A DNA stretch of 64,000 nucleotides from Kutzneria sp. 744 (GTDB taxonomy: Bacteria; Actinomycetota; Actinomycetes; Mycobacteriales; Pseudonocardiaceae). Position numbers and translations under genes: made by a program. Shown here one piece after another: positions 1-64,000 of the stretch. The stretch is taken from assembly GCF_000568255.1 (NCBI RefSeq), contig NZ_KK037166.1, positions 10,253,935 to 10,317,934 of the forward strand, read 5' to 3'. Positions within the stretch are counted from its first letter, which is position 1. Each line of letters begins with the position of its first letter. The notes under the pieces are model-generated. The model searched no databases, had not been told where the DNA came from, and worked only from the letters and a program-made list of their open reading frames with translations.

Positions 1-869
1 TTGACCGCGCGCACGATCTCCACCGTGCCGTCACGGACCGCCTCGACCAGGCCCCGGTCGATCGAGCCGTAGGTGTGCCCGGAGCGCGCGATGCCGGCCA
101 TCGTGCCCTCGACGGGCGGGTTCAGCCCGTAGGCGCTCAGGTCGCCCCACTGCAGACGGTGCATCAGCAGGCTGACCCGGTTCACCAGCCAGGGCGGCAT
201 CTTCGCGTGCTTGACCGACTGGCTCAGCAGCGAGGTCAGCGGGCTGAGCTTGAACAGCAACGGGTTGTGCCGGATGGACATCCGCACCCGCGACGCCCCG
301 GCCGCGGCCGCCGCCACGGCGATGTCGATGCCGGTCGGGCCGCAGCCGACGACGAGAACATCCTTGCCCGCGAACGGTTCCGGCACCGTGTAGTCGCGGG
401 CGTGCAGGAACTCGCCCTCGAAGTCGGCCAGGCCCGGCCAGTCCGGCACGAAGGTCGTGCGGTGCAGGCCGGTGGCGATCACCAGGTGGTCGGTGGCCAG
501 GTCGCCGATCGAGCTGCGCACCAGCCACCGGCCGCCCTCGCGATCGACGCGGTGCACCTCCGTGCCGTAGCGGACGTCCGGGTCCAGCCTCTCGACGTAC
601 TTGCGCAGGTAGTTGGCGAAGTCGTCGCGCATCGGCCACGGGCCGAACTCGGCCGACAGCTTCATGCCCGGCAGGTGGCTCAGCCGCCGCCACGAGTTCA
701 TCCGCAGCGACGGGTAGTAGGAGGTCCAGGTGGAGAAGGCGAACTGCGCCCGGTCGAGGACCAGCGGGGCCAGCCCGGCCTCCTTCAGCGTCCACGTCGC
801 CGCGAGACCGGCGGGACCGGCGCCGATGACGATCGGGCGCGCATTGCTCAGCGACACGAGGTTGCTCAT
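1..869 (-). CDS. Flavin-containing monooxygenase-like NAD(P)H/FAD oxidoreductase (3' end outside window)
   Basis: The minus-strand frame opens at ATG 869 and runs off the window edge, so about 289 residues are visible and the C-terminus is missing. The N-terminus has an FAD-binding GAGPAG motif and a second NAD(P)H-binding motif GCGPTG about 165 residues later. Between them lies FEGEFLHARDY, which fits the FMO/Baeyer-Villiger fingerprint FxGxxxHxxxY. Such enzymes oxygenate N, S or ketone carbons using NADPH, FAD and O2. It is the last visible gene of a leftward operon, and the stop of the upstream membrane-protein gene lies three bases before this start. In that context oxidation of nitrogen or of an alkyl chain is plausible, but the substrate is not visible in the sequence. 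Confidence 0.85.
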   Translation of the reverse strand, partial: MSNLVSLSNARPIVIGAGPAGLAATWTLKEAGLAPLVLDRAQFAFSTWTSYYPSLRMNSWRRLSHLPGMKLSAEFGPWPMRDDFANYLRKYVERLDPDVRYGTEVHRVDREGGRWLVRSSIGDLATDHLVIATGLHRTTFVPDWPGLADFEGEFLHARDYTVPEPFAGKDVLVVGCGPTGIDIAVAAAAAGASRVRMSIRHNPLLFKLSPLTSLLSQSVKHAKMPPWLVNRVSLLMHRLQWGDLSAYGLNPPVEGTMAGIARSGHTYGSIDRGLVEAVRDGTVEIVRAV

Positions 870-872
870 GGG

Positions 873-1352
873 TCAGATCCGCTCCGGCTGGGGCTGCTGC
901 GGGCGCCGCGGCGCCCGGGTGATGGTCTTGTCGAACTCGGCGAACCCGGTTGTCGCCTCGGGTTCGAACGGCACCCGGAACGACTTGAGGAAGTTGCCGA
1001 AGATCGCGCGGTCGCCGCACAGGTGGACCGGCACCATCAGTAGCGCCCACTCGAAGCCGAACAGCCAGATCCACAGGCCCACCACGACCGCCTGGGTGAC
1101 CAGGCTGTGCATGGTGTTGTAGAGGACGTAGTAGACCTTGGAGATCTTCTTGTCGGGCGAGCGCCGGTAGGCGATCGCGCCGGGGATGTAGCCGATCACG
1201 TCGATGTAGGCGAACAGCGCCACGGCGGGGATCCACCGGATCTCGCCGATGTGGATGAGCAGCAGCACGACGCCCACCACGAGCGCGACGCCGTACTCCG
1301 CGCGCAGCAACAGCAGCGTGGTCCGGCTCTCGAAGCGGTTGATGTGGTCCAT
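873..1352 (-). CDS. Small polytopic membrane protein in the amine/hydroxylamine operon
   Basis: This 159-residue protein has about four hydrophobic segments (near residues 15-35, 38-58, 80-102 and 104-118) and a charged, proline-rich tail ending PRRPQQPQPERI. Polar residues sit near membrane borders: an NTMHS motif around residue 80 and PVHLCGDRAIFG around 107-119, with His, Cys and Asp that could bind metal or cofactor. I do not recognise a curated family with certainty. Valanimycin-type azoxy clusters include a small integral membrane protein of unsettled role (VlmO), and this gene's position suggests a comparable part, but that is inference from context. It lies between the SRPBCC and FMO genes with tight spacing. 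Confidence 0.7.
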   Translation of the reverse strand: MDHINRFESRTTLLLLRAEYGVALVVGVVLLLIHIGEIRWIPAVALFAYIDVIGYIPGAIAYRRSPDKKISKVYYVLYNTMHSLVTQAVVVGLWIWLFGFEWALLMVPVHLCGDRAIFGNFLKSFRVPFEPEATTGFAEFDKTITRAPRRPQQPQPERI

Positions 1353-1371
1353 CTCGGCCTTCTTCCCGGAG

Positions 1372-1890
1372 TCAGGCGGTCAGAACGGGGTCGGGCTCGC
1401 GCCGGCGCCGCAGCCGGGCGCTCACCGCCGCGGCGATGGCTGGATCGCCGACGACCGTGGCCTCGCCGAGCAGCTGGTGCACGATCAGGGCGATGCCCTC
1501 CTTGAGCACCTTGGTGGCGATCGGCTCCAGCACGCCGGCCAGGCTGGGGATGCCGAAGTCGAAGGTCGCCTCGAAGCGCACCTGGCAGCCGCCCGGGGCC
1601 GCCGTCACGCCCCACGAGCCGCGGAAGACCTCGAAGTCCCCGGTGGTCTGCTCGAACACGATGCGGCGCTGCTCGGACTGGAAGTAGTCGACCTCGGTCC
1701 AGCGCAGCAGGCCGTTGCGGAAGAAGATCTCCCAGTCGCTCAGCAGCGGGCCGCCGTCCTCGCGGCCGTGCACCACCACGGCGTTGACCTCGTCGACGAG
1801 CTCGGGATATCGCTCGAACTCGCAGATCCGCCGGTAGGCCTCGGCGGCGCCGACGGTGTCGGCCCGCAGGGTCAGTTCCAGGCTACGCAT
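1372..1890 (-). CDS. SRPBCC/START-fold polyketide cyclase-like protein
   Basis: This 172-residue protein has the layout of small START/SRPBCC proteins: an N-terminal strand with paired SLELTLRADT, a region around RYPELVDEV, the central LSDWEIFFRNG and WTEVDYFQ strands, and a long C-terminal helix that includes VLKEGIALIVHQLL. The family includes coenzyme Q-binding COQ10-like proteins and aromatase/cyclases. It binds hydrophobic ligands and sometimes catalyses cyclisation or dehydration. Its start overlaps the end of the aminotransferase gene by eight bases, so the two are almost certainly translated together. A second, unrelated-looking SRPBCC gene lies at 7175, so the locus has two such proteins. 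The ligand is unknown. Confidence 0.75.
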   Translation of the reverse strand: MRSLELTLRADTVGAAEAYRRICEFERYPELVDEVNAVVVHGREDGGPLLSDWEIFFRNGLLRWTEVDYFQSEQRRIVFEQTTGDFEVFRGSWGVTAAPGGCQVRFEATFDFGIPSLAGVLEPIATKVLKEGIALIVHQLLGEATVVGDPAIAAAVSARLRRRREPDPVLTA

Positions 1891-3154
1891 CGGTCACCTC
1901 GGGATTGTTGGCGGCGACCTCGGCGGCCGCGCGCTCGAACCGGTCGATGAGGAAGTCCACATCGGACTCGGTCAGCGTCGCCGGCGGCGTGAACCGCACG
2001 ACGTGATCGGAGTTGAGGGAGATGTTGGCGATGACGTCGTTGGCCACCAACGCCAGCAGCAGGTCCGCCGCCAGCGCCGGGTCGGCGAAGTCGACGCCGA
2101 TCAACAGGCCCGCGCCGCGCACCTCGCACCGGTGATGGGGTAGCCGGTCCGCGACGATCCGTTGGAACGCGGGCGTCAGCCGTTCACCCAGCGCCGCCGC
2201 CCGCTCGACCAGACCGTCCTCCTTGATGGCCCGGATCGCACCGCTGACGGCCGCCATGCCGAGCGGCGCCGCCGAGAACGTCGACGTGTGCAGGACCGGG
2301 TCCCGGTTCAGCGCGCCGAAGACCTCCTCGGTCGCGACGGTCGCCGCGACCGGGACGATGCCCCCGCCGAGTGCCTTGCCGGACAACAGAATGTCCGGGC
2401 GCACGCCCTCCGCCGTGCAGCCCCACCACGCGCCCAGTCGGCCAAGCCCGGTCTGCACCTCGTCGACCACCAACAGCGCGCCGTACTCCGAACAGACCGC
2501 ACGCACGGCGGACAGGTAGCCGGGCGGCGGGATGTGCACCCCGCCCTCGCCCTGTACCGGCTCGACGATCACGCATGCCTCGCCCGGGTGCCGTTCCAGC
2601 GCTGCGGTCAACGCGGTGACGTCGCCGAACGGCACGTGCGTGACGTCCGGCAGCAACGGGCGGAACGGGTCCTGGAAGGCTTGTTTGGCCGTCACCGACA
2701 GCGCGCCCATCGTCTTGCCGTGGTACCCGCCGGTCATGGAGATCAGGTGCCGCCGCCCGGCCAGCCGGGCCAGCTTGATCGCTGCCTCCGTCGCCTCGGC
2801 CCCGGAGCACGAGAAGTGCACGCGCTCCAGACCCGGCGGCACCACCGACATCAGCGCCTCGGCCGCGCGGGCGGCCGCCGGCTCCAGGAAGATCCTGGTG
2901 CCCATGGGATGCGTGTGCAGCTGCCGCTCGACCTCAGCCACCACGGTCGGGTGCCGGGCCCCGGTGATCAGCACGCCGTAGCCGCCGGCGTTGAGGATCC
3001 GGTGCCCGTCGCTCATGGTCAGCCAGGCGCTGTCGGACGCCACCTCGACGTGACCGCCGAGGACGTCGGCCAGCCGCGCCCGCCCGGAGCTGAGCCGCCG
3101 CCGGTAGACGCGCGACACCTCCTCGCGGTCCACGACGTCGATGTCGGCGTTCAC
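1883..3154 (-). CDS. Class III pyridoxal-phosphate aminotransferase
   Basis: This 423-residue fold-type I class III aminotransferase resembles the 4-aminobutyrate/ornithine/diamine group. Visible signatures are FSCSGAEATEAAIKLAR in the cofactor phosphate-binding region, VVDEVQTGLGRLG with the Asp that contacts the PLP nitrogen, and the lysine in LSGKALGGG that would form the Schiff base. I chose GTG at 3154 because it overlaps the upstream stop as GTGA; a longer frame exists but would cover the neighbouring gene. In a pathway with an aldehyde dehydrogenase/reductase-like enzyme, the likely role is amination of an aldehyde to an alkylamine, the precursor needed for N-hydroxylation. That role is inferred. 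Confidence 0.88.
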   Translation of the reverse strand: MNADIDVVDREEVSRVYRRRLSSGRARLADVLGGHVEVASDSAWLTMSDGHRILNAGGYGVLITGARHPTVVAEVERQLHTHPMGTRIFLEPAAARAAEALMSVVPPGLERVHFSCSGAEATEAAIKLARLAGRRHLISMTGGYHGKTMGALSVTAKQAFQDPFRPLLPDVTHVPFGDVTALTAALERHPGEACVIVEPVQGEGGVHIPPPGYLSAVRAVCSEYGALLVVDEVQTGLGRLGAWWGCTAEGVRPDILLSGKALGGGIVPVAATVATEEVFGALNRDPVLHTSTFSAAPLGMAAVSGAIRAIKEDGLVERAAALGERLTPAFQRIVADRLPHHRCEVRGAGLLIGVDFADPALAADLLLALVANDVIANISLNSDHVVRFTPPATLTESDVDFLIDRFERAAAEVAANNPEVTDA

Positions 3155-4287
3155 GCGATCCTCAGCACGTCGCCGGTGAAGTTCTCCACCAGGGCCCGGC
3201 GGGTGGCCGCGCGGGCCGGCGGGTGGAAGTTCACGCACTGGCAGGCGGCGATGAGGTAGGCGACGTCGGGGGAGCCGATGAAAGCCATGCCGCCCAACGC
3301 CTCCACCGCCCGGCCGGCGGCGTCGGTGATCGCCTCCTGCGCGCCGTAGCGGGCAATCATCGCCTTGGTCAGCGCGGCGTTGTCGCCCTCCTTGGCCATC
3401 AGCTGACGGGCGATTCCCTCCAGCAGCAGGGTTGCGGTTTCCAGGCGCACACCCAGATCCGCCCTGGTTTCCGCGCCCAGCCGTTCACTGGCCAGCGCCC
3501 GGTTCACGAGCGAGCTGGCCATGCCGAGGTAGGAGGCGGTGATGAGCATCTCGAACCACATGAAGCCGATGGTCTGGAGCTCGTCGACCTCGCCGCGGTC
3601 GCCGACCTCGGTCGGCACCAGCAGCCGCTCGTCCACCAGGACGTCGGTCAGCCGCACCTCGTCGCTCTCCGCCCCGGCCAGAACATTGCTGCGCCAGAAG
3701 GGATGCACCGAGATGCCCGGGCTGTCGGCCGGGATGAGCATGGCCAGGTTCTCCGTGCCGCCCTCCTTGCGGGGCACCGACACGCTGGCCGAGAGCAGGT
3801 CCATCGACGCGGACATGCTGCACGGCTTCTTCGAGCCGTTGACGAGGATCCCACCGTCGGCCCGGACACCGCCGACGGTGGGGGACAGGATGCCCTGGCC
3901 GGGGTTGCCCTCGGCGAAACCGGAGGACACCAGCAGGTTCTGCGTGGCGATTCCCTCCAGCAGCGCCCATTCCAGCCCGCTCGCGCGCAGGCTCTCGGCC
4001 AGGGTGAAGATCGTCGCGACGGAGAAGTGGTGCATGGTCGAGGCGACGGCCAGCGACGGCGACACGGCCCCGATCGCCCGGGTGACCTGGATCGCCTCCA
4101 GCGGCGAGGCGCCGAGGCCTTCGTACTCCTTGGGGATCACCAGCGCCGGGCCGCCCGCCGCCTTGAACAGCTCCAGCCCGGGGTTGCCCGGCTTCTCCAG
4201 CTCGGCCAGGCCGACGTCGGCCAGCTTGCCCAGCAGGCCCGGGAGGCGGTTCTCGCAGAGCTCGCGGGCCTCATCGAGTGTGCGCAT
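3151..4287 (-). CDS. Acyl-CoA dehydrogenase-fold flavoprotein (candidate amine N-hydroxylase)
   Basis: This 378-residue protein has the three-part acyl-CoA dehydrogenase architecture: a helical N-domain, a central beta domain (LVSSGFAEGNPGQG through VRLTDVLVDERLLVP) and a C-terminal helical domain with MIARYGAQEAITDAAGRAVEALGGMAFI. The family usually desaturates acyl-CoA. A subgroup uses the same fold with reduced flavin and O2 to hydroxylate amines, and valanimycin VlmH is, from memory, a member. The usual catalytic Glu region is not obvious in the C-terminal part, which favours a monooxygenase reading, though alignment is needed. It overlaps both neighbours (GTGA with the aminotransferase, 17 bases with the aldehyde dehydrogenase), so it is part of the same operon. 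Confidence 0.8.
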   Translation of the reverse strand: MRTLDEARELCENRLPGLLGKLADVGLAELEKPGNPGLELFKAAGGPALVIPKEYEGLGASPLEAIQVTRAIGAVSPSLAVASTMHHFSVATIFTLAESLRASGLEWALLEGIATQNLLVSSGFAEGNPGQGILSPTVGGVRADGGILVNGSKKPCSMSASMDLLSASVSVPRKEGGTENLAMLIPADSPGISVHPFWRSNVLAGAESDEVRLTDVLVDERLLVPTEVGDRGEVDELQTIGFMWFEMLITASYLGMASSLVNRALASERLGAETRADLGVRLETATLLLEGIARQLMAKEGDNAALTKAMIARYGAQEAITDAAGRAVEALGGMAFIGSPDVAYLIAACQCVNFHPPARAATRRALVENFTGDVLRIA

Positions 4288-5893
4288 CGTGGCCTTCCCT
4301 GTGCTCGGGTCGAATGATGGAAACCCCCTGCAGGTGGGTGGTGCGCAGCACGGGGAAGTTGGCCTCGCCGAAGGCGCCGCCGGTCAGGCCGGTGCCGCCG
4401 TGCGAGGGCAGGGGCGCGGTGAACGCGATGTGCGAGTCGTTCACCTTGAGCAGCCCGCCCTTGACGGTCTGCGCGACGAACCGGTCGATCACCGCGTCGT
4501 CCCTGGCCCACAAGGAGTTCCGCAGGCCGTAGGGGCTGGCGTTGACGAACTCCAGGAAGCTGTCGAACAGCGTGGCGTCCTCGGCCGCGTGTGGCACGAT
4601 GATCGGCATCAGCGGGAAGAACGTCTCGTCCGCCACCGCCGACAGCTCGCCGGCCCGGCTCAGCCCGTCCACCCGCAGCACGGTCGGCTGGAGGAAGAAG
4701 CCCGCCTCGTCCAGGGTGCCGTCGATCTGCATGCCCTTGCCGCCCGTGACCACCGTCGCGCCCTTCTCGACGGCGTCCTCCAGGTAGCGCGTGAACTTGT
4801 CGTGGCGTAGCACCGGTGAGAGCAGCACGCCCTCCTCGTCCGGGTAGCCCGGCTTGAGCGCCGTGGCCCGGACCCTGACCAGCTCGATCAGCTCGTCGGC
4901 CACGGCCGGGTGCACGATCGCCCGATTGGGCACCATGCACAGCTGGCCGGAGCCGTAGAAGCCCTCCACGATCGCATCGGCCGCGCCCTCCAGATCGGCG
5001 TCGCGCCAGACCAGCACGATGTCGTTGCCGGCCAGTTCGAGGATCGGCTTCTTGCCGGCCTCCACGCAGCGGCGCTCGATCTTCAGGCCCGGCCCGACAT
5101 CGCCGAAGTACATGATGTCGTCCACGTGCTCGCTGGCGATCCAGGCGTCCAGCATCGGGCCTGGATGCCCGCACACGATGTTGAGCAGCCCCGGCGGCGC
5201 GCCGAGCTCGTCGAGAACCGGCGCGATCACGTTGCGCAGCACCGAGGACACGCCGAACGGCGCGGTTCGCGGCGCGCGCAAGACCACGGCGTTGCCGCCG
5301 GCGATGCTCGTCACGCCCAGCAGCGCGCTGACCAGCGGCGCGTTGGCCGGCGGATTCACACAGACCACGCCGTCGGGCTGGCGGCGCACGATGTTGCGCC
5401 GCGCCCCGATCGCGAACTCCTGCCACAGCTGCGAACGCAGGAACCCCGTGGTCTCCGGCCGCGTCAGCTCGTACATCCCGGACAGCTCCCAGCGGGCCAG
5501 CTCCAGCGGATGGCCCTCCAGGGTGAGCATGTCGATCAGCTCACGCTCGTTGTCGTGGATCGCCTCGCGCAGCAGCCGGTTCCAGTCCTCCAGCCGCACC
5601 GAGAGCGGGACCGAGCGCCACAGTCTGGTCGCCTCGGCCGCGGCGGCCAGCGCGTCCTGCACCGTGTCCGGATCCGCCACCGACACCCGCCCGACCAGCA
5701 CACCCGGCGCGACATCGGCCGCGGAGACGCGACCCGCCTCGAGGTTCCGCTTGAGCGTCAGGTTGGCGAACGAGTCGTCCAGCACCGCGCGCGCGGAAAG
5801 CGAGTACACCCACTTGCCGCTCTCCACGTCTTTCCCTCGCACGAAACTGCCCAACGACGGCAGCTGGTGCGGTTCGACCTTCGTGCTCAACAC
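4271..5893 (-). CDS. Aldehyde dehydrogenase-superfamily enzyme, possibly acyl-CoA reductase
   Basis: This 540-residue protein is longer than a standard aldehyde dehydrogenase (about 490), with roughly 60 extra N-terminal residues. The catalytic Cys sits in GSGQLCMVPNR and the general-base Glu in LELAGND, which replaces the usual ELGGK. The Lys-to-Asp change near the active Glu is unusual and may alter cofactor or substrate use. Such enzymes either oxidise aldehydes or, run in reverse on acyl thioesters, supply aldehydes. As first gene of the operon that also holds an aminotransferase and an acyl-CoA-dehydrogenase-like protein, supplying a fatty aldehyde for amination is the simplest hypothesis. 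The upstream region is shared with the divergent DUF2156 gene. Confidence 0.82.
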   Translation of the reverse strand: MLSTKVEPHQLPSLGSFVRGKDVESGKWVYSLSARAVLDDSFANLTLKRNLEAGRVSAADVAPGVLVGRVSVADPDTVQDALAAAAEATRLWRSVPLSVRLEDWNRLLREAIHDNERELIDMLTLEGHPLELARWELSGMYELTRPETTGFLRSQLWQEFAIGARRNIVRRQPDGVVCVNPPANAPLVSALLGVTSIAGGNAVVLRAPRTAPFGVSSVLRNVIAPVLDELGAPPGLLNIVCGHPGPMLDAWIASEHVDDIMYFGDVGPGLKIERRCVEAGKKPILELAGNDIVLVWRDADLEGAADAIVEGFYGSGQLCMVPNRAIVHPAVADELIELVRVRATALKPGYPDEEGVLLSPVLRHDKFTRYLEDAVEKGATVVTGGKGMQIDGTLDEAGFFLQPTVLRVDGLSRAGELSAVADETFFPLMPIIVPHAAEDATLFDSFLEFVNASPYGLRNSLWARDDAVIDRFVAQTVKGGLLKVNDSHIAFTAPLPSHGGTGLTGGAFGEANFPVLRTTHLQGVSIIRPEHREGHDAHTR

Positions 5894-5953
5894 GCCCCCA
5901 CAATCCCGTCTCCGACGACGATTCGGCTCGAAGTATCGGCCGGGGGCCTGAAA

Positions 5954-6001
5954 CGCCCCTGACGCGTTACGGCCGGCGGTTTCGCCGCCGCGTCAGAGGC
6001 G
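5954..6001. promoter_or_regulatory. Inverted repeat in the divergent promoter region of the amine/hydroxylamine locus
   Basis: Two 13-base arms, CGCCCCTGACGCG (5954-5966) and CGCGTCAGAGGCG (5989-6001), are complementary at 12 of 13 positions and flank 22 bases. The repeat lies between the two divergent starts (5893 and 6048), where an operator controlling both directions would sit. No cognate regulator is visible in this part of the window. Confidence 0.5.
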
Positions 6002-6047
6002 TTGGCTAGCGTCGTCCCCAGCACGACACCGAGCAGGGAGGCAGGAC

Positions 6048-7046
6048 GTGACGGTCCCGGCAGCGGCGCACCAGCAGAGCTCGACGCTTTCCGCTCTCCA
6101 GCGGCACTCGGACAACCCCAGCGCCTTCCTCGCGCTCAACGGGGGCAACGAGTACTTCCGCGTCGAGGGCGTGGAAGGCTATGTGTGCTACCGGGAGCAC
6201 GGCAAGCGCTGGATCCAGTTCGGCGGCCCGTTCACCCCCGAGGCCAGCCGGGCCCGGCTGCAACGCGATTTCCTGGACCAGGCGCACGCCAACCGCCGCA
6301 AGGTCGTCGGCGTCCAGTTGCAGCGGGCGGACGCCGAGCTCATGGCCGAGCAGGGCCTGACCGTCAACCAGGTGGGCGCGTCCTACGCGGTGGAGCTGGC
6401 CGGGCACAGCCTGCGCGGCAAGAAGTTCGTCAGCCTGCGCAACAAGATCTCCCGCGCGCTGCGGGCCGGCCTGGAGATCGAGGAGGCGGACCCGGCGGCG
6501 GTGGCCGGCGACATCGAGCACATCGACCGGCAGTGGCTGCACGAGAAAGGCAAGCACACCAAGGAGTTGGCCTTCCTGATCGGCGAGATCGGCGGGCCGT
6601 GGCAGCCGCTGCGCAAGCTGTTCGTCGGGCGGATCGCCGGCGAGCCCATCGCCTACATCTCGTACGCGCCGGTGTTCGGCTCGCGGCCGGGCTGGCTGCA
6701 CGACCTGAGCCGGCGCCTGCCGGCCTGCCCGCCCGGGGTGATGGAGGCGATCAACGCGTACGTCATCGAGCACGTCAAGGAGCTGGGCGCGGCCTGGCTG
6801 CACTTCGGGTTCACGCCCTTCACGACCCTGGACGAGTCCTACCGGCTGCCGACCGCGAGCCGGGCGGCGGCGAAGATCATCACACTGCTGGCCGAGCACG
6901 GCGACCGGGTCTATCCGGCGAAAAGCCAGCTGGAGTACAAGATGAAGTGGAATCCGACGGCGGTGCTGCCGGAGTACTTCGCGTTCGACGGTGGCATCTC
7001 GCCGCGATCGCTGTGGAGTGTGCTGCGGGTGACGAACATCGTCTGA
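6048..7046 (+). CDS. DUF2156 (MprF C-terminal-like) aminoacyl-tRNA-dependent transferase
   Basis: This 332-residue soluble protein starts at GTG 6048, preceded by the purine-rich GGGAGGCAGG. It matches the DUF2156/LPG-synthase C-terminal layout of two GNAT-like halves: the first around residues 20-140 (FRVEGVEGYVCYREHGKRW, then KVVGVQLQ), the second with ISRALRAGLEIEEA, QWLHEKGKHTKELAFL, GEPIAYISYAPVFGS, LHFGFTPFTTLDE and the ending YKMKWNP. Members transfer an aminoacyl group from charged tRNA to a lipid or small molecule. MprF adds lysine to phosphatidylglycerol, and VlmA of the valanimycin pathway moves serine from seryl-tRNA to an alkylhydroxylamine. There is no flippase domain. The tRNA-like gene 13 bases downstream, probably in the same transcript, suggests enzyme and donor are paired. 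Confidence 0.8.
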   Translation: MTVPAAAHQQSSTLSALQRHSDNPSAFLALNGGNEYFRVEGVEGYVCYREHGKRWIQFGGPFTPEASRARLQRDFLDQAHANRRKVVGVQLQRADAELMAEQGLTVNQVGASYAVELAGHSLRGKKFVSLRNKISRALRAGLEIEEADPAAVAGDIEHIDRQWLHEKGKHTKELAFLIGEIGGPWQPLRKLFVGRIAGEPIAYISYAPVFGSRPGWLHDLSRRLPACPPGVMEAINAYVIEHVKELGAAWLHFGFTPFTTLDESYRLPTASRAAAKIITLLAEHGDRVYPAKSQLEYKMKWNPTAVLPEYFAFDGGISPRSLWSVLRVTNIV

Positions 7047-7059
7047 CCCGCGTTTTTCG

Positions 7060-7145
7060 GGAAGGGTACCCAAAGCGGCCGATGGGGGCCGGACCTCGGT
7101 CCGGTCGGGCTCTCGCCCACGCAGGTTCGAATCCTGCCCCTTCCG
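7060..7145 (+). tRNA. Serine-type tRNA-like gene with no usable anticodon
   Basis: I folded these 86 bases by eye as a complete class II tRNA. The acceptor stem has 7 of 7 Watson-Crick pairs (7060-7066 with 7138-7144) and discriminator G7145. The D-stem CCC/GGG (7069-7071 with 7084-7086) encloses a GCGGCC loop. The long variable arm is GGGC-TCTC-GCCC (7107-7118), and the T-arm is GCAGG-TTCGAAT-CCTGC (7121-7137). G73 and the long variable arm are serine identity features. The anticodon arm is aberrant: 7089-7094 pairs fully with 7099-7104, with a G-T pair below, leaving only the loop CTCG (7095-7098). No 7-base loop with U33 and an anticodon can be drawn. No CCA is encoded. It lies 13 bases after the DUF2156 gene and 29 before the next gene, so it is probably processed from their mRNA. 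A decayed pseudogene is the alternative, but every other arm is intact. Confidence 0.75.
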
Positions 7146-7174
7146 CGTAACCGCATCGCGAGAGGAATCCCGGC

Positions 7175-7627
7175 ATGACCGAAGTCCGTTTCGTGCAGGA
7201 GTGCGCCGCGCCGGTCGAGGCGGCCTTCGCCTACCTCGCCGACTACCGCAACGTGCTCGACTACTGGCACGGCATGACCACCTTCGAGCCGGTCGGCGAC
7301 CTCGACCGCGGCCTGGGTGCGACATTCCGGTCGGAGACCAAGGTCGGGCCGTCGACGCTGAAGTCGACCATCCGCACGGTGGAGTGGGAGGAGAACGTCC
7401 GCCTGGCCTACCGCTCGGTGGCCGGCATGGACTCGGCCACCAGCTTCGAGCTGACGCCGATCGACGGCAACCGGAGCCAGGTCGCCTTCCGCATCGAGTT
7501 CCAGCTGCCCGGCGGCATCGCGGGCAAGGCCATGGAGCGCACGCTGATGCCGTTCGTCAGCACCGCGGCCCGCAAGACCGCCGAGAACCTCGTGCGCGGC
7601 ATCGCGGCTCGTCACGCCAGCGCCTGA
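7175..7627 (+). CDS. SRPBCC/START-fold family protein
   Basis: This 150-residue protein has the typical opening VRFVQECAAPVEAAFAYLADYRNVLDYW, a run of beta strands (FRSETKVG, STIRTVEW, TSFELTPI, QVAFRIEFQLPGG) and a final long helix. This is the START/SRPBCC hydrophobic-ligand fold seen in polyketide cyclases and CoxG-like proteins. A purine-rich AGAGGAAT precedes ATG 7175. It is the last gene before two strong hairpins and follows the tRNA-like gene by 29 bases, so enzyme, tRNA-like RNA and this protein probably share a transcript. A role in binding or dehydrating an alkyl intermediate is possible but unproven. Confidence 0.78.
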   Translation: MTEVRFVQECAAPVEAAFAYLADYRNVLDYWHGMTTFEPVGDLDRGLGATFRSETKVGPSTLKSTIRTVEWEENVRLAYRSVAGMDSATSFELTPIDGNRSQVAFRIEFQLPGGIAGKAMERTLMPFVSTAARKTAENLVRGIAARHASA

Positions 7628-7647
7628 TTCTTGGCCCTCCTGACGTT

Positions 7648-7704
7648 ATGCAGGGAAGGACGCCTTACCCTCGTTCAACGCGGGTAAGGCGTCCTTCCCT
7701 GCAT
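7648..7704. terminator. Perfect 23-bp inverted repeat after the SRPBCC gene
   Basis: Arms 7648-7670 and 7682-7704 are exactly complementary over 23 bases around an 11-base loop. The arm contains GGGAAGGACGCC and its mirror GGCGTCCTTCCC. No T-run follows. It may be a factor-independent terminator of actinomycete type or a repeated intergenic palindrome. Confidence 0.65.
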
Positions 7705-7720
7705 GACGGGGTCAGCGGAG

Positions 7721-7762
7721 GGAGTGGCCGGCAGGGAATCTTCCCTGCCGGCCACTCCTTTT
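7721..7762. terminator. Bidirectional terminator between convergent genes
   Basis: An 18-bp perfect stem (7721-7738 with 7741-7758) is followed on the plus strand by TTTT. It lies between the SRPBCC gene and the convergent aldehyde dehydrogenase gene, whose stop is at 7767. Confidence 0.75.
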
Positions 7763-7766
7763 GTGT

Positions 7767-9251
7767 TCAGTGCCGGCCGTGCAGCAGCGTCATCACCTTG
7801 GCCACCAGCGCGTCGGTCTTGGGCGTGCGTGCGAACGTCGTCAGGGCCAGTGGCGCGGTGAAGCGTTGCCGCGCAACCGACTGCGCGTAGGCGAACTCCC
7901 GCAACCCATCCGGCCCGTGGATCCGGCCGAAGCCGGAGTCGCCGCAGCCGCCGAACGGCAGCGACGGGATCCGCGGGTAGGAGAACACCGAGTCCAGCGC
8001 GACCATCCCGCACCGCAGCAGCCCGGCCAGCTGCCGCCCGCGCCGGCTGAAGACCGTCGCCCCCAGGCCGTAACCGGTGGCGTTGGCCAGTTCCACCGCC
8101 TCGTCCATGTCCCGCACCGCCGTGACGGTCAGCGTCGGTCCGAACGTCTCCTCGGTGACTGCCGGGGCGTCCTCGGGCACGTCGACCAGGATCGTCGGCT
8201 GCACGACGTTGCCTGAGATCGTGTCGGACCCGCCGAGCACCACGCGCCCGCCGGCGGCGACCGCGGTGTCGATATGCCGGCGGATGATCTCCACCTGCCG
8301 GTCGAGCGTGATCGGCCCGAGCTGCGCGCCGGGATCGCTGCCCGCACGCGCTTTCCCAGCGATGGTAACGAGTTTGCCCAGGAAGCTCTCGTAGACCCGT
8401 TCGTGCACGTAGACCCGCTCGGCACCGATGCAGGACTGTCCGGCGTTGGCCATGCCGGCCCAGGCGGCGGCGTCGGCCGCCGCGTCCAGGTCGGCGTCCG
8501 CGTCCACGAGCACCGCGTCCTTGCCGCCGCACTCGGCCACCAGCGGGGTGAGCGTCGGCGCGCAGGCCGCCATCACCTTCTTGGCCGTCGCGGTCGAGCC
8601 GGTGAACGCGATCTTGTCCACGCCGGCCCCGCACAACGCCGCGCCGGTCGAGCCATCGCCGGTCACCAACTGGAGCACCGGGTGCTCGGGGACCACCTGG
8701 CCGAATGCCTCCACCAGCCACGCACCGGTGCCCGGGGTCAGCTCGCTCGGCTTGAACACCACGGCATTGCCGGCGGCCAGCGCGTAGGCGATCGAGCCCA
8801 GCGGGGTGAATACCGGGTAGTTCCACGGCCCGATCACACCGACGACGCCGTACGGCTTGTAGCCCACGGTGGCCACATGGTTGGCCATCATCAGCCCGGT
8901 CCGGGCCCGACGCGGTCCCAGCACCTTCGGCGCGTTCTTCGCCGCCCACGCCAGGTGGTCCAGCGTCAGCGCGATCTCCAACATGGCGTCGGAATGCGGC
9001 TTGCCGGTCTCGTCGTGGATCACCCCGGCCAACTGCGCGGCCCGCCGGGCCAGCACGCCGCGGAAGCGGTCGAGCCGCTGGCCGCGCGCCTGGTATGACA
9101 GGCCCGCCCACCACGCCCCCGCGACACGGGCGCGCTCGACGGCGTCGCGGACCTGGGCCGCGGTGTGGACCGGGTACTGGCCGACGAGGTCGCCGCTGCC
9201 GGGGTCGTGAACGGTGAACTCGGAGGCGCGTGCGGGCTGGATCGTGGTCAC
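7767..9251 (-). CDS. NAD(P)-dependent aldehyde dehydrogenase
   Basis: This 494-residue protein has standard aldehyde dehydrogenase features: GVIGPWNYP in the cofactor domain, IAFTGSTATAKKV, catalytic Glu in AECGGKDA and catalytic Cys in NAGQSCIGAE. The GTG start at 9251 overlaps the stop of the upstream GMC gene as GTGA, so the two are coupled. With a choline-dehydrogenase-like partner, oxidation of betaine aldehyde or another alcohol-derived aldehyde to the acid is the natural reading. The exact substrate cannot be read from sequence. A longer frame extends upstream inside the GMC gene and was discarded. Confidence 0.9.
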   Translation of the reverse strand: MTTIQPARASEFTVHDPGSGDLVGQYPVHTAAQVRDAVERARVAGAWWAGLSYQARGQRLDRFRGVLARRAAQLAGVIHDETGKPHSDAMLEIALTLDHLAWAAKNAPKVLGPRRARTGLMMANHVATVGYKPYGVVGVIGPWNYPVFTPLGSIAYALAAGNAVVFKPSELTPGTGAWLVEAFGQVVPEHPVLQLVTGDGSTGAALCGAGVDKIAFTGSTATAKKVMAACAPTLTPLVAECGGKDAVLVDADADLDAAADAAAWAGMANAGQSCIGAERVYVHERVYESFLGKLVTIAGKARAGSDPGAQLGPITLDRQVEIIRRHIDTAVAAGGRVVLGGSDTISGNVVQPTILVDVPEDAPAVTEETFGPTLTVTAVRDMDEAVELANATGYGLGATVFSRRGRQLAGLLRCGMVALDSVFSYPRIPSLPFGGCGDSGFGRIHGPDGLREFAYAQSVARQRFTAPLALTTFARTPKTDALVAKVMTLLHGRH

Positions 9252-10876
9252 TGAACGGCCTCCTCGGCGGCGGAAACGGTGGCGGGCTTGCGGTCGCGGA
9301 TGAGGTCGGCGGCCTTCTCCGCGATCATCACGGTCGGCGCGTTGGTGTTGCCGCGCACGATCCGGGGCATCACGGACGCGTCCACGACGCGCAGGCCCTC
9401 GATGCCCCGCACTCGCAGCTCCGGGTCGACGACGGACTGCTCGCTCGTGCCCATGGCACACGTGCCGACCGGGTGGTAGAGCGTCTGCGTCCAGGATTCG
9501 ATGTGCTCACGCCAGGCCTCGTCGCTCAAACCGTCCACAGTGGAGGGAAGGTAGGCGCCGTCGAGGTAGCGGGCCAGCGGGGCCTGCCGCGCGATGTCGG
9601 TGAGCCGGCGCAGCCCGGCCACCATCGCGTCGGTGTCGGCGGGCTCGGCGAAGTAGGCCGGGTCGAGGTCGGGCTTCCAGCGCGGGTCGGCCGAGCGCAG
9701 CCGCAGCCGGCCACGGCTGGCCACGTCGACCAGCGTGGCGGCAGCGGTGAACATCCGGCCGACCGGCTCGCGCAGGCCGTTGTCGTAGAACCCCGTGGGG
9801 GCCACGTGGAACTGCATGTCCGGCGCGCTCAGGCCGTCGCGGGTGCACAGGAACCCGCCGCCCTCGCCGATGTTGGAGGTCAGGGGCCCGGTGCCGAGCA
9901 CCTGCTGCTGTACGAGCCGGCGCGGGCTGACATGATCGATGGCGATGTCGGTAGTTCCCCTGGTGTGCCACAGAATTGGAGTGGCCGGGTGGTCGTGCAG
10001 GTTCTCGCCGACGCCGGGCAGGTCGGCCACCACGTCGATGCCGAACTCCCGCAGGTGCGCGGCCGGGCCGATGCCCGAGAGCATCAGCAGCTGCGGTGAG
10101 TTGATCGCGCCGCCGGACAGCAGCACCTCGCCGTCGGCGAACACCTGCTGGGTCCGGCCGTCGGTGGTGTACTCGACGCCGACCGCGCGCGGGCCCGCCA
10201 GCAGCACGCGCGTGACGAACGCGCCCGGGCGGACCGTGAGGTTCGGTCGGGTCATCGAGGGTCGCAGATAACCGTCGGCGGTGGACCAGCGTTGCCCACG
10301 GTGGCAGGTGACCTGGTACAGGCCGGCGCCGAGCTGGTTCGCGCCGTTGACGTCGTCGTTGGCGGGCATCCCGCTGGCGACCGCGGCCGCGACCCACGCG
10401 TCGGTCAGCTCGTGGGTGTAGCGGCGGTCCTCGACGTGCAGGGGGCCGGTGGTGCCGTGGAACGGCGCGCCGTGGCGGGTGTTGGTCTCGGCGCGGACGA
10501 AGTAGGGCAGCACGTCGTCGTAGCCCCAGCCGACCGCGCCGAAGTCCCGCCGCCAGCCGTCGTAGTCGGCGCGGTTGCCGCGCATGTAGATCATCGCGTT
10601 CATCGACGAGCAGCCGCCGTAGGCCTTCATCCGCGGCCACAGCGCCCGCCGCCCGCCCAGGTGTTTCTGGGGCGAAGTCTCGTAGTTCCAGTCCCAGCGG
10701 GTCCGGAACAGCCCGGCGAAGGCGGCCGGGATCTTGATCTCGTCGGCCTCGTCGGGCGGGCCGGCCTCCAGCAGCAGCACCGAGACCGCCGGGTCCCGTG
10801 ACAACCGGTCGGCCAGCACACAGCCGGCGCTGCCCGCGCCGACGATCACGTAGTCGAACGATTCTCGAGTGGACAA
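9248..10876 (-). CDS. GMC-family FAD alcohol dehydrogenase (choline dehydrogenase-like)
   Basis: This 542-residue protein begins with DYVIVGAGSAGCVLADRLS, the FAD-binding start of GMC oxidoreductases. It has the GMC signature 1 (PRMKAYGGCSSMNAMIYMRG), signature 2 (SGGAINSPQLLMLSGIGP) and the C-terminal active-site region with QTLYHPVGTCAMG and NTNAPTVMIAEKAAD. I chose TTG 10876 because GGGAGGCAGCG lies just upstream; longer starts are GC-rich but have no such site. BetA-type enzymes oxidise choline to betaine aldehyde, and the coupled aldehyde dehydrogenase would finish the oxidation. No transporter is adjacent, so another alcohol is possible. It is divergent from the PucR-type gene, a likely regulator. 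Confidence 0.9.
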   Translation of the reverse strand: MSTRESFDYVIVGAGSAGCVLADRLSRDPAVSVLLLEAGPPDEADEIKIPAAFAGLFRTRWDWNYETSPQKHLGGRRALWPRMKAYGGCSSMNAMIYMRGNRADYDGWRRDFGAVGWGYDDVLPYFVRAETNTRHGAPFHGTTGPLHVEDRRYTHELTDAWVAAAVASGMPANDDVNGANQLGAGLYQVTCHRGQRWSTADGYLRPSMTRPNLTVRPGAFVTRVLLAGPRAVGVEYTTDGRTQQVFADGEVLLSGGAINSPQLLMLSGIGPAAHLREFGIDVVADLPGVGENLHDHPATPILWHTRGTTDIAIDHVSPRRLVQQQVLGTGPLTSNIGEGGGFLCTRDGLSAPDMQFHVAPTGFYDNGLREPVGRMFTAAATLVDVASRGRLRLRSADPRWKPDLDPAYFAEPADTDAMVAGLRRLTDIARQAPLARYLDGAYLPSTVDGLSDEAWREHIESWTQTLYHPVGTCAMGTSEQSVVDPELRVRGIEGLRVVDASVMPRIVRGNTNAPTVMIAEKAADLIRDRKPATVSAAEEAVQ

Positions 10877-10995
10877 CGCTGCCTCCCGGTCGGCCGTCGT
10901 GTGGTCGCACCCAGCATCGGCCGGTGGTCGGGTCGGGGGCACGGTCGGCGGGTCCAATGTTTGCCGGCGGCGTTGTGCGGCGGTACAAAGCGGAG

Positions 10996-12222
10996 ATGCG
11001 ATCGGAAGCGGCGGCCTGGATCGCCGGCTACGCGGAGCAGGCCTCGGCTCCCGCGGAGCTGGCCCGGCTGGCGGCGATGACCGACCACGAGATCATCGCC
11101 GAGGTCCCCGAGTACGCCGAGGGCGGGGACCTGGACCGCGACCTGCACACCAGCACGGCAGCGCACTGGCGGGCCTTCCTCGCCGCCGTCACCCGCGAGG
11201 ACTTCCGGGTGCGCCCGCCGGACGAGGCCTTCGACCTGGCCCGCACCATCGCCCGGCGCGGGCTCGGCCTGACCGTGCTGCTGAAGACGTACCGGGTGGC
11301 GCAGCGGGCCGTGTGGTCGTACGTGACGGAGACGGTGCAGGAGGGCATCACCGACGGCGACCTGCGCTCGGCAGTGCTGGTGCGGTTCTGGGACCGGGTC
11401 AGCCGGTGGATCGACGGCTCGGTGGAGGAGCTGGTGGCCGCCTATGCCGAGGAGCGCGAGCTGTGGCGGCGCGGGGCCCTGGCGCAGCGCGCGGACGCCG
11501 TACACGCGATCCTGCACGGCGACGACGTCGACCTCGACGCCACGGGCGAACTGCTCGGCCATCCGCTGCGCCAGCACCACACGGCCTTCGTGCTGTGGGC
11601 GGCGGACGGCTCCGATGTCGTACGGGCGTTGGAAGGCTCCATGTCGGCGCTGGGCGCGGCGCTCGGGTGCACCCATCCGCTCAACATCGCCAGCGGGGCG
11701 AGGGGATCCTGGTGCTGGGCGGCCACGCCGACGCCGCCCGTCCCGGAGGCGCTGGCGTCGGTGACCCTGCGCCCGGGCATCCGTGCCGCCGTGGGAAGCC
11801 CGGCACCGGGCCTGGCGGGCTTCCGGAGCAGCCACCGGGAGGCGCTGGCGGCGCAGTCGGTGGCGTTGGCGGGGGAGGGCGACGCCCCGGTCACCTGGTA
11901 CGCCGACGTAGAACTGGCCTGTCTGGCCGGCGGGATCGGCGGGATGGCGGCGTTGCGCGTGCTGGTCGCACGGGAGCTGGGCGGCTTGGCAGCACCCGAC
12001 GAGGCCACGGCCCGCCTGCGGCGCACGGTCCACCGCTACCTCGCCACCGGCGGCAGCGCGGATCTGGCCGGCAAGGAACTCAGCCTGCACCGCAACACCG
12101 TCCGCTACCGCATCCAGCAGGCCGAGCAGCTGCTGGGCCATTCGGTGCACGAGCGGCGCGTGTACCTGGAACTCGCCCTGCACTGCCTGGAGGTCTACGG
12201 GGCCAAGGCCCTGGACGGGTGA
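10996..12222 (+). CDS. PucR/CdaR-family transcriptional regulator
   Basis: This 408-residue protein has a helical N-terminal sensory region, a middle GGDEF-like remnant typical of the family, and a C-terminal helix-turn-helix of PucR/CdaR type: LAGKELSLHRNTVRYRIQQAEQLLG. The family activates catabolic genes in response to small metabolites. Divergence from the GMC/aldehyde dehydrogenase pair, with about 120 bases between starts, suggests it controls that operon. I start it at ATG 10996; in-frame GTG codons slightly upstream (about 10975) cannot be excluded. Confidence 0.85.
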   Translation: MRSEAAAWIAGYAEQASAPAELARLAAMTDHEIIAEVPEYAEGGDLDRDLHTSTAAHWRAFLAAVTREDFRVRPPDEAFDLARTIARRGLGLTVLLKTYRVAQRAVWSYVTETVQEGITDGDLRSAVLVRFWDRVSRWIDGSVEELVAAYAEERELWRRGALAQRADAVHAILHGDDVDLDATGELLGHPLRQHHTAFVLWAADGSDVVRALEGSMSALGAALGCTHPLNIASGARGSWCWAATPTPPVPEALASVTLRPGIRAAVGSPAPGLAGFRSSHREALAAQSVALAGEGDAPVTWYADVELACLAGGIGGMAALRVLVARELGGLAAPDEATARLRRTVHRYLATGGSADLAGKELSLHRNTVRYRIQQAEQLLGHSVHERRVYLELALHCLEVYGAKALDG

Positions 12223-12366
12223 TCTTGTACCCCGGCTGTGCCGATGGGCGCAGTGGCCGGTGGTGCGAAAGGGCGGAGGGGGAGTCAAGGGTGTTGTTGA
12301 CGGAGTGCGGCCTGTTAAATAACCGGTAGTCGCTGACTGGGGTGTCGGCCGTGACTGGGGGTTCGG

Positions 12367-13185
12367 ATGCGGCTGTCCGCCGACGCGGGCTGGGGTGGCG
12401 CGCTCGTGGCGATCAGGCCCAACGGGACGAGGCCGCCGCTGTACTGCGTGCCGGCCGTGTCGGGCTCGCCCTACGCGTACAACGGACTCGTCCGGCTGCT
12501 GGATCCGCAGCAGCCGGTGTACGGATTCGAGGCGCCGGGGTGCGACAACGAGCGAACGCCGATGACCTCGCTGCCCGATCTGGCCAGCGTGTACATCGAT
12601 GCCTTGCGCGCCAACAGAGACGGCCCGTATCACCTGCTGGGCTGGTCGATGGGCGGCGTGGTGGCGCTGGAGATGGCGCGGCGCCTGGTGTCCGAAGGGG
12701 CCGAGGTGCCGCTGGTGGTCATCGTGGATTCCGTTACGCCGCAACGGTCCGAGCTGCCGGCTGAGCCCGTCCTGTTCCACTCCTTCCTGTACGACCTGGT
12801 CACGGCCGGCGGCATGGACTGGGCCCGCGTCGAGGACGTTGCCCGCGGTGACACCGCGGAGAGCGCTTTCGCCGCGGTGGAGCGGTCCGGACTGCTGCCG
12901 GAGGAGATCGACGCCGAGTACCTCCTTGACCGTTACGCCGTCTACCGGGCGCACATGCAGGCCGTGTGCGAGTACGAGGGCTGTCGGTACGGCGGCGGCC
13001 CGGTGGTGTCGATCCGGGCCGCGGAGTCGAGCGCTGACGCGATGCGGTGGGAGCTTTTTGCCGCTGACGTGGAAAAACACGTCGTCGACGGGGACCATCA
13101 CTCGATCTGGACGGGAACGAGCCTGGTCGAGCTGAGCCGCCTGGTGGGGGAGAGCCTCGACCGGGTCGGCGCGGTGGCCCGATGA
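12367..13185 (+). CDS. NRPS/PKS-type thioesterase, stand-alone
   Basis: This 272-residue alpha/beta hydrolase resembles the thioesterase domain that ends NRPS lines rather than a type II editor. It has PLYCVPAVSGSPYAYNGLVRLL for the oxyanion region, the nucleophile motif GWSMGG, an Asp in VIVDSVTP and the catalytic His in DGDHHSIW. It would release or transfer a carrier-bound acyl chain. It overlaps the MFS gene by four bases (ATGA) and so belongs to an export/release pair beside the NRPS genes. The ribosome site is weak (GGGGGTTCGG), and a GTG 15 bases earlier is an alternative start. Confidence 0.82.
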   Translation: MRLSADAGWGGALVAIRPNGTRPPLYCVPAVSGSPYAYNGLVRLLDPQQPVYGFEAPGCDNERTPMTSLPDLASVYIDALRANRDGPYHLLGWSMGGVVALEMARRLVSEGAEVPLVVIVDSVTPQRSELPAEPVLFHSFLYDLVTAGGMDWARVEDVARGDTAESAFAAVERSGLLPEEIDAEYLLDRYAVYRAHMQAVCEYEGCRYGGGPVVSIRAAESSADAMRWELFAADVEKHVVDGDHHSIWTGTSLVELSRLVGESLDRVGAVAR

Positions 13186-14456
13186 CCGGCCTGGACAAGG
13201 CGGCGCCCCGCCGCTCGGCGTTGTGGCGCAACACCGACTTCCTCAAGTTCTGGTTCGGCGAGACGGTGTCCCTGTTCGGCTCGCAGGTCACCACGCTGGC
13301 GCTGCCGCTGACCGCGGTGACGGCGTTCGCGGCCGGCCCGAGCCAGCTCGGTCTGCTCGGCTTCGTGACGTGGTTCCCCTACGTGCTGTTCGCGCTGCCC
13401 TTTGGGGTATGGGTGGACCGCAGCCGACACCGCCCGATGATGATCGCGTCCAATGTGGTCCGAATGGTCCTCATCGGACTGGTCCCGCTGCTCGCCGCGC
13501 TGGGACGACTGGAGTTCGTGCCGCTGGTGCTGATCACCGCGGCGGTCGGGACCGCGTCGGTGCTGTTCGACGTCGGCTGGATGTCGTACGTGCCGACCCT
13601 GGTGCGGGACCGCGACTTTCTCGTCGAGGCCAACGGCAAACTCGGTGCCACCTCGGCCGCGGCCACCGCCGCCGGGCCGGGACTGGGTGGCGTGCTGGTC
13701 ACCGCGCTGACCGCCCCGATCGCCATGGCCGTGGACGCGGTGTCCTACCTGGCCTCGGTCGTGTCGCTGCTGCTGATCAAGACCCGGGAACCCAAGCCGG
13801 AGCCCAAGGACGGCGCGCCACGGCGGCTGCTGTCGGAGCTGGGCGAGGGCCTGCGCTGGGTCGTCGGCAACCGCTACCTGTGGCAGATCGCGCTGTTCGG
13901 CGGCCTGTGCAACTTCCTGTCCAATGCGACGAACACCCTCTACCTGCTGTATGCCTTGCACGACAACGGCCTGCCGCCGGGACTGATCGGCCTGGTGCTG
14001 TCGATCGGCGCGGTCGGCGGGGTCATCGGCGCATCGGTGTCCGGGAAGGTGCTGCGCCGGCTCGGCGTGGGCCGGACCTATGCCGTCTTCATGTCGACGA
14101 CTTTCCTCGGCCTGCTCCTGGTTCCCGTCGCCGGCGGGCCGCGGCCGGTCGCGCTCGGCGTCTTCTTCGTCGCGTACTTCCTGGCCTACCTGGGTGTTTC
14201 GGTGGCCAACGTGGTGGTCAGCAGCCTGCGGCAGATCGTCACGCCGCATGCGTTGCTGGGCCGGATGAACGCCGCCATGCGGACCCTGCTCTACGCCGGG
14301 GCCGCCCTCGGCACGGCGGCCGCCGGACTGCTCGGCGAGCAGCTCGGCGTCCGCACCGCGCTCTGGCTGTTCGCCGCCGGCTCGGTCGCGATGATCGTGG
14401 CGGTCGCCTTGTCCTCGATCACGCGACTGCGGGAGATGCCGGCGGCGGCCGCATGA
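13182..14456 (+). CDS. MFS transporter, EntS-like exporter family
   Basis: This 424-residue protein has about twelve hydrophobic segments and an N-terminal FLKFWFGETVSLFGSQVTTLALPLTA, characteristic of the enterobactin-exporter-like/DUF894 branch. The A-loop motif GVWVDRSRHRPMM is present after helix 2. Such proteins export siderophores and peptides. Coupling to the thioesterase gene and proximity to NRPS genes suggest it exports the local product or gives self-resistance. Its stop codon abuts the stop of the convergent C-T gene, so the two transcripts must overlap. Confidence 0.88.
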   Translation: MTGLDKAAPRRSALWRNTDFLKFWFGETVSLFGSQVTTLALPLTAVTAFAAGPSQLGLLGFVTWFPYVLFALPFGVWVDRSRHRPMMIASNVVRMVLIGLVPLLAALGRLEFVPLVLITAAVGTASVLFDVGWMSYVPTLVRDRDFLVEANGKLGATSAAATAAGPGLGGVLVTALTAPIAMAVDAVSYLASVVSLLLIKTREPKPEPKDGAPRRLLSELGEGLRWVVGNRYLWQIALFGGLCNFLSNATNTLYLLYALHDNGLPPGLIGLVLSIGAVGGVIGASVSGKVLRRLGVGRTYAVFMSTTFLGLLLVPVAGGPRPVALGVFFVAYFLAYLGVSVANVVVSSLRQIVTPHALLGRMNAAMRTLLYAGAALGTAAAGLLGEQLGVRTALWLFAAGSVAMIVAVALSSITRLREMPAAAA

Positions 14457-16340
14457 CTAGGCCTTCAGCTCGTCGACCGCGCCGGCGATCGCGCGCACCG
14501 TGTTGTCCCCGTACAGCAGCCGAACACTCGCCTTCACGCCGAAGGTCTTGTTGATTCGGCTGACCACGCGGCTGGCGTCCAGCGAATTGCCGCCGAGTTC
14601 GAAAAAATTCGCGTCGAGGTCGATCCGCCGTCCGCCGAGAACCGTCTCGAAGATCTCGACCAGCGCCGATTCGGTCGGCGTCGCCGCTTCGGCGACAGCG
14701 GTCACCGCTGCCGTCTGTGTCGGGGTCGTTTCGGGTGTTTCCGTTTCGTGAATCACGGCCAACTCCCAATCGGATGACCAGATTGCCCGATCGCCGCCGC
14801 GATAGACGACGAAGCTTTCTCGGAACGGATCAGCCACGAAGTTCTCCGGCGCCAGTTCGGCCTTGTCAAGCATGTGGCGGATCCATTTCTCGGCGCCGCC
14901 GAGCAACAGCTCGCCCGGCACTCCGCGGGGCAGCAGGTTGCCCTTGGGGTCCACGACGTATGCCCTTTCGTCGCTTGCGGACAACACCCGGTCCAACTCG
15001 GCGTCGGTGAGAATTCCAATGCCTGAGACGGGTTGCCGGGAATCCTTCAGCACCGAGCGCAGCACCTGGTCGACATGCCCGAGGAAGGCGTCGACCCGCC
15101 ACCGGTCGAACACGTCGGCCGGGTACGACAGGTGCACGCGCATGCCGTCCGACAGCTCGAAGTAATTGATGTTCAGGTCGAAGGTCGCGCTGGTCGTGAC
15201 CGGTTCGAGCCACTCGGCCGCCAGCCCCGGCAGCGCGAACGCGCTGGGCGAATTGGCCGAGCCGAGCACCTGGAGCGACACCTGGAACAGCGGGTTGCGC
15301 CCGGCCTCGCGTGACGGCCGAACCCGGTCCACCACCTGCTCGAACGGCACTTCCTGGTGGTCGTACAGGTCGAGCGAGGCGTCGGCGACCCGGGCCAGCA
15401 GCTCGTCGAACCGCAGGTCGTCGCCGAGATCGACGCGCAGCACGACCATGTTGATGAACATGCCGACCACGTCTTCGAGATCCGGGTCGGTGCGGCCGAG
15501 CATCGGCACGCCGATCGCGATGTCGCGGAGCCCGGTGTGCCGGCCCAGCACCACCGCGACGGCGGCGGCCAGCACGATGAACAGCGACGTGTCATGCTGC
15601 TCGGCGAAAAGCCGCAGGTCACGGTGGAAATCCGCGGCGTGGTCGCGCACGACGTCGCCCGCGACGAGGCCCGAGGCGGGGGTGCGAGGCCGGTCGGTCG
15701 GCAGGCTCAGTTCCGGCAGGCCGACCAGGCGCTCGGCCCAGAAGTCCAGCTCCCGAGCCTCCTCCGTGCCGCGTTCCCGCTGGTCGGCGACGAAATCGCG
15801 ATAGGTCAGGGCGGGCGCGGGCAGGTCGGGCTCGGTGCCGGCGCGGAAGCTCTCGTAGGCCGCGGCCAGCTCGCCGCCGATGATGCCGACCGACCAGCCG
15901 TCCACGACGATGTGGTGAAAGCCCAGGCCAAGGCCGTGATCGTCATCGGCCAGCCGGACCAGCGTGAACCGGTGCAGCGGGCCGGCGGCCAGGTCGAACG
16001 GGGTGCCGGCGACGGCGCCGAGGTCCGCCCGCACGGTCGCCGCGCGCTTCTCGGGCGTCAGCCCGGTGCGGTCGACCACCGTCAGCTCCACCTCGTTCCA
16101 TCGCTCGATGACCTGGAACGGCGTGCCGTCGGCCTCCCGGAAGGTGGCGCGCAGGACCTCGTGCCGGGCGACCAGCCAGGTCAGCGCCCGGCGCAGCGCC
16201 GCCTCGTCGAGCGGGCCGCGCAGCCGGTAGTTCATCTGGACGTTGTAGCCGGTCTCCCCGGGAGACAGCAGGTCGAGAAACCACAACTGCTCCTGTGCGA
16301 ACGACAATGGCAGCCCTTTTGGGCAAGACTGATCCGGCAT
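14457..16340 (-). CDS. NRPS protein: condensation domain, adenylation remnant, carrier domain
   Basis: This 627-residue protein starts at ATG 16340 behind a GGAG. Residues about 8-440 form a condensation domain with intact HHIVVDGWS. Residues about 455-530 look like the middle of an adenylation domain (YVVDPKGNLLPRGVPGELLLGG, then VYRGGDRAIW where YRTGDLA is expected), but the substrate pocket, the A3 P-loop and the A10 lysine are missing. A carrier domain follows around 545-620 with FFELGGNSL, whose Ser carries phosphopantetheine. It would condense an acyl or aminoacyl group supplied in trans. It faces the MbtH-A-T operon across a 300-base divergent region, so the proteins probably act together. 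Confidence 0.88.
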   Translation of the reverse strand: MPDQSCPKGLPLSFAQEQLWFLDLLSPGETGYNVQMNYRLRGPLDEAALRRALTWLVARHEVLRATFREADGTPFQVIERWNEVELTVVDRTGLTPEKRAATVRADLGAVAGTPFDLAAGPLHRFTLVRLADDDHGLGLGFHHIVVDGWSVGIIGGELAAAYESFRAGTEPDLPAPALTYRDFVADQRERGTEEARELDFWAERLVGLPELSLPTDRPRTPASGLVAGDVVRDHAADFHRDLRLFAEQHDTSLFIVLAAAVAVVLGRHTGLRDIAIGVPMLGRTDPDLEDVVGMFINMVVLRVDLGDDLRFDELLARVADASLDLYDHQEVPFEQVVDRVRPSREAGRNPLFQVSLQVLGSANSPSAFALPGLAAEWLEPVTTSATFDLNINYFELSDGMRVHLSYPADVFDRWRVDAFLGHVDQVLRSVLKDSRQPVSGIGILTDAELDRVLSASDERAYVVDPKGNLLPRGVPGELLLGGAEKWIRHMLDKAELAPENFVADPFRESFVVYRGGDRAIWSSDWELAVIHETETPETTPTQTAAVTAVAEAATPTESALVEIFETVLGGRRIDLDANFFELGGNSLDASRVVSRINKTFGVKASVRLLYGDNTVRAIAGAVDELKA

Positions 16341-16640
16341 CGCTACTCCATTCGGGAATCCTGCCGCACGCATGCGCGTGTGATCGGGCCGTCCGCGCTA
16401 TGTCGGACCATAGCATGACGAGTCGGATTGCTGGCGCGGTTCTCGGGGGCCTGGATGCGCCCTTTGGGGCGGATTTAATACCTGGTTTCGGCCGAACGCT
16501 TCTGCGTCCGGACAGCGCAAGGGGGCGGCCGGTCAATCTCTTTTGTCGCGGCGGGCCGTGTCCCGTACGATCGACTCGTCTTTGGGGGATTCGCGTGCGT
16601 CTGTGCCCTCGCCCACTCCTGTCCAATCCTTGGAGCGCCC
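16341..16640. promoter_or_regulatory. Divergent promoter region between the two NRPS transcription units
   Basis: These 300 bases lie between starts 16340 (minus) and 16641 (plus) and hold no credible gene. The sequence is less GC-rich than the flanking genes (for example GCGGATTTAATACC near 16470), as expected for promoters. I saw no strong palindrome. Confidence 0.4.
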
Positions 16641-18584
16641 GTGGCGGATGAGAACGAAAAATTGAGCGTTGTTCGCAATGATGGGCAGCAGTTTTCCATC
16701 TGGCCGGCCGAACGCCCGCTGCCGTTGGGGTGGCATGAAGCGGGCATTACCGGCACCCGTGCGGAGTGCCTTGCCCACGTCGACCAGGTGTGGACGGACA
16801 TCAAGCCGCAGAACACCGGAACGCCCGTGAACAATGTGTTACATCGTGTGGTGGAAAGGGAGGCCGCGGACTGTCCGGACGCGGTCGCCGTCACGGCGGG
16901 GGAGGCGTCCCTCAGCTACGGCGAGCTGAACGCCCGGGCCAACGGCCTGGCCCGCCGCCTGACCGACCGCGGGGTCGGCGTCGAGACCCGGGTGGCCGTC
17001 GCGGTGCCCCGGTCGATCGAGTTCGTGGTGGCGGTGCTTGCCGTGCTCAAGGCCGGCGGCGCCTACGTGCCGCTCGACCCCGAGTACCCAGCCGAGCGCC
17101 GGGCCTTCATGCTGGCCGACTCCGGTGCGACGGTGGTCGTCGGCTCGACGGCCGAGCTGGACCTGCCCGCCGGGGTGGACTTCGTCGCCCTCGGCGACGG
17201 CACGGACGCCGCCAACCTCGACGTCGAGGTGGATCCCGGCAACCTGGCCTACATCATCTACACCTCCGGCTCGACCGGCGTGCCCAAGGGTGTCGCGATC
17301 ACCCACGCCGACGTGCTCGATCTCGTGCAGGCCGACCCGCGGCTGGGTGTCGGCCGCGGCGAGGTCGTCGCCCACCTCGCGCCCACTGCGTTCGACGCTT
17401 CGACGTTCGAGATCTGGTGCGCGCTGGGCCGTGGCGGCCGCGTCGCGGCCCTGAGCCCGCAGCAGGTCTCCGTGAGCGAGCTCGGCGATGCCCTGCGGGC
17501 GACCCGGCCCGACTGGATGTTCATCACCTCGGGCCTGTTCCACCTGCTCGTCGACCACGACGTGGACATGTTCGCCAGCGTCGGCGTGCTGCTGACCGGC
17601 GGCGATGTCCTTTCCCCGCAACACGTCCAGGCCGCGGCCAAGGTCATCCGCAACACCGTCTACGCCTGCTACGGCCCGACCGAGACCACCGTGTTCGCGA
17701 CCCTGCACGCGGTGGACCCCGACGCCGACTACGAGCGCATGCCGCTGGGTGGCGGGCTGCAGAACAAGATCGTGCGCGTGCTGAACGCCGAACTCGACCA
17801 GCTGCCGGTGGGCGAGGTCGGCGAGATCCACCTGGGCGGCGCCGGGCTGGCCCGCTGCTACCACCGCCGTCCCGGGCTGACCGCCGAGCGCTTCCTGCCC
17901 GATCCGTACTCGGAGGTGCCGGGCGCGCGCATGTACCGCACCGGCGACCTGGGTCGGCTGCTGCCCAACGGCGAGGTCGAGTTCGTGGGCCGGGCCGACC
18001 GTCAGGTCAAGATCCGCGGCTACCGGGTGGAGCTCGGCGAGGTCGAGGTGGCCCTGAACGCGCACCCCTCGGTGAGCGCGGCCGCCGTGCTTGTGGTGGG
18101 GGACAACGAGGTCGACAAGCGCATGGTCGCCTACGCCGCGCCCGCCGGCACGGCGATCCTGACCGCGACCGGGCTGCGCTCCTGGATGGCCGAGCGGCTG
18201 CCCGCGTACCTGGCCCCGTCCAACTACCTGCTGCTGGACAAGCTTCCCTTGGACCAGAACGGAAAGGTCAACCGCAAGGCCCTGCCGCCGCCGTGGAAGT
18301 CCCGGTGTGACATGGGTCTCGACGAGCCGGTCGCGCCGCAGACCGACACGGAGCGCCTGGTGGCGCAGGTGATCGCCGACGTGCTGTCGCTGGACGAGGT
18401 CAGCATGGACGACAGCTTCTTCGCCCTCGGCGGCGACTCGCTGCGCAGCATCCGTGCCCTGGAAAGCCTGCGGGCGGTGGGAATCAAGCTGACCGCACGG
18501 CAGTTCATCGGCCAGGAGACCATCGGCGGCCTGGCCAAGACGATCGAGAGCATCACGGACGACCGGGTCGGAGACATGAGATGA
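16641..18584 (+). CDS. MbtH-adenylation-carrier NRPS protein
   Basis: This 647-residue protein has an MbtH-like domain at residues about 8-58 (NDGQQFSIWPAERPLPLGW), an adenylation domain about 65-560, and a carrier domain about 570-640 with FFALGGDSL. A3 is YTSGSTGVPKG, A5 is YGPTETT, A7 is YRTGDLGR and A10 is NGKVNRKAL. Aligning by eye to GrsA gives pocket residues D-A-F-F-L-G-C-V-F-K, which suggest an aliphatic, perhaps branched, amino acid; treat this as provisional. MbtH-A-T fusions followed by a P450 occur in pathways that beta-hydroxylate a carrier-bound amino acid (NikP1/NikQ). Its last bases overlap the P450 start as ATGA. Confidence 0.9.
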   Translation: MADENEKLSVVRNDGQQFSIWPAERPLPLGWHEAGITGTRAECLAHVDQVWTDIKPQNTGTPVNNVLHRVVEREAADCPDAVAVTAGEASLSYGELNARANGLARRLTDRGVGVETRVAVAVPRSIEFVVAVLAVLKAGGAYVPLDPEYPAERRAFMLADSGATVVVGSTAELDLPAGVDFVALGDGTDAANLDVEVDPGNLAYIIYTSGSTGVPKGVAITHADVLDLVQADPRLGVGRGEVVAHLAPTAFDASTFEIWCALGRGGRVAALSPQQVSVSELGDALRATRPDWMFITSGLFHLLVDHDVDMFASVGVLLTGGDVLSPQHVQAAAKVIRNTVYACYGPTETTVFATLHAVDPDADYERMPLGGGLQNKIVRVLNAELDQLPVGEVGEIHLGGAGLARCYHRRPGLTAERFLPDPYSEVPGARMYRTGDLGRLLPNGEVEFVGRADRQVKIRGYRVELGEVEVALNAHPSVSAAAVLVVGDNEVDKRMVAYAAPAGTAILTATGLRSWMAERLPAYLAPSNYLLLDKLPLDQNGKVNRKALPPPWKSRCDMGLDEPVAPQTDTERLVAQVIADVLSLDEVSMDDSFFALGGDSLRSIRALESLRAVGIKLTARQFIGQETIGGLAKTIESITDDRVGDMR

Positions 18585-19828
18585 AGATCAGCACCCCCGG
18601 GCCCGACGTCCGGGTGCCGCTCGACGACGTGGACATGTATGACCCGTTGCGGTACAAGGAAGGCTGCCAGCACCCGCTGTGGCAGACCCTGCGGCACGAG
18701 CAGCCGGTGCTGTTGCAGCACGCGCCCAACGGCACGCCGTTCTGGTCGGTCACGCGGTACGACGACTGCGAGCGGCTGCTGAAGGATCACGAGACGTTCT
18801 CCTCCGAGTACGGCACGATCCTCGCCTCGGTCGGCATCGGCGACCTGGCCCGTGGCCAGACCATGACGGTCACCGACCCGCCGTACCACGGCCAGCTGCG
18901 CAATCCCGTGCTGCGCAAGCTGAGCCGCGAGGTGATCCGCCGCTGCGGCGCGGAGATGGAGTCCCGGATCGGCGCGCTGCTGGAGCCGCTGCTGGCCGAG
19001 GGCGGCGGCGAGTTCGTCGGCGTCATGCACAAGATGCCGATGGCCATGCTCGCGCCGATGATGGGCATCCCGGAGGAGATGAGCGACGAGATCGCCCACT
19101 GGACGGCGGTCAGCGTGACGCCGGACGAGCCCACGCTCAACGGCGGCATCGACGCGCACGTCGCGTCCACCCAGGCCCACATCCAGATGCTGGAGCTGTT
19201 CGAGGCCGCGATCAAGCTGCGCCGGGACGATCCCGGGGACGACGTGATGACCGCGCTGACCGAGCTCCAGCTGGAGGGCGAGCGGCTCACCGACGAGCAG
19301 GTGGCGCTGAACTGCTACAGCCTGATGATGGGCGCGCACGCCACCACGCCGTACGTGGCCAGCCAGACCATCGTCGCGCTGACCGACCGCCAGGCCGTCT
19401 GGGACTCCGTGCGGGCCGACTCCACCCTCGTGCCGGATCTCGTCAACGAGGGCACGCGGTGGACCTCGCCGACCAACCACCTGCTCCGCCGGGCGGCCGT
19501 GGACACCGAGATGGGCGGCGTGGCGATCGCCGAGGGCGACTGGATGTGCGGCTGGGTCGGCTCGGCCAACCGGGACGCCACGATCTGGTCCGACCCGTTC
19601 GAGTTCCGGCTGGACCGCACGCCCAGCACCCACCTCGGGTTCGGCGTCGGGCCGCACTACTGCATCGGCGCGCAGGTGTCCAAGGCCGCGCTGTCGATCG
19701 TGTTCTCCATCCTCGCCCGCCGCGTCCGCAGCTTCGCGCTGACCGCCGAGCCCACACAGATCGTGTCGAACTGGATCAACGGAATGACCCGCATGGAGGT
19801 CGCCTTCGACGTGGAGCCGGCGGCATGA
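18581..19828 (+). CDS. Cytochrome P450, likely beta-hydroxylase of a carrier-bound amino acid
   Basis: This 415-residue P450 has the heme ligand in LGFGVGPHYCIGAQ, an ExxR pair in the K helix region (EGTRW) and an I-helix MMGAHATTPYVAS in which the usual acidic residue is absent. That AHATT form resembles P450s acting on aminoacyl carrier proteins (NikQ, NovI). The gene overlaps the MbtH-A-T gene by four bases and is followed by a thioesterase with the same overlap, so loading, hydroxylation and release look like one unit. Regiospecificity is inferred from family resemblance only. Redox partners are not encoded nearby. Confidence 0.88.
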   Translation: MKISTPGPDVRVPLDDVDMYDPLRYKEGCQHPLWQTLRHEQPVLLQHAPNGTPFWSVTRYDDCERLLKDHETFSSEYGTILASVGIGDLARGQTMTVTDPPYHGQLRNPVLRKLSREVIRRCGAEMESRIGALLEPLLAEGGGEFVGVMHKMPMAMLAPMMGIPEEMSDEIAHWTAVSVTPDEPTLNGGIDAHVASTQAHIQMLELFEAAIKLRRDDPGDDVMTALTELQLEGERLTDEQVALNCYSLMMGAHATTPYVASQTIVALTDRQAVWDSVRADSTLVPDLVNEGTRWTSPTNHLLRRAAVDTEMGGVAIAEGDWMCGWVGSANRDATIWSDPFEFRLDRTPSTHLGFGVGPHYCIGAQVSKAALSIVFSILARRVRSFALTAEPTQIVSNWINGMTRMEVAFDVEPAA

Positions 19829-20556
19829 ACAAGTGGTTCATCCGACAGCCGCCGCCGGACGGCGACTTCATCGTCTTCGGGCTGCCCTACGCCGGCGTCG
19901 GCGCGTCGTCCTTCGCCGAGTGGCCGATGCAGATCGGCGGCGGCTGGTTCTGCCCCGTGCAGCCGCCCGGGCGGGAGAACCGCCTGCACCAGCCCGTTCC
20001 GGCCAGCCACCAGGAGTACGCCGAGCAGCTGTCCGACGCCCTGGCCGAGGTGCTGACGCCGGACCGCCCGTACGCGCTGCTCGGCCACTGCGGCGCGGTG
20101 CCGTACCTGTTGCAGACCGCGGGCGAGCTGGAGAAGCGCGGCCTTCCGTTGCCGCACAAGCTGTTCGCCTCCTCGTGGGGCGCCCCGGACCAGGGCCTCT
20201 ACGGGCCGCTCAACTTCGTCGACCTGTCCACTGTGGACCTCGTCGCGGAGATCACGGCGCTGTGTGCCGCGATGGGGCGGTCCATCGACCCCGAGCTGGC
20301 CGAGATCGCCGCCGAGACCATGCTGGCCGATCTCGAGGTGCAGCGGCGGTACCGCTACGAGGACACCGCCAGGACCAGCGCCCCCGTCTGCGTCATCGGC
20401 TGGACCAAGGACGAGGTCGTGCCGGCCGAGCAGGTGCCGCCGGGCTGGGATCGTTGCGTGCAGGCGAGTTTCCACACCCTGGACGGCGATCACTGGGAGC
20501 TGTTGCGTGGTCCGAAGCAGCTGCTCGATCTCATCGACCACGAGATGGGTGCGTGA
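19825..20556 (+). CDS. Type II thioesterase with cysteine nucleophile
   Basis: This 243-residue alpha/beta hydrolase of the TEII family has the oxyanion segment GLPYAGVGASSFAEWP, PPGRENR, the nucleophile elbow LLGHCGAVPY and the catalytic His in LDGDHWELL. The usual GHSxG serine is replaced by Cys. Cys-type thioesterases release or acyl-transfer hydroxylated amino acids in a few pathways and can favour transfer over hydrolysis. It starts by ATGA overlap with the P450 gene, so it probably handles the hydroxylated aminoacyl carrier product. A second, Ser-type thioesterase follows immediately, so the two probably have different jobs. Confidence 0.85.
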   Translation: MNKWFIRQPPPDGDFIVFGLPYAGVGASSFAEWPMQIGGGWFCPVQPPGRENRLHQPVPASHQEYAEQLSDALAEVLTPDRPYALLGHCGAVPYLLQTAGELEKRGLPLPHKLFASSWGAPDQGLYGPLNFVDLSTVDLVAEITALCAAMGRSIDPELAEIAAETMLADLEVQRRYRYEDTARTSAPVCVIGWTKDEVVPAEQVPPGWDRCVQASFHTLDGDHWELLRGPKQLLDLIDHEMGA

Positions 20557-20557
20557 C

Positions 20558-21325
20558 ATGGCCGATCGGTGGATACGCACCCTGTTGAGGCGGCCGGAGG
20601 CCTCGGTCAATCTCGTCTGCATGCCTCACGCCGGCGGCTCGGCCAGCTTCTACCGGGGTTGGGGCGAGGGCCTGCCCGCTCAGATCGAGACGCACGTCGC
20701 GCAGTACCCCGGCCGGGAGGATCGCATCGCCGAGCCCACCCTCCGGGTCATGGCCGACCTCGCCGACGGCATCGCCCCCGCGCTAGAACCGCTCTTCTCA
20801 CGCCCCGTCGTGCTGTTCGGGCACAGCCTCGGCGCCTCCCTCGCCTACGAGGTCGCCCTCCGCTGCGAGCAGGCCGGCCTCCAGCCCCAACTGCTCGTCG
20901 TCTCCGGCTCGCCCCCGCCCCATCGCCGTCCCCGCAAGACCTTCCACCTCGTCGACGACGACGCCCTCGTCGCCGAGCTCCGCCGTGAAGCCGCCACCAG
21001 TCCCGTGGTCCTCGACAGTCCCGAGCTCCTGGAGGTCCTGCTCCCCATGGTGCGGGCCGACTACGAGCTCATCGAGACCTACCACCCCACCTCTCCTCCG
21101 CCCATCCGCACCCCCTTCGCCGTCTTCCACGGCGACGCCGACCCCGAGGTGACCACCCTCCAGGCTGACGGCTGGCGTGAACTGAGCGACACTCACAACC
21201 TCCAGCACCACCAGGTCTTCACCGGCGGCCACTTCTACCTCCGCGACCACCAGTCCGAGGTCCTGGCCGCCCTCGCCTCGCTGATCAGTTCCTACGACCG
21301 GGTCAGCGAAGCCTCTTCCCTCTGA
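20558..21325 (+). CDS. Type II thioesterase, serine nucleophile (editing)
   Basis: This 255-residue protein has the canonical type II thioesterase motifs: VCMPHAGGSASFYRGW, YPGREDR, nucleophile LFGHSLGASLAYE, Asp in FHGDADPE and His in FTGGHFYLR. It starts one base after the preceding TGA and ends a four-gene operon. Its usual role is to clear misprimed or stalled acyl groups from carrier domains. A hairpin terminator follows at 21336. Confidence 0.9.
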   Translation: MADRWIRTLLRRPEASVNLVCMPHAGGSASFYRGWGEGLPAQIETHVAQYPGREDRIAEPTLRVMADLADGIAPALEPLFSRPVVLFGHSLGASLAYEVALRCEQAGLQPQLLVVSGSPPPHRRPRKTFHLVDDDALVAELRREAATSPVVLDSPELLEVLLPMVRADYELIETYHPTSPPPIRTPFAVFHGDADPEVTTLQADGWRELSDTHNLQHHQVFTGGHFYLRDHQSEVLAALASLISSYDRVSEASSL

Positions 21326-21335
21326 CGACGCGGAT

Positions 21336-21368
21336 GGCCCGGGTGCCGCACGACGCGCCACCCGGGCC
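21336..21368. terminator. Hairpin terminator between convergent NRPS and iron operons
   Basis: Arms GGCCCGGGTG (21336-21345) and CACCCGGGCC (21359-21368) pair fully over 10 bases around a 13-base loop. The hairpin lies between the thioesterase stop at 21325 and the convergent efeB stop at 21442. Confidence 0.65.
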
Positions 21369-21441
21369 GCCCGCGTCGCTCTCACGAAATCACCCTCAAC
21401 TGCCTCTCACGACGCGGAGCCTGCGCCCATCCAACCAGCTC

Positions 21442-22530
21442 TCACGTCAGCAGGGCGCGGGCGTAGTGGTCGGTGTTGTCGTGGACGCCGGGCAGGACGT
21501 AGAAGTAGCCGCCGCCGAAGGGGGTGACGTAGTCGGTCAGGGGCTCGCCGGCGAGGCGGTTCTGGACGGTCTCGAACTGCCGGGCGATGTCCTGCTGGTA
21601 GCTGCAGAACAAGAGGCCGGCGTCGATGGTGCCGTTGGGCTGGAAGCCGCGGTCGTAGTTGAAGGGGCGGCGGAGGATGCGGCTGGACTCGGCCTTCGGG
21701 GTGCGGGGGTTGGCCAGGCGGATGTGGGAGTCGAGGGGGATTACCTTGCCGTCGGAATCCTTGCCGTAGTCGGGGATGTCGGTCTCGACGCTGCCGTCGA
21801 GCGGGGCGCCGCTGTCGCGGCGGCGGCCGAACATGCGCTCCTGCTCGGAGATCGAGACGCGGTCCCAGAACTCGACCAGCATCCGGATGAACCGCACGAC
21901 CTGGAATGAGCTGCCGTCGGGCCGCCACACGACCTCGGCGGTGGGCTGGGAGATGCCGTCCTTGAACCCCAACAGGTTCCGGGGTGTGCCGGCCGGACGC
22001 GGGGGTGAGCCGAAGCCGTCGAGGCGGTAGCGGGGCTGCATGCCGTCACGGGTGTGCCGGGTGAGGTCCCGCAGCGCGTGGTGCACGGTGTCGATGTTGT
22101 TGGCGCAGATCTGCAACATGAGATCCCCGTGGCACCAGGCGGGATCCAGCACGTCGTCGGGGAAGGTGGGCATGGCGGAGAGACCGGAGGGCTTCGTCAG
22201 GCCGTAGCGGGAGTCGAACAGCGAGGCGCCGACGGAGACCGTCACGGTGAGGCCGTCGGCCGGCACGGTCGGACCGAGCACGGCGCTGTCCGACGGCGGC
22301 GCGCCGACGCCGAGGTCGGGCGGGGTGCCGCCGGCGGTGAGGAAGCGGGCCCGGTCGGTCAGTGCCTTGAACATGTCGGTCAACGCGGCCCGGTTGGCTG
22401 CCGTCGCGTCGAATGCCGCGAAGGTGCCGAAGCGCTGCGGCGGGCTGTCGACGCCGGCCTGGCGCGGCCCGTGGAACGGGTACGACTGCGGAACCTCGGC
22501 TTCCACCTTTCGGTATCTAGTTCGTTGCAT
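21442..22530 (-). CDS. efeB: DyP-type peroxidase EfeB, mature part only, severed from its Tat signal
   Basis: This 362-residue frame holds an essentially complete DyP/EfeB catalytic domain: the N-terminal SYPFHGPRQAG, the GFKDG form of the conserved GxxDG motif, and the His/Arg region ending DNTDHYARALL. EfeB is normally exported by the Tat system and oxidises iron or heme outside the cell. No signal peptide is present here, and an in-frame TAA sits six bases before ATG 22530. The missing Tat signal start is still visible at 22877, beyond about 300 bases of AT-rich DNA. The gene therefore looks interrupted. The remaining frame is open and could make a cytoplasmic enzyme if translated. Confidence 0.8.
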   Translation of the reverse strand: MQRTRYRKVEAEVPQSYPFHGPRQAGVDSPPQRFGTFAAFDATAANRAALTDMFKALTDRARFLTAGGTPPDLGVGAPPSDSAVLGPTVPADGLTVTVSVGASLFDSRYGLTKPSGLSAMPTFPDDVLDPAWCHGDLMLQICANNIDTVHHALRDLTRHTRDGMQPRYRLDGFGSPPRPAGTPRNLLGFKDGISQPTAEVVWRPDGSSFQVVRFIRMLVEFWDRVSISEQERMFGRRRDSGAPLDGSVETDIPDYGKDSDGKVIPLDSHIRLANPRTPKAESSRILRRPFNYDRGFQPNGTIDAGLLFCSYQQDIARQFETVQNRLAGEPLTDYVTPFGGGYFYVLPGVHDNTDHYARALLT

Positions 22531-22840
22531 TGGTTAGCCACCCGGAGGAAAATCAGGGCGATGCCGTCTTTGTAATACGTAGTCGCAAGCTGGTGTGTCC
22601 TGCTTGAAATTTTGAGGTATGTTGCGCATGTTGGGTGAAAACGATACGAATAGCAAGGCTTAATACGCAGCTCCGAACGTCGTCGCGGGAGATGAGCTTA
22701 ATACCCCATATTTGGAGCTGATTACATAGTATGGTACAATACAGTAATATGTGTCACTTTACTCAGAGTGGCCTCTTCCAAGGCCCACGGTTAAAGGCTC
22801 CGTCTAGGAGGTAAATGGCTCTGCCTGATCCTGTGATTAA
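22531..22840. other. AT-rich segment interrupting efeB
   Basis: About 310 bases of markedly lower GC content separate the efeB Tat-signal start from its catalytic domain. Runs such as TACATAGTATGGTACAATAC and GAAATTTTGAGG are unlike all surrounding genes. On the plus strand a strong ribosome site (TAGGAGGT, 22805-22812) precedes a 27-codon frame, ATG 22815 to TGA 22898, which reads out across the junction into efeB DNA. That could be the truncated start of a mobile-element gene. I found no transposase and no clear terminal repeats. Confidence 0.6.
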
Positions 22841-22877
22841 CCGAGCCGAGGAGGAAGCGGCGACGGCTCAGCGACAT
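22791..22877 (-). pseudogene. efeB: Severed 5' end of efeB encoding the Tat signal start
   Basis: ATG 22877 lies 29 bases after the efeO stop codon and is preceded by GAAGGAG. It encodes MSLSRRRFLLGS, an excellent twin-arginine motif (SRRxFL), as expected for EfeB in an efeUOB operon. After about twelve codons the sequence turns AT-rich and unrelated, and the frame stops at 22791. The breakpoint is near 22840. The rest of efeB resumes near 22510. Confidence 0.75.
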
Positions 22878-22905
22878 GGCAGGGACTCCTTCAGGTGAAA
22901 CAGAT

Positions 22906-24852
22906 TCAGCTGGCGCGGACTTCGAGCAGGGTGGGGATGGCGGACAGCGTTTCCACGGCGGCGCCGACCCGGGCGTCGACCAGCTGCCGGCTGCCGGTCT
23001 GACAGGCCGCCTCCACCGCCGCGAGTTGAGTGCGGGCCGTCGCGATCAGGCCCGGCTTGCGGGCGTCGACCAGCGGCTGGAGCCGGTCCAGCACCGCGTT
23101 GGTAGCATCGACATCCGCCGCGACCAGCGTGAACGTGGAGTTGGACCCCTGGTCGGTCTGCCCGTTGAGGATGCGCCGCAACGCGTCCTCCAGGATCTCG
23201 TGCGCCCGCAGCGGCAGGTCGGCCGGATCGAACGACAGCTTCTGACGCAGCGCCTGCACGTCCTGCTGGAGCTTCGCGGCGACCGGTGCGAGCTGGGCGG
23301 CGGATTGCCCGTGCCACAGGCCGTATTCGACGCGGTGCAGGCCGGTGAAGCCGGGATCCTCGACGCCCTGGGGACGGCCCTGCGGTAGGCCGTCGATCGA
23401 CACGCCGAGGTCCTCGAACTGCCCGTACGCGGCGCCGAGCCGCTCCCAGGTCTGCTGCGCCGCCAGCCACGCCGCCCGAGCGCCGTCCATGTCGCCGGCG
23501 GTGATCTTGGCCGCGAGGTCGCCGGTCTGAGTGTCCAGTGTGGACAGCTTGTCCGTCAGGTAGGACGTGAACGAGTCCGCCGGCTGCTTGAGGTCCTTGT
23601 CCGACACCGGCGCGACCGCCGGCACCACCGTCCCGCCGGATCCACCGGTGACGGCGGCGACGGGGGAGACCTGGTCCAGCTCGCCCGGCACCAGGCAGCG
23701 CCAGCTGTACTGGCCGGCTGGCAGGTCGACGGTGAGAGACCGGCGGGTGCCGGGGCCGAGGCCCTCGATCTCGCCGATCACGCCGCCGTCAGCGGCCCGG
23801 ATCAGGTAGATCTCGCCGCCGTGCCCGGACTTGTTGACCACGGTGATGGTCGAGGAGCCGGCGGTCGTGCCGGACCAGTCCTTGGCGCAGCCGTCGGCCG
23901 TGACGGTGACCTGCGTCGCCGAGCCATCGCCCGACGGTGACGTGACCAGCGCGAGCACCCCGACAGCCAGCAGTGGCAGCACCACCGCCGCGGTCGCGTA
24001 CACCCATCGCGGCAGTCGGCGGGCGGGCCGCTCGACGGGCACTGCTGCCGTGCCGGGCTTGCGTAGGAAGACCACCAACACCGTGACCAGGTACGCGACG
24101 TACACGGCGACCTGAAGCACGGTCATGCGCGGTGCCAGGTTGGTGATGCCGGAGATCAGCGACACCCACCAGCTGTCGGTGGACACCACGGTGGACAGAT
24201 CGAACGCCACCCAGTTCCGCCCCGGCACCAGTCCGGCGGTCTGAAGCTCGCCGACACCGTAGGCCAGCACTCCGGCGGCGATCACGATGAGCAGCACCGC
24301 CGTGCGGGAGAAGAACACGCCGAGGTTCACCCGCACACTGGCGCGCACGATCAACCAGCACAACAGGAACGACACCGCCAGCCCGACCGCGGCACCGACC
24401 AGCGGCGCGAGCGTGTCGCCGGAGGCCTGCACGGTCGTCCACAGGAACAGCGCCGTCTCCAGGCCTTCGCGGGCGACGGCGAGGAACGCGGTGGTGGCCA
24501 GCGCGCCGGCGCCGATCTCCGCAGCGAGGCCGATCTTCTCCCGCAGCTCACCGGACAGGCCGCGGGCGGCACGCCGCATCCAGAAGATCATCCACGTCAC
24601 GAGCACGATCGCGACCAGGCTCAACAGGCCGCCGAACACCGCCTGCGCGGTGATCGTCAGCTCGGCCCGGGAAAACGCCAGCACCGCGCCGAAGCCGAGC
24701 GACAGCAGCGCCGCGGCCAGCACGCCGAGCCACACCGCCGACGCCCCGGCGCCGGTGCGGCGCACGGCGGCCAGCAGAATGCTGACCACCAGCCCGATCT
24801 CCAGGCCCTCACGCAGGCCGATGACCAGGTTGGGCAGTCCGTCGACCCACAC
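22906..24852 (-). CDS. efeUO: Fused EfeU iron permease and EfeO periplasmic-type iron-binding protein
   Basis: This 648-residue protein starts at GTG 24852 behind AAGGAG. Residues 1 to about 290 form an FTR1/EfeU permease with about seven membrane segments and two REGLE iron-binding motifs (REGLEIGL near residue 13, REGLETAL near 120). Residues about 330-420 are a cupredoxin-like EfeO domain (STITVVNKSG, YSWRCLVPGE). The C-terminal domain is an M75 peptidase-like imelysin domain with GLHRVEYGLW, giving the HxxE metal site. EfeUO fusions are common in actinomycetes. The system takes up iron with EfeB as peroxidase. A candidate DtxR/IdeR box lies just upstream at 24871. Confidence 0.92.
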   Translation of the reverse strand: MWVDGLPNLVIGLREGLEIGLVVSILLAAVRRTGAGASAVWLGVLAAALLSLGFGAVLAFSRAELTITAQAVFGGLLSLVAIVLVTWMIFWMRRAARGLSGELREKIGLAAEIGAGALATTAFLAVAREGLETALFLWTTVQASGDTLAPLVGAAVGLAVSFLLCWLIVRASVRVNLGVFFSRTAVLLIVIAAGVLAYGVGELQTAGLVPGRNWVAFDLSTVVSTDSWWVSLISGITNLAPRMTVLQVAVYVAYLVTVLVVFLRKPGTAAVPVERPARRLPRWVYATAAVVLPLLAVGVLALVTSPSGDGSATQVTVTADGCAKDWSGTTAGSSTITVVNKSGHGGEIYLIRAADGGVIGEIEGLGPGTRRSLTVDLPAGQYSWRCLVPGELDQVSPVAAVTGGSGGTVVPAVAPVSDKDLKQPADSFTSYLTDKLSTLDTQTGDLAAKITAGDMDGARAAWLAAQQTWERLGAAYGQFEDLGVSIDGLPQGRPQGVEDPGFTGLHRVEYGLWHGQSAAQLAPVAAKLQQDVQALRQKLSFDPADLPLRAHEILEDALRRILNGQTDQGSNSTFTLVAADVDATNAVLDRLQPLVDARKPGLIATARTQLAAVEAACQTGSRQLVDARVGAAVETLSAIPTLLEVRAS

Positions 24853-24870
24853 CTCGACACGCTCCTTTGG

Positions 24871-24884
24871 TAAGGCTATCTTAA
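24871..24884. promoter_or_regulatory. Candidate DtxR/IdeR iron box upstream of efeUO
   Basis: TAAGGCTATCTTAA matches 11 of 14 positions of the core TTAGGCTAACCTAA of iron-box sequences, and its two ends mirror each other. It lies 18 bases upstream of the efeUO start, so iron-replete repression is expected. The match was scored by eye. Confidence 0.55.
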
Positions 24885-24898
24885 CTCCGGAGCGGATA

Positions 24899-24912
24899 CT
24901 ACACGTATGTAG
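24899..24912. promoter_or_regulatory. Palindrome CTACA-N4-TGTAG, copy 1
   Basis: CTACACGTATGTAG lies between the divergent efeUO and COG4705 genes, 34 bases before the latter's start. Two related copies occur at 26611 and 26740, each near another gene start. The half-site TACA/TGTA recalls BlaI/CopY-type operators, with a wider spacer. Confidence 0.55.
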
Positions 24913-24945
24913 AAGTCTGTCGACGGTCTGTGGCACGCTCTCGGC

Positions 24946-25749
24946 GTGACAAGCGGCATGCATCCGGCACGGAACCTCGTCCGTGCGCTCAAGGTCCCCG
25001 AGATCACCGCCTTCTTCTGGCTCGCCAAGGGCCTGTCGACGGCGCTGGGCGAGTCGACATCGGACTACCTGGTGACCGCGCTGTCGCCGATTCCGGCCGT
25101 GCTGCTGGGCTTTGTCGGATTCGTGGTGTCGCTGGTCGTGCAGTTCGCGGTGCGTCGCTACAACGCCTGGGCCTACTGGTTCGCCGTGGCGATGGTGGGC
25201 GTGTTCGGCACGATGGCCGCCGATGTGCTGCATGTCGGATTTGACGTCCCGTACACGCTTTCCGCGCTGCTGTACGGGATCGTCCTGCTCGCCGTCTATG
25301 TGATCTGGTTCCGCGTCGAGCGGACCCTGTCCATCCACAGCGTCGACCGGCCGCGCCGCGAGGCGTTCTACTGGGCGGCGGTGGTCGCGACGTTCGCGCT
25401 GGGCACGGCGGCCGGCGACCTGACCGCGATGACGCTGCATCTGGGCTACTTCTGGTCCATCGTGCTGTTCGCCGTGGCGATCACGGTGCCCGCCGCGGGC
25501 TACCGGTGGTGGCGGTGGAACGCCATCTTCTGCTTCTGGTGCGCCTATGTGCTCACACGGCCGCTGGGCGCGTCCGTGGCGGACTGGCTGGGCAAGCCGA
25601 CCGATGTGGGCGGCCTCGGGCTGGGCGGCGGGCCGGTCAGCTTGGCGTTGGCAGTGCTCATCGCCGGTGTCGTCGCCTACCTGGCCGTCACCAAGATCGA
25701 CGTCCAGGCCGATGCGGAGACGCCGACGGCCGAGGTGGGGCGCCGCTGA
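24946..25749 (+). CDS. COG4705/DUF347-type polytopic membrane protein, copy 1
   Basis: This 267-residue protein begins with KVPEITAFFWLAKGLSTALGES and contains two internally similar halves with GESTSDYL and GTAAGDLT, each followed by hydrophobic helices. About eight membrane segments are visible. The GExTSD/GTxxGD repeats and the TRPLGAS motif near the C-terminus match the COG4705 (membrane-anchored) family, whose function is not firmly known. It starts at GTG 24946. A close paralogue lies convergent at 25795-26598, and both have a CTACA-N4-TGTAG palindrome upstream, so shared regulation is likely. Confidence 0.8.
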   Translation: MTSGMHPARNLVRALKVPEITAFFWLAKGLSTALGESTSDYLVTALSPIPAVLLGFVGFVVSLVVQFAVRRYNAWAYWFAVAMVGVFGTMAADVLHVGFDVPYTLSALLYGIVLLAVYVIWFRVERTLSIHSVDRPRREAFYWAAVVATFALGTAAGDLTAMTLHLGYFWSIVLFAVAITVPAAGYRWWRWNAIFCFWCAYVLTRPLGASVADWLGKPTDVGGLGLGGGPVSLALAVLIAGVVAYLAVTKIDVQADAETPTAEVGRR

Positions 25750-25754
25750 CTGGC

Positions 25755-25790
25755 GGTCCACCTCGGCGCCCGCCGTCGCCGAGGTGGACC
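25755..25790. terminator. Bidirectional terminator between the two COG4705 genes
   Basis: A 14-bp perfect stem (25755-25768 with 25777-25790) and 8-base loop lie between the convergent stops at 25749 and 25795. Confidence 0.75.
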
Positions 25791-25794
25791 GGCG

Positions 25795-26598
25795 TCACGG
25801 GGTGACAGAGTCCTTCTGTGTCACCGAAAGGAAGCCGACGAGCGCGACGATCGCCGTCGTCAGAACCAGGCTGACCGCGCCGAGCCCGAGGTCGAGACCG
25901 CCGTTCTCGGTGGGCATGCCGAACAGATCCGCGAAGGACGCACCCAACGGCCGGGTGATGACGTAGGCGGCCCAGAACGCCACGGTCGCGTTCAGGCCGA
26001 ACGCTTTCCGGGCAACCCCGGGCACGGCGAACGCGACGGCGAACAGCAGGCCGGCGCCGAGGAAGCCGAGCCCCGCGGTGTCGGCGACCAGATCGCCGGC
26101 CGAGGTGCCGAGCGCGAACGTCGCCATCACGGTGAGCCAGTAGAAGATCTCCCTGCGACGCGTGGTGATGCTGTGGATGGACAGCGTCCGCTCGGTGCCG
26201 TACCAGGCCGCGAAGATCACGGCCAGCGCGATGGCGAAGGACACCGTCGACGCCGCGAAGGACACATCGAGCAGGTAGTGCAGGATGTCGGCCACCATGG
26301 TGCCGACCACGCTCACCAGCACCACCGTCGCCCAGTAGAGCCACGGGATGTACCGTCGAACCGCGATCTGCACCACCAGCGCGACGATCAGCGTCAGGAA
26401 CGCGACGCTGACAACGATGCTCGGATCGGCGTAGTCGAGCAGGAAATGGTCCGACGTCGCCTCGCCCATGCCGGTGGTCAGCACCTTGATGACCCAGAAG
26501 ATCAGGGTCACCTGCGGAACCTTCGTTCTGGCCAACGGTGTTGACGTCGATTGTGTCCACTGTGGACGCGCGCGGGGCGTCGAGGCTGGCGAGGTCAT
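25795..26598 (-). CDS. COG4705/DUF347-type polytopic membrane protein, copy 2
   Basis: This 267-residue paralogue of the preceding gene shares KVLTTGMGEATSD, ERTLSIHSI, FYWLTVMATFALGTSAGDL and YVITRPLGASFADLFGMPTENGG. The hydrophobic pattern predicts about eight membrane segments after a Thr/Pro-rich N-terminal tail of about 25 residues. The two copies have diverged well beyond a recent duplication. The start at ATG 26598 has the palindrome CTACAGCAGTGTAG only 13 bases upstream, where a bound repressor would block RNA polymerase. Substrate and role are unknown. Confidence 0.8.
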   Translation of the reverse strand: MTSPASTPRARPQWTQSTSTPLARTKVPQVTLIFWVIKVLTTGMGEATSDHFLLDYADPSIVVSVAFLTLIVALVVQIAVRRYIPWLYWATVVLVSVVGTMVADILHYLLDVSFAASTVSFAIALAVIFAAWYGTERTLSIHSITTRRREIFYWLTVMATFALGTSAGDLVADTAGLGFLGAGLLFAVAFAVPGVARKAFGLNATVAFWAAYVITRPLGASFADLFGMPTENGGLDLGLGAVSLVLTTAIVALVGFLSVTQKDSVTP

Positions 26599-26610
26599 GC
26601 CGGCAAGCTA

Positions 26611-26624
26611 CTACAGCAGTGTAG
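26611..26624. promoter_or_regulatory. Palindrome CTACA-N4-TGTAG, copy 2
   Basis: CTACAGCAGTGTAG lies 13 bases before the start of the second COG4705 gene. Flanking bases extend the dyad partly (TACTACA...TGTAGTC). Confidence 0.55.
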
Positions 26625-26739
26625 TCGTGAGGTGACTCCGCGCTGTCGTTCGAGCATGCGGCCAGATGTAGCGGTTCCGGGACGCCTTACGCGGTTCGTG
26701 CTGCGTTCAGGTGGCGTACACCATCGTCGCCTAGAACTT

Positions 26740-26753
26740 CTACTTACATGTAG
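26740..26753. promoter_or_regulatory. Palindrome CTACT-N4-TGTAG, copy 3
   Basis: CTACTTACATGTAG differs from the other two copies at one half-site base. It lies 25 bases before the start of the secreted phosphodiesterase gene. Confidence 0.5.
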
Positions 26754-26777
26754 TAGTTGTCGATGGGAGTGCAACGC

Positions 26778-28367
26778 ATGCGCAGAACACCAGTGGTGGC
26801 CGCGGTCGCGGCGGCCCTGTTAGCGACCGCGGTCGGACCGTCCGCCGTCGCGGCCCCGTCGGACCGGCACGTGCTGCTGATCTCCGTGGACGGCCTGCAC
26901 GCCACCGACCTGGCCTGGTACGTGCGCCAGCATCCGCACTCGGCGCTCGCCTCGCTCGCCCGGGACGGCATCGACTACGCGCACGCCAAGACGCCCGTCC
27001 CGTCCGATTCGTTCCCGGGCATGGTCGGCCAGCTCACCGGCGGAGATCCGGCCGCTACCGGCATCTACTACGACGCCACGTACAACCACGCGTTGCTGCC
27101 CGCCGGCACGACCGACTGCGCGACGGCGAAGCCGGGTGCGGAAGTCGACCTCACCGAGGACCTGGACAAGGACAAGACCGCCCTCGACGCCGGCCAGGGC
27201 CTGGCCGGGCTGCCGAACTCGATCCTCGGCATGACCGGAAAGCCGCAGACGCTGATCCAGCCGTCCGCGCTGCCGGTCGACCCGGCGACCTGCAAACCCG
27301 TGCAGCCCAACCAGTATCTCAAGGTCAACACGGTCTTCGAGGTCGCCCGGGCCGCCGGCCTGCGCACCGCCTGGTCGGACAAGCACCCGGCGTACGCGAT
27401 CCTCGACGGCCCGTCCGGCTCGGGCATTCAGGACCTGTTCACGCCGGAGATCAACAGCAACGTCGGCGGCGGCGACTGGACCACCGACAACATCGCGACC
27501 CGCCAGTACGACCACTACAAGGTTTTGGCCGTGCGCAACGAGATCGACGGCTACGACCACTCCGGTGCCACCCGCGTCGGCACGCCGGCGGTGTTCGGCC
27601 TCAACTTCCAGACCGTGTCCACCGCGCAGAAGCTGCCCGGCGGGGGCTATCTCGCCGACGGCACGCCGGGCCCGCTGCTGTCCAGCGCCTTGGACTCGGT
27701 CAACGGCGAGATCGGGTCGCTGACCGCCGAGCTGGCCAAGCGTCACTTGGCCGACAAGACCACGGTGATCCTGTCCGCCAAGCACGGCCAGTCGCCGACC
27801 GATCCGGCGGCGCTCACGCGCATCGCCGACGGCCCGCTGCTGGACGGCCTGAACGCCGCATGGAAGGCGGCGCACCCGGGCAGCGCCGACCTCGTGGCGT
27901 ACTCGACGGACGACGACGCGATGTTGTTGTGGCTCAACGACCGCTCGCCCGCCGCGTTCGACTTCGCCCGGCACTATCTGCTCGCCCAGAACGGCACCGG
28001 CAACGGCATCACCGGCGTGGCCAAGCCCTTCACCGCTTCCGGCCTGCAATCCGTCCACACCGGACCGTCCTATTTCCACACTGCGGCCAATGACCCCCGG
28101 GTTCCCGACCTCGTCGGGGTCGTGCAGTACGGCGTCGTGTACACCGGTAAGAAGTCCAAGATCGCCGAACACGGCGGCGCCGCCCCCGACGACCGCGATG
28201 TGGCGCTGATCGTCTCTGGCGCGGGTGTCCGTGGGCACTGGACCGTCACCGCGCCGGTGGCGACCACGCAGATCGCGCCGAGCATCCTCGCCCTGCTGCG
28301 CCTGAACCCGAACGCGCTCCAGGCCGTGCGGACCGAGCACACGCAGGTGCTGCCCGGCCTGCGCTGA
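26778..28367 (+). CDS. Secreted alkaline-phosphatase-superfamily phosphodiesterase/nucleotide pyrophosphatase-like protein
   Basis: This 529-residue protein starts at ATG 26778 behind GGGAG. A Sec signal peptide (RRTPVVAAVAAALLATAV then AVAAPS) spans about 28 residues. The mature part opens VLLISVDGLHATDL, supplying the first metal-binding Asp, then has TPVPSDSFPGMVGQLTGGDPAAT with the Ser/Thr nucleophile region, and later SAKHGQSP and AEHGGAAPDDRDVALIVSG with metal-ligand His and Asp. This is the type I phosphodiesterase/alkaline phosphatase fold. It probably hydrolyses a phosphoester outside the cell. The shared palindrome suggests co-regulation with the two membrane proteins to its left. 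Confidence 0.85.
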   Translation: MRRTPVVAAVAAALLATAVGPSAVAAPSDRHVLLISVDGLHATDLAWYVRQHPHSALASLARDGIDYAHAKTPVPSDSFPGMVGQLTGGDPAATGIYYDATYNHALLPAGTTDCATAKPGAEVDLTEDLDKDKTALDAGQGLAGLPNSILGMTGKPQTLIQPSALPVDPATCKPVQPNQYLKVNTVFEVARAAGLRTAWSDKHPAYAILDGPSGSGIQDLFTPEINSNVGGGDWTTDNIATRQYDHYKVLAVRNEIDGYDHSGATRVGTPAVFGLNFQTVSTAQKLPGGGYLADGTPGPLLSSALDSVNGEIGSLTAELAKRHLADKTTVILSAKHGQSPTDPAALTRIADGPLLDGLNAAWKAAHPGSADLVAYSTDDDAMLLWLNDRSPAAFDFARHYLLAQNGTGNGITGVAKPFTASGLQSVHTGPSYFHTAANDPRVPDLVGVVQYGVVYTGKKSKIAEHGGAAPDDRDVALIVSGAGVRGHWTVTAPVATTQIAPSILALLRLNPNALQAVRTEHTQVLPGLR

Positions 28368-28379
28368 CCGATCCCGGCC

Positions 28380-28420
28380 GCCCGGGTCTCGATCTACTGC
28401 CGGTAGATCGAGACCCGGGC
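28380..28420. terminator. Strong hairpin after the phosphodiesterase gene
   Basis: An 18-bp perfect stem (28380-28397 with 28403-28420) and 5-base loop start 13 bases after the stop codon. Confidence 0.75.
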
Positions 28421-28520
28421 GAGGTCCGGCGTACCCACGTTCATCGGTTGCGACCTGTGGCAACACCCTGCTGTGGGGAGCGTGGGGGCATGGGGATTGT
28501 CGTCATCGTGTGTTTCGTGA

Positions 28521-28850
28521 ATGGCGGGATTTGGGGAAAGCGGCCGGGATCGCCTGGTCGAGGCCCATGGTGGAGGCGGGGAACGGCCGGTCGAAGGGGC
28601 ACCTCCGCTGCTGATGCTGCCGAACACGCACTACGCCGAGCACAAGGACGACTACGGCATCACCTCCGAGCGGGGCGACTCCCACGACTTCGAGCACGTG
28701 TTGGCGCACAACGCCGTGACCTTCATCAACCACGAGGTCATCGTCCACTTCATGGGCATGACCGACGACGAGGCCTTCGACGGCTCAGTGGCAGCCGTCG
28801 AAGAGGAGTCCGCGGCGAAGCGTCTGGTGGAGCAGAGCGGTTGTGCCTGA
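28521..28850 (+). CDS. Small hypothetical protein
   Basis: This 109-codon frame shows strong third-position G/C bias from about codon 30 onward, so at least the part from MLPNTHYAEHKDDYG (ATG about 28614) is probably coding. The visible sequence is acidic and His-rich (GDSHDFEHVLAHNAVTFINHEVIVHFMG) and ends EEESAAKRLVEQSGCA. I do not recognise a family. The true start is uncertain, and the first 30 codons may be untranslated. It may be a truncated remnant. Confidence 0.45.
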   Translation: MAGFGESGRDRLVEAHGGGGERPVEGAPPLLMLPNTHYAEHKDDYGITSERGDSHDFEHVLAHNAVTFINHEVIVHFMGMTDDEAFDGSVAAVEEESAAKRLVEQSGCA

Positions 28851-28917
28851 CCGGCCCTTGGTGCGGTGCGTTTGGGGTGCGGCGGTGTGTTGCGTCACCG
28901 GAAGGCCGGAAGGCCGG

Positions 28918-29358
28918 TCAGGTCGAGCGGGGACGGTTGATCAGGCGCGAGAGCACGATGACGCTCTCCGTGCGGTCGATGACCCGGCTCTCGCGCAGGC
29001 GCTGGATCGCCCGCTCCAGGTGGGGGATGTCGGCGGCGCGCATGTACAACAGCGCGTCGGCGGGGCCGGAGACGGTGCAGGCCTCGATCACCTCGGGGAT
29101 GCCCTCCAGGTCACGGCGGAGCACGGCCGGCGTGGGGTTGCCGGTGCAGTACACCTCGACGTAGGCCTCGGCGGTCCAGCCGAGCGCCTCGGTGTTGACC
29201 AGGGCGGTGAAGCCGGCGATGACGCCGTCGGCGACGAGCCGGTCCAGCCGGCGCTTGGCCGCCGATGGGGACAGCCCGACGGCCTCGCCGATCTCGGCGT
29301 AGGTGCTGCGGGCGTTCACGGTGACGCAGCGGATGATGCCCTCGTCGATGCTGTCCAT
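28918..29358 (-). CDS. Lrp/AsnC-family transcriptional regulator
   Basis: This 146-residue protein has an N-terminal winged helix-turn-helix (STYAEIGEAVGLSPSAAKRRLDRL) and a C-terminal RAM/effector domain (EAYVEVYCTGNPTP, GPADALLYMRAADI). Such regulators respond to amino acids and usually control a divergent neighbour, here the M20 peptidase gene at 29503. The 144-base gap contains two GCAAAAAA tracts 30 bp apart, a layout favoured by DNA-wrapping Lrp proteins. Confidence 0.9.
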   Translation of the reverse strand: MDSIDEGIIRCVTVNARSTYAEIGEAVGLSPSAAKRRLDRLVADGVIAGFTALVNTEALGWTAEAYVEVYCTGNPTPAVLRRDLEGIPEVIEACTVSGPADALLYMRAADIPHLERAIQRLRESRVIDRTESVIVLSRLINRPRST

Positions 29359-29374
29359 GGCGGTCCCTTCTCAC

Positions 29375-29412
29375 GCAAAAAACCGCCGCAGCATAACAAG
29401 ACGTGCAAAAAA
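29375..29412. promoter_or_regulatory. Two phased GCAAAAAA tracts upstream of the Lrp gene
   Basis: GCAAAAAA occurs at 29375-29382 and again at 29405-29412, 30 bases (about three helical turns) apart on one face of the DNA. In this GC-rich sequence A6 tracts are rare, so these may be a bent Lrp-binding site for the divergent promoters. Confidence 0.45.
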
Positions 29413-29502
29413 GTGGCGGTCGTCGGCAATGCATGGCGATTGAGTGCGTGATCGGCCGGACCCTAGCATTCGAGGCGATCCCTGCGAGCACAGTGAGGTG
29501 TC

Positions 29503-30765
29503 TTGAACACAACCCCGGCCGAGTCGGCTGCCCTGGACGCTGTCGACGAAGGTGCGATCGCCGAGAACTTGCTTGAGCTGCTGGCGATTCCGAGCGTGAC
29601 GGGATCGGCGGCGGAGTCGGAGGCGCAGCACTGGCTCGCGGAGCGCCTGCGCCGACTCGGGCTCGACGTCGACCTGTGGTCCATGGATCTGCCTGAGCTG
29701 CAAGCAGATCCGGACTTCCCGGGGTCGGAGGCCCCACGCGACGAGGCCTGGGGCCTGGTCGGCGTGACCGGGGACGACGGGCCGACGCTGATTCTCCAGG
29801 GGCACGTCGACGTCGTGCCGCCGGGCGATCCCGGGCGCTGGCAAGGTGATCCGTTCACGCCGCGAACCGTCGGCCGCACCGTGCACGGCCGAGGTGCCTG
29901 CGATATGAAGGCGGGGGTCGTGGCCAACCTCGCAGCCCTGGCGGCGATCAAGGCCAGCGGGGTCCAGCTTCGAGGCCGGGTCGCGGCGCACTTCGTTGTC
30001 AGCGAAGAGGATGGCGGCCTCGGCGCGTTCGGCACGCTGCGGCGCGGGTACACCGGCGACGCGTGCGTCATCACGGAGCCGACGAGCGGAAAACTGGTGA
30101 CCGCCAACGCGGGGGCGTTGACCTTCCGCATCGAAGTTCCCGGCCAGGCCACGCATGCGAGCACCCGTGAGGCCGGCGTCAGCGCCATCGACGCCTACCT
30201 GCCGATCCACCGGGCCCTGGCCCGGCTGGAGACCGTTCGCAACCAGACGACCGATCCGCTGCTGGCCGGCTACCGCGTGCCGTACGCGCTGTCGGTGGGC
30301 AAGCTCAGTGCCGGCGACTGGGCCAGCAGCGTGCCGGACCTGCTCACGGCCGAAGGGCGGATCGGCGTCTGCCTGGACGAAGACCCCGCCGTGGCAAGGG
30401 AACAGCTCGAACGGTGTGTCGCCGAGACGTGCGCGGCCGACCCGTGGCTGCGTGATCATCCGGCCACCGTGGCCTGGACCGGCGGGCAGTTCGCGAGCGG
30501 CCGGCTGCCGGTGGGGGATCCGTTGCGCGGCCTGGTCGGGGACGCCTACGCGGACGCCACGGGCCGCGAAGCCCCGGAGGAATCCGGCGCACCCTACGGC
30601 AGCGACCTCCGCCTCTACGCCGCGGCCGGCGTGCCGACGCTCCAGTTCGGGCCGGGAGACGTGCGGCTGGCTCACGGGCCCAGGGAACAGGTTCCGCTGG
30701 ACGAGGTCGTCGACGTCGCCAGGACCCTGGTGCTCACCGTGCTCCGGGCGGTCGGCCCGAAGTAG
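29503..30765 (+). CDS. M20-family metallopeptidase/deacylase (ArgE/DapE-like)
   Basis: This 420-residue protein has the M20 signatures LILQGHVDVVPPGDP and VHGRGACDMKAGVVANL, which provide His and Asp zinc ligands, and the general-base Glu pair in VVSEEDGG. A dimerisation domain occupies about residues 205-315. The family deacylates N-acyl amino acids or splits dipeptides. The TTG start at 29503 has GTGAGGTG just upstream. Divergence from the Lrp-type regulator suggests amino-acid-responsive control. Substrate is not determined. Confidence 0.85.
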   Translation: MNTTPAESAALDAVDEGAIAENLLELLAIPSVTGSAAESEAQHWLAERLRRLGLDVDLWSMDLPELQADPDFPGSEAPRDEAWGLVGVTGDDGPTLILQGHVDVVPPGDPGRWQGDPFTPRTVGRTVHGRGACDMKAGVVANLAALAAIKASGVQLRGRVAAHFVVSEEDGGLGAFGTLRRGYTGDACVITEPTSGKLVTANAGALTFRIEVPGQATHASTREAGVSAIDAYLPIHRALARLETVRNQTTDPLLAGYRVPYALSVGKLSAGDWASSVPDLLTAEGRIGVCLDEDPAVAREQLERCVAETCAADPWLRDHPATVAWTGGQFASGRLPVGDPLRGLVGDAYADATGREAPEESGAPYGSDLRLYAAAGVPTLQFGPGDVRLAHGPREQVPLDEVVDVARTLVLTVLRAVGPK

Positions 30766-30887
30766 GCGGCCCAGGTAACGGTTGGTTAACGGCCCCGTCA
30801 TCCGACTTCTGCTGCACCGCGATCCAGGGATCTACTCGGCAATCACATATATGTCCAGCGTTCATGAATGTGAACGGAGTGGTTGTG

Positions 30888-32213
30888 GTGTCCCTCAGAT
30901 CCCTGCGACGGGTCGGCGCGCTGGCCACCGCGGTGGCTGTGCTCAGCCTCCCGCTGACCGGCGTCGCGTCGGCCGCCCCCGCGACCATCGACCCGGGCGG
31001 CGCCTGCTCGCTGCCCGTGCTGTCCCGGCTCTGCCCGCCCAAGACCGTCGTCCTCGACGGGGATCGCCTCGCGCTCACCAGGTTGGCCCTGCTGCTCGGG
31101 GACCGGACGACCAAGGCCTCGCTGGCCGACCTGCTCAAGCAGGCCGACGTCGCGGTCAAGGACGGTCCGTGGACCGTGGCCGACAAGGAGCGCGTGCCGC
31201 CGAGCGGCGACAAGCACGACTACCTGAGCCTCGCCCCGTACTGGTGGCCCAGCAAGCCGAAGACGCCGGACAACCCGATGGGCTGTCCCTACGTGCAGAA
31301 GGACGGCGTCCTCAACCCCGAGACGACGGCCGTGCCTGACAAGGCCGAGCGCCTCAAGGCGTTCAGCGCGATCTACCAGCTGTCGCTGGCGTGGTACTAC
31401 ACCGGCAAGCCCGAGTACGCCAAGCGCGCGGAGCTCGACCTGCGCACCTGGTTCCTCGACGCCGCAACGAAGATGAACCCGAACCTGAACTTCGCGCAGG
31501 GCATCCCGTGCCGCAACGACGGGCGCGGGATCGGCATCATCGAGTTCTCCTACACCTTCACCCAGGTGCTCGACGCCGCCGCCATTCTCGGCACCGGCGC
31601 CCCGGGCTGGTCCAAGGGCGACGAGAGCGGGTTCAAGGGCTGGTCGAGCGACTTCCTGACCTGGCTGCGCACCAGCCAGTACGGCAAGGACGAGGCCGCG
31701 GCGCAGAACAACCACGGCACCTTCATGGACATGCTGACCGCGTCGACCGCGCTCTACACCGGACAGACGGCCGTGGCCAAGAACATCGTGGAGCAGGCCA
31801 AGACCGTCCGTGTCGACCATCAGATCGCCGCCGACGGCAGCCAGCCCGAGGAGGTGGCGCGCACCCGCACGTACCACTACTCGACGTTCAACCTGGTCGC
31901 GCTGACCCGGCTCGCCCAGCTCGGCCGGCACGTCGGCGTCGACCTCTGGGGCTACACCAACCCGCAGGGCGGCAGCATCTTCAAGGCCGTCGACTTCCTG
32001 CTGCCGGCGGCGACCGGCGGCGTTGTTAACTGGCACTACCCGGATCTCAACTTCACCCAGTACGCGGCCCTGGACAGCGTCCACGCCGCCGCCGACGCCG
32101 GTGATCGTCAGGCCAGGGCGGCGCTGCCGAGCGTCCCGCGCCCGCCGAGCGGGGATCTGTACCCGGTGCGTCCCGCGGCCGAGCAGCTCGACGACATCTC
32201 CACCACAGGCTGA
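30888..32213 (+). CDS. Secreted alginate lyase-family (PL5-like) protein
   Basis: This protein of about 441 residues starts at GTG 30888, eight bases after GGAG. A signal peptide of about 31 residues ends near SAAPA. The alginate-lyase domain includes DYLSLAPYWWPSKP, SLAWYYTGKPEYAKRA, the catalytic AQNNHGTFMD and ARTRTYHYSTFNLVALTRLA. Lyases of this fold cleave uronate polysaccharides by beta-elimination. A dyad GTTCATGAATGTGAAC (30860-30875) precedes the start and could be an operator, though an alternative ATG at 30864 would include it. No sugar-use genes are adjacent. Confidence 0.82.
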   Translation: MSLRSLRRVGALATAVAVLSLPLTGVASAAPATIDPGGACSLPVLSRLCPPKTVVLDGDRLALTRLALLLGDRTTKASLADLLKQADVAVKDGPWTVADKERVPPSGDKHDYLSLAPYWWPSKPKTPDNPMGCPYVQKDGVLNPETTAVPDKAERLKAFSAIYQLSLAWYYTGKPEYAKRAELDLRTWFLDAATKMNPNLNFAQGIPCRNDGRGIGIIEFSYTFTQVLDAAAILGTGAPGWSKGDESGFKGWSSDFLTWLRTSQYGKDEAAAQNNHGTFMDMLTASTALYTGQTAVAKNIVEQAKTVRVDHQIAADGSQPEEVARTRTYHYSTFNLVALTRLAQLGRHVGVDLWGYTNPQGGSIFKAVDFLLPAATGGVVNWHYPDLNFTQYAALDSVHAAADAGDRQARAALPSVPRPPSGDLYPVRPAAEQLDDISTTG

Positions 32214-32220
32214 CCCGGCA

Positions 32221-32246
32221 GCGGTGGCGCCGGCCGGCGCCACCGC
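32221..32246. terminator. Palindromic bidirectional terminator
   Basis: A 26-base perfect palindrome, GCGGTGGCGCCGG and its mirror, lies between the convergent stops at 32213 and 32247. Confidence 0.65.
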
Positions 32247-33047
32247 TCAGCGGCTCAACGCCCGGTCCAGCAGTTCGGGGTCGTGCCCGTTGACCAGCAG
32301 CACGTCGGAATCGGGCGCCTGCCACAGTTCGGCGAGCCGGCGGTGGTTGGCGCGGACCTTGCGCCAGTCGTGGGCGACCATGCGCTCCAGCGCGGCGAGG
32401 CCGAGGGGTGTCCGGCCGTGCCCGGTGATCTGGTTGCGGTGGAAGAAGGCATCGCCGACGTGGAGCACCCAGTGATCGCCGGCATCCACCGCAACTGCGG
32501 CGTGGCCCCGGGAATGCCCGGGCAGGTTGACGAGCACGATGCCGGGCGCAATGTCGGTGAGCTCCTCGGCCCCGGCGAAACCGCGCCACGCCTCGCCTGC
32601 CGAGGGCGTGTGCTCCACCAACACCGGACCGTGATCACGGTGCGAGGCAAGGTATCGCCCGCGTTCCACGGCGCCGGCGGGGTGTTGGGCGGCGTGGCTC
32701 TCGGCGGCCGTGAGGTGCACCTGGGCCCAGGGGAAGTCGGCCAGGCCGCCGGTGTGGTCGCCGTCGAAGTGCGTGAGCACGATGTGCCGGACGTCGCGGG
32801 GGTCGAAGCCGAGGCGGCCGAGCTGGTTGACGGCGGCCTCGGCCCGGTCGAAGGCGGGGCGGACGTAGAACCGGCTCGGACCGAAGCGGCCCGCCGGGTC
32901 GTCGGCGTCGCGCAGGCCGACGCCGGTGTCGACCAGCACGAGGCAGCCCGGGGTCTCGACCAGCAGGACGTGGCAGACGATCCCGCCGGGCGTGGCCAGC
33001 GGCCGCATGGTGCCGCAGTTGAGGTGATGGACCTTGAGCACGGTCAC
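32247..33047 (-). CDS. Metallo-beta-lactamase-fold hydrolase, quorum-lactonase-like
   Basis: This 266-residue protein has LTHFDGDHTGGL, the HxxxDH zinc motif of lactonase-type members, a metal His in LPGHSRGHAAV and HVGDAFFHRNQITG. The N-terminus (HHLNCGTMRPL, HVLLVETPG, VLVDTGVG) matches AHL-lactonase-like enzymes. Start GTG 33047 overlaps the preceding stop as GTGA. It forms a two-gene operon with an NTF2-like protein under a TetR-type operator. The substrate may be a lactone or other ester, but nothing in the sequence fixes it. Confidence 0.85.
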   Translation of the reverse strand: MTVLKVHHLNCGTMRPLATPGGIVCHVLLVETPGCLVLVDTGVGLRDADDPAGRFGPSRFYVRPAFDRAEAAVNQLGRLGFDPRDVRHIVLTHFDGDHTGGLADFPWAQVHLTAAESHAAQHPAGAVERGRYLASHRDHGPVLVEHTPSAGEAWRGFAGAEELTDIAPGIVLVNLPGHSRGHAAVAVDAGDHWVLHVGDAFFHRNQITGHGRTPLGLAALERMVAHDWRKVRANHRRLAELWQAPDSDVLLVNGHDPELLDRALSR

Positions 33048-33604
33048 ACGCCGAGGTCGGGGGCGACGGTGTCGGTCAGGCGCGGGTCCGGCGCGCCGCC
33101 GGACATGGCCAGTGCGCCGGCCACCACCTTGCCGAGCTTGAGCAGGTCGCCGGGATTCTTCTTGTCCAGCCCGGCGACGAGCTGCCTGAGGATGGTGAGC
33201 TGGTCGAAGTAGATGCGCTCGGTGACCAGGTTCTCGTCGGCGTCGAAGACGAAGTACGCGGTCATCCGGGTGCGGTGCCGCGAACCGGTGGGCGGGATCT
33301 TGCCGAGCGGGCCGTTGTGCGTGCCGGTCAGCCAGAACTCGACGATCACGGCGTCGTGCGCGTGGCGCAGCGCGATGATCTCGTGGTTCTGGTCGGGGAA
33401 GGCGACGCGGGTGTCGTGGTAGTAGCCGCGGACCTCGGTGTCGCCGTCGTGCACGGTCATCTGGGCGATCAGCTCGTAGTGCGGGTGCGGGAACGTCGCG
33501 AGGGTGGCGTCCCAGTCCTGACGGACCTCGTCGTGGAAGTGGTCGAGCACGAGCCGCTCCCGTGCGCGCAGGACGTCCTCGGGCGGCAGGGCGAAGCGGG
33601 ACAT
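33044..33604 (-). CDS. NTF2/SnoaL-like fold protein
   Basis: This 186-residue protein starts at ATG 33604 with GGGAG upstream. The NTF2-like cone fold is suggested by the N-terminal helix RARERLVLDHFHDEVRQDWDATLATF, HYELIAQM, VRGYYHDTRVAFPD and MTAYFVFDADENLVTERIYFDQ. Such proteins bind or isomerise small hydrophobic molecules. It is the first gene of the operon with the lactamase-fold hydrolase and is divergent from a TetR regulator across a paired operator. Confidence 0.78.
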   Translation of the reverse strand: MSRFALPPEDVLRARERLVLDHFHDEVRQDWDATLATFPHPHYELIAQMTVHDGDTEVRGYYHDTRVAFPDQNHEIIALRHAHDAVIVEFWLTGTHNGPLGKIPPTGSRHRTRMTAYFVFDADENLVTERIYFDQLTILRQLVAGLDKKNPGDLLKLGKVVAGALAMSGGAPDPRLTDTVAPDLGV

Positions 33605-33620
33605 GGGCGAGCTCCCTTTT

Positions 33621-33668
33621 ATCCACGGTGTGGGTATATGACGGGCACTGTATACCCACACTGTGGAT
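33621..33668. promoter_or_regulatory. Paired operator for the divergent TetR regulator
   Basis: ATCCACGGTGTGGGTATA (33621-33638) and TATACCCACACTGTGGAT (33651-33668) are inverted copies matching at 17 of 18 positions, separated by 12 bases. Each copy has its own partial dyad CCAC-N3-GTGG. They sit between the NTF2-like gene (start 33604) and the TetR gene (start 33700), as expected for two TetR dimers. Confidence 0.7.
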
Positions 33669-33699
33669 TTTCCCAAGGCCGTCCGGCATCATGGGCGGC

Positions 33700-34374
33700 A
33701 TGACCACCAGCACCGGACGCCGGGGGCGGCCGCCGAGGGGCGAGAGCCAGCTGTCCCGCGACGCCATCGTCCGGGCGACCTTGCGGGTCATCGACGAGGG
33801 CGGCGTCGGCGCGGTCAGCATGCGCGCCGTCGGGCGGGTGCTCGGGGTGGACGCCAAGAGCCTCTACAACCACGTCGACGGCAAGGACGGCCTGCTCGAC
33901 GCCGTCGCCGAACACCTGCTCGGCGCCGTCGTGCCGCCGCCGCGCACCGGGGACCTTCGGACCGACCTGCGGGCCATCGCGTACGCCTTCCGTGAGCCCG
34001 CACTGGCACATCCGGAGGCCGCTTCCCTCGTCCTCACCCGCCAGCTCGACTCGCTCGCCGCGCTCGCGCCGGTCGAGGCCGTGCTGGCGGTCCTGCGCGA
34101 CGCCGGCTGTCCCGCCGAGGAATCCGTGCGCCTCCTCCGCATGCTTGTCGCAACCCTCGTCGGCGCCCTGCTTCGGGAGGTCAACGCCGGGCCCGCCTTC
34201 GGCACCACCGACACCGACGGCATCGCCCACCGTCGCACCGTCCTGGAGCGCAGCGGCCTGCCCGCGATCGCCGCCGCCGCCCCTCACCTCGCCCGCTTCG
34301 ACAGCGCCGCCGAGTACGAGTTCGCCGTCGACCTGGCCCTCGACGCACTGGTGGCCCGGCTCGACCGCACGTGA
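33700..34374 (+). CDS. TetR-family transcriptional repressor
   Basis: This 224-residue protein has an N-terminal helix-turn-helix of TetR type (IVRATLRVIDEGGVGAVSMRAVGRVLGVDAKSLYNHVDGKDGLLDAVAEHLL) and a TetR_C-like helical C-terminal domain. It starts at ATG 33700; ATG 33691 is an in-frame alternative. It is divergent from the NTF2/hydrolase operon and probably represses it and itself through the 33621-33668 operator. The ligand is likely the hydrolase substrate or product. Confidence 0.88.
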   Translation: MTTSTGRRGRPPRGESQLSRDAIVRATLRVIDEGGVGAVSMRAVGRVLGVDAKSLYNHVDGKDGLLDAVAEHLLGAVVPPPRTGDLRTDLRAIAYAFREPALAHPEAASLVLTRQLDSLAALAPVEAVLAVLRDAGCPAEESVRLLRMLVATLVGALLREVNAGPAFGTTDTDGIAHRRTVLERSGLPAIAAAAPHLARFDSAAEYEFAVDLALDALVARLDRT

Positions 34375-34542
34375 CGAGCGGCCCGCCGCTGGCTGATCTA
34401 CCACTAGGGAAAACACCGAAATTGATGTGTCTTGTATGTCGCGTGCTTGCCACGGCAATGCTGATGTGAGCGCCGGGAACCGGGCAGCGATTTTGGTGCG
34501 AATGGTCGGGCCGCTTGACGTAAACGCGAATACCGGCTGAGT

Positions 34543-35259
34543 ATGGATCTCGTGAGCGGTGCTGTGGAGCTGTTGCCAATGACGGTTGCCGAACTCGACG
34601 ATCTATTTCACGACCTGGTGCTACGGGTGGAACCCCGCGTCTTCGTCGAGGCCGGCGCCTATGAGGCGGCCGCGTCGCTGCGGGTCGCGCGGGCGCTGCC
34701 CGAGTGCAGGGTCGTCGCGTTCGAGGCAAATCCCTACGTTTACGCACGATTTTCACGCATTACCGACTTCGCGGCCGGTCGGGTCGAATATCGGCGCCAG
34801 GCATTGGCCGCGGAGAAGGGTGAGGTCTCGTTCTTCGTGGTCGCGGAGAGTTCCAGTTGGTGCGACGACCGGGTCGAGGGCTACAACTCGCTGCTCACCC
34901 GCGCCGGCGGCGACTGGCTCGGCGACGTCGAGTACGAGGAAGTGACCGTGGCGGCCACCACTTTGGACCACGAGTTCGCGGACACGGCCGGTCCGTTCGC
35001 CATGTGGATGGACGTGGAAGGCGCCGCCAGGACCGTGCTGTCCGGCTCCGCCGCATTTCTGTCCGAGTGCGACGTGCTCAAGATCGAAGTAGAGGAAAGC
35101 GCTTTCTGGCGCGACCAGTGGCTGGTCGGCGACGTGGTGGCCGAGCTGGCCGGGCACGGCCTGACGCCGCTGGCCCGCGACGCGGAGACGCCACAGCAGT
35201 ACAACGTGCTCTTCGGCAGCCGGCGACTGCTCGCGCGCCACGACAACCCTCTGAGGTAG
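34543..35259 (+). CDS. FkbM-family methyltransferase
   Basis: This 238-residue protein has an AdoMet-binding core: VFVEAGAYEAAASLRVARAL as motif I, VVAFEANPYVY as the acidic motif with the ribose-binding Glu, and FAMWMDVEGAARTVL, the FkbM DxEG motif. FkbM enzymes methylate hydroxyls or amines of glycans and natural products. It is the first gene of the surface-glycan operon, with a 168-base promoter region before it. It may decorate the polymer made by the GT2 downstream. Confidence 0.82.
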   Translation: MDLVSGAVELLPMTVAELDDLFHDLVLRVEPRVFVEAGAYEAAASLRVARALPECRVVAFEANPYVYARFSRITDFAAGRVEYRRQALAAEKGEVSFFVVAESSSWCDDRVEGYNSLLTRAGGDWLGDVEYEEVTVAATTLDHEFADTAGPFAMWMDVEGAARTVLSGSAAFLSECDVLKIEVEESAFWRDQWLVGDVVAELAGHGLTPLARDAETPQQYNVLFGSRRLLARHDNPLR

Positions 35260-35264
35260 GAGTC

Positions 35265-36107
35265 ATGGAAACGGTGCGGCGGACGGACTTCTTTCAACGC
35301 CTGCTCGACATGGAGTCGCGCATCGACTCGCGCGACCTGGGCTGGTACACGGTCAATCTCGACACCGAGGCGATGGACTACTGGGCCGTGCGGCAGCCCG
35401 GCCGCCTGGTGCGGTCGGCCGAGACCGGGGCGCCGCTGCCGAGGCGGTGCACGATCGCGGAGTTTCTGGCCGCCACGGGCGTGCTCGACCTCTTCCAGGA
35501 CCGCGAGACGATCGGCCTGGCCGCGGTGCAGGCCGCCGTCATCAACCCGTGGGGTTTCGTCGGCTTCCAGTTCGGCGAGCCGCTGCTGATCGACCTCCAG
35601 TACTACCGCCCGGCGATGGAGGACGTTGTCATCGACGGCCAGCAGCTCCGCGTGCCCTCCTTCTACGCCAGCACGCTGCCCGACAGCACCTGGCGGGACG
35701 GCAAGGCCAGCGTGCTCTACCAGGACGAGGCCACCGGCCGCTGGCAGATCGGGACCGATGTCAACCGCTGGCAGGGCACCTTCACCGGCCGCGACGGCGT
35801 GCACTCGTTCGACGACCTGCGGACCTACGACTGCCAGCTGGCGATCCTGCGCCGGTCGCTGCGCCACACCGTCACCATCCTCGACCGGCACTTCGCCACG
35901 GCCGGCTGCGACATATGGACGGCCGGGCCGGACGTCCCCTCGCCGGCCAGCCTCCTCGGGGCCGCGCACCTCGCCGGTCCGTTCGGGGTCGTCGCCTATC
36001 TGGAGCACGGTCGGCCGCACCACGACGAGGCCGGCACCTCGATGACCACCTACCTGGAGGCCTTCGCCGACGTCACCGTCACGCCCGACGACCTCGGCGT
36101 GCAGTGA
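35265..36107 (+). CDS. Unknown protein in the surface-glycan operon
   Basis: This 280-residue soluble-looking protein starts at ATG 35265 behind GGTAGGAG, five bases after the FkbM stop. Visible features are DFFQRLLDMESRIDSRDLGWY, INPWGFVGFQFGEPLLIDLQYYRP, TDVNRWQGTFTGRDGVHSFDD and a C-terminal EHGRPHHDEAGTSMTTYLEAF. The aromatic-rich GFQFGE...NRW pattern recalls peptidoglycan- or glycan-binding proteins, but I do not recognise a family and do not assign a function. Its position between the methyltransferase and the glycan synthase indicates a role in that pathway. Confidence 0.6.
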   Translation: METVRRTDFFQRLLDMESRIDSRDLGWYTVNLDTEAMDYWAVRQPGRLVRSAETGAPLPRRCTIAEFLAATGVLDLFQDRETIGLAAVQAAVINPWGFVGFQFGEPLLIDLQYYRPAMEDVVIDGQQLRVPSFYASTLPDSTWRDGKASVLYQDEATGRWQIGTDVNRWQGTFTGRDGVHSFDDLRTYDCQLAILRRSLRHTVTILDRHFATAGCDIWTAGPDVPSPASLLGAAHLAGPFGVVAYLEHGRPHHDEAGTSMTTYLEAFADVTVTPDDLGVQ

Positions 36108-36110
36108 GCC

Positions 36111-37376
36111 GTGAACATCGACTTCGGCTTCGTTCTCCTTGCCCTGATCACCTCTTACGCGTCCGTGCAGGGCTTCGTCCTGCTGGTGATGGCGTCCAAA
36201 CCCGATCCGGCGGCGACCAGACCGGTCACCGGACCACCGAGGCGGATCTCCGTGCTGGTGCCGTGTTTCAACGAGCGCAAGGTGCTGCGCCAGACCGTGG
36301 AGTCGATCCTGGCGTCGCGGCACGTGGACATCGCCAGGGTCATCTGCGTCGACGACGGCTCCACCGACGGCACCATCGAGGTCATGCGCGAACTGTGCCG
36401 CCGGCACGGTGACGTGATCACGGTGCTGGGCCAGCAGAACCGGGGCAAGGCCGCGGCACTCAACCACGGGCTGACCGTGGTGGACACCGAGTTCTTCGTC
36501 GCCATCGACGCCGACACGCAGGTGCTGCCGGACACGATCGCCAGCCTGCTCGCCGGCTTCGACTCCGGCCGGGTCGGCGCGGTCTCCGGGCACATGCTGG
36601 TCGGAAACCGCTTTCCCGCCAGCCGGACCGTCTTCGACGCGCAGGTGCGGGAGTACGAGTTCGCCAACAACGTCGAGCGCCGCGCGTTCTCTCTGATCCG
36701 GCGGATCACCGTGGTGCCGGGCGCCGTCGGAGCCTTCCGCAGCCGGGCGGTCGCCCGGCTCGGCGGCTACCCGGAAGGCACGCTGGCCGAGGATGCGCAC
36801 CTGACGATGTTGTTGCTGATGAACGGTTTCGAGGTTGTGCACCGCCCGTCGGCCATCGTGTTGACCGAGGCGCCGGACACACTGGGCAGTCTGTGCAAAC
36901 AGCGACTGCGCTGGGCGACCGGCAAGACGCAGGTGATGCTGAAGACGGCCGGACCGGCGTTGCGGCGCCGCGACTCGATGGCGCTGATGTGGTGCTACAT
37001 GCTGTGGAACCACTCGATCCTGCCGTTGTTCTCGGTGCTGGGCACCGTTTTCCTGCCGGTGCTGGCCGTCCTGATCCTGGTCCGGGAAGGGCCCGCGCCC
37101 GTGCTGCTGGTGGCGATCGCGGTGCTGCTGTTGAACTACGTCTACCTGCGGGTGACGCGAAGGTTCGCGCATTCGCTCGATGCCGAGGGGCGGGCGGCCG
37201 CCGGGCTGCCGGACACGCAGTCGGGGCTGCTGTCCACAATGGTCGTTCCGATGGTGAGCTCGCTGGTGACCTGGGTCGCCTGGTACCGAGTGCTGACCGG
37301 CCGCAGCGCGGCTTGGAACAAGCTCGACCGCACCGGTGACGTGCGGGTTCCGGTGTTGGAAGAGGGGCGGCTGTGA
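36111..37376 (+). CDS. Processive GT2 glycosyltransferase, NodC/IcaA/hyaluronan-synthase-like
   Basis: This 421-residue protein starts at GTG 36111. One membrane segment lies near the N-terminus (VLLALITSYASVQGFVLLVM). The catalytic domain has VLVPCFNERKVL, CVDDGSTDGT, AIDADTQVLPD (DxD), AEDAHLTMLL (TED-like base) and the processivity motif QRLRW. Three to four membrane segments follow. This is the NodC/IcaA layout for membrane-coupled polymerisation of beta-linked N-acetylglucosamine or related sugars. It overlaps the deacetylase gene by four bases, so synthesis and deacetylation are coupled. Confidence 0.88.
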   Translation: MNIDFGFVLLALITSYASVQGFVLLVMASKPDPAATRPVTGPPRRISVLVPCFNERKVLRQTVESILASRHVDIARVICVDDGSTDGTIEVMRELCRRHGDVITVLGQQNRGKAAALNHGLTVVDTEFFVAIDADTQVLPDTIASLLAGFDSGRVGAVSGHMLVGNRFPASRTVFDAQVREYEFANNVERRAFSLIRRITVVPGAVGAFRSRAVARLGGYPEGTLAEDAHLTMLLLMNGFEVVHRPSAIVLTEAPDTLGSLCKQRLRWATGKTQVMLKTAGPALRRRDSMALMWCYMLWNHSILPLFSVLGTVFLPVLAVLILVREGPAPVLLVAIAVLLLNYVYLRVTRRFAHSLDAEGRAAAGLPDTQSGLLSTMVVPMVSSLVTWVAWYRVLTGRSAAWNKLDRTGDVRVPVLEEGRL

Positions 37377-38212
37377 AACGGATTGCCTTCAGCTTCGACG
37401 ACGTGCCGCACTACGCGGGCGCCTTCTTCTCGCCCGATCGGCGCACCGAGACGTTGATCGAGAACCTGGCCCGGGCGGGCATCGACCAGGCGGCGTTCTT
37501 CGTGGTGGTCGGCGGCCTCCGGGAGCCACGCGGCGTCGGCGGCGAGGCGCGGATCAAGGCCTACACCGCGGCCGGGCATGTCATCGGCAGCCACAGCTAC
37601 AGCCACCCGGCGCTGTCGGAGACCTCGGTCGAGGACTACCTTGCGGACCTCGACCGGGCCGCGGCCTGGTTCACCGACCGTGAAGGCCGGCGGCCCTGGT
37701 TCCGCTACCCGTACATCGACGAGGGCGACGCCGATCCGGCGAAGCGGTCGGCCGTGAGCGCGGCGCTGGCCGACCAGGGGTGGTCCAACGCCTACATCAC
37801 CGTGCCGACGCTGGACTGGCTGCTGGAGTCCCTCGCGACACCCGATATGGGCCTGGACGCCCTGCGTGACGTCTACGTGGAATCGCTGCTCGGGCCGGCG
37901 GAGTTCTACGACGAGCTGGCGGTCAGGGCGCTGGGGCGGTCGCCGGCGCACGTGTTCCTGTTGCACGAGAACGATGTGAACGCGCTTTTCATCGCCGACG
38001 CGGCCGCGGCGCTGTGGGCCGCCGGCTGGCAGATCGTGTCGATGGACGAGGCGTACCGGGACCCGATCGCCGCGCTGGAACCGGTCGAGTGGCGCGGATC
38101 CGGCCGGCTCGCTGGCCTCGCGCTCGATCGCCAGCACGGCATCGAGTGCGACCTGCTCGACCACGATGCCCTGCGCCGGCGCGTCCGGGCGCTCGGAAAG
38201 GAGCCGGCATGA
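37373..38212 (+). CDS. NodB-like polysaccharide deacetylase
   Basis: This 279-residue protein has the NodB-homology motifs AFSFDDVPH (with the metal and base Asp pair), HVIGSHSYSHPALSE (two His ligands), WFRYPYIDEGD and HVFLLHENDVNALF. No signal peptide is seen, so it would act on the cytoplasmic side of the membrane, as NodB does in rhizobia. Carbohydrate esterase family 4 enzymes remove N-acetyl groups from chitin-like or peptidoglycan sugars. It overlaps both neighbours by four bases. Confidence 0.9.
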   Translation: MKRIAFSFDDVPHYAGAFFSPDRRTETLIENLARAGIDQAAFFVVVGGLREPRGVGGEARIKAYTAAGHVIGSHSYSHPALSETSVEDYLADLDRAAAWFTDREGRRPWFRYPYIDEGDADPAKRSAVSAALADQGWSNAYITVPTLDWLLESLATPDMGLDALRDVYVESLLGPAEFYDELAVRALGRSPAHVFLLHENDVNALFIADAAAALWAAGWQIVSMDEAYRDPIAALEPVEWRGSGRLAGLALDRQHGIECDLLDHDALRRRVRALGKEPA

Positions 38213-38832
38213 GGTCGTTCGACCTGTGTGTCGGACTCGGCCAGCACTGCGAGTCCACCTACCAGATCCGTCGGATCCTCGGTCAGGACGGCGCGCACTT
38301 CTTCGACTGGCTGGAGATCGATCTGGTCTACGTCCGGAACGCCATCGCCACCGACTTCGGCGAGGTGCTCCGGTCCGGCCGGATGGCGCTGACCAGCGAC
38401 GGCGACGGCGCGCTGGACCTGCACGCCGGCATGGAGTTCTACCACGAGTTCCACGCCGAGGAGGGACAGCCGCTCACGGTCGCGGACATCGAGGCGCAAC
38501 TTCCCAAGGCGCAGGAGAAGTTCGCCTTCCTCGCCGAGCGTTGGCGCGAGATGACGGCGTCCTCGGCCCGTGTGCTGTACGTGCGGCAGGACGCCAACGG
38601 CGTGGAGAAGGTCGCCGACATCGTCGAGCTCCGCGACCTCATCGCGACCCGGTATCCCGGCCACGACTTCGCGATTCTGTGGCTGGGCCGCACGCCGCCG
38701 GCCGATCTCGACCAGCTGCCGCCGGGAATCGCCTTCCGCGAGGTCCCGCTGCTGCCCGGCCGCTGGCAGGGCGACGACGAGGCCTGGGACGCGCTGTTCG
38801 CCGACCTGCCGCTGGAGCAGCTATGGACGTGA
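38209..38832 (+). CDS. DUF1796 putative papain-like cysteine peptidase
   Basis: This 207-residue protein begins FDLCVGLGQHCESTYQIRR and has the FDWLEIDL motif, matching the DUF1796 family, which is predicted to have a papain-like fold with Cys and His. The family occurs in glycan loci, and its true reaction (peptidase or transferase) is not established. It starts by ATGA overlap with the deacetylase and overlaps the ABC ATPase start by ten bases. Confidence 0.7.
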   Translation: MRSFDLCVGLGQHCESTYQIRRILGQDGAHFFDWLEIDLVYVRNAIATDFGEVLRSGRMALTSDGDGALDLHAGMEFYHEFHAEEGQPLTVADIEAQLPKAQEKFAFLAERWREMTASSARVLYVRQDANGVEKVADIVELRDLIATRYPGHDFAILWLGRTPPADLDQLPPGIAFREVPLLPGRWQGDDEAWDALFADLPLEQLWT

Positions 38833-39806
38833 CGGCCGTCGTCGTCGACGACCTGACCATGACCTACCGCGTGCCGGTCCGGGAGGCGGGGCTGGCTGCG
38901 GCGTTCAAATCGGTGCTGCATAGACGTTTTCGTGACGTGCACGCCGTGCGCGGTGTGTCGTTCGAGGTCGCCGCCGGCGAGGTGGTCGGCTTCATCGGAC
39001 CGAACGGCGCCGGCAAGACCACCACCATGAAGATGATGTCCGGCCTGCTGCACCCCACCGGAGGCGACGTCAAGGTGCTGGGCCACACGCCGTGGCGGCG
39101 GCAGACGCCGTTCCTCAAGCAGATAGCGCTGGTCCGCGGCAGCCAGCCCACCGGCGGGCAGCAGGAGCTGACCCTGCTGGATTCCCTGCTGTACCAGAAG
39201 GTGCTCTACGAGATCCCCGGGGCCGAGTACCTGCGCACCCTCGACGAGCTGGTGGTCATGCTCGAACTGGAACCGTTGCTGGATCGGCAGTTGCGGGCGC
39301 TGAGCCTGGGGGAGAAGATGCGCGCCGGGCTTGCCCTGTCGCTGCTCTACCGGCCGCGGGTGCTGTTCCTCGACGAGCCCACGCTTGGCCTCGATGTCTC
39401 CGCGGCGGCGGCGATCCGGCGGTTCCTCGCCGCCTACGCCGCCGAGACCGGCGCGGCGATCCTGCTCACCAGCCACTACATGGCCGACGTGGAATCGTTG
39501 TGCCGCAGGCTGATCCTCATCGACCACGGCAGCGTGCGCTACGACGGTCCGCGGGAGCGGCTGGCGGTCCGGCTGGCACCGTGCAAGATCATCCGGATCA
39601 CCGCCCCGTCGGCCACCATGTGGGATTTCCTCGACGTGGCCGAGGTTGTCGCCGCCCACGACGACATCTGGGAGCTCCGCGTGCCGCGCGACCAGGTCGC
39701 CGAGGTGACGTCGACCCTGCTGCGCGCGATCGACGTCGTCGACCTCTCCGTGGAGGAGCCGGCGCTGGAGGCAGTGATCGATCTCGCCTACCGGGAGGGG
39801 GTATGA
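38823..39806 (+). CDS. ABC-2-type exporter ATPase
   Basis: This 327-residue ATPase has Walker A GPNGAGKTTT, Q-loop ALVRGSQ, a signature motif written LSLGEKMRAGLA, Walker B VLFLDEPTLGLD and H-loop LTSHY. About 90 C-terminal residues form the accessory domain seen in NatA/DrrA-type exporters. It is followed by two permease genes. NodI has the same role in Nod-factor export. Substrate here is inferred to be the operon's glycan. Confidence 0.92.
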   Translation: MDVTAVVVDDLTMTYRVPVREAGLAAAFKSVLHRRFRDVHAVRGVSFEVAAGEVVGFIGPNGAGKTTTMKMMSGLLHPTGGDVKVLGHTPWRRQTPFLKQIALVRGSQPTGGQQELTLLDSLLYQKVLYEIPGAEYLRTLDELVVMLELEPLLDRQLRALSLGEKMRAGLALSLLYRPRVLFLDEPTLGLDVSAAAAIRRFLAAYAAETGAAILLTSHYMADVESLCRRLILIDHGSVRYDGPRERLAVRLAPCKIIRITAPSATMWDFLDVAEVVAAHDDIWELRVPRDQVAEVTSTLLRAIDVVDLSVEEPALEAVIDLAYREGV

Positions 39807-40564
39807 CCGCCCGGCTGGCTCGACTGCTCGGGCTCCGGGTCCGCAACCAGTTCCTGGACTGGGCGAGCTCATGGACGTTCGCCGCGACGCTCGCCGTCAA
39901 CTACGCCATCGGGCCGCTGATCGGCCTCGTCGTGTGGACCGCGGTGCTGCCCGGCGACCGGAACACGGTGAACTACTTCGTCGCGCTGGTCGGCGTGTAC
40001 CTGGTGACGGCTTCGTTCGAGGACTACACCTTCTCCGAGGCGGTGTACGACGGCCGGATCAGCCACGACCTGCTCAAGCCGCAGCCGGTGATCATCGGCC
40101 CGGCCGGCGAGAACATCGCGATCCGGCTCTGGCTCGGGCTTTTCGGCCTGCCGCTGACCATTGTGGTGGCGATAGTCGCCGGCGCGAGCTACCGGCCGTC
40201 CGCGCTGCTGCTGGCCGTGCCAGCGCTGCTCGGCGCCGCGATCGTGCGGTTCCTGTGGACATGGCTGCTGGCGCTGACGGCGTTCTGGACCGAGCGGGTG
40301 CACGCGATCGTCGCCTTCTCCCACATCCTGGCCTACCTGCTCGGCGGCACTGCGGCCCCGATCGCCGACCTGCCGGAGCCGTGGCGCTGGATCGCCCTGG
40401 CGCTGCCGTTCTACGCGATGCTCGGCCTGCCGGCGGACATCGCCACCGGCGCCCCGGTCGGCGCCGGCTACCTGCTGCTTCTCGGCTGGGGCAGCCTGTT
40501 CGCCGGGCTCGCCGCCGTCGTCTGGCGGCGCGGCATCCGCCGCTACTCGGTCGTCGGGGCGTGA
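39803..40564 (+). CDS. ABC-2-type permease, first subunit
   Basis: This 253-residue integral membrane protein has about six hydrophobic segments, with RNQFLDWASSWTFAATLAVNYAIGPLIGLVVW near the N-terminus and an amphipathic loop FEDYTFSEAVYDGRISHDLLKPQ. It belongs to the DUF990-like group of ABC-2 permeases. ATGA overlap with the ATPase gene supports a complex. Confidence 0.85.
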   Translation: MTARLARLLGLRVRNQFLDWASSWTFAATLAVNYAIGPLIGLVVWTAVLPGDRNTVNYFVALVGVYLVTASFEDYTFSEAVYDGRISHDLLKPQPVIIGPAGENIAIRLWLGLFGLPLTIVVAIVAGASYRPSALLLAVPALLGAAIVRFLWTWLLALTAFWTERVHAIVAFSHILAYLLGGTAAPIADLPEPWRWIALALPFYAMLGLPADIATGAPVGAGYLLLLGWGSLFAGLAAVVWRRGIRRYSVVGA

Positions 40565-40567
40565 GCC

Positions 40568-41341
40568 GTGAGACTCCTGCGTCTGCTCGGCATCGGCTTC
40601 TCCCTGTCGCTGCGGCAGACCGTGGCGTTCCGGGTGAACCTGCTGTTCGACACCGGGCTGGCCGTGGTCGCCCTGCTGTCGACCATCGCGACCACGCTGG
40701 TGATCTTCTCCCGCACCGACAGCCTCGTCGGCTGGAGCGAATCCGACGTGATCATCCTGATCGGCACCTTCGAGCTGCTCAGCGGCATCAAGGCGACCTT
40801 CGTGGACCCCAACCTCGCCGCGTTCCCCACCCGTGGCGTCCGTGACGGCGGGCTCGACCACCACCTGCTGCGGCCGGCGCCAAGCATGTTCCTGGTCAGC
40901 CTGAGCACCGCCACGCCGCTCGCCGGCGTGCAGATCCCGTTGGGGCTGGTCGTCGTCGGCCTCAGCGCCCACCCACCCGGTCTCGGCGCCGTTGTGCTCT
41001 GGCTGGTGCTCGTGATCGCCGCGACCGCGACGATGTGGGCCGTCGGCATGATCTTCGGCAGCATCGCCTTCTGGGCGCCTCGCCTCGATCTCCACAGCCT
41101 GTTCAGCAACACCTGGCAGCTGGCCCGCTATCCGGCCGACATCTACGCCCGTCCGGTCCGGCTCCTGTTCACCTACGTCCTGCCGGTCGCGCTCATCGCC
41201 ACCGTGCCGGCCCGAGCGCTGGCCGGCACACTCGACGTGACCGCCGTCGTGGCCGCCTTGGGGACCAGCGTCATCGCGGTGGTGGTGGCGACAGTCGTGT
41301 GGCGGCAGGGTTTGAAGCGGTACACCGGCGCGACGAGCTAG
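40568..41341 (+). CDS. ABC-2-type permease, second subunit
   Basis: This 257-residue membrane protein has about six hydrophobic segments. ELLSGIKATFVDPNLAAFPTRGVRDGGLDHHLLRP resembles the cytosolic loop of the first permease, so the two are likely paralogues forming a heterodimer. It starts at GTG 40568, three bases after the previous stop, and ends the operon. Confidence 0.85.
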   Translation: MRLLRLLGIGFSLSLRQTVAFRVNLLFDTGLAVVALLSTIATTLVIFSRTDSLVGWSESDVIILIGTFELLSGIKATFVDPNLAAFPTRGVRDGGLDHHLLRPAPSMFLVSLSTATPLAGVQIPLGLVVVGLSAHPPGLGAVVLWLVLVIAATATMWAVGMIFGSIAFWAPRLDLHSLFSNTWQLARYPADIYARPVRLLFTYVLPVALIATVPARALAGTLDVTAVVAALGTSVIAVVVATVVWRQGLKRYTGATS

Positions 41342-41414
41342 CGACTGCTGGCCAAGCATCGGCGGCTCGGTTGGCGCTAAGGTCGGAGGTCAGACCGGCC
41401 ATGAGGAGACGACG

Positions 41415-41720
41415 ATGGACGAGCACCAGCAGGAGCGTGACGTGGTGGACGGCGAGGTCGTCGACGACACCTCGACCACCGCGCTCGTGGTCCCCGCGCC
41501 GTCGTTGCCCGATCCGGACTACGACGAGAGCGGCGTGCCCGGCTTCGACTTCGTCCGGGACAAGATCGAGAGCCGGTACACGACATCGCTGGGCTCGACC
41601 GAGCTGGCCGGGTTGGGCACGGAGAACACGGCGGAAGCCCTGGACAAGAAGATCGCCGACCGTGAGCAGGCGGGCAAGGACCGGCTGGCCGAGATCCGCC
41701 GCTCGATGCTCGGCGAGTAG
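41415..41720 (+). CDS. Small acidic hypothetical protein
   Basis: This 101-residue protein is rich in Asp/Glu with no hydrophobic segment. A central FDFVRDKIESRYTTSLGSTELAG is followed by a charged helix KKIADREQAGKDRLAEIRRSMLGE. GAGGAG lies upstream of ATG 41415. Small conserved actinomycete proteins look like this, but I do not recognise the family. Confidence 0.6.
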   Translation: MDEHQQERDVVDGEVVDDTSTTALVVPAPSLPDPDYDESGVPGFDFVRDKIESRYTTSLGSTELAGLGTENTAEALDKKIADREQAGKDRLAEIRRSMLGE

Positions 41721-41755
41721 CCGGCTAGGCGACGCCGCGGCCTGCCCGGGAAGGA

Positions 41756-41809
41756 CCCTGATCCGCACCTCGGGACCGTTCCCGCGGGGGAATCAGGCGC
41801 GGATCAGGG
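41756..41809. promoter_or_regulatory. Inverted repeat upstream of the DUF4342 gene
   Basis: CCCTGATCCGC (41756-41766) and GCGGATCAGGG (41799-41809) are exactly complementary, 32 bases apart. A further CCCTGAT follows at about 41814. It could be a terminator for the preceding gene or an operator for the DUF4342 gene at 41885. Confidence 0.4.
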
Positions 41810-41884
41810 GAAACCCTGATGGCAGCGTGGCCGGCCGCGGGCACGCTGGAGGTGCAAGGGGACATCCGCAGTTCGAGGAGAGTC

Positions 41885-42175
41885 ATGAGCGAATCCAAGC
41901 CCGAGTACACCCGTACCGCCGTCGACTCGGTGGTCGACGCCGTTCGCGGGCTGGTCAGCGAGGGCATCAACCGTCGCGTGGTGGTGCGGGACAGCAAGGA
42001 CGACGTGGTGTTGGAGGTGCCGGTGGCTCTCGGGCTGGTGGCGGCTCTGGTCGCTCCGGTGGCCACCACGGTCGGTGCCGGTGTCGCGTTGGCCGGCAAG
42101 TGCGGCATCAAGTTCGAGGACCGCCGGAAGCCCGGCAGTCAGCCCGCGACGACGGTCGACGCCGAGCAGGTGTAG
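41885..42175 (+). CDS. DUF4342-like small protein
   Basis: This 96-residue protein starts at ATG 41885 behind CGAGGAGAG. The sequence VDSVVDAVRGLVSEGINRRVVVRDSKDDVVLEVPVALG and a following hydrophobic segment VAALVAPVATTVGAGVALAG match the DUF4342 pattern of an N-terminal helix, a small beta unit and one membrane segment. Function is unknown. Stress-associated roles are sometimes suggested but cannot be read here. Confidence 0.65.
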   Translation: MSESKPEYTRTAVDSVVDAVRGLVSEGINRRVVVRDSKDDVVLEVPVALGLVAALVAPVATTVGAGVALAGKCGIKFEDRRKPGSQPATTVDAEQV

Positions 42176-42426
42176 TTAGCAGGCGGGGTTTGTCCAGCCA
42201 CCGGCGCAGGGGGCCCGGCTGGACCTCCGAGCGGCTTTTCCGGCCGCTCCCGCGGTCGACCTCGGGAGTGGCCGGCGAAAGTCGGCCGCGTACGGTGCCA
42301 GCCCGTAGATGAGCATGGCTGAGAATCGGGTTACGTGGGACTTTGCCGAGGTGGACGGGTTCTGGGAGCGCGGTAGTCGGCAGTGGAGTCTTCTGTTGTG
42401 AAAGTCTGGCCGGAGGAATTCTCGGA

Positions 42427-43683
42427 GTGTCGACGAAGGAATCCGGCAACGCCAGGGTGAGACTGGGAAGTCGCTTCCACCGACTCTTCGGCGCCACGCT
42501 CGTGTCGGCCATCGGCACCGGCATGCACGCTGCCGCATTGCCCCTGCTGGTCCTGCGGAGCACCAGCAGCCCGATGGCGTTGAGCTTCGTGGTCATGGCC
42601 GCCGAGATTCCCTGGGTGCTGCTGTCGCTGCACGCCGGTGTGGTGGTGGACCGGCTGGACCGCCGGCGGGTGATGGTGTGGGCCGACCTGGGCCGGTTCG
42701 TCGTCATGGTCACTCTCGCGGTGCTGATCCTGACCGCGCGGGTAGACCTGGTATGGCTGGTGCTCGCGGCGTTCCTGCTGGGCATCGGCCAGGTCTTCTT
42801 CGACCTCGCCGCTCAGTCGGCCATTCCCGACTTCGTGTCGCGGGATCCGCGGAGCCTGGCCACGGCGAACGGGCGGATCGCCGCGGCGGAGAGCAACGGT
42901 GAGGACTTCGTGGGGCCTCCGCTCGGCTCCGCGCTGTTCGGCGTGTGGAACTTCCTGCCGTTCGCCGGCAACGCTCTCTCGTTCGCCGCCAGCGGCCTGT
43001 TGATCTTCTCGATTCGGACGGACGCCAAGCCGAAAGAGACGCCCGACGCTTCGCGTAAGGGTGTGCGGAGCGACATCGTCGAGGGCATTCGGTGGTTGTT
43101 CGGCAACCGGACCCTGCGGGCGCTGGCCACGGTTTCCTGTCTCGGCAACGTGGCCGTCACCGCTCAGTTCGCGATGCTCGCGCTGTTGGCCAAGGAGGTC
43201 CTGGGACTTCCGGATTTCGGTTTCGGTCTGTTGCTGACGGCCACCACGGTCGGCGCGACGGTCGGGGGATTGGCCGCCGCGGCCGTCAGCAGGCGATTCG
43301 GCCCTGGCGCGGTGATGCTCGCGGGCAAAGCCGGCGTAGGCGCGGCCATTCTGGTTCTCGGACTTGTCGCCAATGTGTGGATTGCGGCCGCGATGATGAT
43401 GGCGACCGGTGCGCTGATGACCGCGGAGAAAGTCGTGGTGAGCACCCTGCGTCAGCAGATCGTGCCTGGTGACCTGCTGGGGAGGGTGCTCTCGTCGAGC
43501 AGACTGGTGGTAATGGCCGGGGGACCGGTCGGTGCGGGACTCGGCGGCATTCTCGCCAGCTTGTTCGCCGTCCAGGTCTCGTATGTCGCCGCTGGTGTTT
43601 TTCTCATTCTGGTCACGCTGGTCTTCTATCCCGTGCTGAACAATCGTGCTCTGGCCAGCGCTACGGATGAGTCGGCCGGGTAA
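42427..43683 (+). CDS. MFS transporter
   Basis: This 418-residue protein starts at GTG 42427, ten bases after GGAGG. It has about twelve hydrophobic segments and the motif GVVVDRLDRRRVMVWADL between helices 2 and 3. NGRIAAAESNGEDFVGPPLG and a loop with RSDIVEGIRWLFGNRTLRAL match the EntS/DUF894 exporter branch, as do the two other MFS genes at 13182 and 50903. No biosynthetic partner is adjacent. Confidence 0.88.
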   Translation: MSTKESGNARVRLGSRFHRLFGATLVSAIGTGMHAAALPLLVLRSTSSPMALSFVVMAAEIPWVLLSLHAGVVVDRLDRRRVMVWADLGRFVVMVTLAVLILTARVDLVWLVLAAFLLGIGQVFFDLAAQSAIPDFVSRDPRSLATANGRIAAAESNGEDFVGPPLGSALFGVWNFLPFAGNALSFAASGLLIFSIRTDAKPKETPDASRKGVRSDIVEGIRWLFGNRTLRALATVSCLGNVAVTAQFAMLALLAKEVLGLPDFGFGLLLTATTVGATVGGLAAAAVSRRFGPGAVMLAGKAGVGAAILVLGLVANVWIAAAMMMATGALMTAEKVVVSTLRQQIVPGDLLGRVLSSSRLVVMAGGPVGAGLGGILASLFAVQVSYVAAGVFLILVTLVFYPVLNNRALASATDESAG

Positions 43684-43759
43684 ACGAGAAAATCCGCGAC
43701 GTCGACCGGTTCGTCGTCGACGGCGAGCGATCGGTGGAGCTTGCCGAGCTGGGCAGCGT

Positions 43760-44584
43760 TCAGTGGTCGGCGGACTGCGCGGCGGCGGCGAGCGGTTCGA
43801 GCGTCGTGATCAGCTCGTCGAGGTCGTCCGTGCTGAGCACGTCGTAGGCCGGCGCCGCCAGCTCGTCGGTGAGGGCCTCGATGCGCTCCTTGATCTCCCG
43901 GCCGGCGGTGGTGAAGCCGCCGGCGGCGTTCACGAGGCCGCGGGCGCGCAGGCCGTCGACGACGGCGCCCAGCTGCGCTGCGGGCAGGTGGTGGATGCGG
44001 CCGAACTCCTCCGCCCGCATGCCGAGGGAGAGGGCGAGCAGGACGTGGGCCTCGGTGCCGCCGATGCCGTGGGCGAGCAGGACGGCGTTGTGGCCGTCCC
44101 CGCGGTGCTCCCGCAGCAGCGTCGCCGCGTGCCAGAGCCTGGCCACCGGCTCCTCGGGCACATCGAGCGCCCGGAGTCCGGCGTACAGCGCCCGGCCGTC
44201 GGTCGGCGCGCTGACCGCAGCTCGGACGGCAATGTCGGCGGCCCGCGCCAGATCGGGGGAGTCGGCCAGCTCCCCGAGCCTGTGCCGCAGCGCGGCGGTG
44301 CTGCCCTGCTCGCGCAGGGCGATCGCCTCCTGCGGGGTGACCTTCCCCCAGACCCACGGGATGTGGCGCGCCACCTCGCCGTCGGCGAAGTTGTAGAAGA
44401 CCGCGTGCACCACCTCGGCCGGCGCCAGACCCAGCGGAGCGGCGCGGCCGGCGAAATAGCAGTCCCAGAAGTTGCGCATGCCCACGGCCAGGAACGGCTC
44501 GTTCGCGGCCTCGGAGTAGGAGACGGTGGCGATCGGCTCGATGAGCTCGAACATGCGGTGGACCTTGGCCTGCGGGTGCGACAT
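43760..44584 (-). CDS. SCO6745/SalK-type helical protein
   Basis: This 274-residue all-helical protein starts at ATG 44584 behind GGAGAG. It begins VHRMFELIEPIATVSYSEAANEPFLAVGMRNFWDCYFAGRAAPLG, characteristic of the SCO6745 family, and ends with a winged-helix-like region (VVDGLRARGLVNAAGGFTTAGREIKERIEALTDELAAPAY). Similar proteins are annotated as SalK. Biochemical role is unknown; a MarR-like C-terminus suggests ligand-responsive regulation. Confidence 0.65.
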   Translation of the reverse strand: MSHPQAKVHRMFELIEPIATVSYSEAANEPFLAVGMRNFWDCYFAGRAAPLGLAPAEVVHAVFYNFADGEVARHIPWVWGKVTPQEAIALREQGSTAALRHRLGELADSPDLARAADIAVRAAVSAPTDGRALYAGLRALDVPEEPVARLWHAATLLREHRGDGHNAVLLAHGIGGTEAHVLLALSLGMRAEEFGRIHHLPAAQLGAVVDGLRARGLVNAAGGFTTAGREIKERIEALTDELAAPAYDVLSTDDLDELITTLEPLAAAAQSADH

Positions 44585-44740
44585 CGGTCTCTCCTGTGGG
44601 TCGTGACGGCGCCCCGGCGGGTGCTGTCTCACCTGTGCGACGAACGAGACGGCCCGGATTCGACAACCCCGGCCGGTTCTTTCTGGGCAGCGTCGTGCGG
44701 GCCTTGTGACGCCACATGCATCAGCACGGCGATGACCGCG

Positions 44741-45403
44741 TCATTCGGGTGCCATGGCAGTTCGTCGGGCGCGTTCGCGTACATCGGGGTCGGCGTGTTC
44801 GCGCAGCTCCAGCACGAGATCACGCCACGGCGCCGGCCAGCCCGCGTACTGGCCGGCCAGGTTGGAGATGCCGGCGGCCAGCAGCGCACCGGCGGCCGTC
44901 GTCGAAAGGTCGCGGGCGGTGGACAGCAACGACGGACGTCCCGGATCGTGCGCGGCCAGCCAGTTCTCCACCCGGTCGGTGACGCACCACGCCAGCACCG
45001 GCCGATCCGCGAGCGTGGCGATCCGTCGCAACGCCGGCAGTAGGTCGCCCCGTTTGGGCAGCGCGGCCACGGCCAGCGTGAGCCCGTCGGTTCGGTGGTC
45101 CGTAGTGGAGACCAGCGCCTCGGACAGCGCTTCCGCCGCACCGCGCAGGGCTTCACCGGACACGTCGACGCGTGCGGCGAGGCCCTTCACCAGGTAGCTC
45201 ACCCGCTGCTGAGCCGGCAGGTCGCGATCAAGATCCATGACGTCGTCCGCGCCGGCCAACGCCGCGACCGCGGCACGTAGAGGCGCGGGGTCGCCGGTGA
45301 CCGCGCAGGCGGTGATCAGCCCGTCGACCGCTGAGCGCCAGGTGGCGGTGTTGTCCAGGTCGTGATCACGGTCGCCAGCGATGCCGCGCCGCCGCGGTCC
45401 CGC
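44741..45403 (-). pseudogene. C-terminal fragment of a HEAT-repeat-like protein
   Basis: The frame is open from 45403 to a stop at 44741 but has no ATG near its start; the first plausible start is TTG 45259. It encodes helical repeat sequence such as WRSAVDGLITACAVTGDPAPLRAAVAALAGADDVMDLDRD and LVLELREHADPDVRERARRTAM. This style matches the neighbouring 829-residue HEAT-like protein, whose gene stops 158 bases upstream inside AT-rich DNA. The simplest view is that both were one gene of about 1,050 codons, split by an insertion. It may instead be a separate decayed gene. Confidence 0.55.
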
Positions 45404-45561
45404 TCAGCGCAAACACTACTTTCAGTTGGCTTAAAACAAGCTTGCTAACCCGACATCCGGCGTTTTTGTAGGCTCAGGGGCACATGAGATGCTTTATGTA
45501 GTAAATGTACCAAGTAGATGAGCGTAATTATCGCGCGACTCGCTTGATAACCGAGAATTCC
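45404..45561. other. AT-rich segment separating the two HEAT-like reading frames
   Basis: About 158 bases have visibly low GC (for example ATGCTTTATGTAGTAAATG near 45490) between two GC-rich coding stretches. No gene, ribosome site or terminal repeats were seen. It introduces a TAG at the end of the upstream frame and a TGA before the downstream one. Confidence 0.5.
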
Positions 45562-48051
45562 CTAGCTGGGGCGGGACTCGCAGGTGAGCCGAGCCACCGT
45601 CCACATGCGATCGTCGTCCAGCACCCACCGCGCCGCCGACTCGATGCTGCGCCGGACATCGCGGTGCAGCTCCGGATCGGCCCACAATGCCGTCAACTCG
45701 TCCACCGCGCCAGGCGTGCGATGCTCGGCGATCAGCCGCACGGCCTCCTTGCGGGAGGTCACCTTTCGGCCGGCGAGCACCGGCCGCAGCGCAGCCAGCA
45801 GCACGTCCGGTGCGACGGCGCGGGCGCAGCGAGTCGCCGCGTACACCGCGACCCGGGCACGATCGGTGTCGGCGTAGCCGAGCAGCTCGCCCAGCACCTG
45901 GTCGGGACGATCGGTCCAGGCCAAGGCGGCCAGGGCGGTTTCGACCACGGCCACCTCGTCGTCGGAGAGGAACGGGCGCACGGCGTCGGCTCCTGCCCCG
46001 GGCAGGCGGCCCAGCCGCCGCACGGCGGCTGTTCGTTCCCAGACAGTCTTTTCCGGTGCGGTCGCCAGGTCGGTCAACAGTTCCGCATAGCGGGCGACCT
46101 GACGGGGCAGCCAGTGCCGCAGCGAGTCGTCGAAGATCGGCACGAGCCGGACGCCGGGATTGACGAACCGGCCATGCACCGGCCCTGCCAGCACGCGATC
46201 CAGCAGATCGGTGCGTCGGCAGCTGATCGCGTCCGCGACCGAGCCGACGGTGATCGTCGACGGGTCGCGGCCGAACACGATCTCGACTCGTTCGGACCGT
46301 GTGGCCGGTGGCGCCAACCACAGGTCGATCGCGCGCCGGACCGTGCTGTCGTCCGCGGCGGTCACGGCCGTGCCGAGGTAGTTCTGTAGGTCCGGCATGG
46401 CCCAGGCGCGTCGCCGCAGGCCCGCGGCCAGTGACAGGGCGAGTTCGTAGCGGTCCACTCGCACGTCGGCGGCGATGCGTGGCCGCAGCACCTGGAACAC
46501 GGTGTGTTCCGCGCCGTGCGGCAGGTTCCGGTCCAGGGCGTGCAGGTTGAGCGTGCGGTTGTGCCCGCCGGCCAGGTCCATGATCCGCAGACCGCAGTCG
46601 AGCACGGGGGATGCGGTCGTCGTCGCGCCGTGTCGGATCAAGCTCATGGCAACGGCTTCCACGGCCTGCCTCGTGGTCCAGGACGCGTCCCTGGCCTCAA
46701 GGGCGTCGGTGGCGATCTTCTCCAGCTGCGACAGGCCGGACTGTGCGAGCAGCCCGGCGGGGATCGCGGCAATCGCCTGTAGTGCGGCGCGGCGGACCGG
46801 ATCCTGCTCGTTGGACAGTCGGGTCAACGACGCCAACGCCTGTCCGAGCGTGCTCGGGTCACGGGTGGCCCTCGCCGCGCCGATCAGCAGCACGTAGGCG
46901 TGCTCACGCTCCGCGGCGACCGAGCGGGCAGTCCGCGCGCGCAGCACCGGTTCGGCCTCCGCCCAGGGCAGCCTGGCGGTGACCTCCAGCAGGGCCCGGG
47001 GGTCGTCGGCCACGATCCGAGTGGTCAGCAGCAGGCGGGCGTGGGCATGCCGCGCCGGCCACGGCAGGAGATCCAACACCGAGGTGGGCAGTCCGGCCGC
47101 GACCATGTCCCGGCCAGCCAGTGCGCCGTCCAACACCGCGGTCCGCCGGCACGGCGGGAGTCGGCGCAGCAGCGTGGTCAGGCGACCATGGTCGCCGATC
47201 GTGGCACGCACCAGTGCGGCCAAGGACGTGTCCGACGCCTGCCGCAATGCCTCGCACAGGCCGCGGCTGGGCTGAAACCGGATCCGCCGATCGGGGTCGG
47301 CGAGGATCGCGGCCACCCGCTCCGGGTCGGCCTTGGCCAGCATGACCAGCCAGCGGCCGGCCCCGGTCGGCAGCCCGGTCACCGGGCCCAGGCGTTCCAC
47401 CAGGTCGAGGACCTGCCCGACATCGTGCCGGGCAAGATCGCCGACCGCCGGGCTGAAGCGCGCCCATACGGTGGCGCGTGCGGTCTCGCCCGCGCCGGTC
47501 AGCCGGCGCCGCAGGTGATCAAGCAGCACGGTCGGATGACGGCGGGCGAGCAGGTCCACGTTCAGTACCGCGAAGTCCAAGTCGGGCAGCAGCGCCCTGA
47601 CGGTGTCCGCGTCGCATGCCGGCAGCACGGCGGCCGCCTCGTGGTCGCCGAACCGCTTGCGCACCGAAGGCATCAGGCCGCTCGCCCAGTCGAGGCTCTC
47701 GCTGCCGCGCATGGCACGGTAGAGGGAGCGCCGCCAGGCCAGCGGCGCGGTCGGCAGCACGGCCGCGATCACGTCGAGGTGCAGGCCCTGCCGTACGCAG
47801 TGGTTCACGGTGGCCTCCGCCACCGCGATGTCGGGCGAGGTCAGGCAGCGCTGCAGATAGGTCTGGTCACCCGCGACGACCGCCATGGTCACGGCCCACA
47901 TGCGGGCGATGCCGGGCTGGGCCTCCAGTTCGGCCAGCAGGGCGGTCAGCGTCGGCGACCCGGCCAGCGAGCGTGCGGTGTCGGCGAGGACTCGCTGGCG
48001 TGCCGGATAGGCCAGTGAGTCGAGTCGGGCCGACAACTCCTCCAGATCCAT
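45562..48051 (-). CDS. Large HEAT-repeat-like helical protein, probably C-terminally truncated
   Basis: This 829-residue protein starts at ATG 48051 (MDLEELSARLDSLAYPARQRVLADTA). It is a continuous alpha-helical solenoid with recurrent patterns such as KTVWERTAAVRRLGRLPGAGADAVRPFL, PVRRAALQAIAAIPAG and SRKEAVRLIAEHRTPGAVDELTALWADPELHRDVRRSIES. It ends abruptly (ARLTCESRPS) exactly where AT-rich DNA begins. HEAT-like giant proteins act as scaffolds; no catalytic motif is seen. Function is unknown. Confidence 0.7.
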   Translation of the reverse strand: MDLEELSARLDSLAYPARQRVLADTARSLAGSPTLTALLAELEAQPGIARMWAVTMAVVAGDQTYLQRCLTSPDIAVAEATVNHCVRQGLHLDVIAAVLPTAPLAWRRSLYRAMRGSESLDWASGLMPSVRKRFGDHEAAAVLPACDADTVRALLPDLDFAVLNVDLLARRHPTVLLDHLRRRLTGAGETARATVWARFSPAVGDLARHDVGQVLDLVERLGPVTGLPTGAGRWLVMLAKADPERVAAILADPDRRIRFQPSRGLCEALRQASDTSLAALVRATIGDHGRLTTLLRRLPPCRRTAVLDGALAGRDMVAAGLPTSVLDLLPWPARHAHARLLLTTRIVADDPRALLEVTARLPWAEAEPVLRARTARSVAAEREHAYVLLIGAARATRDPSTLGQALASLTRLSNEQDPVRRAALQAIAAIPAGLLAQSGLSQLEKIATDALEARDASWTTRQAVEAVAMSLIRHGATTTASPVLDCGLRIMDLAGGHNRTLNLHALDRNLPHGAEHTVFQVLRPRIAADVRVDRYELALSLAAGLRRRAWAMPDLQNYLGTAVTAADDSTVRRAIDLWLAPPATRSERVEIVFGRDPSTITVGSVADAISCRRTDLLDRVLAGPVHGRFVNPGVRLVPIFDDSLRHWLPRQVARYAELLTDLATAPEKTVWERTAAVRRLGRLPGAGADAVRPFLSDDEVAVVETALAALAWTDRPDQVLGELLGYADTDRARVAVYAATRCARAVAPDVLLAALRPVLAGRKVTSRKEAVRLIAEHRTPGAVDELTALWADPELHRDVRRSIESAARWVLDDDRMWTVARLTCESRPS

Positions 48052-48159
48052 GGGCGCAGATTGTTCCCGATCAACGCCCACGCACAACGGGATTTCCCCA
48101 GCTCACCCGCGCGGGATCGACGCGGGTGTCGTTGTCATGGACCTGCGGATCATGCGCGA

Positions 48160-49185
48160 TCAGCAGAGCAGGCCGCAGGCCTCGGTCGGGTCGTCGACGA
48201 CCTTCAGCGCGGGACCGTCCGCGCCGTCGACGATGACGACCAGCTCCTTGCTGTCGGTGGAGAAGGCCAGGCCACGGGCGGCGGTGGCGAAGCCGGCGGC
48301 GGAGGTCTGTGAACCGGCGGCGGCATAGAGAACGGAGCCGTCGGGGGTGACGGCGACGTCGGCGAGGTTGCTGCCGGCGACGGTGCCGGAAGCGCCGGCG
48401 TGCAGCGTGCCGGCGTCCACGGCGAAGACGGCGGTGGTGGACAGGCTCAGCGCGGGCTGGGCGGCGACGACCGGCCCGGCGTCGGCGGTCGGCGACACGA
48501 CCAGCGGCGCGCCCTGGAAAGCGCTGTCCGGGGTTTGGTTCAGGGTGACGGTCGCGGGGCTGGCAGCGGTGTCGATCGGGCCGACGACGATGTCCTCAAG
48601 CGACGACGCGGTGAACACCACGCCGCCGTCCGATGTTCTCGTGCCGCCGGCCAGGTCGTCGGCCAGGCGGCCCGCGCACAAGTAGGTGACGTATCCGGCG
48701 AAGGGGTCACGCACCGCAGGCTGCTGCGCGTCGACCACCGCCTTGGTCCACACGCTGCCGTGATCGGGTTGCCAGGCCGACACCAGTGCCCACAACGCCG
48801 GCTCGGCGATATCGGCCCAGTGCTCGGCCTCCTCCCGCGTCTGGGGCGCGAACTCCAGATAGGCCAGGTTCATCGTGACCTTGCTCCGGCTGCCGGCGGT
48901 GACCTTGAAGCTGACCTCCCCGGCGCCGCGCCGGCCGTTCCAGCCGCGCGCCGAGTAGCCCGTCTGCGGGGGCTTCGCCTCGCTGGCCCGGATCACCGAC
49001 AGCGCGAACTCCGGGTCGTCGAGCGGGTGGAGGTCCACCCCGCCCTGGTCGTTCTCCTGCGGCCAGACCCAGCGGCCCAGCAGGTCGCCGTCGACGGCGG
49101 CCAGCGCGCGCAGCGCGGCCAGCAACCGGTCGGTCACCTCTTGCGCGGATTCCTCACGTGGTCCCCACATGACCCGCACCAGCAC
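48160..49185 (-). CDS. Imm52-like immunity protein fused to an unrelated C-terminal segment
   Basis: Of 341 residues, about 1-195 match the Imm52 immunity pattern: MLVRVMWGPREESAQEVTDRLLAAL, NGRRGAGEVSFKVTAGS and WADIAEPALWALVSAWQPDHGSVWT. Residues about 200-341 have a different character: Ala/Thr/Val-rich repeats (VVSPTADAGPVV, NLADVAVTPDGSVLYAAAGS, GLAFSTDSKELVVIV) resembling a YncE-type beta-propeller tail that ends CGLLC. The join is in frame and looks like a rearrangement. The gene lies directly downstream of the RHS toxin fragment, where its cognate immunity protein is expected. Confidence 0.65.
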   Translation of the reverse strand: MLVRVMWGPREESAQEVTDRLLAALRALAAVDGDLLGRWVWPQENDQGGVDLHPLDDPEFALSVIRASEAKPPQTGYSARGWNGRRGAGEVSFKVTAGSRSKVTMNLAYLEFAPQTREEAEHWADIAEPALWALVSAWQPDHGSVWTKAVVDAQQPAVRDPFAGYVTYLCAGRLADDLAGGTRTSDGGVVFTASSLEDIVVGPIDTAASPATVTLNQTPDSAFQGAPLVVSPTADAGPVVAAQPALSLSTTAVFAVDAGTLHAGASGTVAGSNLADVAVTPDGSVLYAAAGSQTSAAGFATAARGLAFSTDSKELVVIVDGADGPALKVVDDPTEACGLLC

Positions 49186-49256
49186 GTGCTCACCGAATCA
49201 TGGGCAGACCCTAACCGGATATCGATGCCCTCCTGGCGGAGCGAGTCGCTGAGCGC

Positions 49257-50711
49257 CTACTGCAGCTTCGGGTCCGACACCCGCCACTCGACCGGGTTCC
49301 CGTCGGCGGCCTCCAGCTGGCGGCGCGCTTCCCCGATCAGCTTGTCGTAGCCGGACTCGGTCTCGCCCTTCTTGGTGACGTTCTTGAACCACCACTGCCA
49401 GTTGCCGTTCTTGTCCAGGAAGGAGCCGTAGTTGTCCTTGGCCTCCAACAGGGTTCCGTTGTCGTAGCCGTCGAAGTCGACGCCGTTGACCCGGTACTCG
49501 TTGCCCTGCTCGACGCCGGTCGCCTTCTCCTGGTAGGCCGTGGATCCCGGGCTGCCACCCCGGTTGATCTTGACCCAGCTGCCCGGCCCGTTGTCGGTCG
49601 CGCCGGCCTGCGGTGTGCGCAGGCCGCTGCCCGACGAGGAACTGCTGCTGCTGCTGGAGCTTGAGCTGCTGGTCGAGTGCATCTGGCTGATGCCCTCGCC
49701 GATCGCCGCGGCCCCGACGCCCGCCAGCGCGATGCCGGTCGCCGCGCCCAACGCCCCGACCGCCGCCAGCGGCGCACCGGCGAGGCACCCGATGCCGGTC
49801 AGGCACAGGCCGCCACCGATCACGTCCAGGCTGAGGCTGGCGCCGGTGAGCAGGCCGCCGCCGATCACGCCCAGCGCTGTCTCGCCGATCGCGTGTGCGT
49901 TGCCGGAGATCCAGTTGCCGGCGTCGCTGGCCACGTCGCAGGCACCCTGCAGCCAGTCCCAGCAGTGGCCGTTGAGCTCCACGTTGCTGATCGGGTTGCC
50001 GCCGCCGAAGGCGTACCGGTTCATCGTCCACGGGTCGGTGGTCATGCCCAGGTCGGACAGCGCCCCCTTGTACATGTCCGGCTTGTCGACGCCGGTGGTC
50101 TGCTTGTCGTCGGTCTGGCCGTACGCGGTGTAGCCGTACGTGGCGCGGGTGTCGCCCTTCTCGTCGGTCAGGGTCTCGACGTCGGAGTGGGCGTTGTAGC
50201 CGTAGTAGGACGCCTCCTGCTGGTCGTCGTCCTTGTACGTCACCTGCGACAGGTGCTGGCCGCTCGGCCCGTACAGGTGCGCGACGGTGACCTTGCCGCC
50301 GACGGACTCGGTCTGGATGTCGTCGGTCAGCCCGCGGTAGGCGAGGTCGGTCTCCTTGCCGCCGTCCTCGGTCCGGCTGACCTGCCGGTCCATCGGGTCG
50401 TAGGCGTACTTCGTGGTCGTGGTGGAACCGCTGCGCTGCAGCTTCCGATTCTGCACGGTGTGGTCGAAGCCGTCGTAGGTGTACTTGGCGATGAGCGTGT
50501 CGCCGGTGGTGATGGTGCGCAGCCGGCCGTACGGGTCGTAGTCGTAGTCGTCGGTGACGCCCTGCGAGCTGGCGGAGACCAGCCGGTTGCGGTCGTAGTG
50601 GAAGCTCGTGTCGACCCCGCCGTGCCTCGCCTGGCGCCATACGACGGTGATCTTGCCTGTCGTGCCGCCGTTCGGGTGGTGTGGCGCGCAGGCGCCGCGT
50701 CGAAGTGCTTG
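49257..50711 (-). pseudogene. Truncated RHS-repeat polymorphic toxin with Tox-REase-5-like C-terminus
   Basis: The frame is open from 50711 to the stop at 49257 (about 484 codons) but begins mid-repeat after a TGA, so the large N-terminal export and shell region is missing. YD repeats are clear (YDYDPYGRLRTITTG, YAYDPMDRQVSRTEDGGKE, SYYGYNAHSDVETLTDEKG). The RHS core is ATYGYTAYGQTD followed by MNRYAFGGGNPIS. After a glycine/alanine-rich hydrophobic stretch and a poly-Ser tract of 15 residues comes a toxin domain with YQEKATGV, EYRVNGVDFDGYDNGTLLEAKDNY and EARRQLEAADGNPVEW, a restriction-endonuclease-fold (Tox-REase-5) pattern with D...ExK. An in-frame GTG could still express the tip. Confidence 0.7.
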
Positions 50712-50902
50712 TCAGGGCAAGGATGTCTTACCGGCGATCGACTGATCGATCCGAGCACTCGTCAACTGTCCTCTGTGGAGCGTGCTGCGGTCCAGCGGGG
50801 AGTTCAAGGCGGCCTTCATCAATCCCAGGCGCGGCTGCTCCAGGACAAGCGCCGGGATCTCCACGACGACAGCTGAGGGACGACGGAACCAGCCGGCTGC
50901 CA

Positions 50903-52159
50903 TCAGATCGGGCGGGGGGAGCGTGTCGGGTGTGGCGCGGCCGGGCGCAGGTCGCGGACGGCGGGCACGGAGACCAGGACCGCGCATCCGGCGGCCCCGA
51001 ACAGGCCGGCCGCAAGCAGCACGGCACTGGCCCCGACGGCGTCGCTGATCGGCCCGGCGATGGCGCGGCCGAGGGGGTTGAGCACCATCGAGCCGGTGAT
51101 CTCGTAGGCGGAGACCCGGCTGAGAACGGACCGTGGGACATGTGACTGCACCGCGGTCGACCACATCACCGCCCAGTAGGAGCGGCCGCCGCCGGCGATG
51201 AGCATGCCGGCGGCCACCCAGCCGACTGGGGCACCCAGGGCGATCAGCGCAAACTGCGGCACGTACGCGAACAGTGCCAGCGCGCCGGCCAGCAGTGGCC
51301 GGCTGGGGGAGCGGCGCAGGGCCAACGCGCCGCCGGCGACCGCGCCGGCGCCGAACACGGCCACCAGCAGGCCATAGGCGGAGACGCCGTGCGTCTCGGC
51401 CAGCACGGTGGCGCTGAGCACGGTGTACGGCCCGAACATGCTCAGGCCGAGTAGCGCGAACACCACGATCACCACCCACAGCCACTGGCGGGAGGCGAAC
51501 TCCCGCCAGCCCGCACGCAGGTCCTTCAGCATCGAGGGCCGGCCGCCCGTCGTGGTGCGGCCCGATATCCGGACGGCGGCCAACAGTAGGCCGCTGGCCA
51601 GGAAGGTGGCCGCGTTCGCGGCGACCACCACCGCCGGCTGGGCGAACGCGAGCAGCAGTCCGGCCAGCGCGGGCCCGCCCATCACGGTCATCGACTCGGA
51701 GATCCGCAGTAGCGCGTTGGCCTGTCGCAGGCGGCCGGGGGCGACCTCGGTGACCATGCTGGCCATACCGGGCTGGAAGGCCGCGGTGGCCAGGCCGCAC
51801 ACGGCCTGCAACACCAGGATGAGCCACAGATCCGGCCGCCCGACCAGCAGCGCGAAGGCCAGCCCGCCCTGTGCCGCCAGCCGCGTCGCGTCCGCGACCA
51901 GCATCAACGGCTTCGGCCGGAAGCGGTCAGCCAGTGCGCCCCCGACAAGCATGAACGCCACCATCGGCGCGAGGTTCGCGGCCAGCACCAGGCCGATGCC
52001 GCTGGCCCCGTACCCGATGGCCAACATCGCCGCGGTGATCGCGACCGGGAACATCATGTCGCCGCACAGCGACACCGTCCTGGCGAGAAAGTAGCGGCGG
52101 AAGTTCTTCTCGGCCAACAGGATGGACCGGCTGCGCGCCTCCGAGGACTGCCTGGACAC
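50903..52159 (-). CDS. MFS transporter
   Basis: This 418-residue protein has about twelve membrane segments and opens AEKNFRRYFLARTVSLCGDMMFPVAITAAML, typical of the DUF894/EntS-like exporters. The inter-helix motif GGALADRFRPKPLMLVAD is present. It follows the truncated RHS gene and may have arrived independently. Substrate is unknown. Confidence 0.88.
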   Translation of the reverse strand: MSRQSSEARSRSILLAEKNFRRYFLARTVSLCGDMMFPVAITAAMLAIGYGASGIGLVLAANLAPMVAFMLVGGALADRFRPKPLMLVADATRLAAQGGLAFALLVGRPDLWLILVLQAVCGLATAAFQPGMASMVTEVAPGRLRQANALLRISESMTVMGGPALAGLLLAFAQPAVVVAANAATFLASGLLLAAVRISGRTTTGGRPSMLKDLRAGWREFASRQWLWVVIVVFALLGLSMFGPYTVLSATVLAETHGVSAYGLLVAVFGAGAVAGGALALRRSPSRPLLAGALALFAYVPQFALIALGAPVGWVAAGMLIAGGGRSYWAVMWSTAVQSHVPRSVLSRVSAYEITGSMVLNPLGRAIAGPISDAVGASAVLLAAGLFGAAGCAVLVSVPAVRDLRPAAPHPTRSPRPI

Positions 52160-52376
52160 CGCTACTCCGTTCTGTGCGTCGCGCCCGGCGGGCCTTGATC
52201 GGCGTGGCCGGCGCGGCGCCGGAATGGGTCACGGTGGCGCCCAAGGCCGCCCGCTGCTCGCGGAGAACCTGGTTCTCCAGAGCGAGTTCGGTGACAGCAT
52301 CGGCGTAGAGGGTAATCAGTTGTTCCAGGGTTGCGCACTGTTTTTTCAGTGCGGGGCTCGACGTGCGTGCCGAGTG
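52160..52376 (-). pseudogene. Fragment resembling a TnpC/DUF6262-type coiled-coil transposition protein
   Basis: A frame opened by a TGA at 52377-52379 encodes LKKQCATLEQLITLYADAVTELALENQVLREQRAAL followed by a basic Pro/Ala tail. The heptad pattern with LxxEN.xLREQ resembles the small coiled-coil third protein of Tn554-like tyrosine-recombinase modules. The 5' end is absent and no recombinase genes are near. Assignment is tentative. Confidence 0.3.
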
Positions 52377-52714
52377 TCACTCAGTACCGGAAGTCGGCGC
52401 GCAGGTTCGGCGCGGGCCGGACTGTCGGCCTGGTCACGGCTGCGACGGCTCAGGCGGTCATCGCGGCAGTAGGTCGAGGCAATGGTTACCGCCTAGATTG
52501 AAGCGTACTTGCAAAAATGAAGTACACATGGTTAGAGTGATGCTCCTGGTGACGTGGGCCGGATGGTCGGGCGGCGGCGGTCCTCGGTGCTGTCAGCTGT
52601 TCAGCGTGGCACCGGGGCTGGTGGGCAGCTGGCCTGGCCGATTCGGACGCGCTCGCGATCCCTGACAGCGCATGACCGCCGACAACCACTGCGCCGGCAG
52701 TGAAGGAGCCTTCC
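52377..52714. other. Gene-free stretch upstream of an MFS gene
   Basis: I see no convincing coding frame in these 338 bases. It includes an AT-richer patch near 52490-52540 that could hold the promoter of the MFS gene at 52715, and no strong palindrome. Confidence 0.4.
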
Positions 52715-53959
52715 GTGAGCGCCCACGACACCGTCGTCCACAATCCCCGCAGAGATGATGACCGCCGCCCGACGGCGCGATGGCCATACCTGCCGCGCAC
52801 CGTCGGCTTTGTCGGCATCACCGTGTCGATGGTCGCGGTCCTGGTCGCGGCCGGCGCGCCGACCCCGCTGCTGCCGATCTATGAGCGGCAGTGGGGATTC
52901 GCGCCCTGGATGCTGACGCTGGCCTTCGGCGTGTATGCCATCGCGCTGCTGGTCGCCATCCTGGTGATCGGCTCCCTGTCCGACCATGTCGGCCGCCGGC
53001 CGCTGATGATCGGCGCGCTCGGCGTGGAACTGGTCGCGATGCTGGTGTTCCTGTTCTCGCCGTCGATCGAGTGGCTCATCGTCGCCCGCGTCATCCAGGG
53101 TGTCGCCACGGGCGCGGCGTCGAGCGTGCTCAGTGCCGCCGTCGTGGAACTGGCCCCAGAGCGCCGGAAGAAGCTCGGGGCTCTGATGACCAGCGTGGCG
53201 CCGATGGCCGGGCTGGGACTGGGCGCCCTGTACGCGGGCGTCCTCGCCCAGTTCGTGTCCGGCCCGACGTTCACGGTGTGGCTGGTGCTCGTCGTGATCA
53301 TGGCTGCCGGCACCGTCTTCACGCTGTTCACGCCGGAGACTTCGTCCCGTAAACCCGGTGCGCTGGCCTCGCTGACGCCCAGCGTCTCGGTGCCGAAGCA
53401 GGTGCGTGTCCTGTTCGCCACGACACTGCCGGGGACGATCAGCTCGTTCATGATCATGTCGCTGTTCCTGGCCCTGGTCCCGATCGTGCTGGCCTCCGTG
53501 TTCGCGGTGCGCAGCCCGGTCGTCGGCGCGCTGGCCGCGTTCGTGACGTTCGCGGCGTCGGCCTTGGCGTCCACGGTCACCGGCGCGGTGCGCCCGCACT
53601 GGCTGCGGATCATCGGGGTGAGCCTGATGACGATCGGCGCGCTTCTGTTCGTCGGCAGCATCGTCACCGGGCTGTTGCCGTTGCTCTGGGCCGCGTCGGT
53701 GTTCTGCGGCAGCGGGATCGGCGCGGCGTTCTCCGGCGCCGTCCGAGGCCTCGTGCCCGAGGTGAAGCCGCACGAACGTGCTGAGCTGTTCGCCGCGATC
53801 TACCTGGTCGGCTACCTCACGATGGGCGTCTCCGCGATCATCGCCGGCCTGTTCGTCGGGGCCGTCGGGGTGACCGCCATGGCCGTCGGCTTCGGCATCG
53901 TCATCGCGTTCGTGGCTCTGCTCGGCGTGATCGTCACCTCCGGACACACCGCGCGTTGA
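52715..53959 (+). CDS. MFS transporter, sugar/drug exporter branch
   Basis: This 414-residue protein starts at GTG 52715, six bases after AAGGAG. About twelve membrane segments and the signature GSLSDHVGRRPLM between helices 2 and 3, with IQGVATGAASSVLSAAVVELAPERRKKLGA in helix 4-5, identify a major facilitator. Its closest style is multidrug exporters (DHA1). Terminal residues GHTAR leave no extra domain. Confidence 0.88.
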   Translation: MSAHDTVVHNPRRDDDRRPTARWPYLPRTVGFVGITVSMVAVLVAAGAPTPLLPIYERQWGFAPWMLTLAFGVYAIALLVAILVIGSLSDHVGRRPLMIGALGVELVAMLVFLFSPSIEWLIVARVIQGVATGAASSVLSAAVVELAPERRKKLGALMTSVAPMAGLGLGALYAGVLAQFVSGPTFTVWLVLVVIMAAGTVFTLFTPETSSRKPGALASLTPSVSVPKQVRVLFATTLPGTISSFMIMSLFLALVPIVLASVFAVRSPVVGALAAFVTFAASALASTVTGAVRPHWLRIIGVSLMTIGALLFVGSIVTGLLPLLWAASVFCGSGIGAAFSGAVRGLVPEVKPHERAELFAAIYLVGYLTMGVSAIIAGLFVGAVGVTAMAVGFGIVIAFVALLGVIVTSGHTAR

Positions 53960-54087
53960 CGTCCCAAGCTGGTGATCTTCGCCGGCGCCGGCTTCAGCGG
54001 CGTTGATCCGCCACATGCCGCCGCGATCAGCTCGCTCCTCCAGCACCAGACACTCCTCGACAGGTGATGTGAATCACGCTCACTATT

Positions 54088-54105
54088 GGTTACGTTGAGG
54101 TAACC
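54088..54105. promoter_or_regulatory. Operator-like palindrome GGTTAC-N6-GTAACC, site 1
   Basis: GGTTACGTTGAGGTAACC lies 52 bases before the NTF2-like gene at 54158. The exact reverse complement occurs at 58051-58068, upstream of the class II uvrA gene. Two HxlR-type regulators lie between them. Confidence 0.65.
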
Positions 54106-54157
54106 GATCAGGTTTGGCCACCCTGGGGCCGTCAAAGAAACTCGGAAAGGATTCACG

Positions 54158-54562
54158 ATGGCCGGCTCGCCTACCGCGCTCGATGTTGCTCGCACGTATT
54201 TCGACGCCCTCGCCGCCAAGGACTTCGGCACGGTCGCCGGCCTGTTCGCCGAGGAAATCGCCTGGCATCAGCCCGGCGACCACCAGTTCTCCGGCGTACG
54301 TCACGGCAGCGACGCGGTCGGCCAGATGCTCGGTGGCATGATGACCGTCAGCGAAGGCACGTTCGCGCTGGAGTTGACCGGACCTCTCATGGTCAACGGC
54401 GCGCTCGTCGCCGCGCCGATTCACTTCAGCGGGAAGCGTGAGGGTGCCTCGATGTCGCAGGACGGCGTCGACGTGCTGCGAATCGACGGTGACCGCGTCG
54501 CCGAAGTGTGGCTGTACTCCTCGGAACCGGCAGCGGAGGACGCGTTCTGGGGTGCTGGATGA
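54158..54562 (+). CDS. SnoaL/NTF2-like protein
   Basis: This 134-residue protein has the SnoaL-like pattern: ALDVARTYFDALAAKDFGTVAGLFAEEIAWHQPGDHQFSGVRHGSDAVGQML, then strands FALELTGP and DGVDVLRIDGDRVAEVWLYSSEP. The fold serves as isomerase, cyclase or binding protein. A GGTTAC-N6-GTAACC palindrome shared with the uvrA-like gene suggests induction by the same signal. Ligand is unknown. Confidence 0.8.
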   Translation: MAGSPTALDVARTYFDALAAKDFGTVAGLFAEEIAWHQPGDHQFSGVRHGSDAVGQMLGGMMTVSEGTFALELTGPLMVNGALVAAPIHFSGKREGASMSQDGVDVLRIDGDRVAEVWLYSSEPAAEDAFWGAG

Positions 54563-54614
54563 GCAGTACTCGGATTGTCCGGGCCGCGTCGCGGGACGAG
54601 GGCCGCCACGTCGC

Positions 54615-54992
54615 TCACTGCCGGGCGTCGTAGGCGTCCCGGGCCGCGAGGACCTCCGCGGTGTGTTCCTCGGCCCAGCGGCCGATCGCCTGCAGGGGCT
54701 TGTAGAGCGAGCGGCCCAGGTCGGTCAGCTCGTACTGGACCCTGGGCGGCATCTCGGCGTGGATGTGGCGCGCGACCAGCCCGTCCCGTTCCAGGTCGCG
54801 CAGGGTCTCGGTGAGCATCTTCGCGCTGATTCCCCCGATCCTCACGCGCAGGTCGCCGAAGCGCAGCCCGCCCTTCCCCAGCGCGAGCACCACCATGGCG
54901 GTCCACTTGTTGTCGATCCGCGCCAGGGACACGCGGGTCGACCAGATCGCGGTGGACGTGAGCCACTTCGGTTTGCCTGTCATGGTCCACAT
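54615..54992 (-). CDS. HxlR-family transcriptional regulator, copy 1
   Basis: This 125-residue protein has an HxlR winged helix: IDNKWTAMVVLALGKGGLRFGDLRVRIGGISAKMLTETLRDLERDGLVARHIH followed by the wing PPRVQYELTDLGRSL. The conserved N-terminal Cys of many redox- or electrophile-sensing HxlR proteins is absent here (STAIWSTRV). ATG 54983 is an alternative start. It is divergent from copy 2 with a 77-base gap. Confidence 0.85.
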   Translation of the reverse strand: MWTMTGKPKWLTSTAIWSTRVSLARIDNKWTAMVVLALGKGGLRFGDLRVRIGGISAKMLTETLRDLERDGLVARHIHAEMPPRVQYELTDLGRSLYKPLQAIGRWAEEHTAEVLAARDAYDARQ

Positions 54993-55069
54993 CCGCTGGG
55001 TGATCCGGCCTCGTCGACTATGGTTGCACCGGCGGCCGGGTCCTGGCCACCGCGGAAGGAACGAAGCCG

Positions 55070-55438
55070 ATGTCTCACCCGCCCGAGTTCGACATCTTCA
55101 CGGTGACCTGCCCGTCGCGAACGTCGTTGGCCCGTATCGCGAACAAGCGGACGGCCATGGTGGTGGCCGCGCTCGGCGACGACACGCTGCGCTTCACCGA
55201 ACTTCGCGCCGCGGTCGCGGGGATCAGCAACAAGGTTCTGACGGTGACGCTGCGGCACCTGGAGCGTGACGGGCTGGTCGCCAGGCACGTGCACGACGAA
55301 GTGCCGCCGCGGGTCGACTACGAGCTGACCGAACTCGGGCGTACGTTGCGTGCGCCGCTGGAGGAGTTGGGCCGCTGGGCCGACGAGCACATGGAGCGGG
55401 TGCTCGCGGCGCGGGAGAGCTACGACGCCCGCCTTTGA
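55070..55438 (+). CDS. HxlR-family transcriptional regulator, copy 2
   Basis: This 122-residue paralogue of the divergent HxlR gene shares SLARIANKRTAMVV, GISNKVLTVTLRHLERDGLVARHVHDEVPPRVDYELTELGRTL and a C-terminal RESYDARL. Unlike copy 1 it has a Cys at the start of the DNA-binding region (TVTCPSRTS), so it could sense electrophiles or oxidants. It is convergent with the uvrA-like gene and a candidate for binding the GGTTAC-N6-GTAACC sites. Confidence 0.85.
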   Translation: MSHPPEFDIFTVTCPSRTSLARIANKRTAMVVAALGDDTLRFTELRAAVAGISNKVLTVTLRHLERDGLVARHVHDEVPPRVDYELTELGRTLRAPLEELGRWADEHMERVLAARESYDARL

Positions 55439-55456
55439 CGTTGCGGTGTCGACGAC

Positions 55457-57994
55457 TCATTGCTGCTCCTTGGCGCCGGCGAGGTGACTGCGCAGGTAGC
55501 GGCCGGTCACGCTGTCGGCGACGTGGGTGATCTGGTCGGGCGTGCCGGTCGCGACGATCCGACCGCCGTCCGCGCCGCCGCCAGGTCCCATGTCGATGAC
55601 ATGGTCGGCGTTGGCGATCATGTCGAGGTCGTGTTCGATGACCACGACGGTGCCCCCGTTGTCGCACAGGCGCTGGAGCACGTCGAGCAAGGTCCGCACG
55701 TCCAGCGGGTGCAGGCCGACACTGGGTTCGTCGAAGACGAAGAGGGTGTCCGCCTGGTCGCGGTGGAGTTCGGACGCGAGCTTGAGGCGTTGCGCCTCGC
55801 CGCCCGACAGCGCGGGCGTGGCTTCGCCGAGCGTGAGATACCCCAGGCCCAGGTCGATGAGCGCCTGCAGCCGGGTGCGGACGCGGCGGATGTCGCCGAT
55901 CCGGTCCAGCGCCTGCGTGACCGTCAGCGCGAGCACCTCGGGAAGCGCGAGGTCGTCGGCCGGGCGGCGGATGTCGCCGGCCGCCGGCGCGTACCGGGAA
56001 CCGTCGCATTCGGGACAGACGATGTCGACGTCGGGCAGGAACTGGACGTCGAGCGAAACCTGGCCGGCGCCTTCGCAGCGTGGGCATTTCAGCGAGCCCG
56101 TGTTGTAGGAGAAGTCACCGGCCGTCAGGCCGAGCTCGCGGGCTCGCGGGGTCTGGGCGTAGGCGCGGCGAAGATCGTCGAGGACCCCGCTGTAGGTGGC
56201 GACGGTGGAGCGCACGTTGACGCCGATCGGGGTGGCGTCGACGACGTTCACGCGCGTGATCCGTCCCGCGTCGAGCTCGTGGACGTGGGACGGCAGCGCC
56301 GTGGCGGCGATCCGGGCGGTCAGCCCGGGCACCAGGCTGTCGAGGACGAGCGTGGTCTTGCCCGATCCGGAGACTCCGGTGACGGCGGTGAGCCGGCCGG
56401 CCGGCAACGCCAGATCGACGGCGTGCACGGTGTGCAGCGGCCCGGTCGAGAGCCGCACCTTGCCGTGGGCGAACATCTCGTCCGCGCGCGCCCGTTTCCG
56501 CACCACGACCGGTTCGCGCCCGGTGAGGAACCCGCCCATGAGGGACTCGGGCGCCCGCCCGATGGCCGCCACGGTGCCGGTGGCGACGATGCGGCCGCCA
56601 CCGGCGCCCGCGCCCGGGCCGATCTCGATCACCCAGTCCGCCTCGCGGACGACCTGGACGTCGTGGTCGACGAGCACCACGGAGTTGCCTTCGTCCAACA
56701 GGTCCCGCACGACGCCGAGCAGTCCGTCCACATTGGATGGATGGAGTCCGACGGAGGGTTCGTCCAGCACGTAGAGCACACCGGTGGTGCGGTTGCGGAC
56801 CGCGCGGGCGAGCTGGATGCGTTGTCGTTCGCCGGTGGACAGGGTCGAGCCGGCCCGATCGAGGCTCAGGTAGCCGAGGCCGAGGTCGACCAGCCGCCGC
56901 GCGTTCTGCGCCAGCTCGGCGAGAATGTTCTCCGCCATCCGGGTCATCGACGCGGGCAACGCGGGAACCACGCCGGGAGCCCAGGCGAGGACCTCGGTCA
57001 GCGTCTTCGCGGTGGCCTCGGCGAGGTTGATGCCGTCGACGAGCGTGGACCGGACCTGTTCGCTCAACCGGGTGCCGTGACAGGCCGGGCACACCTGGAC
57101 GCTGAGGAACCGGTTGACCCGGTTGAGGCCGCGCTCGCTGGTGGCGTTGTCCAGGGCCTCCAGCACCGCCTGACGGGCGTTGCGGTAGGTGAAGTTCAGC
57201 TCGAAGAGCTTGCCGTTCTTCGATGGCACGGTGATGTGCCGCTTCTCCGCGGGCCCGTGCATGACGATGTCCCGCTCGCGGTCGGTGAGTTCCGCGTACG
57301 GCACGTCCGCGCGGACGCCGAACTCGGCGACCACCTGCGGCATGACTGTCAGGCCGAACATCGACCACGGCGCCACCGCCCCGTCGCTGATCGACAGCGT
57401 CGGGTCGGGGACGAGCGCGGCCTCGTCCACCTCCCGCACCGCACCCGTGCCGGTGCAGCGGGGGCACGCGCCGTCGGAGTTGAAGGCCATCGACTCCGCG
57501 CCCGGAGGGGCGAACTCCACCCCGCACTCCGGGCACGTCAGCGTCAGACCGAGCGCGACGTCGATGGTCGGCGCCTGCCGGTGACCGTTGGGGCAGAGGT
57601 GCGAGCCCAGTCGGGAGAACAAGAGCCGCAGCACGTTCAGCAGCTCGGTCGACGTGCCGAACGTCGAGCGAACCCCGGGCACACCGGGCCGCTGCCGGAG
57701 GACCAGCGCGGCCGGCACGTGCTCGACGCTGTCGACCGACGCGCGGGCCGCCTGCGACAGCCGCCGGCGGGTGTACGTCGAGAGCGCCTCCACGTACCGC
57801 CGTGACCCCTCCGCGTACAGCACGCCGAGCGCGAGCGACGACTTTCCCGAGCCCGACACGCCGACGACGGCGACCATCTGTCGCAAGGGGACGGACACGT
57901 CGACGTCCTGGAGATTGTGGACGCGGGCGCCGCGTACCTCGATCGAGGCTGGATCGGTGCGCCGGCCGGCACGGGGCTTCACGGGGTCGGTCAA
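55457..57994 (-). CDS. Class II UvrA-like ABC ATPase
   Basis: This 845-residue protein has two ABC modules. The first has Walker A GVSGSGKSS, signature STGERQRIQLA and Walker B VLYVLDEPSVGLHP. The second has GVSGSGKTT, SGGEAQRLKLA and TLFVFDEPSVGLHP. Zinc-finger Cys pairs occur (CPECGVEF, CPRCTGTG, CPRCEGAG, CPECDGSRY). At about 845 residues it is shorter than housekeeping UvrA (about 950) and fits class II UvrA proteins that give drug or DNA-damage tolerance, such as DrrC. The upstream palindrome ties it to the HxlR regulon. Confidence 0.9.
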   Translation of the reverse strand: MTDPVKPRAGRRTDPASIEVRGARVHNLQDVDVSVPLRQMVAVVGVSGSGKSSLALGVLYAEGSRRYVEALSTYTRRRLSQAARASVDSVEHVPAALVLRQRPGVPGVRSTFGTSTELLNVLRLLFSRLGSHLCPNGHRQAPTIDVALGLTLTCPECGVEFAPPGAESMAFNSDGACPRCTGTGAVREVDEAALVPDPTLSISDGAVAPWSMFGLTVMPQVVAEFGVRADVPYAELTDRERDIVMHGPAEKRHITVPSKNGKLFELNFTYRNARQAVLEALDNATSERGLNRVNRFLSVQVCPACHGTRLSEQVRSTLVDGINLAEATAKTLTEVLAWAPGVVPALPASMTRMAENILAELAQNARRLVDLGLGYLSLDRAGSTLSTGERQRIQLARAVRNRTTGVLYVLDEPSVGLHPSNVDGLLGVVRDLLDEGNSVVLVDHDVQVVREADWVIEIGPGAGAGGGRIVATGTVAAIGRAPESLMGGFLTGREPVVVRKRARADEMFAHGKVRLSTGPLHTVHAVDLALPAGRLTAVTGVSGSGKTTLVLDSLVPGLTARIAATALPSHVHELDAGRITRVNVVDATPIGVNVRSTVATYSGVLDDLRRAYAQTPRARELGLTAGDFSYNTGSLKCPRCEGAGQVSLDVQFLPDVDIVCPECDGSRYAPAAGDIRRPADDLALPEVLALTVTQALDRIGDIRRVRTRLQALIDLGLGYLTLGEATPALSGGEAQRLKLASELHRDQADTLFVFDEPSVGLHPLDVRTLLDVLQRLCDNGGTVVVIEHDLDMIANADHVIDMGPGGGADGGRIVATGTPDQITHVADSVTGRYLRSHLAGAKEQQ

Positions 57995-58050
57995 GGCGCT
58001 CCTCGAAATGCCGGGTGCTGGTCGTGCGCTCAGCGTCGCATCCGAGCGTC

Positions 58051-58068
58051 GGTTACCTCAACGTAACC
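58051..58068. promoter_or_regulatory. Operator-like palindrome GGTTAC-N6-GTAACC, site 2
   Basis: GGTTACCTCAACGTAACC is the exact reverse complement of the 18 bases at 54088-54105. It lies 57 bases before the start of the class II uvrA gene. Confidence 0.65.
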
Positions 58069-58199
58069 GACGGAGCCTGCCGCGACGGGCTGTCCGCCGC
58101 GCGCACATGATCAGAGTCGCGGGCGGACGGACCGGAGATGAGCAAGGCTGCACATGCGAGCGGCGAGAGCCGGACGGACGAGAACTGACGGTGGGACAG

Positions 58200-58610
58200 A
58201 TGAACACTGGTGATCTGACGCGGACCGCGCTGGCGGGCATCCGGATCTTCAACGGCGTGGTGGGGCTGTTCGCGGCCCGGCGGATGGCCGCGCAGCTCGG
58301 CGGCGAGCTGGGGGAGGACAAGCGGTTCGTCTATCCGGCGCGGATGTTCGGGGTGCGGACGATCGTGCTGGGGCTCGATCTGCTGACGTTGCGCGCGGGT
58401 GACGCGTCCGCCCGTCGAGTCCTGTCCCAGGCCGTGTTGATTCACGCCTCCGACACCGCGGCGGCGGCGTATGCCGGATGGCGGGGCGAGCTCCCGGCCA
58501 AGGCCGCGAAGTTCACCACGGCCATCTCAGCGGTGAACACCGCGCTGGCCGTCGTGTCGCTGGCCACCTACCGGCGCGCTCCTCAGGTTCCGTCCGGACG
58601 CGCCGACTGA
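58200..58610 (+). CDS. Small membrane-associated hypothetical protein
   Basis: This 136-residue protein starts at ATG 58200. Hydrophobic segments occur near ALAGIRIFNGVVGLFA, VRTIVLGLDLLTL and AISAVNTALAVVSLATY, with a central VLSQAVLIHASDTAAAAYAGW. It resembles DUF4267-like short membrane proteins. Function is unknown. It is divergent from the uvrA-like gene across the palindrome. Confidence 0.65.
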   Translation: MNTGDLTRTALAGIRIFNGVVGLFAARRMAAQLGGELGEDKRFVYPARMFGVRTIVLGLDLLTLRAGDASARRVLSQAVLIHASDTAAAAYAGWRGELPAKAAKFTTAISAVNTALAVVSLATYRRAPQVPSGRAD

Positions 58611-58611
58611 G

Positions 58612-58740
58612 CCGTGCTGACCGAACGCCGGAGGCCAGGAACGTCACGCTGCTCAGGTCCAGCACCACCGGCTCCGACTGCGCCGGGATAGTTCCGGGGT
58701 TGGCTGGGCACACTGTCACGGTGAGGTTCGCCGAGCGGAG
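58612..58740 (-). pseudogene. Fragment of a STAS-domain anti-sigma-factor antagonist
   Basis: The minus strand encodes SEPVVLDLSSVTFLASGV, which matches the phosphorylation-site region of STAS antagonists (VVLDLSGVTFxDS). Neither a proper N-terminus nor C-terminus is present. It lies beside a HATPase kinase gene of the type that partners with such antagonists, so it may be the remnant of a lost partner. Confidence 0.5.
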
Positions 58741-59193
58741 GTGGGGGAACGGGTGGACGATCCCGGTAGCTTGCCGACCGATCCCGTGGGAACGGCCCTG
58801 CACCTGCGTGCGGTGCCGGCAGTCGCCGAGCAGGCCGGGGCGGTCCGAGCGGCGGTGCTGCGCTGGGCCCGGGCGGTGTGCCGGTCGCGGGAGATCGTCG
58901 ACGACATCGGACTGGCGGTGTACGAGGCGATGGCCAACGTCATCGACCACGCGTATCCCGCCGGCGCCACACACCGGGTGTTCGACCTGTACGCCGACCG
59001 CGAGGCGGACATCCTGACCGTCGTCGTCGCCGATCACGGTCGGTGGAAGCCCCGAGAGCCGGACTCGGCCCCGTCGTGGCGGGGGCGCGGGTTGCTGATG
59101 ATCGAGAAGCTGGCCGCCGAGGTCGAGTTGTGTCGCAACGCCTCGGGCACACTGGTGCGAATGCGCTGGCCGTGTCCGCAGTCAACGGCCTGA
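58741..59193 (+). CDS. RsbW-like ATP-binding anti-sigma factor/serine kinase
   Basis: This 150-residue protein has the HATPase_c fold: N-box VYEAMANVIDHAY, ATP-lid region VVVADHGRWKPRE and G-box WRGRGLLMIEKLAAEVEL. Such proteins bind a sigma factor or phosphorylate a STAS antagonist. No sigma gene is adjacent. Start GTG 58741 was kept; GTG 58753 is possible. Confidence 0.85.
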   Translation: MGERVDDPGSLPTDPVGTALHLRAVPAVAEQAGAVRAAVLRWARAVCRSREIVDDIGLAVYEAMANVIDHAYPAGATHRVFDLYADREADILTVVVADHGRWKPREPDSAPSWRGRGLLMIEKLAAEVELCRNASGTLVRMRWPCPQSTA

Positions 59194-59408
59194 GCCGACC
59201 GGGGCCGGCTGGACCATGGTCGACCGCCCGGCACCGGAAACCACGCGGTGGCAGCGCCTGGCCGACGGAGAGCCGCCGGACGAGTCGCTTCAGCCGGCGA
59301 CGCCGTCGGCCTGAGCGACTCGGGATGACCTGCCGGCCCTGGCACGGCCGTGTCCGGCCAGGTCATCCACACGGTTCGCTCGCTCCGCTCGTGCCGGCGC
59401 CCGGCCGG

Positions 59409-59726
59409 TCAGATCTGGTCGCGGAGCTCGGTGTTGAGGCGTTGGGCTTCGTTGAGTTGGTCCTCGAGGGTCACGATGCGGCAGGCGGCGTCGAGGGCGG
59501 TGCCCTGGTCGACCAGTTCCCGCACGCGGGCGGCGATACGCAGCTGGTAACGGGAGTAGCGGCGGTGGCCGCCGTCGGACCGCTGCGGGTTGATCAGTTT
59601 CGCTTCGTCCAGGCTGCGCAGGAACCCGGCCGTGGTGCCGAGCATCGCCGCGGCGCGGCCCATGGTGTAGGCCGGGTAGTGCTCGTCGTCGAACATGTCC
59701 CCGGAATTGCGGGGTTCTGGAACCAT
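59409..59726 (-). CDS. MerR-type helix-turn-helix protein
   Basis: This 105-residue protein starts at ATG 59726 behind GGAGGTG. A MerR-type DNA-binding region is clear: YTMGRAAAMLGTTAGFLRSLDEAKLINPQRSDGGHRRYSRYQLRIAARVRELVDQGTALDAACRIV. A coiled-coil tail LEDQLNEAQRLNTELRDQI would dimerise it. There is no effector domain. Targets are unknown. A terminator-like hairpin lies upstream at 59746. Confidence 0.85.
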   Translation of the reverse strand: MVPEPRNSGDMFDDEHYPAYTMGRAAAMLGTTAGFLRSLDEAKLINPQRSDGGHRRYSRYQLRIAARVRELVDQGTALDAACRIVTLEDQLNEAQRLNTELRDQI

Positions 59727-59745
59727 CGACACCTCCACATCACGA

Positions 59746-59776
59746 GGGGCCCCGGCGCATGTCGCGCCGGGGCCCC
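59746..59776. terminator. GC-rich hairpin upstream of the MerR-type gene
   Basis: Arms GGGGCCCCGGCGC (59746-59758) and GCGCCGGGGCCCC (59764-59776) pair fully with a 5-base loop. It may terminate a transcript entering from either side. Confidence 0.65.
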
Positions 59777-60267
59777 AGGGGTTAGGGTTTCACCACCATC
59801 AACCGACCGTCAGATCGGTTCTCTGTTTCCGCGTGGCCCTCGTGTGAAGCCGAGCCCGCGGAGATCGCAACTGCGTGACCGGAGACCACCTTCCAATCCG
59901 ATGGGACTGCGGCACCCGCGCGGCGAGACACAACCGGCGAGCGAGGCAACGGTGTGTGACCCTTCCCTTCTCCTCTGACTTTCCGACCTGCTTCAACTGC
60001 TGATGATGCTGCTACTGCTGGTCCTGCGTCTGCTTGCGCGTCCACCACCGGCCGAAACCCCTTGCATACTCCGGTTCCAGCACGTGATGGCGCTGGCCAC
60101 CCGCCGGAACCCCGTTCACTGATCGGCTCCGGCGCACCTGACCGTCCTGCTGGCACTGCGTTTTCGACACTGCACTTTCGGTACCGCGTTTTCGACACTG
60201 CACTGCTGAACTTCGGTGCCCGCCGGGCCGGCGATCGACTCCGGCGGGCCCCGTCCTGCGTCATGCT

Positions 60268-60292
60268 CGCGGGTAGTTCGTCATCTCCCGCG
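60268..60292. repeat. Hairpin repeat, copy 1
   Basis: Stem CGCGGG/CCCGCG encloses loop TAGTTCGTCATCT. The identical 13-base loop recurs at 60437-60449. Confidence 0.65.
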
Positions 60293-60430
60293 TCCATCCC
60301 TCTTGCGTTCCTTGCTCGACCGCCGCCGGGATCCTGTGGTCGAAGCGATCCACCGACGCGATCCTTGGCCGGACGCCGAAGCCCCGTTCACTGATCGGCT
60401 CCGCCGTCATCGACCGTCCAGCACCTGCTT

Positions 60431-60455
60431 CACGGGTAGTTCGTCATCTCCCGTG
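60431..60455. repeat. Hairpin repeat, copy 2
   Basis: Stem CACGGG/CCCGTG encloses the same loop TAGTTCGTCATCT. Relative to copy 1, the second stem pair has changed from G-C to A-T with both partners altered, a compensatory change. Confidence 0.65.
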
Positions 60456-60737
60456 CCTGACGGACGTTTTCTTCTCTTGTGATGAGGAGGACACTACACA
60501 CGGCCAGGCGTGAATGTCTACCCCAGCCACCATAGATTTTCTGGCTTCGATGGCACGGGAGATCGCCCGTCTTGGCTAGCGGGCGAGTTTCCGCAGGTGA
60601 GCGCCCGGTGGGGGACTGGCTGGCGTCGCTCGATCGGGCGTCGCCCAACCCTGGTGACGACCTTGTCGAGCCGGTCCGACTGCGAGTGATGGCGGAGCGG
60701 CGGTGCTCGTCCTCCTCGTGCCCACTCGGCTGCGCCG

Positions 60738-60822
60738 CTAGGACGGCTGGTTCGTGCGCAGCTCGTCAAGGCCGCTGACGAGGAGTCCCAGTCCGAAGGT
60801 GAACTCGTCCTGCCGGGACACC
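60738..60822 (-). pseudogene. C-terminal remnant of a TetR-family regulator
   Basis: The minus strand encodes RQDEFTFGLGLLVSGLDEL and a stop at 60738, matching the end of TetR_C-type regulators (DEFEFGLDLLLDGL). Upstream sequence switches to an amidohydrolase remnant near 60822. This is a rearrangement junction. Confidence 0.55.
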
Positions 60823-61390
60823 GGCAACCGGCTACCTGCCCGACGCCACGGACTTCCGGCTCGCCCGCGACCTTGAGCTGCCGGCGTTCGCACACGTCGA
60901 CAACGACTGGTTCGGTCGCGCCGTCGAAGGGCTGGAGACCGAGGGCCCGCTCGGGCCGTGGATCACCTACATCCACTGCCTCGGCCTGGACACCTCGACC
61001 TGGCACACCATCGCCCGGACCGGCGGCAAGGTCTCGATCTCGTGCCTGATCGAGCAGACCCTGGGCATGGGGCGGCCGGCCATCCAGGCCGCCATCGACC
61101 ACGCCGTTGCGACCGGTCCGAGCGCCGACGCGGTCAGCCTCGGCGCCGTCGACCTGTTCTCGCAGATGCGGACGGCGTTCGCCTTGCAGCGGGGCAGCCT
61201 GCACCAGGCCGAGGCGAGCGCCCCGGTCTCGGCCCGCGAGATCCTCCGCATGGCCACCCTCGGCGGAGTCGAAGCCGCCCATGTCGACGACATGGTCGGA
61301 TCGCTGACCCCGGGCAGGAAGGCCGGTGTCGTCGTTCTCAACGGGCGAACCCTCAACGTCGGGCCGGAATGCGCGTCGTTCACGCCGTGA
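60806..61390 (+). pseudogene. Amidohydrolase-family pseudogene, truncated at the 5' end
   Basis: An open frame from 60806 to a stop at 61390 encodes about 194 residues without a start. It matches the middle and end of cytosine-deaminase/TrzN-like amidohydrolases: ARDLELPAFAHVDN (metal His), GPWITYIHCLGLDTSTWHTIARTGGKVSISC, DLFSQMRTAFALQRG and ILRMATLGGVEAAHVDDMVGSLTPGRKAGVVVLN. The metal-binding N-terminus is missing, and the segment normally carrying the SVDVE motif is altered (DAVSLGAVDLF). Confidence 0.65.
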
Positions 61391-61766
61391 CATTCGTCGA
61401 AATGTTGTCGAACACCGACGTGCGTGACTAGCCTTGGTGTCAATTCGCGCACTCTCCCGGAGAACCCGAATGACCGCCCTGCCAGCTGTGTCCCATTTGA
61501 CGCCGACTTCCACCACGTTTGCCGAGCATGCGGGGCGGTCGAGGCCAGCCGGTTCGCCGGATACGGAAATGTAAACATTTACAACGGACATCGGTGGTTC
61601 GATTCACCCCTGTCTCCTTCGGTGGCAGTCGATCGACATTGTGTGATCCACGGCGTCGATTGTCTCGATTATGGCCCGGTGGCTCGGCCGTCGGTCGGAC
61701 GCTCGATTCGAGCGGCGGCGTGAGCGCGTAGGTCGCGAGGCGCGCGCTCTGGTGAGGAGTGTCTTG
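61391..61766. promoter_or_regulatory. Upstream region of the first LacI gene with operator TGTAAACATTTACA
   Basis: These 376 bases contain no convincing gene. The palindrome TGTAAACATTTACA at 61570-61583 matches the LacI/GalR-family operator type (TGTAAACGTTTACA). It lies about 185 bases before the LacI start and is probably an autoregulatory site. Confidence 0.6.
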
Positions 61767-63022
61767 ATGGTCGCACCCGACCGTCAGCCGACGCTGGCTG
61801 ACGTGGCTCGGTGGGCCGGCGTTTCCGTGGCGACAGCGTCACGGGTGCTCAACCGGTCGGCGCCGGTGAACGGGGACACCGCGGCTCGCGTCGAGCGGGC
61901 CGTGGCCGAACTGGGCTACGTGCGCCAGCGGTCGCCGCACCTCGTGCGCGGGCACAGCGGCGCGGTGTCGGTGGTCGTGTTCGACGACATGCTGCGATAC
62001 CAGGAAGATGGAACAACCGATCACGGTTCATTTTTTCAGGCAATAGCACAAGGCCTAGTCAATACGAGGCCCTCCTCCTGCGATATTGCGCAGATGAGAA
62101 CATTTATGTCGCCATCCAAAAAATAACTAAACATTCAGTCTCGTGGAAATTAAACATCTGTACGGCCGGGTAGTGCCAATTTTTATAACGAACACAGGGC
62201 TTCACCAGCCTTGTGAGGTAAATCCGCAGTTTCATTTTGCGAACAAACCGAGGATATCATCTTCATACACCATTAGGCAGTTGGCCTTTCTTGTAGTGAT
62301 GCTACGCTCATCGAGCCCATGTGAACCTAGTCTAGCAATAGGGAGAACTAACGAGACGAGGGTCTCGAGACCTCTACTACCTTGTTTGTCGAGCTTGCGA
62401 AACGTTTTCACTATGATCTGTACGGCACCCTCACGTCGCGACATAAAAGGCACTCATGGTCCGATTCTGTCACATTCCGTCGGCCCGGCCCGCCGCGGCC
62501 GGACTGTCCTGTGTGGACGCGGACAACACGGGTGGGGCCCGGCAGGCCGTGTCGTACCTGATCTCGTCGGGCCGACGGGCCATCGCCACGATAGCGGGAC
62601 CGAGCAACATGATCGTGGCCGACGACCGCCTGGCCGGCTATCGCAGCGCGTTGGCGGAGGGAGGTCTGGCGCCGGACGGGATCGTCTGCCGTGGGGACTT
62701 CACCGTCGAGTCGGGCGAGCACGCCATGTTGCGCTTGCTGGATCGACATCCAGCGCTCGACGCCGTGTTCGCGGCCTCGGACCTGATGGCCTTCGGCGCG
62801 CTGCGCGCACTGCGCCGGCTGGGCGTGCGCGTGCCGGACCAGGTGGCCGTCATCGGGTTCGACGACGCCACACTGGCCAGGCACACGACGCCGCGGCTGA
62901 CCACTGTCCGACAGCCGGTCGAGGAGATGGGAGCGCGGTCGGTCGCCGAACTGCTTGCCGCCGACGGACGGTGCCGGACGGTTGTCCTGCCGACCAGCCT
63001 GGTGCTGCGCGAATCGACATGA
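61767..63022 (+). pseudogene. LacI-family regulator gene interrupted by AT-rich sequence
   Basis: The 5' part starts at ATG 61767 behind GAGGAG and encodes an intact LacI headpiece (TLADVARWAGVSVATASRVLNRSAPVNGDTAARVERAVAELGYVRQRS) and the first strand of the sugar-binding domain (SVVVFDDMLRYQ). Near 62010 the sequence becomes AT-rich and the frame ends at 62126. From about 62455 the same domain resumes in GC-rich code (CVDADNTGGARQAVSYLISSGRRAIATIAGP through VLPTSLVLREST, stop 63022). Compared with the intact paralogue at 63190, about 70 codons are replaced by roughly 440 bases of other DNA. The gene is inactive as written. Confidence 0.75.
62010..62455. other. AT-rich segment inside the LacI gene
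   Basis: About 445 bases of low GC (for example GTGCCAATTTTTATAACG near 62170) lie between two GC-rich halves of one LacI gene. A 73-codon minus-strand frame (62453 to 62232) exists but resembles nothing I know. A short stretch reading SFFQAIAQGLVN near the left end resembles LacI sequence, so part of this DNA may be a divergent LacI copy rather than a mobile element. Confidence 0.55.
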
Positions 63023-63189
63023 CTCCACCGGCCTGGCGCTGCCCTGTGGCGGACATCCGGTCGCTTCTGAAACTTTCATGGCCTGTGCCTGGGTTCGGTC
63101 ACCTCCTGGTTGACGGACATTGCCGCCACAAGTTCCATCCTGTGACACCGGGGTAACGGTGTGTGTGCTGTTGTGACCAGGAGGTGGCT

Positions 63190-64000
63190 GTGACCACGGT
63201 GCCGACTTCGGGCGAGCGTCCGACACTGGCGGACGTGGCGCGCACGGCCGGCGTCTCGCCCGCTACCGCGTCCCGTGTGCTCAACGGGTTCCACCAGGTT
63301 CGGCCGGAGACCCGGCGACAGGTCGAGAACGCGATGGCGGAACTGGGCTACGCGCGACGCCGGTCGACACGCGACAGTGAACCGGAGCGCACCGGCTCGA
63401 TCGCGTTCATCGTGTGCGAGGAGGGCTCCCGCGTGTTCTCCGACCCGTTCTTCGCGCGCGTGCTGTGGGGCGCCAGCCGCGAGCTGGCGCCGACCGGGTT
63501 GCAGTTGGTGCTGCTCATGCTTCGCTCGCCCCAGGACTACCAGTCCGCCGCCGTGCGCTATCTGCGAGGCGGCAGCGTCGATGGCGCGCTGTTGGTCAGC
63601 ATGCACGGGCGTTGTCCCATCGACCTGGCGGACGTGTCCGTGCCGGTGATGTTCTGCGGTTGTCCGATCGGCCCGGACGCCGAGAACCTGTGCTATGTGG
63701 ACGCGGACAACCGCGGCGGCGCCGAGCGTGCCGTGCGGTACCTGATCGAATCCGGGCGACGGACGATCGCGACGATCGCCGGTCCCGGGGACATGGCCGT
63801 CGGAGTGGACCGCCTCGCCGGCTACCGGGCCGCGCTGCTGGACGTCGGCCGGTTCGATCCCCGGCTGATCGCCTACGGCGACTTCGGCCAGTCCTCCGGC
63901 GACCATGCCGTGCAACTGCTGCTGAACCGGCAGCCCGACGTGGACGCGATCTTCTGCGCCTCCGACCTGATGGCCGCCGGGGCGTTACGCGCGTTACGCC
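63190..64000 (+). CDS. LacI-family transcriptional regulator (3' end outside window)
   Basis: The frame starts at GTG 63190 behind AGGAGG and runs off the window after 270 codons. The headpiece TLADVARTAGVSPATASRVLNGFHQVRPETRRQVENAMAELGYARRRS is intact, followed by a periplasmic-binding-like sensor domain (FIVCEEGSRVFSDPFFARVLWGA, YVDADNRGGAERAVRYLIESGRRTIATIAGPGDM, DAIFCASDLMAAGALRAL). It is a paralogue of the interrupted LacI gene immediately upstream, so one copy may have been dispensable. It probably controls sugar-use genes to the right of the window. Confidence 0.92.
   Translation, partial: MTTVPTSGERPTLADVARTAGVSPATASRVLNGFHQVRPETRRQVENAMAELGYARRRSTRDSEPERTGSIAFIVCEEGSRVFSDPFFARVLWGASRELAPTGLQLVLLMLRSPQDYQSAAVRYLRGGSVDGALLVSMHGRCPIDLADVSVPVMFCGCPIGPDAENLCYVDADNRGGAERAVRYLIESGRRTIATIAGPGDMAVGVDRLAGYRAALLDVGRFDPRLIAYGDFGQSSGDHAVQLLLNRQPDVDAIFCASDLMAAGALRALR

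Follow-up and report, generated by a model that had tools for sequence, protein, structure and literature searches.

Actinobacteria with one kind of azoxy cluster often carry a tRNA-like gene in which the anticodon has become a closed hairpin. The purpose of this hairpin is most likely to let the RNA bring serine to the tRNA-using enzyme of the cluster, VlmA, without entering protein synthesis; both its charging and its use by VlmA are inferences. The gene, its structure, its conservation and covariation, its genomic association and the content of its cluster are documented below.

RESULTS

A class II tRNA(Ser)-like gene without an anticodon

In the window (the whole 64-kb stretch of DNA that was analyzed), ARAGORN lists a single tRNA gene, "tRNA-???", at 7060-7146(+). 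In a search of 3.5 kb, Rfam RF00005 scores 36 bits at positions 7060-7145 (gathering score 29), and it also matched in a genome-wide search. A gathering scan of the whole 64-kb window gave no entries at all, so the gene is easily overlooked. Neither ARAGORN nor Rfam reported tmRNA features there, and the element is only 86 nt long. Its predicted fold has an energy of -49.2 kcal/mol (z -3.4), which one of 200 shuffled sequences equaled.

The first-pass annotation of this DNA, made from the sequence alone, had described here a serine-type tRNA-like gene with all structural arms intact and an anticodon arm closed into a 7-bp helix capped by CTCG. Its limits proved exact, running from G1 to the discriminator G73. 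Most of its account of the arms also stands, with 7/7 acceptor, 4/4 variable and 5/5 T pairs, the T loop TTCGAAT and G73; the D stem has to be corrected from three pairs to four (CCCA/TGGG, 4/4), the fourth of which (13-22) covaries between A-U and G-C among relatives. The closed anticodon arm, GGCCGGAC-CTCG-GTCCGGTC, was recovered in the predicted fold, in which the seven pairs are extended by G26-C44. The covariance-model check that had been proposed along with ARAGORN gave 93.1 bits with model R1 (see below), from which the window was excluded. Table 1 collects the features of the gene and of its surroundings.

Table 1. Positions in the window of the tRNA-like gene, its arms and the neighboring cluster genes
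Feature	Position	Strand	Evidence or remark
VlmO-like protein	873..1352	-	62% to L059 VlmO
SRPBCC protein of the cluster	1372..1890	-	
Class III aminotransferase (Ady4-like role inferred)	1883..3238	-	PF00202; 59% to L001 cluster gene
VlmH-like flavin-dependent amine N-hydroxylase, acyl-CoA dehydrogenase fold (function inferred)	3151..4287	-	49% to L059 VlmH
Aldehyde dehydrogenase-family protein (Ady2-like role inferred)	4271..5893	-	PF00171; 56% to L001 cluster gene
VlmA-like aminoacyl-tRNA-dependent transferase (DUF2156 / LPG_synthase_C)	6048..7046	+	Pfam PF09924, 6.7e-59
Anticodon-free class II tRNA(Ser)-like RNA, G1 to discriminator G73, without encoded CCA	7060..7145	+	ARAGORN, Rfam, model R1, fold
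Acceptor stem, 5' strand GGAAGGG (partner CCCTTCC at 7138-7144)	7060..7066	+	
D arm: 4-bp stem CCCA/TGGG, 10-nt loop with GG	7069..7086	+	covariation of pair 13-22
Anticodon arm: closed hairpin of 8 pairs including 26-44, cap CTCG at 7095-7098	7087..7106	+	
Long variable arm: 4-bp stem GGGC/GCCC, loop TCTC	7107..7118	+	
T arm GCAGG-TTCGAAT-CCTGC, with A51-U63	7121..7137	+	
SRPBCC protein downstream of the tRNA-like	7175..7627	+	PF10604; order VlmA - tRNA-like - SRPBCC likewise in L037

A scan for sigma-70 promoters found none, and the single terminator-like site detected was no better than those in shuffled sequences. Two strong inverted repeats lie at 7635-7762, between the downstream SRPBCC gene and the next gene; Rfam gave only subthreshold microRNA matches for them, and they may mark a terminator region or belong to a repeat element.

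A family of anticodon-free relatives

The first sign of a family came from odd class II tRNA genes that ARAGORN called, with unrelated "anticodons," in other clusters. Relatives were assembled with a scan for the class II tRNA shape and with R1, a covariance model built from 16 copies of relatives taken at VlmA loci. The loci fetched, which do not amount to an exhaustive scan, hold 49 copies with 43 distinct sequences. R1 scores range from 70 to 101 bits over these copies; among seven canonical class II tRNAs of the window's own genome, R1 gave the four tRNA-Ser 39.9 to 52.5 bits and the tRNA-Tyr 40.0 bits and did not list the two tRNA-Leu. All 49 copies have seven acceptor pairs, five T-stem pairs and a discriminator G, and the D stem is complete (4/4) in 48 and has three of four pairs in one. 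T8, the D-loop GG and a T loop of TTCGAAT or TTCAAAT are found in 43/43 distinct relatives. The acceptor stem, G73 and the T arm are the most conserved portions of the family.

Tandem or clustered copies, two to three each, occur at L044, L045, L059, L106, L107, L109, L113, L114 and L162-L164, and one genome (G078) has seven copies. Rfam gathering scans of the relatives found no tRNA, one of them giving only ASpks matches. A scan of genome contigs yielded three loci, and a scan of viral contigs for an exact 26-base match yielded two (L171 and L172), of which L172 is a tRNA-Ser(gct). The other, L171 9879-9997(-), is a 119-nt match of 42.6 bits within the tRNA array of a phage-like contig; ARAGORN makes no call there, and the 3' end of this stretch shares its T arm and acceptor strand with the anticodon-free family.

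The anticodon arm is maintained as a stem

When the 43 distinct sequences are folded to minimum energy, the anticodon arm ends in a loop of 4 nt in 25 cases, of 3 nt in 6 and of 6 nt in another 6, of 5 nt in 4 and of 7 nt in 2, and both of the 7-nt loops lack U33. The loops are often UUCG or GNRA, and the tetraloops include CTCG in 5 members, TTCG in 5, GCAA in 4 and GAAA in 3. Canonical class II controls from the same genome and from relatives have a 7-nt loop and U33 in 25/25 cases. In a permissive test, which accepted any of four registers with four of five pairs, a 7-nt loop could be drawn in 29/43 members, with T at the place of U33 in 15/43. Since most of these placements break a stronger predicted hairpin, we relied on the minimum-energy arm. 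The possibility of an ordinary tRNA missed by the software was rejected on the predicted fold, which has no anticodon loop.

Eight members of 83 nt from five genomes can be aligned without gaps. The 26 pairs hold in all eight (100% of cells paired), and compensatory changes on both sides occur at five of the six pairs of the anticodon stem; in control alignments that were slid, pairing drops to 38 to 57%. Therefore, the arm is maintained as a stem without an anticodon, and the view that this stem is selected, not decayed, is well supported. The first-pass annotation had argued likewise for selection rather than decay, from the pairing preserved outside the anticodon, and had named random loss of pairing in the other arms of homologues as grounds for abandoning its claim. 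The acceptor stem and T arm are paired, and G73 is kept, in all 43 distinct relatives.

The neighborhood is an aliphatic azoxy cluster

The upstream gene encodes a VlmA-like protein, whose relatives in the PDB are MprF-type aminoacyl-tRNA-dependent synthases (best 9.6e-24) and which is 49% identical to the VlmA-like protein of a valanimycin-like cluster. Genes resembling vlmR (33% over 147 aa), vlmJ and vlmK lie about 2 to 6 kb to the left of the window. No convincing VlmB homologue was matched in the surrounding 27 kb, which is partly N, and the same search also gave none in L006, L037 and L038. Annotated Streptomyces plasmids with a related VlmA carry a "VlmB-like protein" and a flavin reductase, and several carry serS. 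With VlmA, VlmH and VlmO homologues in the window and VlmR, VlmJ and VlmK homologues to the left of it, the cluster belongs to the aliphatic azoxy clusters of the valanimycin/azodyrecin type. The first-pass annotation had left its DUF2156 gene unidentified, and the recognition of this neighbor as a VlmA-like transferase in an azoxy cluster points to the likely purpose of the tRNA-like.

A gene for a haem-oxygenase-like iron enzyme adjoins the tRNA-like in two other loci (L044 4819-5856 and L002 17627-18736), with a PLP decarboxylase-like gene on its far side; both genes are also found near the L115 copy. Within the window, 14457-18584 holds genes for a stand-alone NRPS condensation-PCP protein and an MbtH-A-PCP protein beside a P450, a separate small biosynthetic locus. 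In Streptomyces clusters, a small ORF annotated downstream of VlmA was considered as a misannotated tRNA and was dismissed: ARAGORN finds no tRNA there, and the tRNA-like lies elsewhere in those clusters.

Co-occurrence with VlmA in genomes and plasmids

In 297 genomes of the same family (Pseudonocardiaceae), a VlmA-like gene, counted at E <= 1e-50, is present in 27, and an R1 match of at least 70 bits, which defined a carrier of the tRNA-like, in 12. The next best match scores 60.5 bits, and the 18 matches below 70 bits that were inspected are canonical Ser or Tyr tRNAs. All 12 carriers are among the 27 genomes with VlmA (p 2e-14), as are all four carriers, the window's own genome included, among the 8 of 345 genomes of the same class that have VlmA (p 1.2e-7). 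Five genomes of the family had contributed to R1, which was built at VlmA loci, so a conservative recount leaves them and the window's own genome out; the association then holds for 6/6 carriers within 21 VlmA-positive genomes of 291 in the family (p 7e-8) and for 3/3 within 7 of 344 in the class (p 5e-6). These p values are guides only, the genomes being related, and the two samples overlap by the window's own genome and at least G045. A high-scoring copy is absent from 15/27 VlmA-positive genomes of the family and from 4/8 of the class. Therefore, VlmA evidently can work without the tRNA-like. The genome search with R1 uses a first-look filter, which makes such absences soft.

Of the Streptomyces plasmid records, 14 give a match to a tRNA-like query, some of them over its 3' third only, and all 11 Streptomyces records with VlmA are among them. 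The remaining 3/14 have no VlmA on the plasmid, which was the only sequence considered. Anticodon-free tRNA-like genes without VlmA are seen on the plasmids pSCO1 (L166 10001-10095), pSGRIFU1 (L167 9935-10029) and NBC_00557 (L168 9933-10029).

The first-pass annotation had suggested looking for homologues beside DUF2156 genes. A copy lies within 25 kb of VlmA in 20 of the 23 genomes or records that have both genes, near-duplicate plasmids excluded, and the VlmA stop codon precedes the tRNA-like by 13 nt in the window and by 8, 12 and 7 nt in L006, L037 and L038, respectively. Three genomes (G078, G100 and G152) have copies away from the VlmA cluster, among unrelated genes. The out-of-cluster copies L106 (G078) and L111 (G152) share a neighborhood between two species, with proteins 72 to 90% identical, and judging by these sequences, they have probably been inherited in place.

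In a tree of 46 VlmA proteins, the presence of the tRNA-like requires two changes, compared with a mean of 15.6 when labels are shuffled (none of 500 as low). The carriers fall into two clades, one of 4 that includes the window and one of 19 that includes the valanimycin-like cluster, and 23 rows have no tRNA-like. Labels were given per cluster where there are two VlmA genes, the second copy of G022 and of G429 being labeled "no," and those of Paraburkholderia phymatum and Embleya rest on 17 to 25 kb only.

Azoxy genomes without a family member

Further odd tRNA-Ser genes were sought in 19 VlmA-positive genomes without a high-scoring copy, and the places inspected hold canonical tRNAs, except in G381; one place in G021 adjoins an unassigned tRNA gene. 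This search was insensitive, giving no match at E 0.01 in G031. The azoxy cluster of G381, which belongs to a sister VlmA clade, has a different odd class II tRNA at L173 2075-2162(+), scoring 49.4 bits. It keeps U33, G73 and A51-U63 and has an 8-nt loop, TTGTGAAA, that resembles the loop of tRNA-Ser(TGA) with one inserted base. G381 was counted as lacking the anticodon-free family, and its tRNA may represent an independent or an earlier step toward the same end.

Several other observations concern these and related genomes. G021 has an unassigned 78-nt tRNA gene ("tRNA-???", gc) at L209 1614-1691, beside tRNA-Ala, -Gly and -Glu genes. In G295, 15 tRNA genes lie within about 1.7 kb (L189 642-2362), suggestive of a phage or plasmid tRNA array. 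Four VlmA-positive genomes without a high-scoring tRNA-like (G031, G066, G094 and G148) have two or three SerRS matches, most others having one; one of the matches is weak in G066, and one is cut by a contig end in G148. Extra SerRS genes are perhaps another solution to the supply problem.

Serine identity and the A51-U63 pair

The window's tRNA-like has both a long variable arm and G73. The latter is found in 43/43 tRNA-like sequences and in 13/13 parsed canonical tRNA-Ser, whereas the nine Tyr and Leu tRNAs all have A73; 3 of the 25 tRNAs of the canonical set could not be parsed and were dropped. A51-U63 is likewise present in 43/43 tRNA-like sequences, compared with 1/13 canonical tRNA-Ser and 3/7 parsed tRNA-Tyr; 12/13 canonical tRNA-Ser have G51-C63. 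The available text of work on the cell wall tRNA-Gly of Staphylococcus aureus names A51-U63 in the loss of EF-Tu binding (PMC4052509, PMC9976931), and the pair may weaken EF-Tu binding of the tRNA-like, an avoidance that we can only infer.

The genome of the window has one serS match, far from the cluster and presumed to be the housekeeping SerRS, and a single SerRS match is found in 10/12 carriers of the same family. Cluster-borne serS genes are found at L002, L057, L058, L059 and L170, and the idea of a cluster SerRS as a required partner was rejected on the single match in those 10 carriers.

DISCUSSION

G73, the GGA start of the acceptor stem and the long variable arm fit charging with serine by the identity rules given in the available parts of PMC9976931, together with exclusion from translation; no aminoacylation data support this inference, which is drawn from sequence features. 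In the valanimycin pathway, VlmA moves serine from Ser-tRNA to isobutylhydroxylamine (PMC9379638, PMC4052509, PMC12945691, PMC11705231), and VlmJ and VlmK act on the serine-derived hydroxyl (PMC9379638, PMC4052509), as far as the accessible text of these papers goes; for azodyrecin, the authors propose Ala-tRNA from the cellular pool (PMC9379638). From G73, A51-U63, the single SerRS and the serine chemistry of VlmJ and VlmK, we infer that SerRS charges the tRNA-like, that translation ignores it and that VlmA uses it.

We regard as quite probable a dedicated, nondecoding tRNA(Ser) that is charged by SerRS and feeds VlmA, in which transcription, maturation, serine charging, EF-Tu avoidance, use by VlmA and the product are all inferred. 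The tRNA-like encoded beside the VlmA-like gene would mature like a tRNA, by end trimming and CCA addition, and SerRS would charge it with serine, reading the long variable arm, the acceptor and G73 and ignoring the anticodon. The closed anticodon hairpin would bar the resulting Ser-RNA from codons, and A51-U63 would probably reduce its capture by EF-Tu. Meanwhile, the aldehyde dehydrogenase, the transaminase and VlmH/VlmR would make the alkyl-hydroxylamine, which the VlmA-like enzyme would esterify with serine taken from the Ser-RNA. Later enzymes would rearrange the ester to the azoxy product, VlmJ/VlmK dehydrating its serine-derived part. The cell would thus hold a private Ser-tRNA pool for metabolism, safe from consumption by translation and incapable of causing mistranslation.

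The RNA could instead have a regulatory role and tune the cluster, without being a substrate, by sensing SerRS, VlmA or some other protein that binds tRNA or by acting as a decoy for it. We think this unlikely. It gains some support from the copies that lie away from the cluster in three genomes and from the regulatory roles known for a pseudo-tRNA of Bacillus cereus (PMC3399842, in its available text), but the parts required for charging and transfer (acceptor stem, G73 and T arm) are the most conserved, the tandem and clustered copies suggest a dose effect expected of a substrate, and the neighbor belongs to a class of enzymes that consume aminoacyl-tRNA. It appears less plausible still that the RNA is a dedicated donor of an amino acid other than serine, such as the alanine proposed for azodyrecin (PMC9379638, from the text available), or that it is charged only by a cluster-borne enzyme, as the serS genes in some clusters might suggest. 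The class II body, G73 and the GGA start are those of a tRNA-Ser; the third pair of the acceptor stem is A-U and thus differs from G3-U70, which determines recognition by AlaRS (PMC7609411, available portion); the VlmJ and VlmK homologues beside the window point to serine; and the lone SerRS match in 10 of 12 same-family carriers speaks against exclusive charging from within the cluster.

The remaining two explanations have very little in their favor. If the gene were a tRNA-Ser pseudogene in decay or served a mobile element as attachment site, its inability to decode would be accounted for, and tRNA genes are common integration sites according to the accessible text of PMC3399842. Nevertheless, decay is contradicted by the covariation of the anticodon stem, on which we rejected it, by complete acceptor and T pairing in every distinct copy and by recurrent tetraloops (UUCG, GNRA and CTCG) that random decay would not be expected to produce; ARAGORN lists only one gene in the window, where no dedicated search for attachment repeats was made. 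No more credible is a translating tRNA with unusual decoding, whether by an 8-nt loop, +1 frameshifting or recoding. A 7- or 8-nt loop can be drawn in some members, ARAGORN gives some of them sense anticodons, and the 8-nt loop of G381 retains U33; however, the assigned anticodons vary among relatives (e.g., Met, Ala, Gln, Val, Arg and His), most predicted arms close to loops of 3 to 6 nt, with 4 nt the commonest (25/43), and the canonical controls without exception combine a 7-nt loop with U33.

It is an open question how translation and other pathways share aminoacyl-tRNA, and a nondecoding, cluster-linked tRNA would be a direct and testable answer. If the dedicated-donor reading is true, the family would be a new tRNA class that answers how valanimycin-type biosynthesis diverts Ser-tRNA from translation, and the tRNA-like would be a natural aminoacyl carrier orthogonal to translation. 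To our knowledge, there would be no clearer example of a tRNA that has discarded its decoding half while its metabolic half remains under selection. The tRNA-like could also explain differences in amino acid supply among related azoxy clusters, serve in genome mining as a marker of seryl-tRNA-dependent clusters and provide synthetic biology with an aminoacyl carrier insulated from translation.

Among known systems, the nonproteinogenic tRNA(Gly) species of S. aureus have a normal anticodon arm. The tRNA-like, in contrast, has no anticodon and is tied to a secondary-metabolite cluster. Both are tRNA species reserved, in our case by inference, for a transferase, which in S. aureus is of the FemABX/GNAT type and builds the peptidoglycan bridge (PMC4052509, PMC9976931). 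The available text ascribes the escape of the S. aureus species from EF-Tu to T-stem changes that include A51-U63, which the tRNA-like shares; however, those species are glycine isoacceptors that have lost G18G19 (PMC4052509), while the D-loop GG of the tRNA-like is kept.

tmRNA is likewise an aminoacylated tRNA-like RNA without an anticodon, aminoacylation being inferred in our case. In the descriptions available, it is charged with alanine, bound by EF-Tu, enters the ribosome and has an mRNA part, whereas the tRNA-like retains the whole class II cloverleaf and has no mRNA part. Allo-tRNAs (8/4 and 9/3) also are class II-like, with serine identity and an anticodon irrelevant to charging, but as described in the accessible part of PMC7609411, they have a 12-bp acceptor domain (8/4 or 9/3) and keep the anticodon, and several function in E. 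coli translation; the tRNA-like has a 7/5 body in 49/49 copies and no anticodon. The B. cereus pseudo-tRNA, tRNA-Other, is similarly a tRNA-like RNA outside translation, yet its anticodon is that for Trp, its charging is poor and its proposed place is within a larger regulatory RNA, and the available text gives it no biosynthetic partner (PMC3399842).

Closest in chemistry is the VlmA/VlmL valanimycin pathway, with its seryl-tRNA-dependent O-serylation of an alkyl-hydroxylamine, to which genes flanking the tRNA-like are homologous. The accessible accounts describe this pathway with Ser-tRNA(Ser) and mention no cluster-encoded tRNA, and according to the available text of a 2014 review, it is unknown how Ser-tRNA(Ser) is diverted from translation into valanimycin (PMC4052509). 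In the open-access literature, as far as its available text goes and with subscription papers and bioRxiv outside the scope, no cluster-linked or anticodon-free tRNA of such a kind is described. We hold it fairly likely that the family is a new tRNA class, a carrier that evolution has stripped of its anticodon and retained, frequently in multiple copies, to donate aminoacyl groups to a natural-product pathway alone. A tRNA set aside for an aminoacyl-tRNA-dependent enzyme is of a known kind; the loss of the decoding part brings the tRNA-like close to being categorically new.
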